A DNA stretch of 33,327 bases from Parvibaculum sp. (GTDB lineage: Bacteria > Pseudomonadota > Alphaproteobacteria > Parvibaculales > Parvibaculaceae). Shown one piece after another: positions 1-33,327 of the stretch (position 1 is its first letter; each line of letters starts with the position of its first letter). The position numbers and the translations under genes were made by a program. The stretch spans positions 1 through 33,327 of the forward strand of contig JAUXOE010000058.1 in the NCBI GenBank assembly GCA_030682415.1, given 5' to 3'. Below the pieces are notes generated by a model. It ran no database searches and was not told the DNA's origin. It saw only the letters and a list, made by a program, of their open reading frames with translations.

Positions 1-587
1 TTGACCTCATGGCCGAGGCCGGGGATCGGCACGCCCTGGCAGACGATGCCCGCTTCAGAGAGCGCCTTGACCGAGGCCATCATGCCGTAGAGCGGCGCCA
101 GCGCATCCTGCTCGCCATGCACCAGCATGACGGGCGGCTTCGATGTCATTTCGCCTGCCAGCCTGCCGGCGCCGACAAGGCCGCCGGAGAAGCCCAGCAC
201 GGCGGCCGGCGCGACGGCGCGGCGCAAGCCCAGATGCAGCGCCATCACCGTGCCCTGGCTGAAGCCGACCAGGGCGAGACGTTCGGGCCCGAGATTGTCT
301 TGCGCCAGTTCGGCGTCGAGAAAAGCATGGAGCGCCGGCGCGGCTTCGACCGCATCGTCATAGAGGCGCGGATCGCCGGCCGGGCGTTTGCCGATCCACT
401 GGAAGCCACCGTCTTTCGTGGGTGTCGGGCCGTCCGGCGCGGCGAAGGCAACATTGGGCATCGAGGCTTGCCAGAAATCGGCGAAGGACATCAGCGCCGC
501 GCCCGCGGAACCGTAGCCGTGCAGGAAGACCACCAGCCATTCGGCCTTGCCGGAGGCGGCGGGGCGGCGGAGAGTGTTGAGCGTCAC
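1..587 (-). CDS. alpha/beta-hydrolase, phospholipase/carboxylesterase family (partial, 3' end outside window)
   Basis: The minus strand encodes at least 195 residues of a serine hydrolase of the phospholipase/carboxylesterase (Abhydrolase_2) family, probably a cytosolic esterase. The oxyanion motif LHGYGS is at about residues 22-27. The nucleophile elbow GFSQG puts Ser at 110, the acid is Asp161 in HGEQD, and the His is 193 in GLGHE, so the whole triad is inside the window and only the C-terminus is cut off. The start is GTG at 587-585. It overlaps the TGA of the upstream aminotransferase in a GTGA arrangement, which argues for translational coupling and one transcript. The natural substrate cannot be told from sequence. 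Family assignment is firm, function is not. Confidence 0.85.
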   Translation of the reverse strand, partial: MTLNTLRRPAASGKAEWLVVFLHGYGSAGAALMSFADFWQASMPNVAFAAPDGPTPTKDGGFQWIGKRPAGDPRLYDDAVEAAPALHAFLDAELAQDNLGPERLALVGFSQGTVMALHLGLRRAVAPAAVLGFSGGLVGAGRLAGEMTSKPPVMLVHGEQDALAPLYGMMASVKALSEAGIVCQGVPIPGLGHEV

Positions 588-1777
588 CCGCCCTGCCCCT
601 TCGCATAAGCCTTCAACCGCGCGCTGGCGTCGTCGAGCACCGCGTCCTGCTTGCAGAAGCAGAAGCGGGCGAGATGTTGCGGGGCTTGCGCGGGATCGGC
701 GTAGAAGGCCGAGACCGGGATTGCCGAGACTTTCGCCTTGACCGTGATCTCGCGGCAGAATTCGTCGTCAGTGCCATTGAATCCAAGGGAGCGGAAATCG
801 GCCGAGATGAAATAGGTTCCGTCCGTGGGCAGAACATCGAGGCCGGCATCGGCCAACCCCTTGGCCAGCCGGTCGCGCTTTGCTTGCAGCGACGAAGCCA
901 GCTGCGCGAAATAGGCGTCGTCCTGTTCGAGCCCCCAGGCGATGGCCAGTTGCAGCGGCGGCGGGGTGGTGAAGGTGACGAATTGGTGGGTCTTGGCGAC
1001 CGGCGCCATCAGGTTTGCCGGGCCGGTGATATAGCCGATGCGCCAGCCGGTCAGCGAGAAAGTCTTGCCGGCCGAGCCGATGCGCAGGCAGCGCTCGCGC
1101 ATGCCGGGCAGCGTCATCAGCGGGATGTGGGCGGCGCCCGAAAAGACCAGATGCTCATAGACCTCGTCGCAGACCGCATAGGCGTCGTGGCGGATCATCA
1201 GGGCGGCGATGGCGTCGAGTTCGGCACGGCTGAAGACCTTGCCGGTCGGGTTCATCGGCGTGTTCAGGAGGATCAGCTTGGTGCGGTCCGAGAAGGCCGC
1301 CTCGAGGGCCTGGAGCGGCAGCGACCAGTGCGGCGGCTCAAGGGCCACGGTCACGACTTTCGCGCCCACGGCCTCGATAATGGGCCTGTAGCTGTCATAG
1401 GCGGGCTCGATCAGGATCGCCTCGTCGCCGGGGTTCAGGAGGCCGATCAGGCAGTCGGCCAAAGCCTCGGTGGCGCCGGAGGTGACCATGGTTTCACTCT
1501 GCCAGTCGATGTCGAGGCCGTAGAAGCGGTTGTTGGCGGCGGCGACCGCCCGGCGCAGCTCCGACATGCCCATCATCGGCGGATACTGGTTGGGGCCGTC
1601 GATGATGGCCTTGGCGGCGACGGCGCGGATGTCGTCCGGGCCCTCGTCATCGGGGAAGCCCTGGCCGAGATTGATGGCGCCATGTTCGGATGCCAGCGCC
1701 GACATGGTGGTGAAGATGGTCGTGCCCAGACCCGAAAACACCCGGCTTGCCGCCCGCATAGGCTCCGCCCCCGTCAT
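584..1777 (-). CDS. class I/II pyridoxal-phosphate aminotransferase (methionine/kynurenine aminotransferase-like)
   Basis: A fold-type I aminotransferase of about 397 residues, the usual length for the family. The N-terminal INLGQGFPD motif resembles YbdL/kynurenine-aminotransferase-type enzymes. NTPMNPTG lies near residue 175, the cofactor-binding Asp in CDEVYEH near 204, and the Schiff-base Lys in SAGKTFSLTGWR near 238. It should transfer the amino group of a hydrophobic, aromatic or sulfur amino acid to a 2-oxo acid in the cytosol; DapC-like activity is also possible. ATG at 1777 was chosen. A TTG at 1792 and an ATG at 1759 are alternatives, and the last is preceded by a GGAG. The stop overlaps the start of the downstream hydrolase by 4 nt. 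The exact substrate is unknown. Confidence 0.88.
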   Translation of the reverse strand: MTGAEPMRAASRVFSGLGTTIFTTMSALASEHGAINLGQGFPDDEGPDDIRAVAAKAIIDGPNQYPPMMGMSELRRAVAAANNRFYGLDIDWQSETMVTSGATEALADCLIGLLNPGDEAILIEPAYDSYRPIIEAVGAKVVTVALEPPHWSLPLQALEAAFSDRTKLILLNTPMNPTGKVFSRAELDAIAALMIRHDAYAVCDEVYEHLVFSGAAHIPLMTLPGMRERCLRIGSAGKTFSLTGWRIGYITGPANLMAPVAKTHQFVTFTTPPPLQLAIAWGLEQDDAYFAQLASSLQAKRDRLAKGLADAGLDVLPTDGTYFISADFRSLGFNGTDDEFCREITVKAKVSAIPVSAFYADPAQAPQHLARFCFCKQDAVLDDASARLKAYAKGQGG

Positions 1778-2424
<647 letters not shown>

Positions 2425-2437
2425 CGGACGACAGCGG

Positions 2438-2455
2438 CGCCTCGACAGCGAGGCG
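2438..2455 (+). promoter_or_regulatory. hairpin in the glnB-glnA intercistronic gap
   Basis: CGCCTCG and CGAGGCG form a perfect 7-bp stem with a 4-nt loop, starting 14 nt after the glnB stop. No T-run follows, so it is not a classic terminator. It could protect the glnB message or set the glnB:glnA ratio by processing or partial termination. A second, imperfect G/C stem spans about 2471-2501. The function is inferred. Confidence 0.4.
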
Positions 2456-2567
2456 TCGAACGACAGACGGCGCGCCGCGGCCCCCAAAAGGTCCGCGCGC
2501 GATTTTCACAAGGGGGCGCAAGCCCGACGCACGAACCCCTAAAGGACAACAGGGAAAAGAGGATCAA

Positions 2568-3974
2568 ATGGCCGGCAAACCTATTCAGCAGCTCATCAAG
2601 GAAAAGGACGTCAAATATATCGACCTGCGCTTCACCGATCCGCGCGGCAAGATGCAGCACGTCACGTTCGACATCGGCTTCTGCGACGACGATTTCTGGG
2701 CCGAAGGCACGATGTTCGACGGCTCATCCATTGCCGGCTGGAAGGCGATCAACGAGTCCGACATGGTGCTGCTGCCCGATACGGCGACGGCGGTGATCGA
2801 CCCCTTCTATGCGCAGACGACGCTGGCCGTGTTCTGCGACATCATGGAACCGTCGACCGGCGAGTCCTATAGCCGCGACCCGCGCGGCACGGCGAAGCTC
2901 GCCGAGGCCTATCTCAAGTCGACCGGCATCGGCGACACGATCGTGTTCGGGCCGGAAGCCGAATTCTTCATCTTCGACGACGTCAAGTTCTCGACCTCGC
3001 CCTACAAGACCGGCTTCGAAGTCGACTCGGTCGAACTGCCGACCAATACCGACACCCATTACGAGACCGGCAATCTCGGCCATCGTCCGCGCACCAAGGG
3101 CGGCTATTTCCCGGCCAATCCGATCGACTCGTGCCAGGACCTGCGCGGCGAAATGCTGACGGTCATGGAGGAAATGGGCGTCAAGATCGAAAAGCACCAT
3201 CACGAAGTGGCCGCCGCGCAGCACGAGCTCGGCACCAAGTTCCAGACGCTGACGACGGCCGCCGACCACATGCAGATCTACAAATATGTGATCCACAATG
3301 TGGCGCAGGCGTTCGGCAAATCGGCGACGTTCATGCCGAAGCCGGTGTTCGGCGACAACGGTTCGGGCATGCATTGCCACCAGTCGATCTGGAAGGACGG
3401 CAAGCCGCTTTTCGCCGGCAACAAATATGCCGACCTCAGCCAGGAATGCCTGTGGTATATCGGCGGCATCCTGAAGCATGCCAAGGCGCTCAACGCCTTC
3501 ACCAACCCGTCGACCAACAGCTACAAGCGGCTGGTGCCGGGCTATGAAGCGCCGGTGCTGCTGGCCTATTCGGCGCGCAACCGCTCGGCCTCGTGCCGCA
3601 TTCCGCACGGCACGTCACCGAAGTCGAAGCGCATCGAAATCCGCTTCCCCGATCCAACGGCCAATCCCTATCTTGCCTTCGCGGCGATGCTGATGGCCGG
3701 CCTTGACGGGATCGAGAACAAGATCGATCCGGGCGGGCCGATGGACAAGAACCTCTACGACCTGCCGCCGGCGGAACTGAAGAATATTCCGACGGTTGCC
3801 GGCTCGCTGCGCGAAGCCCTGGTCGCGGTCGATGCCGACCGCAAGTTCCTGACCAAGGGCAATGTGTTCTCCGACGAACAGATCGACGGCTATCTCGAAC
3901 TGAAGTGGGAAGAATGCATGCGTTACGAAATGACGCCGCATCCGGTCGAGTACGACATGTATTATTCCTGCTGA
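2568..3974 (+). CDS. glnA: glutamine synthetase type I
   Basis: A 468-residue GSI enzyme that makes glutamine from glutamate, ammonia and ATP as a cytosolic dodecamer. Visible features are DGSS at 51-54, the ATP/metal segment FGPEAEFF at 127-134, the [12 protein letters not shown] motif at 258-269, and NRSASCRIP near 338-346 in the glutamate-binding region. Tyr397 in NLYDLPP matches the adenylylation site, so this is the GSI-beta form controlled by GlnE and PII. The ATG follows a purine-rich GGAAAAGAGGA stretch. The gene is downstream of glnB and ends in a strong terminator, so it is probably the last gene of the operon. Nothing is unusual about it. Confidence 0.98.
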
Positions 3975-3995
3975 TCGAGCCGGAATGGAGAATGG

Positions 3996-4025
3996 AAAGG
4001 CCGGTGCGCAAGCGCCGGCCTTTTT
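3996..4025 (+). terminator. Rho-independent terminator of glnBA
   Basis: AAAGGCCGG (3996-4004) pairs with CCGGCCTTT (4015-4023) around a GC-rich loop that can pair further, and the arm runs into five Ts. It starts 22 nt after the glnA stop. This is a textbook intrinsic terminator. Confidence 0.9.
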
Positions 4026-4040
4026 CGTTTGCGCGGGCGA

Positions 4041-4100
4041 GGATGTTCGCTCCGCTCACGGAACGTCCGCGGATATTCGCTCCGTTCACGGAGCGTCCGG
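4041..4100 (+). repeat. two tandem 30-bp repeats with palindromic cores
   Basis: Copies at 4041-4070 and 4071-4100 match at 26 of 30 positions and abut with no spacer. Each contains an inverted repeat. In copy 2 it is a perfect 7-bp stem, CGCTCCG (4078-4084) against CGGAGCG (4089-4095) with loop TTCA. In copy 1 one pair is lost to a substitution. The position just after a terminator fits a REP-like intergenic palindrome. It is not CRISPR, because there are no spacers. Confidence 0.7.
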
Positions 4101-4157
4101 CTCGTATATCGGTCAGCAGGGCTGACTCAAGAAACGCGGCGGAACCCCTTATTTTTC

Positions 4158-4187
4158 TTGACCTTTTTCGGATTTGAGGCGTAGCAT
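4158..4187 (+). promoter_or_regulatory. candidate strong promoter driving the 4.2-4.5 kb RNA
   Basis: TTGACC at 4158-4163 and TAGCAT at 4182-4187 are separated by 18 nt in an A/T-rich setting, with a T-rich stretch directly upstream. This resembles a housekeeping (RpoD) promoter. It would start transcription near 4194 and point into the foldable block, with no open reading frame behind it. Confidence 0.5.
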
Positions 4188-4193
4188 TCTACT

Positions 4194-4508
4194 GTCTCAC
4201 GAAGGAGGAGGTTTCGAAGATGGCTCCACCGACGCAGGTTGAATTCCTGTAAAGAATACGGAATTCGATCCTCTGCCAAGACCCGACGCTGTTCTCATGC
4301 GTGACCGGTCGGTAAACCGTTTAGGCCAAGGGAAAAGCGCGGATAAACACTGACGCCAGCGTCATGCTAATTGAGCGCGCGGGCATAAGGCACGGAGATA
4401 AGCCCGGCTTTATAGTGCGGGCGAGTGCGAGTAGCACATCCAAAAGCAACCCCGCGAGGGAACGCCCGACAGGAAAATCCGGGGCTTCCGCTTGAGCGGG
4501 GTTGCGCT
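4194..4508 (+). ncRNA. candidate structured non-coding RNA of unassigned family
   Basis: About 315 nt without a credible reading frame and dense in local pairings. These are: GAATTCC (4241-4247) with GGAATTC (4260-4266), extended by GTA/TAC around loop AAGAA; TGACG (4351-4355) with CGTCA (4360-4364), enclosed by GCGCG (4337-4341) and CGCGC (4376-4380); GCCCG (4402-4406) with CGGGC (4418-4422); GTGC (4425-4428) with GCAC (4434-4437); and a 10-bp closing stem GCAACCCCGC (4446-4455) with GCGGGGTTGC (4496-4505) enclosing GGAA/TTCC and CCCG/CGGG. The first half is visibly less GC-rich than the neighbouring genes. I could not match it to RNase P, tmRNA, SRP RNA, 6S RNA or a known riboswitch by eye. 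Ends are estimates. Confidence 0.5.
4446..4505 (-). terminator. possible minus-strand terminator of the MBL-hydrolase operon
   Basis: Read on the minus strand, the 10-bp stem GCAACCCCGC/GCGGGGTTGC is followed by TTTTGG, 22 nt beyond the stop of the MBL-fold gene. It could therefore terminate that operon instead of, or as well as, forming the 3' domain of the plus-strand RNA. The 40-nt interior and the short T-run make it a non-standard terminator. Confidence 0.35.
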
Positions 4509-4526
4509 ATATGAAAATTCAGAAAT

Positions 4527-5294
4527 TCAACCGTCCCGCCGCGCCAGATAGTCGTCGCAGAGTTCGACGAGTCGGGCGCCGTCGAAGCTCGGATCGTGGC
4601 CGCCGTGAACGGTGCGCGGTGCCATGTCGCGCAGACGGCGGATCGTTTTCACATAGGCGGCAATGTCCGAGCCCGGCAGTTCGTCGAGCAGCGGGCCGTC
4701 ATAGATTGCGTCGCCGGAAAAGAGCGTCTGCGTTTTTTCCTCCCACAAGCCGACCGAACCCGGCGAATGACCGGGCAGATGCATGACCTCGAAACGGCGG
4801 TCGCCGAGATCGACGGCGTCGCCCTCGCCGATCAGGCCGGTGGCTTGCGTTGAGGTGATGCCATAGGTGGCGATGTCGTAGCCTTCATGCGGCAGTGCAT
4901 CGATCAGCACTTCATCGCGGCCGAGGCCATAGCCGGCGAGCGCCTCGCGGATATCTTCGGGAAAGGCGGCGGCCGAGAGCGCGGCGAATTCGGTGTAGCG
5001 CTCCATGCGCGGCGCTTCGGCGGGGTGCATCAGCCGGTTCTCGAATTCGTGCAGCGAGCCGACATGGTCGTAGTGGCTGTGGGTGGCGACGGCGACCAGC
5101 GGATTGCCGGAGAGGCCGGCGATCTCGGCGGCCAGCGAGCAGACGCCGGTGCCGGTGTCGATCACCAGGTCGCGGTCGCGGCCGCGCACGAACCAGATGT
5201 TGCAGCGGATGAAAGGATGGACATGCGGCTCGAAGAGGAGCGTCACGCCGTCGTCCATCTGCCGCCGTTCGAACCATCGCTCCGCGATTTTCAC
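4527..5294 (-). CDS. metallo-beta-lactamase-fold hydrolase
   Basis: A 255-residue MBL-fold protein. The zinc-binding signature THSHYDH (71-77) supplies the HxHxDH ligands. HLPGHSPGS and FSGDAIYDG provide the further His and bridging Asp, and HGGHD near the C-terminus the last His. This is a complete dinuclear metal site, so the enzyme should be an active hydrolase such as a lactonase, glyoxalase II-like thioesterase or phosphodiesterase; the substrate is not predictable. There is no signal peptide, so it is cytosolic. The start is GTG at 5294 behind AAGGAGA. It lies 17 nt after the flavin oxidoreductase on the same strand, so the two are probably cotranscribed. Confidence 0.88.
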   Translation of the reverse strand: MKIAERWFERRQMDDGVTLLFEPHVHPFIRCNIWFVRGRDRDLVIDTGTGVCSLAAEIAGLSGNPLVAVATHSHYDHVGSLHEFENRLMHPAEAPRMERYTEFAALSAAAFPEDIREALAGYGLGRDEVLIDALPHEGYDIATYGITSTQATGLIGEGDAVDLGDRRFEVMHLPGHSPGSVGLWEEKTQTLFSGDAIYDGPLLDELPGSDIAAYVKTIRRLRDMAPRTVHGGHDPSFDGARLVELCDDYLARRDG

Positions 5295-5311
5295 ACTGTC
5301 TCCTTCGCCAC

Positions 5312-6613
5312 TCAGGGGCGCTGCAAGGCGGCGGCCGTTCGCGCCTCGTTTTTCGCGTAGTTGCGGAAGGCCGAGAAGACACCCATGCGCGGGTCGGGAT
5401 CCTGTCCAGCGCCCATGCGTAGCAGCTGCAGGCAGAACCAGCCCTGCTGGCCCCAGCCGTTCATCGCCTTGACCAGATTGAAGCGGCTGTGGGGGCCGAG
5501 AATGCCGGGACCGATGCGCAGCGTCTTTTCATAGGCCGGCGTTTCGCGCGCCGTGCCGGCGAGCAGCTTTGCGGGAATGGCCGGGTCGACGCAGAGCGGA
5601 CGCGCAAGGCCGACGAGATCGATGGTGGCGCTCGCCAGCGCCGCGTTCATGCCGGCCGCGGTGCGGAAGCCGCCCGTCACCATCAGCGGCATCTTGACCG
5701 CCGCGCGGATGTCTTTCGCGTATTCGAGGAAATAGGCCTCGCGGGCAATGGTGCTTTCGCGGCGGGGTTCGGATTTTTCGGGATGCAGCGTCATGTCGTC
5801 GAGACCGACAAGGCGCGGCTGCTCATAGGTGCCGCCGGAGATTTCAAGGAGGTCGAGGCCTTCGGCGTCGAGCCAGGCGGCAACCCGGATCGCGTCTTCG
5901 TGGGAGAAGCCGCCGCGCTGGAAATCGGCCGAGTTCAGTTTCACCGAAACCGGAAAATCGACGCCGACCACCTTGCGCACGCCGCGCACGATTTCGAGCA
6001 GCAGACGGGCACGGTTTTCAAGGCTGCCGCCCCACTCGTCGGTGCGGCTGTTGACGTCGGGCGAGAGAAACTCCGAAATCAGGTAGCCGTGTGCGCCGTG
6101 GATCTGCACGCCGGTGAAGCCGGTGTCGCGAGCAATGGTGGCGACATGGGCGAAGCGGCCAATCACATCCTCGATCTCGGCCCCGGTCATGGCGCGCGGC
6201 CGGCCGAACTGTCCGCCCGGCATTTCCAGCGGCTTTGCCGAGGGCGCGACGGGCTCCTTGTTGACCGACGCCGGGGTCTGGCGGCCGGCATGGGAAATCT
6301 GCATCCAGAGATGCGTGTCGTTCGCCGTGCCGGCCCTGGCGTAGTCGCGCAGCGCTGCGATTGCCTCGTTCGATTGCGGCCCGTCGATCGCCACATTGCC
6401 GGGGCGCTCCATGTAGCGGCGGTCGACCTGGACGTTGCCGGTCAAGAGCATGCCCGCCCCGCCCTCGGCCCAACGGCGATAGAGGCGGACATGGGCCTCG
6501 GTGGCACGATTATGGGCATCGCCCAGCCCCTCGGTCATGGCGCCCTTGGCGATGCGGTTTTTCAAGGTGGCGCCGCAGGGCAGCGCCAGCGGCGAGGCTA
6601 TGGTGACGGACAT
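5312..6613 (-). CDS. NADH:flavin oxidoreductase, old yellow enzyme family
   Basis: A 433-residue single-domain FMN TIM-barrel protein. IAKGAMTEGL near residue 21, QISHAGRQT near 105 and QIHGAHGYLISEFLSP at 170-185 are typical OYE/NemA-like segments; His172 and His175 lie in the substrate-binding motif. SVKLNSADF and MVTGGFR supply phosphate/FMN contacts. The C-terminal 4Fe-4S/FAD domains of 2,4-dienoyl-CoA reductase are absent, so it is the short ene-reductase type. It probably reduces activated C=C bonds using NAD(P)H. The ATG at 6613 has a GGGAGA Shine-Dalgarno. It is the first gene of a two-gene operon with the MBL hydrolase, and its start faces away from parE. Confidence 0.9.
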   Translation of the reverse strand: MSVTIASPLALPCGATLKNRIAKGAMTEGLGDAHNRATEAHVRLYRRWAEGGAGMLLTGNVQVDRRYMERPGNVAIDGPQSNEAIAALRDYARAGTANDTHLWMQISHAGRQTPASVNKEPVAPSAKPLEMPGGQFGRPRAMTGAEIEDVIGRFAHVATIARDTGFTGVQIHGAHGYLISEFLSPDVNSRTDEWGGSLENRARLLLEIVRGVRKVVGVDFPVSVKLNSADFQRGGFSHEDAIRVAAWLDAEGLDLLEISGGTYEQPRLVGLDDMTLHPEKSEPRRESTIAREAYFLEYAKDIRAAVKMPLMVTGGFRTAAGMNAALASATIDLVGLARPLCVDPAIPAKLLAGTARETPAYEKTLRIGPGILGPHSRFNLVKAMNGWGQQGWFCLQLLRMGAGQDPDPRMGVFSAFRNYAKNEARTAAALQRP

Positions 6614-6768
6614 CGTTTTCTCCCGAATTGCGCGATGACGGACTGTGGCACATCCGTGCGACCTGACAAACCGTTGCAGCGGGTGCTATGCAGACGGTCC
6701 CGGCATGGCGCGCATCGGCGCCGCGCCCTACAATCCCGGTTGATTCTCTCTCACAAAGTTTCGAGTGC

Positions 6769-8817
6769 ATGGCCGCCCCCAAGACGCGCAAACCAGCCGC
6801 TACCGACGACCTCTTTTCCGTTGCCGCAAGCCCCGCGCCTGCCGCGAAGGCCGCCAGGCCTGCGGCCGCCAAAGCGGCAGCGAAGGATGACGGCGGCTAT
6901 TCGGCCAAGGATATCGAGGTGCTGGAGGGGCTTGAGCCCGTGCGGCGGCGGCCGGGCATGTATATCGGCGGCACCGACGAGAAGGCGCTGCATCACCTCT
7001 TTGCCGAAGTACTCGACAACTCGATGGACGAGGCGGTGGCGGGGCACGCCAACTGGATCGAGGTGAGGTTCGACGAGGATGGCAGCCTGACGGTGGCCGA
7101 CAATGGGCGCGGCATTCCGGTCGACCCGCATCCCAAATTCAAGAACAAGTCTGCGCTGGAAGTGATCCTGACGACGCTGCATTCGGGCGGCAAGTTCGGC
7201 GGCAAGGCCTACGAAACATCGGGCGGGCTTCACGGCGTCGGCGTGTCGGTGGTCAATGCGCTCTCCGACCGTTTCGAGGTCGAGGTGGCGCGCGACCAGA
7301 CGCTCTATACGCAGTCCTATGTGCGCGGCGCGCCGACGGGAAAGCTCGCCGACATGGGCCGCGTGCATAACCGTCGTGGCACGCGCATCACCTTCCACCC
7401 CGATCCCGATATTTTCGGCAAGGGCGCGCGCTTCATTCCGAAGCGTCTCTACAAGATGGCGCGCTCCAAGGCTTATCTCTTCGGCGGCGTCGAAATCCGC
7501 TGGAGCTGCGCGGCCTCGCTGATCGGCGACGACACACCGCAAAACGAGGTCCTGCATTTTCCGGGCGGACTGGTCGACTATCTGAAGGCGTCGCTCGAGG
7601 GCTACGACACGGTGACGGCGGATGCTTTCACCGGCAAGGTGTCGAAGGCCGGCAGCCACGGCTCGGTCGAGTGGGCGATTTCGTGGTTTGGCGGCGGCGA
7701 CGGCTTTTTGCATTCCTATTGCAACACGGTGCCGACCATTGAAGGCGGCACACATGAAGCCGGTTTGCGCGCGGCACTGGTGAAGGGCCTCAAGGCCTAT
7801 GCGGAGATGGTGGGCAACAAGAAGGCGGCGCAGATACAGGCCGACGATGTGATCGGCACGGCCGGCGCGATGCTTTCGGTGTTCATCCGGGAACCGGAAT
7901 TCCAGGGCCAGACGAAAGAGAAGCTGTCGAGCCCCGAAGCGCAAAGGCTGGTTGAAAAGGCCATCGGCGATCATTTCGATCACTGGCTGACAGCCGCACC
8001 CCTGCAGGCCAACAAGCTGCTCGACTGGGTGATCGACCGCGCCGACGAACGGATGCGGCGGCGGCAGGAAAAGGACGTGGCGCGCAAGAGCGCGACGCGG
8101 AAGCTGCGCCTGCCCGGCAAGCTCGCCGATTGCAGCCAGTCGGCGGCCGACGGTTCGGAGATTTTCATCGTCGAAGGCGACAGCGCCGGCGGCTCGGCCA
8201 AGCAGGCGCGCGACCGCGCTTCGCAGGCGATCCTGCCGCTTCGGGGCAAAATCCTCAACGTCGCCAGCGCCAGTGGCGCCAAGCTGGCGCAGAACCAGCA
8301 GATTTCCGATCTCATCCAGGCTCTGGGGGTGCGCACCGGTTCGCATTACCGCGAGGCCGATCTTCGCTACGACAAGGTCATCATCATGACCGACGCCGAT
8401 GTCGACGGCGCGCATATCGCATCGCTGCTCATTACCTTTTTCTTCCGGGAACTACCGGAGCTGATCCGGCAGGGGCATCTCTACATGGCAGCGCCGCCGC
8501 TCTACAAGCTGACGCAAGGCGGCAAGACGCTTTACGCCCGCGATGACGCGCACAAGGACGAGCTTCTGGAGAAAGAGTTCACGACCAAAGGCAAGGTCGA
8601 AGTCAGCCGCTTCAAAGGCCTTGGCGAGATGATGCCGGCGCAGTTGAAGGAAACGACGATGGCGCGTGGCAAGCGGACGCTGCTGCGCATCGTGGTTCCC
8701 GCCGATGAGGCGAAGGAGACCGGCGGTGCAATCGAGCGACTGATGGGAAGCAAGCCGGAGCTGCGCTTCCAGTTCATCCAGGAGCATGCAGCTTTCGCCA
8801 GGGATCTCGATATCTGA
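6769..8817 (+). CDS. parE: DNA topoisomerase IV subunit B
   Basis: A 682-residue ATPase subunit of topoisomerase IV, which decatenates daughter chromosomes together with ParC. The GHKL ATPase shows E80/N84 in FAEVLDNSMDEA, DNGRGIP at 111-117 and GGLHGVGVSVVNALS from 152. The TOPRIM part shows EGDSAGGSAK from 469 and DADVDGAHI from 542, both catalytic acid clusters being intact. ParE is preferred over GyrB because of the length and the sequence EVLEGLEPVRRRPGMYIGG. About 45 Ala/Lys-rich, probably disordered residues precede the ATPase fold. ATG 6769 was chosen; an in-frame ATG at 6688 would add an unconvincing 27 residues. The stop is only 6 nt from the stop of the opposing kinase gene, with no terminator between. 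Confidence 0.95.
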   Translation: MAAPKTRKPAATDDLFSVAASPAPAAKAARPAAAKAAAKDDGGYSAKDIEVLEGLEPVRRRPGMYIGGTDEKALHHLFAEVLDNSMDEAVAGHANWIEVRFDEDGSLTVADNGRGIPVDPHPKFKNKSALEVILTTLHSGGKFGGKAYETSGGLHGVGVSVVNALSDRFEVEVARDQTLYTQSYVRGAPTGKLADMGRVHNRRGTRITFHPDPDIFGKGARFIPKRLYKMARSKAYLFGGVEIRWSCAASLIGDDTPQNEVLHFPGGLVDYLKASLEGYDTVTADAFTGKVSKAGSHGSVEWAISWFGGGDGFLHSYCNTVPTIEGGTHEAGLRAALVKGLKAYAEMVGNKKAAQIQADDVIGTAGAMLSVFIREPEFQGQTKEKLSSPEAQRLVEKAIGDHFDHWLTAAPLQANKLLDWVIDRADERMRRRQEKDVARKSATRKLRLPGKLADCSQSAADGSEIFIVEGDSAGGSAKQARDRASQAILPLRGKILNVASASGAKLAQNQQISDLIQALGVRTGSHYREADLRYDKVIIMTDADVDGAHIASLLITFFFRELPELIRQGHLYMAAPPLYKLTQGGKTLYARDDAHKDELLEKEFTTKGKVEVSRFKGLGEMMPAQLKETTMARGKRTLLRIVVPADEAKETGGAIERLMGSKPELRFQFIQEHAAFARDLDI

Positions 8818-8823
8818 GGTCGC

Positions 8824-9933
8824 TCAGCTCGCCAGAACGGCCTTGACGGGTGGCGGCGCGCCGACCACGCGGGTGCCCGGGAAGATCAGAATGATGGCCG
8901 TGCCCGCGCCCTTTTCGCTGCGCACCATCAGGCGGCCGCCATGCAGCTCCATCATCGCCTTGGCAAGCGGCAGGCCGAGGCCCGTGCCGGCCTGGTGGCG
9001 CGTCATCGTATTGTCCGCCTGGCCGAAAGGCGTCAGCGCGACCTTGATTTCCTCAAGCGACATGCCGATGCCCGTGTCGGCAATCGAAATCACGAAGTTG
9101 CCATGGGCGCGGTACTCGGCCGACAGCGTTACCAAGCCACCGCTTTCGGTGAACTTCACGGCGTTCGACAGCACATTGATCAACACCTGCCGGACCATGC
9201 GTTCAACGCCAACCAACATCAGATCGCAATTGTTCGCATCGACGACAAGGCTTACGCCACGCGCGTCGGCCATCGGACGGACCATTCGCTCAGCGCTTCC
9301 GATTGCCGCGCCGGCATCGAATTCGGTCTCGGCCTCCATTGTCGCGTGGCCCGCTTCGATTTTCGCCAGATCGAGAATGTCGTTGATGATACCCAGCAAA
9401 TGGATGCCGCTGTCATTGACGTCACGGGCATAACCGAGGTAGCGCTCGTTGCCTATCGGACCGAAGCGCTCGTTGCGCATGATGTCGGAGAAACCAATGA
9501 TCGCGTTGAGCGGTGTCCGGAGCTCGTGGCTCATGTTCGCCAGAAAATGCGACTTTGCCTCGTTGGCACGTTCGGCATTGTCGAAGGCCCAGGCGAGACG
9601 CTCGGTCATTTTGCGCAGCATTTGACGCGACGATTTGATCTCGCGAATGATCAACTGCGAATAGACGATGATCGGGAAGCCGGTGAGGATCGTGACGATA
9701 GTGGTCGCGGTAAAAATGCGCCATGTGAATTCGATGAGGCCGGTCTGTCCCAGCAGCCAGTTGAGCGAGATGGCAAGGACAACCGCGACGCTCGTCAGCA
9801 GTGCCGTGGTAACCAGGATTGGCATCCGGCCGAGCAGACGATTGACAGAGGATAGCGGACTGCGGCGGGCGCCACGGCTTGTGGCGCCCAGTTCACTTAA
9901 ACGCCCCGGCTCGGATGTCGGTTGCTCAGTCAT
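8824..9933 (-). CDS. membrane-anchored sensor histidine kinase
   Basis: A 369-residue histidine kinase. Two transmembrane helices lie at about 38-62 and 73-96 with only a short loop between them, so there is essentially no periplasmic sensor domain. A helical linker follows (97-128), then the H-box FLANMSHELRTPLNAIIGFSD with phospho-acceptor His136, the N-box NVLSNAVKFTE, DTGIGM and GTGLGLPL of the ATPase domain. The H-box resembles PleC/DivJ-type kinases of alphaproteobacteria. No response regulator is adjacent, so it is an orphan whose partner is unknown. ATG 9933 was chosen because the frame upstream of it (to 10038) gives residues unlike a conserved protein. It probably senses membrane or cytosolic cues. 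Confidence 0.88.
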   Translation of the reverse strand: MTEQPTSEPGRLSELGATSRGARRSPLSSVNRLLGRMPILVTTALLTSVAVVLAISLNWLLGQTGLIEFTWRIFTATTIVTILTGFPIIVYSQLIIREIKSSRQMLRKMTERLAWAFDNAERANEAKSHFLANMSHELRTPLNAIIGFSDIMRNERFGPIGNERYLGYARDVNDSGIHLLGIINDILDLAKIEAGHATMEAETEFDAGAAIGSAERMVRPMADARGVSLVVDANNCDLMLVGVERMVRQVLINVLSNAVKFTESGGLVTLSAEYRAHGNFVISIADTGIGMSLEEIKVALTPFGQADNTMTRHQAGTGLGLPLAKAMMELHGGRLMVRSEKGAGTAIILIFPGTRVVGAPPPVKAVLAS

Positions 9934-9976
9934 GCCTGTGGTCGGTCTGTTTTGCGTTTCTGGCTTCTGACAATGG

Positions 9977-9998
9977 CCCGAAAGCATTAACTTTCGGG
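9977..9998. promoter_or_regulatory. perfect 8-bp inverted repeat upstream of the histidine kinase
   Basis: CCCGAAAG (9977-9984) and CTTTCGGG (9991-9998) are exact reverse complements around CATTAA. The dyad lies 44 nt upstream of the kinase start. It may be an operator or an mRNA hairpin. No T-run follows on either strand, so it is unlikely to be a terminator. Confidence 0.45.
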
Positions 9999-10137
9999 AA
10001 ATCGGGTTGCGGCGGATCGACCTCGGCGGCGTTGGCAAAGCCTTTCGGATGCGCCGTTTTCGTCACAGTTCCAGACAATCCCGCACCCGGACGCCGGAAT
10101 ACGCGCGGCTATCCGCCAAGCCAGGGTGGGCGTTCGG

Positions 10138-10165
10138 TTGACAATTGGACAGCAGCGCCTATGGT
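10138..10165 (+). promoter_or_regulatory. RpoD-type promoter of the DEAD-box helicase gene
   Basis: TTGACA at 10138-10143, a 16-nt spacer, and TATGGT at 10160-10165. The -35 is perfect and the -10 matches at four of six positions. It implies a 5' leader of about 140 nt before the ATG at 10314. Confidence 0.6.
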
Positions 10166-10313
10166 CCGCGCAAGAATCGAAGCGGATCAGCGCGGCCGCC
10201 GAACAACGCGCAATAGCTGCTCAACCCTCCCCGACCCGTTCGCGGAGGTCCGTCCACGGGCCCTGAAAGTGGGCCACCACGGGCAGCGTAACGATGGTGT
10301 ACAGGGCTCCTTA

Positions 10314-11900
10314 ATGACATTTGACGAACTTGGCCTCACGCCCGAGGTCCTGAAAGCCGTAGCCGAAACGGGCTACACAACACCGACGCCGATCCAGGCC
10401 GAGGCCATTCCCCATGTTCTGGCCGGCCGCGACGTGCTTGGCCTCGCACAGACCGGCACTGGCAAGACCGCCTCCTTCACGCTTCCAATGATCGACAAGT
10501 TGTCGCGCGGCCGTGCAAAGGCACGGATGCCGCGGTCGCTCATTCTGGAACCGACGCGCGAACTCGCCGCGCAGGTCGCCGAAAATTTCGAGAATTACGG
10601 CAAGTATCACAAGCTCTCGATGGCACTGCTGATCGGCGGCGTCTCCTTCGGCGATCAGGAAAAGAAACTCGATCGCGGCGTCGACGTGCTGATTGCGACG
10701 CCGGGCCGCCTGCTCGACCATTGCGGACGCGGCAAAGTGCTGCTGACCGGCGTACAGATTCTCGTGATCGATGAGGCCGACCGGATGCTCGATATGGGAT
10801 TCATTCCCGATATCGAGGAAATCTGTAAAAAAATTCCGCCGGCGCGACAGACGCTTTTCTTTTCGGCCACGATGCCGCCGGAAATTCACCGGCTTACCGA
10901 GACGTTCCTGCGCAATCCGGTGCGGGTGGAAGTATCCCGGACTTCATCGACCAGTGCGACGATCAAGCAGGTCATGGTCAAGACGACGCGGGACGGCAAG
11001 CGCGATCTGCTGCAGAAGATCATCGAAGACGAGAACGTCAAGAACGCCATCATTTTTTGCAACCGCAAGCGCGATGTCTCGACGCTGGAGCGCGCGCTTT
11101 CGAAGAGCGGCTTGTCGGCGGGCGCCATTCACGGCGATCTCGACCAGGCAACGCGGACGCGGACACTGGACGGCTTCCGCAACGGGACGATCCGCCTGCT
11201 GGTGGCGAGCGACGTGGCTGCGCGCGGCCTCGACATTCCAGATGTCAGCCACGTTTTCAACTATGACGTACCGAGCCATGCAGAGGATTATGTTCACCGC
11301 ATCGGACGCACCGGCCGCGCCGGCAAGGCCGGTACGGCCTATACGCTGGCGACGCGCGAGGACAGCAAGTATCTCGCTGCCATTGAAAAACTGATCGGCA
11401 GCGCCATTCCGGGACCGGACAGCGCCGTACCGCAAGCGGCACCTGAATTGCCGAGCGATGCACCAGGCGCGGATCCCATCGAAGCGGCGGCCGTCGAAGT
11501 TGTCAGCTCAGAGAGCACAGGCGAAAAACGCAGCCGCGGACGGCGCGGCGGGCGCGGACGCAAAGACAAGGATGCAACAGCAGCAGCCGATGCCGTTGCA
11601 ACCGAGGCCGGCACCGATGTCACCTCCGAGGCGCCTGCCCAGCCCGATATGCCAACCCCGGATGTGCGCGCGCAGGAGCGCGAACCGCGCGAACGCGAGC
11701 CGCACCGGCGCGACGATGAAAAGCCGGCGCGACGCGAACGCGGCGGACGCGGTCGCGGGCGGGATGATGACGATGGCCCAAGCGTTGTCGGCCTTGGCGA
11801 TCACGTGCCCGCCTTCATGCTGCGCGCGGTCAAGCTGCCCAAGAAGAGCAGCAAGGACGACGACGAAATGGAGACAGAGACCGAAAGCGAAGAAGCCTGA
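10314..11900 (+). CDS. DEAD-box ATP-dependent RNA helicase (RhlE-like)
   Basis: A 528-residue RNA helicase that remodels rRNA or mRNA structure in the cytosol. All motifs are present: Q motif PTPIQAEAIP near 24-33, motif I AQTGTGKT (45-52), PTRELAAQ (80-87), TPGR (129-132), DEAD (153-156), SAT near 184-186, IIFCNRK, ARGLDIPDV and HRIGRTGRAG. From about residue 395 the protein continues as a low-complexity tail rich in Arg, Glu, Asp and Ala with RGGRGR-like patches, typical of RhlE proteins and used for nonspecific RNA contacts. ATG 10314 is preceded by AGGG; sequence upstream of it in the same frame is not helicase-like. The long leader is compatible with cold- or autoregulation, but that is inference. 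Confidence 0.93.
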   Translation: MTFDELGLTPEVLKAVAETGYTTPTPIQAEAIPHVLAGRDVLGLAQTGTGKTASFTLPMIDKLSRGRAKARMPRSLILEPTRELAAQVAENFENYGKYHKLSMALLIGGVSFGDQEKKLDRGVDVLIATPGRLLDHCGRGKVLLTGVQILVIDEADRMLDMGFIPDIEEICKKIPPARQTLFFSATMPPEIHRLTETFLRNPVRVEVSRTSSTSATIKQVMVKTTRDGKRDLLQKIIEDENVKNAIIFCNRKRDVSTLERALSKSGLSAGAIHGDLDQATRTRTLDGFRNGTIRLLVASDVAARGLDIPDVSHVFNYDVPSHAEDYVHRIGRTGRAGKAGTAYTLATREDSKYLAAIEKLIGSAIPGPDSAVPQAAPELPSDAPGADPIEAAAVEVVSSESTGEKRSRGRRGGRGRKDKDATAAADAVATEAGTDVTSEAPAQPDMPTPDVRAQEREPREREPHRRDDEKPARRERGGRGRGRDDDDGPSVVGLGDHVPAFMLRAVKLPKKSSKDDDEMETETESEEA

Positions 11901-11921
11901 ATCGCAGGCTTGTCGATACAA

Positions 11922-11949
11922 AAAGGGCGGCTCCGACGAGCCGCCCTTT
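11922..11949. terminator. bidirectional Rho-independent terminator
   Basis: AAAGGGCGGCTC (11922-11933) and GAGCCGCCCTTT (11938-11949) form a perfect 12-bp stem with a 4-nt loop. T-tracts are part of the stem on both strands. It lies between the convergent helicase and aldehyde dehydrogenase genes and can serve both. Confidence 0.88.
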
Positions 11950-11983
11950 CTGTATTCCGGGTCTGTATTCCGGTTTTACCGGA

Positions 11984-13447
11984 CTATTTCTTGATCTGCG
12001 AGGCCAGCATCTTGCGCGTCTTGTCGCCATAGGGCGGGCGGAACATTTCCGCGACCATTTTCGCCTTTGACTGCGTGTAGACGGCCTTGGTGTGACTGAA
12101 CGTCCGGAACCCGTCGAGGCCGTGATAGGCACCCATGCCGGAAGGCCCGACGCCACCGAAGGGCAGATCTTCCATCGACACATGCATGATGACGTCGTTG
12201 ACGGTGACCCCGCCCGATGTCGTCCTGTCGAGCACCGTGCGCTCTTCTGTCCGGTCCTCACCAAAATAATAGAGGCCCAGCGGACGATCATGGGCGTTGA
12301 CGTAGCCCAGAACCTCGTCGATATGCTTGTAGGTCTTGACCGGCAACACCGGCCCGAAAATCTCGTCCTGCATCACCTTCATGTCGTCTGTCGGATTGAG
12401 CACCAGCGTCGGCGGAATCTTGTGAGCCTGCTGCTGGCTGAAATCCTCGTTGGCCGGGTTAATCTCGACCAATTTCGCACCTTTGCCTTTCGCATCTTCG
12501 AGATAGCCGTTGATACGGTCGAAATGGCGCCGATTGATGATCGATGTGTAGTCGGGGTTGTCCTTCATGGTCGGGAACATCTTCGTAATCGACCGGGTCG
12601 CTGCCGATACGAATTCGTCGACGCGGCCTTCCGGTACGAAAACATAGTCCGGCGCGAGGCATATCTGACCGGCGTTGAGCGTCTTTCCGGTCATGATCTT
12701 GGCCGCCGTCTCGTCCATTTTCGCCGTCTTCGAGACGATTACGGGCGACTTGCCACCGAGTTCCAGCGTCAGCGGTACCAGATTCTCGGCCGCCGCTCGC
12801 ATGACGTGATAGGCGATCGAAGTTGCACCGGTGAAAAGCAGGTGGTCGAAGGGCTGCCGGCTGAAAGCTTCGCCGACGGCCGGGCCGCCGGTGACGACGG
12901 CCACTTCGGTTTCGTCATAGGCCGAGCGCAACATGCGCGCCATCAGCTCCGAGGTCGCGGGCGTGAATTCCGACGGCTTGATCATGGCGCGATTGCCGGC
13001 CGCAAAAACCCCGGCGAGCGGCGTCCATGTCAGATTCACCGGAAAGTTCCAGGGGCTGATGATGCCGACAGTGCCAAGAGGCTGAAATTCGACCCGCGCT
13101 TTGGCACCAAGGAGCCCCAGCGGAAACTGCACCTTGCGCTTTTCGGGCTTCATCCACTGGCGCAAATGTTTTTTTGCGTGCTTCAGCGGACCAATCGATC
13201 CCATCACGTCGGTCAACAGCGTCTGTTCGTGGCTGCGATGACCGAAATCGGAAGCGAGGGCTTCGGCTATTTCCTTCTGGTTGTCGACGATCAGCGCAAT
13301 CGCCCGGTCGATCCAGTCGATGCGGCGCTCCGCGCTGGCAGGGCCTTCCTTGATATGCGCCGCCTTCTGACGGTCGAGGATTGCCCTGATCGAGGCGCCG
13401 ATGGTGGCCGAATCCGTTTCGTGGGTCGTTTGCTCCGCCAAGCTCAT
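11984..13447 (-). CDS. coniferyl aldehyde dehydrogenase-type NAD(P)+ aldehyde dehydrogenase
   Basis: A 487-residue aldehyde dehydrogenase that oxidises an aldehyde to the carboxylic acid. SPWNFPVNL (131-139) carries the substrate-binding Asn134, IKPSE places the cofactor Lys at 157, LELGGKSP carries the general base Glu229, and GQICLAPDY carries the catalytic Cys263. The GQIC-LAPDY form and the C-terminal membrane-proximal segment resemble coniferyl-aldehyde and fatty-aldehyde (ALDH3-like) dehydrogenases, so long-chain or aromatic aldehydes are likely substrates. ATG 13447 was chosen because a perfect AGGAGG stands 8 nt upstream. No partner gene for lignin monomer metabolism is adjacent, so the coniferyl label is only a family name. 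Confidence 0.9.
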   Translation of the reverse strand: MSLAEQTTHETDSATIGASIRAILDRQKAAHIKEGPASAERRIDWIDRAIALIVDNQKEIAEALASDFGHRSHEQTLLTDVMGSIGPLKHAKKHLRQWMKPEKRKVQFPLGLLGAKARVEFQPLGTVGIISPWNFPVNLTWTPLAGVFAAGNRAMIKPSEFTPATSELMARMLRSAYDETEVAVVTGGPAVGEAFSRQPFDHLLFTGATSIAYHVMRAAAENLVPLTLELGGKSPVIVSKTAKMDETAAKIMTGKTLNAGQICLAPDYVFVPEGRVDEFVSAATRSITKMFPTMKDNPDYTSIINRRHFDRINGYLEDAKGKGAKLVEINPANEDFSQQQAHKIPPTLVLNPTDDMKVMQDEIFGPVLPVKTYKHIDEVLGYVNAHDRPLGLYYFGEDRTEERTVLDRTTSGGVTVNDVIMHVSMEDLPFGGVGPSGMGAYHGLDGFRTFSHTKAVYTQSKAKMVAEMFRPPYGDKTRKMLASQIKK

Positions 13448-13751
13448 TTGAATTCCTCCTGATACGCCGGCGTTTTCGGACCTGTCCGGGGGGCGGCCCT
13501 GCCTGCTGGCATTTTCTCTGTCCATTCGAGCGACACCCGACTGGACCCTGATTTTCCCGAAATATACAGAAGGAAAGGCTGTTTGAGAGCCCCCTCTCCG
13601 TCCGGGGCCGCCGTTTCGCCGAGAACACTGCATTCCTCGAGAAAAAACGGCGGTTTTCCGCTGGAGTTTACGGCAGCGTAACCGAATTCACCTAGGGTTT
13701 CCGTCAGACAGAGACGGCCGCGCTGGCGGCAGGCGGGGGACGGTGTTCGCG
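13448..13751. other. 304-nt divergent intergenic region between aldehyde dehydrogenase and diguanylate cyclase
   Basis: No gene is visible. It contains the strong Shine-Dalgarno of the dehydrogenase, a small hairpin GAGAG/CTCTC (13585-13598), and a short dyad TTACG-N4-CGTAA (13668-13681) about 70 nt upstream of the cyclase start. No convincing promoter hexamers were found by eye. Confidence 0.4.
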
Positions 13752-14807
13752 ATGGACGGAGCAGAAATCGAATTTGCCGCGGCATGGAGCGCGGAGGCCC
13801 TTCGGCTGATGGCGGAAAACGACGTTCCGCCCTGTCCCGAGAACTACGCCGTCTGGTTCCACTACGCATCCGGCCGCACCCCCGATCTCAACAAGGAGAT
13901 CGACGAACGGATTGCCCGGCATGAACCGCTGGACATGAACGCGACGGCGGAGTTGCGCGAGCGCCTTACTGGCGACGGCAAGTTGACCGACGTCACGTTG
14001 AATACCGGTGCAAAGCTCAACACCGAAGTCGACCGCATCCTGAAGATCATCGAGGAAACGGCCGGCAACTCGAGCACCTTCGGGCATTCGGTACGCGCGG
14101 CAAGCGAATCGTTGACCAATCAGTCGACACCGAACGATGTGGCACACGCCGTCGAGGCGATCATTGCCGCTTCGAGGAAAATGGAAGAACGCAGCGCGGA
14201 ACTTGAAGAGACGCTGCATGCGACCAAAAGCGAACTCAGCGAGCTGCAGCAGAACCTCGAAATGGCGCATAGCGAAGCGCGGACCGACGGGCTGACGGGC
14301 GTCAACAACCGGAAGGCCTTCGACGAGGCGCTGGCACGCGAGGTGGCTGCGGCAAGCGCCGACGGGAATGCGCTCTGTCTCGTCATCGGCGATATCGACC
14401 ATTTCAAGAAATTCAATGACACTTTCGGCCATCAGACAGGCGACCAGGTTCTCAAGCTCGTCGCGAACTGCCTCAAAACCGGTGCGCTGGAACAGCATAT
14501 CGTCGCACGTTATGGCGGTGAGGAATTCGCGGTCATCATGCCGGCGACCGAAATCAACCTGGCCGAGACGGTGACCAACAAGATTCGCGAAACCGTGCAG
14601 GCGCGCGAATTGGTCAAACGCTCCACGGGCGAGTCGCTCGGTCGGGTGACCATGTCGATGGGGATTGCCCTGTTGCGACCCGGCGAGACCGGCGCGACCC
14701 TGATCAAGCGGGCCGATGATTGTCTCTATGCAGCAAAGCATGCCGGCCGCAATCGCGTCATCACGGACATGCATGAAGCCGAAACACCGCAGGCCAAAGC
14801 AAGCTGA
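13752..14807 (+). CDS. GGDEF-domain diguanylate cyclase
   Basis: A 351-residue soluble protein that should make cyclic di-GMP from two GTP. The N-terminal half (about 1-140) is a helical region with PENYAVWFHYASG near 29-41, a segment I know from other proteobacterial GGDEF proteins but cannot assign a ligand. A coiled coil (about 144-175) leads to the GGDEF domain: DGLTGVNNRKAF, GDIDHFKKFND, and the active loop RYGGEEF with GGEEF at 255-259, so it should be catalytically competent. The inhibitory I-site RxxD, normally just before the loop, is replaced by LEQH, so product inhibition is probably absent. ATG 13752 fits the GGGGGA purine tract better than GTG 13743. There is no transmembrane segment. 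Confidence 0.92.
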   Translation: MDGAEIEFAAAWSAEALRLMAENDVPPCPENYAVWFHYASGRTPDLNKEIDERIARHEPLDMNATAELRERLTGDGKLTDVTLNTGAKLNTEVDRILKIIEETAGNSSTFGHSVRAASESLTNQSTPNDVAHAVEAIIAASRKMEERSAELEETLHATKSELSELQQNLEMAHSEARTDGLTGVNNRKAFDEALAREVAAASADGNALCLVIGDIDHFKKFNDTFGHQTGDQVLKLVANCLKTGALEQHIVARYGGEEFAVIMPATEINLAETVTNKIRETVQARELVKRSTGESLGRVTMSMGIALLRPGETGATLIKRADDCLYAAKHAGRNRVITDMHEAETPQAKAS

Positions 14808-14968
14808 GGAGCGGCTTTCGTCCCTGCCTCAACACACCGCAAATCATTGACGCAACGGAACGTTGGGCCGCACAAAGGCGTTCCGCGTGGCCTTCCGTCA
14901 TGGCCGACACATGACTATGCTCCCCGGAAACAGTGGAAATCGCTCCGCAATCCGGGAAGGCGTGTCGC

Positions 14969-15760
14969 ATGGAAACCATCACCCTCGAAATCGACAATGG
15001 CGTCGCTCTGCTGACGCTGAACCGACCTGAGGTGCTCAACAGCATCAACACGCAACTCATCGCCGACATGCGGACCGCTGTGGCGGATGTGGCGGCGAAC
15101 GCCGGTGCGCGGGTGCTCGTCATCACCGGTGCCGGGCGCGGCTTTTGTGCCGGTGCCGATCTTGCGGCACAAGGCCAGCGCGAAGAAGGCATGAGCATCG
15201 GCCAAGGCGTCGCACATGGCATGACGATCGGGTTCAATCCCATGATGCGCGAACTCTACGCGCTGCCGAAACCGATCGTTGCGGCGGTCAACGGCGTTGC
15301 GGCCGGTGGCGGCGTCGGCCTCGCGCTTGCCGCCGATATCACTATCGCCTCGCATTCGGCTTCCTTCGTGCAGGTGTTCGGGCCGAAGCTCGGCCTGATC
15401 CCCGATCTTGGTTGCACCTGGCACCTGCCGCGCCTTGTCGGACGCGCCCGCGCGCTCGGGCTCGCGCTGACCGGTGACAAGCTGCCTGCCGAAACGGCAG
15501 CCGAATGGGGCCTGATCTGGAAATGCGTCAAGGACACGGCGTTGATGGAAGAGACCATGACAGTTGCCACCAAACTCGCCAATGGACCGACCAACGCCTT
15601 TGGCGAAATCCGCAAGGCGATCGATGCCGGCGCGCGTAATGGTTATTCCGAGCAGCTCGATTATGAGCGCGACGTGCAAGGTATGCTGGGCGACCATCCG
15701 AATTTCGCCGAGGGCGTCAAGGCGTTCCTGACCAAGAGGGAACCGGCGTTCAAGGCCTGA
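14969..15760 (+). CDS. enoyl-CoA hydratase/isomerase family protein, PaaG-like (paralogue 1)
   Basis: A 263-residue crotonase-fold protein. The oxyanion-hole segments GRGFCAGAD (57-65) and AAGGGVG (111-117) are intact. The two catalytic Glu residues of classical enoyl-CoA hydratase are missing (GGGVG in place of GGCE, and no QPE), while Asp146 in GLIPDLGCTW is kept, as in PaaG-type isomerases of the phenylacetate pathway. It therefore probably isomerises an acyl-CoA rather than hydrating a 2-enoyl-CoA. ATG 14969 has GGGAAGG about 8 nt upstream; an in-frame GTG at 14933 is less likely. It is 47 nt upstream of a related paralogue of the same length. No other phenylacetate genes are present here. 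Confidence 0.88.
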   Translation: METITLEIDNGVALLTLNRPEVLNSINTQLIADMRTAVADVAANAGARVLVITGAGRGFCAGADLAAQGQREEGMSIGQGVAHGMTIGFNPMMRELYALPKPIVAAVNGVAAGGGVGLALAADITIASHSASFVQVFGPKLGLIPDLGCTWHLPRLVGRARALGLALTGDKLPAETAAEWGLIWKCVKDTALMEETMTVATKLANGPTNAFGEIRKAIDAGARNGYSEQLDYERDVQGMLGDHPNFAEGVKAFLTKREPAFKA

Positions 15761-15807
15761 CGACAGGCATCCAAAACAATTGCGATACACAAAACAGGGA
15801 GACGGAC

Positions 15808-16599
15808 ATGGACTTCGAGCGCGTCAAACTCGACATCGACGGCAATGTGGGCGTTTTGACGCTCAATCACCCCGAGGTGATGAACGCCGTTTCGCCGGAG
15901 ATGCTGGGCGGGCTTATGAAAGCCATGGATGCGGTTGAAGACCCGAAGAACGGCATGCGCTGCCTTGTCATGACCGGGGAAGGCCGCGGTTTCTGTACCG
16001 GCGCCAACCTGCAGGGGCGCGGCGACAATTCGGGCGCGCGGCCGGACGCAGGCTCGGCGCTCGAAACCATGTACCACCCTTTTCTGCGGCGGCTGCGCAA
16101 CCTGCCGATGCCCTTCGTCACCGCCGTCAACGGTCCGGCAGCCGGCGTCGGCATGAGCTTCGCGCTGATGGGCGACCTGGTGCTGTGCGCTCGATCCTCC
16201 TATTTCCTGCAAGCCTTCCGCCGGATCGGGCTGGTGCCGGATGGTGGCTCGACCTGGATTCTGCCGCGTCTCGTCGGCAAGGCGCGGGCGATGGAGCTTT
16301 CGCTGCTGGGCGAGAAGCTGCCGGCCGAAACGGCGCTTTCGTGGGGGCTCGTCAATCGCGTGTTCGACGACGAGACGCTGATGGCTGAAGCGCGCAAGCT
16401 TGCCGCCGATCTCGCAAACGGCCCAACCAAGGCGCTCGGCATGATCCGCCAGCTCTATTGGGAGAGCACCGACAACACCTATGAAGAACAGCTCAATCTC
16501 GAGCGGCAGCTTCAGCGGACGGCCGGCAACGGCGACGACTTCAAGGAGGGGGTGCGGGCCTTCCTCGAGAAGCGGCCGGCGCAGTTCAAAGGTAACTAG
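15808..16599 (+). CDS. enoyl-CoA hydratase/isomerase family protein, PaaG-like (paralogue 2)
   Basis: A second 263-residue crotonase-fold protein, clearly homologous to its upstream neighbour. Oxyanion segments are GRGFCTGAN (59-67) and AAGVGMSF (111-118). The two hydratase Glu residues are again absent, and Asp145 in GLVPDGGSTW is retained, so isomerase-type chemistry is likely. It has a good GGGAGA Shine-Dalgarno before ATG 15808 and is in an evident two-gene operon with paralogue 1. The equal lengths and shared missing residues point to duplication of a PaaG-like gene; the two may form a hetero-oligomer or act on different acyl-CoAs. The TAG stop at 16597-16599 overlaps the stop of a tiny opposing frame. 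Confidence 0.88.
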   Translation: MDFERVKLDIDGNVGVLTLNHPEVMNAVSPEMLGGLMKAMDAVEDPKNGMRCLVMTGEGRGFCTGANLQGRGDNSGARPDAGSALETMYHPFLRRLRNLPMPFVTAVNGPAAGVGMSFALMGDLVLCARSSYFLQAFRRIGLVPDGGSTWILPRLVGKARAMELSLLGEKLPAETALSWGLVNRVFDDETLMAEARKLAADLANGPTKALGMIRQLYWESTDNTYEEQLNLERQLQRTAGNGDDFKEGVRAFLEKRPAQFKGN

Positions 16600-16664
16600 C
16601 CGATGATGCAGCTCGCCAGCAGGGCGAGAAACATCACGGCGATGAAGAAAATCATGTGAGGCAT
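16596..16664 (-). CDS. possible 22-residue hydrophobic peptide
   Basis: An ATG frame of 22 codons downstream of the TfoX-like gene, on the same strand, encodes an almost entirely hydrophobic peptide that starts MPHMIFF and ends CIIG, with LLASC resembling a lipobox. It could be a single transmembrane helix. Its stop shares the palindromic CTAG with the stop of the opposing crotonase gene. The Shine-Dalgarno is poor (GAAAGAC), and a frame this short can arise by chance, so this is only a candidate. Confidence 0.3.
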   Translation of the reverse strand: MPHMIFFIAVMFLALLASCIIG

Positions 16665-16677
16665 TTTTGTCTTTCGG

Positions 16678-16715
16678 GCCGCGCGTCCTATTTTCCGGGG
16701 CGCGCGGCTTTTTTT
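16678..16715 (+). terminator. Rho-independent terminator of the crotonase operon, inside the end of tfoX
   Basis: GCCGCGCG (16678-16685) pairs perfectly with CGCGCGGC (16701-16708), a 15-nt loop lies between, and seven Ts follow at 16709-16715. It is oriented to stop plus-strand transcription from the crotonase pair. The loop contains the stop codon of the opposing TfoX-like gene, and the right arm and T-run are its last codons (Lys, Ala, Arg, Pro-rich tail). Confidence 0.85.
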
Positions 16716-17083
16716 CGCGGGCTCCGGCTTTTCCGGGGAACGGGTTTTGCCGCTCTGGCCGCCAGCGCGGCGTCGAGTGCCTTGCGCGCCCAGAGGATCA
16801 ATTCATCGGGTTCATCATAGAGCCGTTCGGGCAGTTCGTAATACGACATGGCGACCGTCTTGCCCGAGGGCGGCTCGTAGACGAAGGGGCCGCTGTCTTC
16901 CGCTTCGTAGTCGGCACGGTTGCGTTCGTCGACCTTGAAGAAAAGCGTCTCGCCGGCAATGAGGCCGAACATCAAATTATCCAGATAGATGCCGGCGCCG
17001 CCGAACATGTTGCGAATGCGGATCGGGCCCAGATGCTCAAGTTGCTCGGCCACGAATTCCTTATATTCGTCGCTGACAGCCAT
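16688..17083 (-). CDS. TfoX/Sxy N-terminal-domain protein
   Basis: A 131-residue protein with the TfoX N-terminal fold: RIRNMFGGAGIYLDNLMFGLI near 22-42, then FFKVDERNRADYEAEDSGPF and MSYYELPERLYDEPDEL. The C-terminal competence domain of TfoX/Sxy is missing; the protein ends in about 25 Lys/Arg/Ala/Pro-rich residues. The function of such single-domain proteins is not established and a role in competence should not be assumed. It starts 6 nt after sufA and is the last recognisable gene of the suf operon. Its final codons overlap a plus-strand terminator, which may explain the basic composition of the tail. Confidence 0.85.
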   Translation of the reverse strand: MAVSDEYKEFVAEQLEHLGPIRIRNMFGGAGIYLDNLMFGLIAGETLFFKVDERNRADYEAEDSGPFVYEPPSGKTVAMSYYELPERLYDEPDELILWARKALDAALAARAAKPVPRKSRSPRKKAARPGK

Positions 17084-17089
17084 GACGAC

Positions 17090-17461
17090 TCAGGCAGTCG
17101 CCGGGACAATGGTCACGCTTTCGCCGCAACCGCAGGCGTCGGTCTGGTTTGGATTGTTGAAGCGAAAGCCTGAGGCAAACTTGTCTTCCTCGTAGTCCAT
17201 CTCGGTGCCGAGCAGGAACAGGATCGCCTTGGGATCGATCAGAATCCTGACTTCCCGATCCTCGACCACTTCGTCGAGCGGCTTGGCGGCTTCGGCATAT
17301 TCCATCGTGTATTCCATACCGGCACAACCGCCGTTCTTCACGCCGATACGCACCCCGACATATTTTCCGTCGGACGCTGCCATGATTTCCTTCATGCGCG
17401 CGGCGGCGGCTTCCGTCAGTGTGATCGCTTTGGGCATCTGTCGCGCCATTTTCGGCTCCAT
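17090..17461 (-). CDS. sufA: A-type iron-sulfur carrier (SufA/IscA family)
   Basis: A 123-residue A-type carrier that accepts Fe-S clusters from the SufBCD scaffold and hands them to apoproteins. The three conserved cysteines are Cys46 in GGCAGM and Cys110 and Cys112 in DACGCGES. Length and context in the suf operon support SufA, although IscA and ErpA are close relatives and the symbol is assigned by context. The ATG at 17461 overlaps the TGA of the upstream sufT by one base (TGATG), implying coupled translation. A second in-frame ATG at 17449 is an alternative start, as the fold begins at about residue 12 (AITLTEAAA). Confidence 0.9.
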   Translation of the reverse strand: MEPKMARQMPKAITLTEAAAARMKEIMAASDGKYVGVRIGVKNGGCAGMEYTMEYAEAAKPLDEVVEDREVRILIDPKAILFLLGTEMDYEEDKFASGFRFNNPNQTDACGCGESVTIVPATA

Positions 17462-17859
17462 CAGAACATATTCAATGCGACACGCGCTTCTTCGGACATC
17501 CGGCTCGGGTCCCAGGGCGGGTCGAAGGTCATGTTGACGCGGACATCGGCTATTCCCTCGACGGTACGCACCGCATCCTCGACCATGATCGGCATGGTGC
17601 CCGCGACGGGACAGCCCGGCGCCGTCAATGTCATATCGATGACGACATCGCGATCATCCGAAATATCGACCTTGTAGATCAGCCCGAGTTCGTAGACATC
17701 GACCGGAATCTCCGGATCATAGACCGTCTTGAGCGCGGCAATGATGTCGTCCGTTATCTGGTCGATCTCATCCTGCGGAATCGCCGAGGCGCGCGGCGTC
17801 TCGTCGACGCTGGCCGGCACCGTTTCCGCATTTTCCATCATGTTCGCGTCTTCGGCCAT
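17461..17859 (-). CDS. sufT: SUF-associated protein SufT (DUF59/MIP18 family)
   Basis: A 132-residue protein with a DUF59 domain, the bacterial relative of MIP18, which helps in iron-sulfur protein maturation. The characteristic segment DPEIPVDVYELGLIY is at 48-62, and TAPGCP with the conserved Cys83 follows. The first 30 residues are acidic and probably flexible. ATG 17859 was chosen over a TTG at 17874 because an AGGCGG stands before it. The start is 7 nt past the stop of sufS, and the stop overlaps the sufA start. The position between sufS and sufA is the usual one in suf operons that carry it. Confidence 0.9.
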   Translation of the reverse strand: MAEDANMMENAETVPASVDETPRASAIPQDEIDQITDDIIAALKTVYDPEIPVDVYELGLIYKVDISDDRDVVIDMTLTAPGCPVAGTMPIMVEDAVRTVEGIADVRVNMTFDPPWDPSRMSEEARVALNMF

Positions 17860-17866
17860 GATCCGC

Positions 17867-19111
17867 CTATCCAAAGAACTTCTTGCTGTCGATCAATGCA
17901 TCGACCAGCCGGTCGACTTCATCAAATGTATTGTACATCGCGAAGGAGGCCCGTGTCGTCGCGCCGACACCGAAACGCTCCATCGCCGGCTGGGCGCAAT
18001 GATGGCCCGCGCGAACCGCGACGCCGGCTCTGTCGATGACAGTGGCAATGTCATGCGGATGGGCGTTGTCCATCACAAAGGAAACGATGCTGCCCTTCGT
18101 CTTCGTCGTACCGACGATGCGCAGGCTGTTGATTTCCGAGAGGCGACGAGTCGCATAATCTCTCAAGCCTGCTTCATGGGCGGCAATCCGCTCACGGCCG
18201 ATGCTTTCGATATAGGAAAGCGCCGCGCCAAGTCCAATAGCCTGAACGATAGGCGGCGTGCCGGCTTCGAAGCGGTGCGGCGGCGCCGCATAGGTGACGT
18301 CGTCCATGCCGACCTCGCGGATCATTTCGCCACCGCCGCGATAGGGCCGCATTGCCTTCAGATGTGCCGATTTTCCGTAAAGCAGGCCAATGCCGGTCGG
18401 TCCATAGAGCTTGTGGCCCGTGCCGACAAGGAAATCGCAATCGAGATCGCGTACGTCGGTCGGCAGGTGAACGATGCCTTGGCAGCCGTCCACCAGTACC
18501 GGCACGCCACGCTCATGCGCCATGCGGATCATCGTCTTCATCGGCGTGATCGTGCCGAGCGCATTCGACATCTGCGTCACAGCGACGAATTTGGTTCGCG
18601 GCGTGAAAAGATTGTCATAAGCATCGAGATCGAGATCGCCCTCATCGGTCGCTGGTATCCATTTCAACACGGCGCCGTGCCGTTCGCGTAGAAAATGCCA
18701 GGGCACGATGTTCGAATGATGCTCAAGCACCGAAAGAATAATCTCGTCGCCCGGCTCGATGCGCGGCGCCAGATATGACGACGCAACCAGATTGATCGCG
18801 TCGGTACCACCCGATGTGAAGATAACCTCATCGATCGAAGCCGCATTCAGAAATGCCCGCGCCGTTTCGCGCGCTTCCTCGAACTTCTCGGTCGCGGCAT
18901 TGGCGAGGTAGTGCATGCCGCGATGGACATTCGAATATTCATTGGCATAGGCATGCGCCACGGCATCGATCACCGATTTCGGCTTTTGCGCCGATGCGGC
19001 GTTGTCGAGATAGACCAACGGCTTGCCATAGACCTCGCGCGACAGGATCGGGAAATCGGCACGGATGCGGGCGACATCATAAGTTTCGGATTTCAGAACC
19101 GGACTGTTCAT
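17867..19111 (-). CDS. sufS: cysteine desulfurase SufS (group II)
   Basis: A 414-residue PLP enzyme that takes sulfur from cysteine and delivers it to the SufBCD scaffold. The PLP Lys is 234 in GTGHKLYGPTG, and the persulfide-forming Cys is 372 in RAGHHCAQPAM. The short active-site loop and RAGHHC motif mark the SufS/CsdA group II, in contrast to the group I enzyme at the head of this operon. Group II enzymes usually need SufE or SufU; neither gene is present in the window. ATG 19111 overlaps the sufD stop in an ATGA arrangement; upstream in-frame residues to 19168 lie inside sufD and are not homologous. Confidence 0.96.
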   Translation of the reverse strand: MNSPVLKSETYDVARIRADFPILSREVYGKPLVYLDNAASAQKPKSVIDAVAHAYANEYSNVHRGMHYLANAATEKFEEARETARAFLNAASIDEVIFTSGGTDAINLVASSYLAPRIEPGDEIILSVLEHHSNIVPWHFLRERHGAVLKWIPATDEGDLDLDAYDNLFTPRTKFVAVTQMSNALGTITPMKTMIRMAHERGVPVLVDGCQGIVHLPTDVRDLDCDFLVGTGHKLYGPTGIGLLYGKSAHLKAMRPYRGGGEMIREVGMDDVTYAAPPHRFEAGTPPIVQAIGLGAALSYIESIGRERIAAHEAGLRDYATRRLSEINSLRIVGTTKTKGSIVSFVMDNAHPHDIATVIDRAGVAVRAGHHCAQPAMERFGVGATTRASFAMYNTFDEVDRLVDALIDSKKFFG

Positions 19112-20424
19112 GCCCTGCCCTCCCCGTCGGCGAACCAGCCGGCGACGAGCAGCCTCAACGCTTCGCAAGCGGTCTCATGTGGCACGAGGTCCAGCGCTTC
19201 GTCGAGAAAAGCCGACACAAGGAGCTGACGCGCCTCGACCTCCGGAATACCGCGCGAGCGCAGGAAGAAGATCGCGTCACGCGACAATTCGCCGATCGTC
19301 GAACCATGCGCGCATTGCACATCGTCGGCATAGATTTCAAGTTCGGGCTTGGCGTTCATCGCCGCATCGCGCGACAGCAGCAGCGCATGCGTCATCTGGC
19401 GGCCGTCGGTCTTCTGGGCGTGAGGTCTCACGATAACCTTGCCCTGGAAAACGCCCACGGAAGCGCCGTCCAGCACGCCCTTGAAGAGCGAATGACTGGT
19501 GCAGCCCGGCACGGCGTGGTCAATGACGCAGAACTGGTCGGCATGCTGCTCCGCCTTCAGCGCATAGGCACCGTTGACATGCGCCTCGGCACCCTCGCCG
19601 GCGAAGAGGATGAAATTCTGCGTGCGCGAGACGCCGCAGCCGAGCGTCAGCGCGAAACTCGACAGGCGGGATTTTGCGGCGAGGCGGGCGCGCAAGGTCG
19701 CCAGATGAACGGCGCCCGCCCCTTCGTGCTGAAGTTTCACATGAGAAAGGCGCGCCTCGTCACCCAGCGCTATATCGGTGACGATGTCGGCGAAGGTGGT
19801 GGCCACGCCGATATGACTCTCGAAAATCGTTGCCTCCGCGCCCTCTTCCAGCAGGATCAGGTTGCGGGTGTGTGACGCGCCGCCATCGGCGGCAAGGAAA
19901 AGCAGGTGCAGCGGCTTGTCGAGGCAGACGCCTTTGCGAATACGCAGAGCCGCGCCGTCGCGCATCAACGCCGTGTTGAGATCAACGACATTCTCGGACT
20001 GGCGCGCATCGTCGAAACGGCGTTCGACAAGCTCCTTCACCCATTGCTCGTGCAACACATCGGTCAGCGAATGCAATTCGACGCCCTTCGGCAGGCGGAC
20101 CGCCTTCGAAAGGTCAGACCGGTGCCGGCCGTTGACAAAAACGACGACATGGCGGTCGATCGCGGCGAAGGCAGATGCCGCGGCCATGTCGGGCAGGACG
20201 ACCGCGCCTTCATGCGCCGGCGCCGGCACAAAGGCGGCCTTTTCCAACGCCTGCTTCAGATCGGTATATTTCCATTCTTCGAGGCGGCGATGCGGCAGGC
20301 CGGCTTCGACGAAGGATTTCAGCGCCGCGTCGCGGCGGCGCGCCAGCCAGCCGTCGGCGCCAGGCAGCACTGCGCGCTCCCGGTCATATGTTTCTGCGAA
20401 AATCTGTACAGCCTTGTCGTTCAT
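19108..20424 (-). CDS. sufD: Fe-S cluster assembly scaffold protein SufD
   Basis: A 438-residue beta-helix scaffold subunit of the SufB-SufC2-SufD complex. RRLEEWKYTDLK near residues 49-60 is the typical N-terminal segment, and the C-terminal part has KPELEIYADDVQCAHGSTIG and SRGIPEVEARQLL, which carry the conserved Cys/His region at the SufB interface. It lacks the extended N-terminus of SufB. ATG 20424 is preceded by GAGGAAAGA and lies 7 nt after the sufC stop; the longer frame upstream overlaps sufC and is spurious. It acts in the cytosol together with its neighbours. Confidence 0.95.
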   Translation of the reverse strand: MNDKAVQIFAETYDRERAVLPGADGWLARRRDAALKSFVEAGLPHRRLEEWKYTDLKQALEKAAFVPAPAHEGAVVLPDMAAASAFAAIDRHVVVFVNGRHRSDLSKAVRLPKGVELHSLTDVLHEQWVKELVERRFDDARQSENVVDLNTALMRDGAALRIRKGVCLDKPLHLLFLAADGGASHTRNLILLEEGAEATIFESHIGVATTFADIVTDIALGDEARLSHVKLQHEGAGAVHLATLRARLAAKSRLSSFALTLGCGVSRTQNFILFAGEGAEAHVNGAYALKAEQHADQFCVIDHAVPGCTSHSLFKGVLDGASVGVFQGKVIVRPHAQKTDGRQMTHALLLSRDAAMNAKPELEIYADDVQCAHGSTIGELSRDAIFFLRSRGIPEVEARQLLVSAFLDEALDLVPHETACEALRLLVAGWFADGEGRA

Positions 20425-20431
20425 TCTTTCC

Positions 20432-21187
20432 TCATGCCGCATCGGCGTCATAAGCGGCATAGCCCGTTTTCTCGAGTTCGTGCGCCAATTCCTTGCCACC
20501 TGTCTTGACGATGCGGCCGCCGGAAAGCACATGCACAGCGTCGGGCACGATGTAGTCGAGAAGGCGCTGGTAATGCGTGATGACCAGCATCGCGCGCTCC
20601 GGATTGCGCAGTGCATTGACGCCTGCCGCAACCGTTTTCAACGCATCAATGTCGAGGCCGGAATCCGTTTCATCGAGAACGGCCAGCGCCGGTTCCAGCA
20701 GCGCCATTTGCAGGATTTCGGCGCGCTTCTTCTCGCCGCCCGAAAACCCGACATTCAAGGCGCGCTTCAACATCTCGTCCGGCACATTGAGCGGCTTTGC
20801 CTTTTCCCGCACCAGCTTCAGAAAACGCACCGCGTCGAGTTCGGCTTCACCGCGCGCCTTGCGCTGCGCGTTCAGTGCCGTTTTCAGGAAGGTCATGGTC
20901 GTGACGCCGGGAATCTCGATCGGATACTGGAAGGCGAGAAAGATGCCCGCCGCCGCTCGTTCGTCGACATTCAGTTCCGCCAGGTCGCGACCCCTGAAGC
21001 GGATCGAGCCCTCGGTCACTTCATAGCCTTCACGACCGGACAGAACATAGGAAAGCGTCGACTTACCGGAACCGTTCGGACCCATGATGGCATGGACTTC
21101 GCCTGCGCGGATATCCAGATCGATCCCTTTCAGAATTTCCTTGCCGTCCACCGACACATGCAGGTTCTTGATCTCAAGCATATCCAT
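20432..21187 (-). CDS. sufC: Fe-S cluster assembly ATPase SufC
   Basis: A 251-residue ABC-type ATPase without membrane partner, the motor of the SufBCD scaffold. Walker A is GPNGSGKST (36-44), the Q-loop FQYPIEIPGV near 86-95, the signature FSGGEKKR (148-155), and Walker B LAVLDETDSGLD (168-179). The GEKKR signature and DETDSGLD are diagnostic of SufC. It starts 17 nt after sufB and stops 7 nt before sufD. ATG 21187 was preferred to ATG 21181, which would delete only two residues. Confidence 0.97.
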   Translation of the reverse strand: MDMLEIKNLHVSVDGKEILKGIDLDIRAGEVHAIMGPNGSGKSTLSYVLSGREGYEVTEGSIRFRGRDLAELNVDERAAAGIFLAFQYPIEIPGVTTMTFLKTALNAQRKARGEAELDAVRFLKLVREKAKPLNVPDEMLKRALNVGFSGGEKKRAEILQMALLEPALAVLDETDSGLDIDALKTVAAGVNALRNPERAMLVITHYQRLLDYIVPDAVHVLSGGRIVKTGGKELAHELEKTGYAAYDADAA

Positions 21188-21204
21188 TCTTTCACATTCC
21201 AGCG

Positions 21205-22653
21205 TCAGCCGACGCTGCCTTCGAGGCTGATGCCGACGAGCTTCTGGGCCTCGACGGCGAATTCCATCGGCAATTGCTGCAGCACGTCGCGGCAGAAGCC
21301 GTTGACGATCAGCGCGACCGCCTCTTCCTCGCCGATGCCACGCTGCCGGCAATAGAACATCTGGTCGTCGCTAATTTTCGACGTCGTCGCCTCATGTTCC
21401 AACACGGCGCTCGGGTTCTTCGTTTCGATATAGGGCACCGTATGCGCCGAACAACGATCGCCAATCAGCAAGCTGTCGCATTGCGTAAAATTTCGAACGT
21501 TCTCCGCCTTGCGGTGCACGCTGACGAGACCGCGATAGGTGTTGGACGAACGGCCGGCCGAAATGCCCTTTGAGACGATTCGGCTCGACGTGTTGCGCCC
21601 GAGATGGATCATCTTGGTGCCGCTGTCGACCTGCTGGCGTCCGTTCGAAATCGCGATCGAGTAAAACTCGCCGCGCGAATTGTCGCCGCGCAGAATGCAG
21701 CTGGGGTACTTCCAGGTGATGGCCGATCCCGTTTCGACCTGGGTCCATGAGATTTTCGAGTTCGCGCCGCGGCAATCGCCGCGCTTGGTGACGAAATTGT
21801 AGATGCCGCCCTTGCCGTCTTCATCGCCCGGGTACCAGTTCTGGACGGTCGAATATTTGATCTCGGCATCGTCCAGCGTAACCAACTCGACAACCGCCGC
21901 ATGAAGCTGGTTCTCATCGCGCTGCGGCGCCGTGCAGCCTTCGAGATAGCTCACATAAGAGCCCTTCTCGGCGATGATAAGCGTACGCTCAAATTGACCC
22001 GTCTGCTTCTCGTTGATGCGGAAATAGGTCGACAGCTCCATCGGGCAGCGAACGCCTTCAGGAATGTAGACGAAGGATCCTTCCGAAAAGACCGCCGAGT
22101 TCAGCGTCGCGTAGAAATTGTCGGAAGTCGGCACGACGGAACCGAGATATTTCTGTACCAACTCCGGATGGTCGCGCACAGCCTCGGACATCGGACAAAA
22201 GATGACGCCGACCTCGCGGAGTTTCTCCTTGAACGTCGTCACCACCGACACGCTGTCGAACACCGCATCGACTGCGACCCCGGCCAGCATTTTCTGTTCG
22301 GTCAGCGGAATGCCGAGCTTCTTGTAGGTTTCAAGAAGTTTCGGATCGACTTCGTCGAGACTGTTCAGCTTCACCGACTGCTTGGGGGCCGCGTAGTAAT
22401 AGGCATCCTGGAAGTCGATCGGTGGATAACTGACCTTCGCCCATTTCGGCTCTTCCATCGTCAGCCAGCGGCGAAAGGCGGCGAGCCGCCACTCGAGCAG
22501 CCAGCCGGGCTCACTCTTCTTCGCCGAAATAAAACGCACCGTCTCTTCCGTCAGCCCCAGCGGGGCCTTGTCGGATTCGATGTCGGTGGTGAAGCCGTAT
22601 TTGTATTTCTCGACTTCACCAACCGTTTTGACGGTCTCTCTCACGGCAGCCAT
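21205..22653 (-). CDS. sufB: Fe-S cluster assembly scaffold protein SufB
   Basis: A 482-residue core scaffold on which the nascent cluster is built. Typical segments are [19 protein letters not shown] near 16-34, the [10 protein letters not shown] segment, YYYAAPK, and [19 protein letters not shown]. The C-terminal [20 protein letters not shown] carries the conserved cysteine that receives sulfur. ATG 22653 is placed one base after the stop of the upstream desulfurase, with GGAG about 8 nt before it. Longer in-frame starts would lie inside the desulfurase gene. SufB, SufC and SufD act as one complex. Confidence 0.97.
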
Positions 22654-22654
22654 T

Positions 22655-23848
22655 TCAACTCTCCACAACCGCAAGCCGAGGCGACGGCGCCCTGCTCGCG
22701 TAAACAACGGTATCCGCCTTCGAGCGGTTGCGGTCATAGGCACGCAACCAGCTCTCGACAAAGCGGTCGACATCGCGGGCAACGCTCGACCAGCCGAGGC
22801 TGACGCGAACGGCACCCTTCGCTAACGCCGGATCAATACCCATTGCGTCCAGCACGCGGGGACGGCCGACCTTGCCCGACGAACAGGCAGCGCCAGCACT
22901 GACCGCCACGCCGTCGAGATCGAGGGTCATCAGCAGCGTCTCGGAGTCGAGGCCCGGCGCCGCGACATAGCTCGTGTTGGGCAGGCGCCGTGCACCCCGC
23001 CCAAAAAACACGACATCGGGCACGGCGGCAGCGATGCGTGCTTCCAGCTCGTCGCGCAATTCCGCCAGCGCGGCAAATTCTCCGAGCGCATCGTGCGCCG
23101 CGCGCGCGGCCGCGCCGAAACCGGCAATGCCCGAAACATTCTCGCTGCCGGCGCGACGGCGCATCTCCTGGCCACCGCCGACGGCGTCGGTTGCGAACGA
23201 CAAGCCGTCACGAATGACGAGTGCGCCGACACCCAGCGGGGCACCGAGCTTGTGACCGCCCAGCATCATCATGTCGGCGTCCAGCGCGGCGAAATCGAGC
23301 GGAACTTTGCCCGCGGCCTGAACCGCGTCGCAAAGCAACAACCCTCCGGCCTCGTGTGCCAGCACCGCGGCCTTGGCGACCGGCTGAAGAACACCGGTTT
23401 CGTTGTTGGCATACATCAGTGCGACCAGGGCCCGCTTGTCCGAGGCCGCCAGGCACGCTGCCAAGGCGGCCAAATCGAGCCGGCCCTCGCCGTCCACAGG
23501 CGCTATTTCGATGGCAAGGCCCGAGGCCTCAGCCGCGGCGCGTACCGCGTCATGCTCGACGGCGGAAACAATCAGGCGCCCAACGCCCTGCGCCGCCTTG
23601 GCGGCATGGAACGCGAGACGCGCGGCCTCAGTGCCGCCGCTGGCGAAAATCACCTCTGCGGGCTTGGCGCCAGCCAGTACCGCGACCTCGCGCCGGGCCG
23701 CCTCGATGAGCGCGCGCGCCGCCCTGCCCTCGGTATGAACCGAGGACGGGTTGCCCGTCACCTCCAATGCGCGCAAGACCGCCGCGCGCGCCTCGGGGCG
23801 CAGCGGCGTGGTCGCATTGTGATCAAGATAGGCACGCTTCATCGTCAT
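22655..23848 (-). CDS. cysteine desulfurase, NifS/IscS-like (group I)
   Basis: A 397-residue group I cysteine desulfurase. [13 protein letters not shown] opens the fold, [11 protein letters not shown] follows, the PLP Lys is 200 in [10 protein letters not shown], and the active Cys is 322 in [11 protein letters not shown] on the long mobile loop. It differs clearly from SufS further down the operon, so the operon has two desulfurases of different groups. It may supply the same scaffold, tRNA thiolation or other acceptors. It is the second gene, 37 nt after the regulator. ATG 23848 and ATG 23842 are both possible; the Shine-Dalgarno is weak. The iscS symbol is not given, because the context is suf rather than isc. 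Confidence 0.92.
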
Positions 23849-23885
23849 CGCGCAGCGAAACTCCCGTTCATTGACAAACTTGCGG

Positions 23886-24365
23886 TCAGTCGGCAGCGTT
23901 GGCGATGCCAGCCGATTTGCGGCGTGTGTCCGAGCCGACAACCTGCTGCTCCGCGACCCGCCCATCGATCACATCGCCCAGAGAAACCGAGTTCAGATAA
24001 AGCTGAATCTGGTGGCTGAGCCCCTCCCACAAATCATGGGTGATGCAGCGTCCTGACGATGGCAGGCAGCCCCGGGGGGAGCCCAACTCGCAACGGGTTG
24101 CCTTGATCGGTTCGTCGACTGCGAGGATTACGTCCGCAATCCGGATGTTGTCGGCGGCGCGCGACAGCAGATAGCCACCACCCGGTCCACGAACGCTTTT
24201 CACCAAGTCACCTCGACGCAGCTTGGCGAAAAGTTGTTCCAGGTAGGACAACGAGATTTCCTGGCGGTCGGCGATTTCAGCCAACGCCACGGGACTGCCA
24301 TCCGAATGCCGGGCCAGGTCGGCCATGGCCATCACAGCATAACGCCCCTTGGTAGTGAGCTTCAC
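23886..24365 (-). CDS. Rrf2-family transcriptional regulator, IscR-like
   Basis: A 159-residue winged-helix regulator. It begins MKLTTKGRYAVMAM, the recognition region ISLSYLEQLFAKLRR is near 37-51, and VRGPGGGYLLSR forms the wing. Cys92, Cys100 and Cys107 with His110 match the cluster-ligand arrangement of IscR (Cys-Cys-Cys-His), though with slightly longer spacings than in E. coli, so it probably binds an Fe-S cluster and adjusts suf expression to cluster demand. The start is GTG 24365, preceded by AGGGAG at a good distance; a TTG at 24371 abuts that Shine-Dalgarno and is unlikely. It is the first gene of the suf operon. Confidence 0.92.
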   Translation of the reverse strand: MKLTTKGRYAVMAMADLARHSDGSPVALAEIADRQEISLSYLEQLFAKLRRGDLVKSVRGPGGGYLLSRAADNIRIADVILAVDEPIKATRCELGSPRGCLPSSGRCITHDLWEGLSHQIQLYLNSVSLGDVIDGRVAEQQVVGSDTRRKSAGIANAAD

Positions 24366-24545
24366 GGCCAACTCCCTCGTTTGGCAGGCAAAGACCGGTC
24401 AAAAGCTTGCACAACCGGCCATTGCCTGTGTTAAGAACATGCGCCCCGATGGACCGGAAAACGGGCCTGCGACCGCTATAGGTGCAGGCGGCAGATCCGG
24501 ATCGGCGAGGCTGGCAGCGCAAGGCTCAATGATTTCCGAGCGCCG

Positions 24546-24556
24546 TAGTCAACTAT
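24546..24556 (-). promoter_or_regulatory. IscR type-1-like half-site with overlapping -35-like TTGACT
   Basis: The minus strand reads ATAGTTGACTA, which fits the left half of the published IscR type-1 consensus (ATASYYGACTR) at all 11 positions. It contains TTGACT, a possible -35. The other half-site does not follow, and no good -10 is seen at 16-18 nt. It lies 181 nt upstream of the regulator start, in the right direction to autoregulate the suf operon. Confidence 0.4.
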
Positions 24557-24605
24557 TTAGCATCTCGCGACGGGATTTCCAGAGGAATTGCTGAAAGAAA
24601 GCAAA

Positions 24606-24634
24606 AATATCTCCATACTAATTAGTGGGATATT
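24606..24634. promoter_or_regulatory. palindromic operator candidate between the suf regulator and the hydrolase
   Basis: ACTAATTAGT (24617-24626) is a perfect 10-bp palindrome flanked by AATATC and GATATT (24606-24611, 24629-24634). AATTAGTGGGATAT (24620-24633) matches the right half of the IscR type-1 consensus at 12 of 14 positions. It is 47 nt upstream of the alpha/beta-hydrolase and about 250 nt upstream of the regulator, in the most A/T-rich part of the gap. The rest of this 315-nt gap shows nothing coding. Confidence 0.45.
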
Positions 24635-24680
24635 ATGCGTCAGCACCTCACCGGCCGCATAGCCCGAGACAGACCCAGAC

Positions 24681-25337
24681 ATGCCTGAAGTGATTTTCAA
24701 CGGCCCGGCCGGCCGGATCGAGGGCCGGTACCACCACAGCAAGAAGTCGAATTCGCCGGTCGCACTGGTGCTGCATCCCCATCCGCAATTTGGCGGAACC
24801 ATGAACAACCCCGTCACCTATGCCCTCTACCAGGCATTCGTAAACCGGGGCTTCTCGGTGTTGCGGTTCAATTTCCGTGGCGTCGGGCGCAGTCAGGGGG
24901 CTTTCGATTCCGGCATTGGCGAGCTTTCGGACGCCGCCTCGGCACTTGACTGGCTGCAATCTCAAAATCCGGATGCGGCGCAATGCTGGATCGGCGGTTT
25001 TTCATTCGGCGCCTGGATCGCAATGCAGGTCCTGATGCGGCGCCCGGAAATCGAGGGTTTCATCTCGGTCGCCCCGCTGGCCAATATGTATGACTTTTCC
25101 TTCCTGGCGCCCTGCCCCTCGTCCGGCATCATCATCAACGGCAGCACCGATCAGGTGGCGCCGCCCGCGGATGTGCTGAAACTCGTCGAACGACTGAAGA
25201 CGCAAAAGGGCATCACGATCGAACACGCGTCCGTGGAAGGCGCCAATCACTTCTTTGAATCGCATCTCGAGCCGCTGGCGAACACCATTGGCGCCTATCT
25301 CGACAAGCGGCTCGCAGTGGCGCCGGAGAAAGCCTGA
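24681..25337 (+). CDS. alpha/beta-hydrolase (conserved, dienelactone hydrolase-like)
   Basis: A 218-residue alpha/beta-hydrolase with no signal peptide. HPHPQFGGTMNN near 32-43 and FNFRGVGRSQG near 64-73 are characteristic of a conserved proteobacterial family whose substrate is unknown. The nucleophile elbow GGFSFGA places Ser at 108, with Asp157 in INGSTDQVAPP and His190 in GANHFF completing the triad. It is divergent from the suf operon, downstream of the palindromic operator candidate, and its stop is 3 nt from the stop of anmK, with no room for a terminator. The Shine-Dalgarno is weak. Esterase or peptidase activity is likely but unspecified. Confidence 0.85.
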   Translation: MPEVIFNGPAGRIEGRYHHSKKSNSPVALVLHPHPQFGGTMNNPVTYALYQAFVNRGFSVLRFNFRGVGRSQGAFDSGIGELSDAASALDWLQSQNPDAAQCWIGGFSFGAWIAMQVLMRRPEIEGFISVAPLANMYDFSFLAPCPSSGIIINGSTDQVAPPADVLKLVERLKTQKGITIEHASVEGANHFFESHLEPLANTIGAYLDKRLAVAPEKA

Positions 25338-25340
25338 TCT

Positions 25341-26456
25341 TCAGTCGTCGGCCGTTCCGTCCGCCCGGTGGATCGTGCCGCCGGGCATCGGTCTTGGCAC
25401 GCCTGTCGTCGTCGGCAGGCTGAGCGGCAACCCGCGCAGCGAACGCACCGCGAGATAAGCAAAGGCCTCGGCCTCCACATCATCGCCGCGCCAGCCAAGA
25501 TCCTCGGCCGGAAGGACGCCGCCCTGCAGGCGCTTGCTCAGCATCGCCATCATCACCGGATTGTGACGGCCACCGCCGCAAATGACGAAGCGCGAGGGAA
25601 CTCCGGGAACATGTGCAAGGCTGCGCGCGATTGCCTCGACAGTGAAGGCCGTCAACGTCGCCGCGCCATCGGGCGGAGAAAGATGTCTCACTGCATCCGG
25701 CGAGAAGGAGAAACGATCAAGCGACTTCGGCGGTGGCGTTTCGAAAAACTCATGCGACATCAAGTGCTCCAGCACATCCATGTCGACATCGCCGCCAGCC
25801 GCCAGCGCGCCGTCGCGATCGATCGGCTCACCAATATGCTCCAGCGCCCAATCGTCGATCAATGCGTTGCCTGGACCGGTGTCGAAGGCCAGGAGCACGC
25901 CATCGGGCGATACATAGGTGACATTGCCGACGCCGCCGATATTGATGATTGCAACTGGCTCCACAATCCCGGTACTGCCAACAAGTGCCTGATGATAGAG
26001 CGGCACCAGCGGCGCGCCATGGCCACCGGCGGCAACGTCGGCGCTGCGGAAATCGTTGACCACGTCGATCCCGGTCAGCCGCGCCAATACATCGCCAAGA
26101 CCGATCTGCACCGTCCGGTGGCGGCCCGGTTGGTGGAGCACCGTCTGGCCGTGAAACCCGATCACCGAGATATCGGCGGGCTTCAGCCCGGCCTCGACCA
26201 GCAGCGCCCGCACCGCCAGCGCATGGGCGAGCGTCAAATGCCGCTCGGCCTCGGCCACCTCCTCGGGCATGGGTTCGTCCGGCTCCCAGCTCATTGCGGC
26301 GTCCAGCGCCAAGCGAAGAAGCAGCCGCTCCTCAGGCTTGTAGGGGACGGCGAGCGACGCGCCCGGGCGCACCGTGCCCTCGCCGTCGGTTTCGATAATG
26401 GCAGCGTCGATACCGTCGAGCGAGGTCCCGCTCATCAGGCCCAAAGCGCGGATCAT
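25341..26456 (-). CDS. anmK: anhydro-N-acetylmuramic acid kinase
   Basis: A 371-residue sugar kinase of peptidoglycan recycling, converting 1,6-anhydro-MurNAc to MurNAc-6-phosphate with ATP. The N-terminal ATP motif GLMSGTSLDGIDAA is at 6-19, GFHGQTVLHQPG follows near 128, and FDTGPGNALID plus FVICGGGRHNP near the C-terminus are typical. Length agrees with the family (about 370). ATG 26456 was chosen because it opens directly on the conserved motif; a GTG at 26477 would add seven residues. It is divergent from tyrS, as often seen in alphaproteobacteria. Other recycling genes are not in the window. Confidence 0.95.
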   Translation of the reverse strand: MIRALGLMSGTSLDGIDAAIIETDGEGTVRPGASLAVPYKPEERLLLRLALDAAMSWEPDEPMPEEVAEAERHLTLAHALAVRALLVEAGLKPADISVIGFHGQTVLHQPGRHRTVQIGLGDVLARLTGIDVVNDFRSADVAAGGHGAPLVPLYHQALVGSTGIVEPVAIINIGGVGNVTYVSPDGVLLAFDTGPGNALIDDWALEHIGEPIDRDGALAAGGDVDMDVLEHLMSHEFFETPPPKSLDRFSFSPDAVRHLSPPDGAATLTAFTVEAIARSLAHVPGVPSRFVICGGGRHNPVMMAMLSKRLQGGVLPAEDLGWRGDDVEAEAFAYLAVRSLRGLPLSLPTTTGVPRPMPGGTIHRADGTADD

Positions 26457-26537
26457 GGGTGTTTGTCCGTTTTTCACTCAGCCAAAGCGTGATACACCAG
26501 CCGCGCCATTTAGACTATCCGGAACCCCGAACTGATC

Positions 26538-27794
26538 ATGACCAGCTTCAAATCCGATTTCCTGCGCGAGCTGTCCGCCCGCGGGTTCATTCACCAGCTT
26601 TCCGACGCCGAGGCGCTCGACGCCTATGCTGCAAAGGAGACGGTGACTGCCTATATCGGCTTCGATTGCACGGGGCCGAGCCTTCACGTCGGTCATCTGA
26701 TGGGCATCATGATGCTGCGCCGGCTACAGCAGGCCGGGCATAAGCCCATCGTGCTAATGGGTGGCGGAACCACAAAGGTCGGTGACCCCTCCGGCAAGGA
26801 TGAATCGCGCCAGCTTCTCACCGACGGACAGATCGCCGCCAACATGGCGTCGATCAAGACTGCGTTTGCGCGTTTCCTCACTTTTGGAGACAGGCCGACG
26901 GACGCCATCATGGTCAATAATGCAGAGTGGCTAGACCAACTTCAGTACATTCCATTTCTGCGCGACTATGGTCGCCATTTCTCGGTGAACCGGATGCTCT
27001 CCTTCGACAGCGTGAAGACGCGCCTCGACCGCGAGCAAAATCTCTCGTTCCTCGAATTCAATTACATGATCCTGCAAGCCTACGACTTCGTCGAATTGGC
27101 CAAGCGTTACGGATGCAAACTGCAGATGGGCGGCTCCGACCAGTGGGGCAATATCATCAATGGCATTGAGCTCGGTCGTCGTGCCGAGGGTCTCGATCTT
27201 CACGCCGTGACCTGCCCGCTCATCACGACCTCTTCCGGCGCGAAGATGGGCAAGACCGCGTCCGGCGCGGTGTGGCTCAATGCCGATATGCTCTCGCCTT
27301 ACGATTACTGGCAGTACTGGCGGAACACGGAAGACGCCGATGTGGGCCGCTTTCTCAAGCTCTTCACCGAACTGCCGCTGGACGAAATCGCGCGGATCGA
27401 GAGGCTGGAGGGCGCGGAGATCAACGAGGCAAAAAAGGTGCTCGCCACGGAAGCGACTGCCATGCTGCATGGGCGCGTTGAAGCGGACAAAGCCGCCGAG
27501 GCCGCGCGCACCGCCTTTGAGGAGGGCGCGATCAGCGCCGATATGCCGACGGTGGAGATCGATGTCGATGCGCTCACGGTCGGACACGGCCTGCTCAATG
27601 CCCTCGTTCAGGCCGGGCTCGTCGCTTCGACCAGCGATGCCCGCCGCCAGATCAAGGGTGGCGCCGTGCGCGTCAACGATGCGCAGGTCGGCGACGAGAA
27701 AATGGTGCTTGTCCGCGAGAACCTGACACCGGAAGGCGTCATCAAACTCTCGCTCGGGAAGAAGAAGCACGTGCTACTGAAGCCCAAGAGCTGA
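26538..27794 (+). CDS. tyrS: tyrosyl-tRNA synthetase
   Basis: A 418-residue class I aminoacyl-tRNA synthetase that charges tRNA-Tyr. The HIGH signature is HVGH at 50-53 (SLHVGHLMG), the KMSKS signature is KMGKT at 236-240, and the tyrosine pocket segment [14 protein letters not shown] and [11 protein letters not shown] are present. The C-terminal S4-like RNA-binding domain ([21 protein letters not shown]) is complete. No clear Shine-Dalgarno is visible before ATG 26538. Transcription ends at a good hairpin 23 nt downstream. Confidence 0.97.
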
Positions 27795-27816
27795 TCGGCG
27801 GAGACTGGAACGAATG

Positions 27817-27844
27817 AGCCCTCCCCGGTTTCCCGGGGAGGGCT
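27817..27844. terminator. Rho-independent terminator after tyrS
   Basis: AGCCCTCCCCGG (27817-27828) and CCGGGGAGGGCT (27833-27844) form a perfect 12-bp stem with loop TTTC, followed by TTCTTCC. It lies between convergent tyrS and the ferritin-like gene. The T-run is interrupted, so efficiency is uncertain. Confidence 0.75.
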
Positions 27845-27917
27845 TCTTCCTGAACGCTCCCTAAAGCGCGTTCCACGGCTTATTAAGCTGCCGCGTTTGT
27901 GGCTCCTGTTGCTCTGT

Positions 27918-29054
27918 CTATTCGGCGGCCGTCGACGTACCGAGCGCGAAAATTGCCGCGTCGCCGCCGGCGCCGTTAATCGCCTGAAGATATTTGATGC
28001 CTTCCTCGGCAATGTCGTCGCCGACCATGCGGTCGCCCTCGCCGTAGAGTTCGGCCATGTCGACATAGGCTGCGTACATCGGTGCCGTGCGGCTGGTCAC
28101 GATGCCGGCCTTGACCAGTGTCTTGATAAGAACGCGGAAGATATTGGTCGCTTCCTGCAGCTCGCCACGCATGTTCTTGTCGGTCAGCGCTTCGGCCAGC
28201 GCGCCCTGCACCCAGCGCCAGTCGAGGCCGACCTTCTCATAGATCGCCTTCTTCTGTTCGGGACCGGTCGAGTTGCGCATCAGCGTCATAAAGACTTCGA
28301 GCGCCCAGTCCTCAATCAGATCGCGTTCGACCGGCGGCAGGTTCGGCACCGTGCGGTCAGCCCAGATCTTGCCGAACTTGTGATGGAAGGCTTCGTCGGT
28401 CATCGTGAGCTGCATCAGCCGCCGCATCACCGGATCGTTGGTCTTGGCATAGAAGGTCGCGAAGGCGCCCATCGCCAGCCCTTCGACGATCATCTGCATG
28501 CCGACGAGCTTTTTCCACACAAGCGGCGAGGCGACGATCTCGCAGAGCAGCTTTTCGAGCACCAGACCGCAGGCCGTCGGCCTGCCCCAACGCGCCTGAA
28601 TATATTTCGCAAAGCCCGTGACGTGGCGCGCTTCCTCGCGCGTCTGGTTGGCGGCATATTCCTGCGCGCCGGGATCTTTCAGGATGTGGCAGAGGCTTGC
28701 CGACAGCGCCAGCGCGCCTTGTTCGCCATGCAGAATCGACGACATGCCCCACCGGACATTCTCGTTGACCAGATAAATCTTCTGCTTCTCGTCGAGCTTG
28801 TCGGAAACGGCCGTCTTCAATTCCATATTGAAATCGATCGGCATCAGCAATTCGTTGTCGAGGTCCCATGGTTCCGAGAAGTCGATGTATTTTCTGTCGA
28901 GCGGGTCCCAGAAGTGGTCATGGGTCGCCGATATGATCTTGTCGAAAGCGCTCGAACGTTTGCCGTAACGGTCGACATCCATCATGGCCGGAAAATCGTT
29001 CGGTGCGACCGCTTCATAAGCGGCGTCCATCGTCATCTTCTGATTGGTGGACAT
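27918..29054 (-). CDS. ferritin-like diiron protein of unknown function
   Basis: A 378-residue, mostly helical, soluble protein. It has a complete ferritin-like carboxylate-bridged diiron signature: Glu111 (HGEQGAL), Glu141 and His144 (EARH), Glu191 (VEGLAMGAF), Glu221 and His224 (DEAFHH). Two ExxH motifs placed 80 residues apart are typical of ribonucleotide reductase R2-like oxidases, acyl-ACP desaturases and AurF-like N-oxygenases. I do not recognise the subfamily; an oxygenase or desaturase using O2 is the likeliest role. It starts at ATG 29054 behind AGGAAGAGG, upstream of which sits an operator-like dyad. It has its own transcript or follows the AsmA-like gene 90 nt away. Confidence 0.8.
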   Translation of the reverse strand: MSTNQKMTMDAAYEAVAPNDFPAMMDVDRYGKRSSAFDKIISATHDHFWDPLDRKYIDFSEPWDLDNELLMPIDFNMELKTAVSDKLDEKQKIYLVNENVRWGMSSILHGEQGALALSASLCHILKDPGAQEYAANQTREEARHVTGFAKYIQARWGRPTACGLVLEKLLCEIVASPLVWKKLVGMQMIVEGLAMGAFATFYAKTNDPVMRRLMQLTMTDEAFHHKFGKIWADRTVPNLPPVERDLIEDWALEVFMTLMRNSTGPEQKKAIYEKVGLDWRWVQGALAEALTDKNMRGELQEATNIFRVLIKTLVKAGIVTSRTAPMYAAYVDMAELYGEGDRMVGDDIAEEGIKYLQAINGAGGDAAIFALGTSTAAE

Positions 29055-29104
29055 GGGCCTCTTCCTCCCCTTGTCTGACAATAGCGGTGGAGGAAGTCTA
29101 TATA

Positions 29105-29123
29105 TGCGGAGTAAAGCTCCGCA
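29105..29123. promoter_or_regulatory. operator-like dyad upstream of the diiron gene
   Basis: TGCGGAG (29105-29111) and CTCCGCA (29117-29123) are exact inverted repeats around TAAAG. Read toward the diiron gene, TATATA directly follows and could be a -10. It lies 51 nt before the start codon. A further short palindrome, TTGTCTGACAA, is at 29071-29081. The size suits a repressor operator, and no T-run makes it a terminator. Confidence 0.5.
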
Positions 29124-29144
29124 ATCACGAATTGTGCAGAATCG

Positions 29145-32100
29145 TCAATTTTGCGGTGCGGGAGGACCATCCGGCATCAATTCAGGCGGTCCGACATTTT
29201 CCAGTTGCGGCGCGGAGTGCTGAACGGAGGGCAGCTCGGAGGACGTCGTTGAACTGCCAAACTCAAACATCCGGCGCAGAAAGCCCGGCGCAAGCGCCGA
29301 GAGCGGATTGACGATGACCGTCGGGTCGTCGGACGGTCCGCGCACGCGGTAGGTCAAAGCAAATATCCCCTCGCCCTCCCGACCGACAATCAATGGCCCG
29401 AACAACGGCACCTGCCCGAGGAAGGAATTGATGGTGTAGGCGGGAACCAAGGTCCCTTCCATATCGATCCGGTCCGTCGCACGGTCGACATGACCTTTCA
29501 TCGTCAGTCCGATGGCCGGGCCGGAGGTTCGGGCATCCTCGACATCGATGCGGCCTTCGGAAATGCCAAATGCCAACTGCAATCCATTGAACAGGATTCC
29601 CTCTCCGTTCAACGTGTCACGAATGCCTGTCAGAGATCCCACCGTCAGAATGTTCGCCAGCACTGGCGCATCGACAATGCGAAACTCGTCAATAGTCGCG
29701 GTGCCCTTCAATGGCGACCCCGCGATTGCGTCGTCATAGACACCCGTCGCGCTGAGTGTTCCGCCTCTCATGCTGTCGGTGAAATCGAGGGCACGAAAAA
29801 CACTGCCGGCATCGTTCGATGCTAGCGCCAGATGGCGCACACCGGCGTCGTCCGGGCCGATCTTGATCGTCAACGGCGCTTCCTGCGTATCAACCGCAGT
29901 CACGTTCAGTGTCCAGATATGACCGTCCACCTGAACGATCTTCGCGCTTACGGCATTGAATGTCGTGTCGTTGTTGCCGGTTGCCCGTGCAATTTCGGCA
30001 TGTATCGCGGTTCGACGCGCCGGGTCGGCGACTACATCGGGCGACAATAGCGGAGGTTGGCTGCCGTCGTCGTCCTGCGCTTCTTCGTCGTCGTCCTTTC
30101 GGCCAGAGATGATTTCGGCGAGAAGACGGCGGGCATCGAAACGCGCGCCGCGAACGGTCATTGTCACCGACGTATCGTCGGTCGGGCCCGCCATAAACGA
30201 AAAGTCGTTGTCGGGACCGAGCCTGACAATGGGCAGATTCGCTGCCGTCAACCGGCCGTCGGACCCGAGAGAAAAATCGCCACGCGCCTCGATCTGGTCT
30301 CCCGTCAGCTGGAAGCCGGAAACGTCAAAGCCACCGCCACTCAAGAATGTCAGCCGGAGTTCCGCCATTGCCGGAACGCCTGCTGCCTTCCACCAACCGG
30401 CGTAGTCAAGCTTGACGATGGCATCCGTCAGATCGGCCTTGATGGCGGCGCGATTTACTTCCTTGCCGTCGCCGCTGAATGTGGCGTCGATGGCCGCGGA
30501 GCCATTGAGGAAATCGGTCAGTCCAACGCCAACCGCCTTGCGTCCGTCGTCGTCCAGTGTGCCAGACAGTCGATAGGACGAACCGACACCGCTTGCGCGC
30601 GCAAAGTTTTCGCGCCATTCCAGATCGAGCGGCGGCGCGCCATTGATGCCGACCGGGCCGCGTGCAACCAGTCCGCTGCGCGAAACGTCAATGTCGAGCG
30701 TGCCGGAGGTGATGGATACATTCTGCAATATGCCGGGAATGGCGAGATCGTCTGCGCGAGCGGTGCCGGAAAAATCGACATCCTCCATGGTCACGTCCTT
30801 TACCAGCGGCAGAACGAGCTGACCCTTGATGCGGCCGCTTCCCGACACGTCGCGGGGTTCGACCCCGAAATTGCCGATCAGGTTGAGTGGTTCATGGTCG
30901 AGCAATGAGAGAATGTCGGCTGTTGCGCCAACAACCCCGAATTCGATATGGCCTGGTGCGCCCTTGCGGTGGAGTTCATCCGCATGGAAATGCCCCTCGC
31001 TGACAGCCAGCGAACCACCCCCGGGGACCTCGATATCGGCTGCCGATACCCAGGCGTCGAACCGATCACCGGTCACCTGGCCGTTTGCCTCGACATTCTC
31101 CATCGGCGGCATTTCGCCGATGTATCTCAGCGTCGCACCCTTGACCGCGAATTCGACATGAAGATTTTCGTCGGGAATCGGGATCCGGTTGTCGGCGTCG
31201 TCGATCATGCCGGCCGGCATGTCGATCTCGAACGACCCACCGGTGACGTCGCCGCCAGAGAGGTTCTTTCCAACCCATTCGCGGGCGCCCTTGGCGAGCG
31301 GCAAAGGCCAGATCGCCTTGAAGGCATCGAGCGGCATCGCATCGAGGCGCCCGGAAACGCGGACCGCCGGCGATCGCTCGCCATCGCGCACGGTTCCGTT
31401 CACCGAAATGCCGCCGCCCGCCGTTTCGATCGTCAGTTCCTCAATTTCCGCGCTTAGTGAATCGAAATCGAAGTCGCCCTTGAGGCGCGCCGTCTCGAGA
31501 TCGACGGGGCCCTCGAAGAAGCCGGGCACCTCGGTGTGGATATTGTTGGCGACCAAATCGACCGTTGCACCGGCAATGTTGAGGCCGTCGCCAATGCGGT
31601 AGTCGAGCCGCCCGACCAGCGACGCAGAGTGCGGTCCGGCCTCGAATGTCAGGCCGATGAGATCGATGCGCCGTGCGACACCGTCGAATTCGACTTCGGC
31701 ATGTGCCTTTTCGATCGGTATCGAGGCATCCCACGGATTCGGCAGATCGATCTCGCCCGCGCCGGCATCGAGCGTCAGGCGTGCCGACAGCATATCGCCA
31801 TTTGCCCTTATCCGCAGATTCCCGCGCGCGCCGACAGGGGCATTGAACACCGCATAATCGGCGAAGGCGGGCGACATGCGTGCAAAGGCGGCCGGAACCA
31901 CATTGGTTGCACGTGCCTCAATTTGGGCGGAATCGGCGCCGGACGGCAGCAGCCCGTTCATTTCGACAGTTGCGAATGTGTCGTCAATCGCGATGTCAGC
32001 CTGCAATGTGGCGGCAAGTCCGCCCACGCCTCGAAAAACCACCAGATTGGCGGAAGGTGCGTCGAAGGCTACGCCATTGACCTCATCGACAAGCCGCAGT

Positions 32101-32684
32101 GTTCCATCGCGTATGCCGACATGCGTCAGGTAGTCCAGCGGCGTCCCGGTTTCCTCCCCCGCCGAAAGGGCTTCGATCAGCCGCCCGACAAATGCGGCGG
32201 CCTCCGGATCGGCCGGCCGCGCCGGCGTTCCGGCGCCAGCCATGGCCAGTGTGATGCCGGAATCGGGGCGCCGGAGAACGGTGGCACTAACGCCATAGAA
32301 ATCGATCGCGGTCGGCGCCAGCACACCACGCAAGAGCGCCGGCATACTTATTTGAAAGGCGAGTTCGGGAACGAATGCAACAACGTTGTCGTCAGCGCCG
32401 GTCAGTCTGACCTCGACCAGGCGCAACGACAGTCGACGATCAGCTGCAGACCAGCGCAGGACGGTGTCGCCGACATTGAGCTTTCCGCCCTGCAGCGATG
32501 GCGCGGCGGCGGTTTCGATCATGCCACCGAGAAAGGCCACGGAGACCGGGCCGGAAGACAAGCGCCATGCAAGAACCGCCAGCAGGACAGCCGTCGCCGC
32601 CACGGCAACGCCCACCACTTCCAACACGATTTTACTGGTCCGGCGGATCAAGAAGCGACATCTCTCCCAATGCTGCCTGCCCAT
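29145..32684 (-). CDS. AsmA-like / DUF3971-type envelope protein (YhdP-like)
   Basis: A 1179-residue protein with a single N-terminal transmembrane anchor (about 19-41, VLEVVGVAVAATAVLLAVLAW) and a long periplasmic region of beta-rich repeats. Phrases such as FEAGPHSASLVGRLDYRIG, WPLPLAKGAREWVGKNL and the C-terminal PTVIVNPLSALAPGFLRRMFEF are typical of the DUF3971/AsmA_2 family to which YhdP belongs. Such AsmA-like proteins are thought to bridge the periplasm for phospholipid transport to the outer membrane; that role is inferred from relatives. ATG 32684 was chosen, although no Shine-Dalgarno is evident. The Pro-rich C-terminus ends at 29145, 90 nt before the diiron gene. Nothing suggests truncation. 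Confidence 0.88.
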   Translation of the reverse strand: MGRQHWERCRFLIRRTSKIVLEVVGVAVAATAVLLAVLAWRLSSGPVSVAFLGGMIETAAAPSLQGGKLNVGDTVLRWSAADRRLSLRLVEVRLTGADDNVVAFVPELAFQISMPALLRGVLAPTAIDFYGVSATVLRRPDSGITLAMAGAGTPARPADPEAAAFVGRLIEALSAGEETGTPLDYLTHVGIRDGTLRLVDEVNGVAFDAPSANLVVFRGVGGLAATLQADIAIDDTFATVEMNGLLPSGADSAQIEARATNVVPAAFARMSPAFADYAVFNAPVGARGNLRIRANGDMLSARLTLDAGAGEIDLPNPWDASIPIEKAHAEVEFDGVARRIDLIGLTFEAGPHSASLVGRLDYRIGDGLNIAGATVDLVANNIHTEVPGFFEGPVDLETARLKGDFDFDSLSAEIEELTIETAGGGISVNGTVRDGERSPAVRVSGRLDAMPLDAFKAIWPLPLAKGAREWVGKNLSGGDVTGGSFEIDMPAGMIDDADNRIPIPDENLHVEFAVKGATLRYIGEMPPMENVEANGQVTGDRFDAWVSAADIEVPGGGSLAVSEGHFHADELHRKGAPGHIEFGVVGATADILSLLDHEPLNLIGNFGVEPRDVSGSGRIKGQLVLPLVKDVTMEDVDFSGTARADDLAIPGILQNVSITSGTLDIDVSRSGLVARGPVGINGAPPLDLEWRENFARASGVGSSYRLSGTLDDDGRKAVGVGLTDFLNGSAAIDATFSGDGKEVNRAAIKADLTDAIVKLDYAGWWKAAGVPAMAELRLTFLSGGGFDVSGFQLTGDQIEARGDFSLGSDGRLTAANLPIVRLGPDNDFSFMAGPTDDTSVTMTVRGARFDARRLLAEIISGRKDDDEEAQDDDGSQPPLLSPDVVADPARRTAIHAEIARATGNNDTTFNAVSAKIVQVDGHIWTLNVTAVDTQEAPLTIKIGPDDAGVRHLALASNDAGSVFRALDFTDSMRGGTLSATGVYDDAIAGSPLKGTATIDEFRIVDAPVLANILTVGSLTGIRDTLNGEGILFNGLQLAFGISEGRIDVEDARTSGPAIGLTMKGHVDRATDRIDMEGTLVPAYTINSFLGQVPLFGPLIVGREGEGIFALTYRVRGPSDDPTVIVNPLSALAPGFLRRMFEFGSSTTSSELPSVQHSAPQLENVGPPELMPDGPPAPQN

Positions 32685-32893
32685 GCAAACAGCAGAAATA
32701 AGGCAAAAACGAGTCGATCACTTATCTAGCCGCAGTCCACCGTCAAGTCTGCAAAATTGGCGGCTTGCGGCACGGTTCTGCGCAAACAGGCTTAACGCGG
32801 CTGGCCTCGCGGGCCGCGGCAATCCATATTGTGCCCTGCCCGGCCAAGGGCGGGCATAACATTCCCCTGCAAGAGACAATGAGGCTGATATCC

Positions 32894-33327
32894 ATGGCGA
32901 AGGCACCTGCGCGCAAAACAACCAAGGTCGCCCCGAAAACCGCAGCAAAGGCGGCTGCACCTGCCGACAGCGGCCTTCCGGCGGCCGGTGCCAAGGCGCC
33001 CGCCTTCAAGCTGCCGGCCGATGACGGGAGCGCGGTAACGCTGAAGAGCCTCGCCGGCAAGACGGTCGTCCTCTATTTCTATCCCAAGGACGACACGCCG
33101 GGATGCACCACCGAGGCAATTGCCTTCAGCGCGCTGAAGAAGAAGTTCGATGCCGCCGGCGCCGTCGTGCTCGGCGTTTCGAAGGACACAGTCGAGAAAC
33201 ACTGCAAGTTCCGCGACAAGCACGGCCTGACCGTCCGATTGCTCTCGGACGAGGATGGCAAGATGCTGGAGGCCTATGGCGTCTGGGGCGAAAAGAGCCT
33301 TTATGGCCGCAAGTTCATGGGGATTAC
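32894..33327 (+). CDS. bcp: peroxiredoxin, Bcp/PrxQ family (partial, 3' end outside window)
   Basis: The first 144 residues of a thiol peroxidase that reduces H2O2 and organic hydroperoxides. After about 27 Ala/Lys/Pro-rich residues, the thioredoxin-like fold shows VLYFYPKDDTPGCTTEA with peroxidatic Cys71. In E. coli Bcp the resolving Cys follows five residues later; here that position is Ile76. A second cysteine, Cys104 in VEKHCKF, lies on the next conserved helix and might resolve the sulfenate, as a helix-3 Cys does in some PrxQ enzymes. ATG 32894 has GAGG about 9 nt upstream. It is divergent from the AsmA-like gene. Confidence 0.92.
   Translation, partial: MAKAPARKTTKVAPKTAAKAAAPADSGLPAAGAKAPAFKLPADDGSAVTLKSLAGKTVVLYFYPKDDTPGCTTEAIAFSALKKKFDAAGAVVLGVSKDTVEKHCKFRDKHGLTVRLLSDEDGKMLEAYGVWGEKSLYGRKFMGI

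Follow-up and report, generated by a model that had tools for sequence, protein, structure and literature searches.

Positions 4194–4508 (forward strand) of the window, by which we mean the whole 33,327-nucleotide stretch of Parvibaculum sp. DNA analyzed here, are best read as a conserved RNA gene of an undescribed family that occurs in scattered Alphaproteobacteria and is without a match in Rfam. Comparison of homologous sequences suggests, with a probability of about 0.5, that the product is a dual-function regulatory RNA, in which translation of a micro-ORF would be gated by pairing of its Shine-Dalgarno (SD) sequence with its own Pro-Pro codons, and in which a 3΄ core would act in trans. 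The plan common to the family comprises an SD sequence, a micro-ORF of the form x-Pro-Pro-...-stop (5–17 residues in 18 of the 20 members from other bacterial families), two hairpins (P3 and P4) and a terminator-like hairpin (P5); in Parvibaculum, the RNA is larger, owing to a hairpin of hypervariable sequence, a further domain that covaries and, within P5, an inner hairpin (P5a). The initial annotation of this DNA had described a structured RNA that has its own promoter and belongs to no assigned family. Comparison upheld this description with regard to Rfam, fold, promoter, conservation and covariation, but the earlier reading had missed the micro-ORF and how widely the RNA is distributed.

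Both ends of the gene, which represents a long, Parvibaculum-type version with a covarying structure, were placed according to conservation. When copies were compared, the conserved block began near the promoter and ended directly 3΄ of the final stem; two copies (L001 and L002) are 99% identical, yet their flanking sequences differ, the downstream side included. The promoter-like element TTGACC-N18-TAGCAT, correctly noted in the initial annotation, lies at positions 4158–4187 (forward strand) and was examined by a pattern scan and by comparison: a single such pair was found between positions 3950 and 4700, compared with 0.3 ± 0.6 in shuffled sequences, and of the 28 distinct versions from Parvibaculaceae, 21 keep TTGAC with TAGC(A/C)T. 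Because a crude scan found no such pair in 9 of the 20 members from other families, we limit the claim of an own promoter to the Parvibaculaceae. Approximately 30 bp upstream of the –35 element, the palindrome GTCAGC-N3-GCTGAC (4112–4126, no strand assigned) is a possible activator site. It is the sole occurrence of GTCA-N7-TGAC in the window, and of the 29 distinct upstream regions from Parvibaculaceae, 18 have a match of this type and 11 lack one.

Between the glnA terminator and the promoter of the RNA, positions 4043–4102 hold two adjoining imperfect direct repeats of 30 nt, both of which include an inverted repeat (CGCTCCG...CGGAACG and CGCTCCG...CGGAGCG, respectively). The glnA terminator itself (3995–4032) is strong, consisting of GGCCGGTGCGCAAGCGCCGGCC and a T-run, and resembles, below the cut-off, several Rfam sRNA models (BjrC68, ar35) at their 3΄ end. 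The GC content is 0.529 in positions 4194–4350 and 0.614 in positions 4351–4508, against 0.605 in glnA and 0.659 in the MBL gene; the 5΄ half is indeed less GC-rich than these two genes, as had been claimed.

A search with the 4227 families of Rfam 15 returned no match at the gathering threshold in the window or in seven homologous loci. A permissive search of positions 3980–4600 gave nine matches, all of them outside positions 4194–4508, and the best was BjrC68 on the glnA terminator (E = 0.001). The initial annotation had also seen no resemblance to RNase P RNA, SRP RNA, tmRNA or 6S RNA. In agreement with this, RNase P RNA, 6S RNA, alpha-tmRNA and SRP RNA were all found in the same genome (2.97 Mb), each above the cut-off and on a contig other than that of the window, and the idea of a divergent housekeeping RNA was rejected because the four that were tested are located elsewhere. 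No described counterpart was found in the open-licence literature, including PMC10117765 and PMC3927594, which is weak evidence of absence.

Conservation beyond neutral drift, on which the earlier proposal of an RNA gene had depended, was evident from a blastn search with positions 4140–4530, which gave matches in 33 of 61 genomes (its own included). These covered 26 of the 27 genomes of the genus as well as genomes of three further genera of the same family; the match in genus g4 is a single 22-nt stretch. The 5΄ motif GGAGG-N2-5-RAAGATGRCYCCACCKRCG was present as a single copy in 33 of the order's 40 genomes, and a reversed-pattern control gave 0 matches. This motif scan supplied 28 stretches, labelled Parvibaculum (16), Parvibaculaceae (2), Rhodobiaceae (4), Hyphomicrobiales (2) and alphaproteobacterium (4). 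A mobile or phage origin is disfavored, as plasmids and phages yielded no blastn match and IMG/VR yielded no match of the 5΄ motif.

More distant homologues were sought with covariance models. Model R1, built from the 3΄ domain of 22 Parvibaculaceae sequences and run on 385 genomes of the class, matched five genomes of its own family and one place in family f64 (L098, E = 2.1 × 10–4). Since the first helix of its RNAalifold structure (alignment columns 12–53) disagrees with the P3 hairpin defined later, the R1 score rests largely on sequence. L098 is compact, with an SD hairpin and ATG ACA CCG CCC ... (MTPPDSLHS*), followed by P3, P4 and P5 (folding z = –6.17). A BLAST search from L098 led to L100 and L101, which have the same layout; two other matches of this search, L102 and L103, were judged by eye to be chance matches inside genes. 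Model R2, built from L098, L100 and L101, yielded seven more loci. A nine-sequence alignment (A2) was misregistered in P3, and no model was built from it. Model R3, built from P3–P5 of ten loci from other families with zero Parvibaculaceae sequences, was run on the same 385 genomes, and each of the 19 top-ranking places that it gave outside the own family (E ≤ 0.0017) carried an upstream SD-start-xPP element. Ten of these had trained R3 and nine were new; SD, NTG and xPP were present in all nine of the new places and in 0 of 18 weak-hit or other-class loci (16 distinct places). This comparison used an E threshold and an exact regular expression chosen once the R3 matches had been read, although the element itself was known from the earlier ten. 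As background, the generic element was present in 88 of 3986 overlapping segments of 230 nt drawn from 36 of these loci, with the true copies among them. Among the weaker places, one, L145 (R3, E = 0.04), also carried SD-start-xPP.

In the genome of the window, the sole R3 match at E ≤ 0.05 was positions 4396–4507 (E = 0.0083), which was also the best match of R3 within the window in a further search. The Parvibaculaceae-built R1 thus finds L098, and R3, built without Parvibaculaceae, finds positions 4396–4507; this reciprocity supports a single family. Among the five own-family genomes, R3 detected the RNA in G000, G011 and G030 and missed it in G028 and G032. R2 found none of these five, the window's included, genome-wide at E = 0.05; run locally, it found positions 4396–4507 at E = 0.0096, and both R2 and R3 find the own-family RNAs when given the loci. 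On 378 genomes across the phylum, R3 matched only four places at E = 0.01, namely the own RNA, an alphaproteobacterial terminator that had already been matched before, and one place each in G692 and G725, which belong to other classes; the latter two are terminator-like, lack the element and were judged by eye to be ordinary terminators or chance. Those R2 and R3 matches that were weak (E = 0.003 and above) and lacked the 5΄ element were likewise taken by eye for ordinary terminators or chance, a judgment that left out L124, L125 and L126 (R2) and a place in G384 (R3), and that for L141 had 22 nt of upstream sequence. The RNA was seen in 12 alphaproteobacterial families besides its own, with L145 weakly adding one. 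Members in these other families are short (about 140–220 nt), and the distribution is patchy, with 19 strong matches outside the own family in the 385 class genomes; the order of G125 has the RNA in three of four genomes. Stricter filters, used on large genome sets, may miss members.

The initial annotation had found no plausible protein frame in this region, which overlooked a conserved micro-ORF of ten codons (MAPPTQVEFL*, 4220–4252, forward strand). Its ATG (4220) is preceded at 8 nt by a conserved SD sequence, GGAGG (4207–4211, forward strand). The frame start M-[A/T]-P-P-[T/A] is common to 28 distinct Parvibaculaceae versions, and was fixed, Pro-Pro included, by the search pattern for 27 of the 28, L095 having been added by hand. 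Unlike the frame start, the conserved in-frame stop was not built into the search: it follows after 9–11 residues in 27 of 28 versions and after 19 in one, and may be TAA, TGA or TAG. The distal codons are hypervariable, with a mean pairwise identity of 0.42 (columns 53–90) compared with 0.87 in P3–P5. In control frame 2, a stop at codons 5–11 was present in 7 of the 28 Parvibaculaceae and 2 of the 20 other-family sequences. The corresponding number for control frame 1 was 2 of 28 Parvibaculaceae; this frame is a poor control, because it is often ended at once by the TGA of ATGA (by codon 4 in 15/28 Parvibaculaceae and 19/20 other-family sequences).

The ORFs of the 20 members from other families are 5, 7 (seven members), 8, 9 (four members), 10, 13, 14, 15, 17, 27 and 34 codons long. 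An early stop, i.e. one within 18 codons, was present in 18 of them, whereas mononucleotide shuffling of the 60 nt that follow predicts 9.0 (P = 1.6 × 10–5); when the close relatives L109, L110, L130 and L135 were removed, 14 of 16 had an early stop against 7.7 expected (P = 8 × 10–4). The start codon is ATG in 15, TTG in 3, CTG in 1 and ACG in 1, and is therefore NTG in 19/20. Codon 2 encodes Thr in 15 members by means of four different codons, and Pro-Pro is present in all 20, L145 having been accepted because of it and the other 19 having been ranked by P3–P5 or BLAST alone. The distance from the SD sequence to the start codon is long (12–15 nt) in 10 of the 20 members. L110 and L113 have ACG or CTG as the start codon and keep the frame and the stop, and the predicted SD hairpin (P1) is kept in L110. 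Because of these ACG/CTG starts and the 2/20 members without an early stop, translation may be dispensable in some members. In L107 and L113, CC is kept at codon 4, although the predicted P1 is limited there to GGAG and CUCC. In L130 and L135, a second micro-ORF with its own SD sequence stands just ahead of the usual one (MSNLTPPDGAPTFREGG and MTIETPPDGAHTTREGG); both tandem ORFs contain Thr-Pro-Pro, and the upstream one again contains Thr-Pro-Pro-Asp.

We computed the folding energy of the block as –126.3 kcal/mol, compared with a mean of –107.6 kcal/mol for shuffled sequences (z = –3.16), and 1 of 100 shuffles folded as well. At the 5΄ end, P1 (4207–4227, as all following elements on the forward strand) is predicted to pair GGAG (4207–4210) with CUCC (4224–4227, codons 2–3), with the start codon in its loop. 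P1 is without covariation support within Parvibaculaceae, because its pairs are invariant or changed on one side only. In other families, a P1 of three or more pairs between the SD sequence and codons 2–4 was predicted in 19 of 20 members, which is a raw count; several of these members have, by eye, a second helix involving the start codon (GUGC/GCAU, GUGG/CCAU or GUGU/GCAC). The hypervariable hairpin P2 (4237–4270; identity 0.42) holds the stop codon in its apical part, and per-sequence folding gave z below –1 in 9 of 20 sequences, which is only partly convincing. The middle domain (4282–4383), found only in the long version, consists of helices 4282–4289/4377–4383, 4299–4304/4362–4367 and 4308–4312/4350–4354, and eight of its pairs are changed on both sides in some sequence. 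P3 (GCCCG...CGGGC, 4402–4422) and P4 (GAGUGC...GCACAUC, 4423–4440) are common to other families. P5 (4446–4505), which is terminator-like without a U-run, pairs GCAACCCCGC (4446–4455) with GCGGGGUUGC (4496–4505). The 10-bp closing stem described in the initial annotation is this helix; it proved exact and conserved, and in Parvibaculum it encloses the inner hairpin P5a (4459–4489), formed by 4459–4467 and 4482–4489.

Covarying pairs, which the earlier proposal had also called for, were found in two alignments. In alignment A6 (20 Parvibaculaceae sequences, RNAalifold structure), 12 of 57 pairs were changed on both sides, a number reached by 0 of 500 shuffles and favored by scoring the structure on the very alignment that had yielded it; slid structures had at most 5 such pairs. 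In alignment A5 (10 other-family sequences; P3, P4 and P5), 9 of 24 pairs were changed on both sides (0/500 shuffles), the fit of A5 to the covariance model favoring the structure of that model. Further pair types were not clearly above shuffles (35/500 in A6 and 173/500 in A5). Because P4 and most of P5 are invariant within Parvibaculaceae (P4 throughout A6), it is A5 that supports them. We identified no conserved single-stranded seed in the RNA family.

The names of the window genes glnA and MBL were taken from the earlier reading, and the window ORFs were read by eye. In 23 of 28 contigs of Parvibaculales, the RNA is preceded by a co-oriented glnA, which ends 0.2–2.1 kb off and is within 700 nt of the RNA in 8 of 28; no glnA was found in the remaining five, four of which have less than 1 kb of upstream sequence. 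The MBL gene is a close convergent neighbor in 1 of 28 contigs. A glutamine synthetase gene is also upstream at L113, which belongs to another family. For 13 other loci, 30 ORFs within about 1.5 kb were searched against Pfam. Their neighbors include PAPS reductase, aminoglycoside acetyltransferase-type, rhodanese, gyrase-type, FKBP, universal stress protein and glycosyltransferase genes, and the convergent ones encode a thioesterase, a hydrolase or a lysyltransferase. A convergent gene comes next in the window and at L098, L107, L108 and L133, and a co-directional downstream ORF with a Pfam match is present at L100, L128 and L129. In the 28 contigs and 13 other loci, we found no constant co-directional downstream gene. 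Such unrelated neighbors speak for an independent RNA gene rather than a leader acting in cis.

We considered the possibility that the RNA is structured and non-coding only, the SD-like purines and CCNCC being the arms of P1 and the ORF being incidental. As CCNCC is complementary to GGAGG, Pro-Pro could indeed be an RNA-level constraint, and the replacement of ATG by ACG or CTG in L110 and L113, with the predicted P1 helix kept in L110, points in the same direction. However, we regard this explanation as unlikely in view of the early in-frame stops (27/28 and 18/20), which in frame 2 are found at codons 5–11 in just 7/28 and 2/20 sequences, the NTG start in 19 of 20 other-family members, the use of four codons for Thr at codon 2, and the CC kept at codon 4 in L107 and L113, where P1 pairs only GGAG with CUCC. 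The opposite possibility is a micro-mRNA, whose product is the peptide of 5–17 residues and whose 3΄ hairpins merely stabilize or terminate the transcript. The retention of the start, of [T/A/I/N/R]-Pro-Pro and of the early stop would agree with this, as would the tandem TPP micro-ORFs of L130 and L135; we nevertheless consider it distinctly improbable, since residues past codon 5 vary strongly whereas P3–P5 are conserved across families and covary.

Leader-peptide attenuators combine an SD sequence, a micro-ORF and a terminator-like hairpin. The window RNA resembles them in all three respects, and a leader-peptide-like ORF followed by a terminator-like hairpin, together with the co-directional Pfam-matched ORFs at L100, L128 and L129, would be expected if it controlled the next gene in cis, as a leader or attenuator whose conditional terminator is P5. 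Unlike attenuators, it has no constant downstream operon: the downstream genes share no common function, the next gene is convergent at the five places named above, and the downstream sequence differs even between the near-identical L001 and L002, which makes a cis leader very unlikely. The initial annotation had suggested kinship with HEARO/omegaRNA, which is associated with an IS605/IS200-type nuclease gene. A GC-rich multi-stem RNA outside known families is compatible with this or another transposon guide RNA, and the window RNA is, like HEARO/omegaRNA, a structured RNA of comparable size. However, no Rfam hit fell inside the RNA, even in the permissive search, the 5΄ motif occurs once per genome and mostly near glnA, and no transposase, TnpB-type or IS605/IS200-type nuclease gene was seen among the window ORFs (by eye) or the 30 Pfam-searched ORFs of the 13 loci; the suggestion found no support, and we consider such a guide RNA extremely improbable.

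The preferred reading, a dual-function regulatory RNA, has its nearest known kind, by analogy, in rnTrpL/peTrpL of Sinorhizobium meliloti, a dual-function sRNA with a translated micro-ORF and a role in trans; rnTrpL is the leaderless trp attenuator ahead of trpE (PMC10117765). Both are small alphaproteobacterial RNAs with a micro-ORF, translation and a trans role being conjectural for the window RNA, which differs in its promoter-like element, its SD sequence, the lack of a fixed downstream gene and its structure. The 'Cuckoo'/CcsR sRNAs of Alphaproteobacteria have the CCUCCUCCC motif in loops and a C-rich anti-SD-like stretch. The window RNA shares with them such a stretch in a small RNA; in contrast to theirs, its stretch is predicted to pair in cis with its own SD sequence, and CCUCCUCCC is absent from positions 4194–4508.

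The family, its fold, its ORF signature and the varying context were established by comparison, and from these we infer how the RNA may work. It would be transcribed alone, from its own promoter. Pairing of the SD sequence with codons 2–4 would hold the start codon in a hairpin and thereby control translation of the micro-ORF, and the passage or pausing of a ribosome, or the peptide itself, would set the state of the 3΄ core. P3–P5 would then act in trans, as a regulatory RNA or as a protein-binding scaffold. A more speculative version, to which we assign a low probability, is a translation sensor, in which the early Pro-Pro pauses ribosomes depending on the state of EF-P, tRNA(Pro) or a drug and so switches the 3΄ core between active and inactive forms. 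If this were true, the RNA would report translation quality in trans, and its Pro-Pro codons would double as an anti-SD lock.

These results add an RNA family without an Rfam 15 match, seen strongly in 13 alphaproteobacterial families (its own included) and weakly in one more, in which the start, the Pro-Pro pair and the early stop of an otherwise variable micro-ORF are retained next to a fold that is conserved. The sequences and models supplied here may serve for testing the cooperation of micro-ORFs and RNA domains outside model species.
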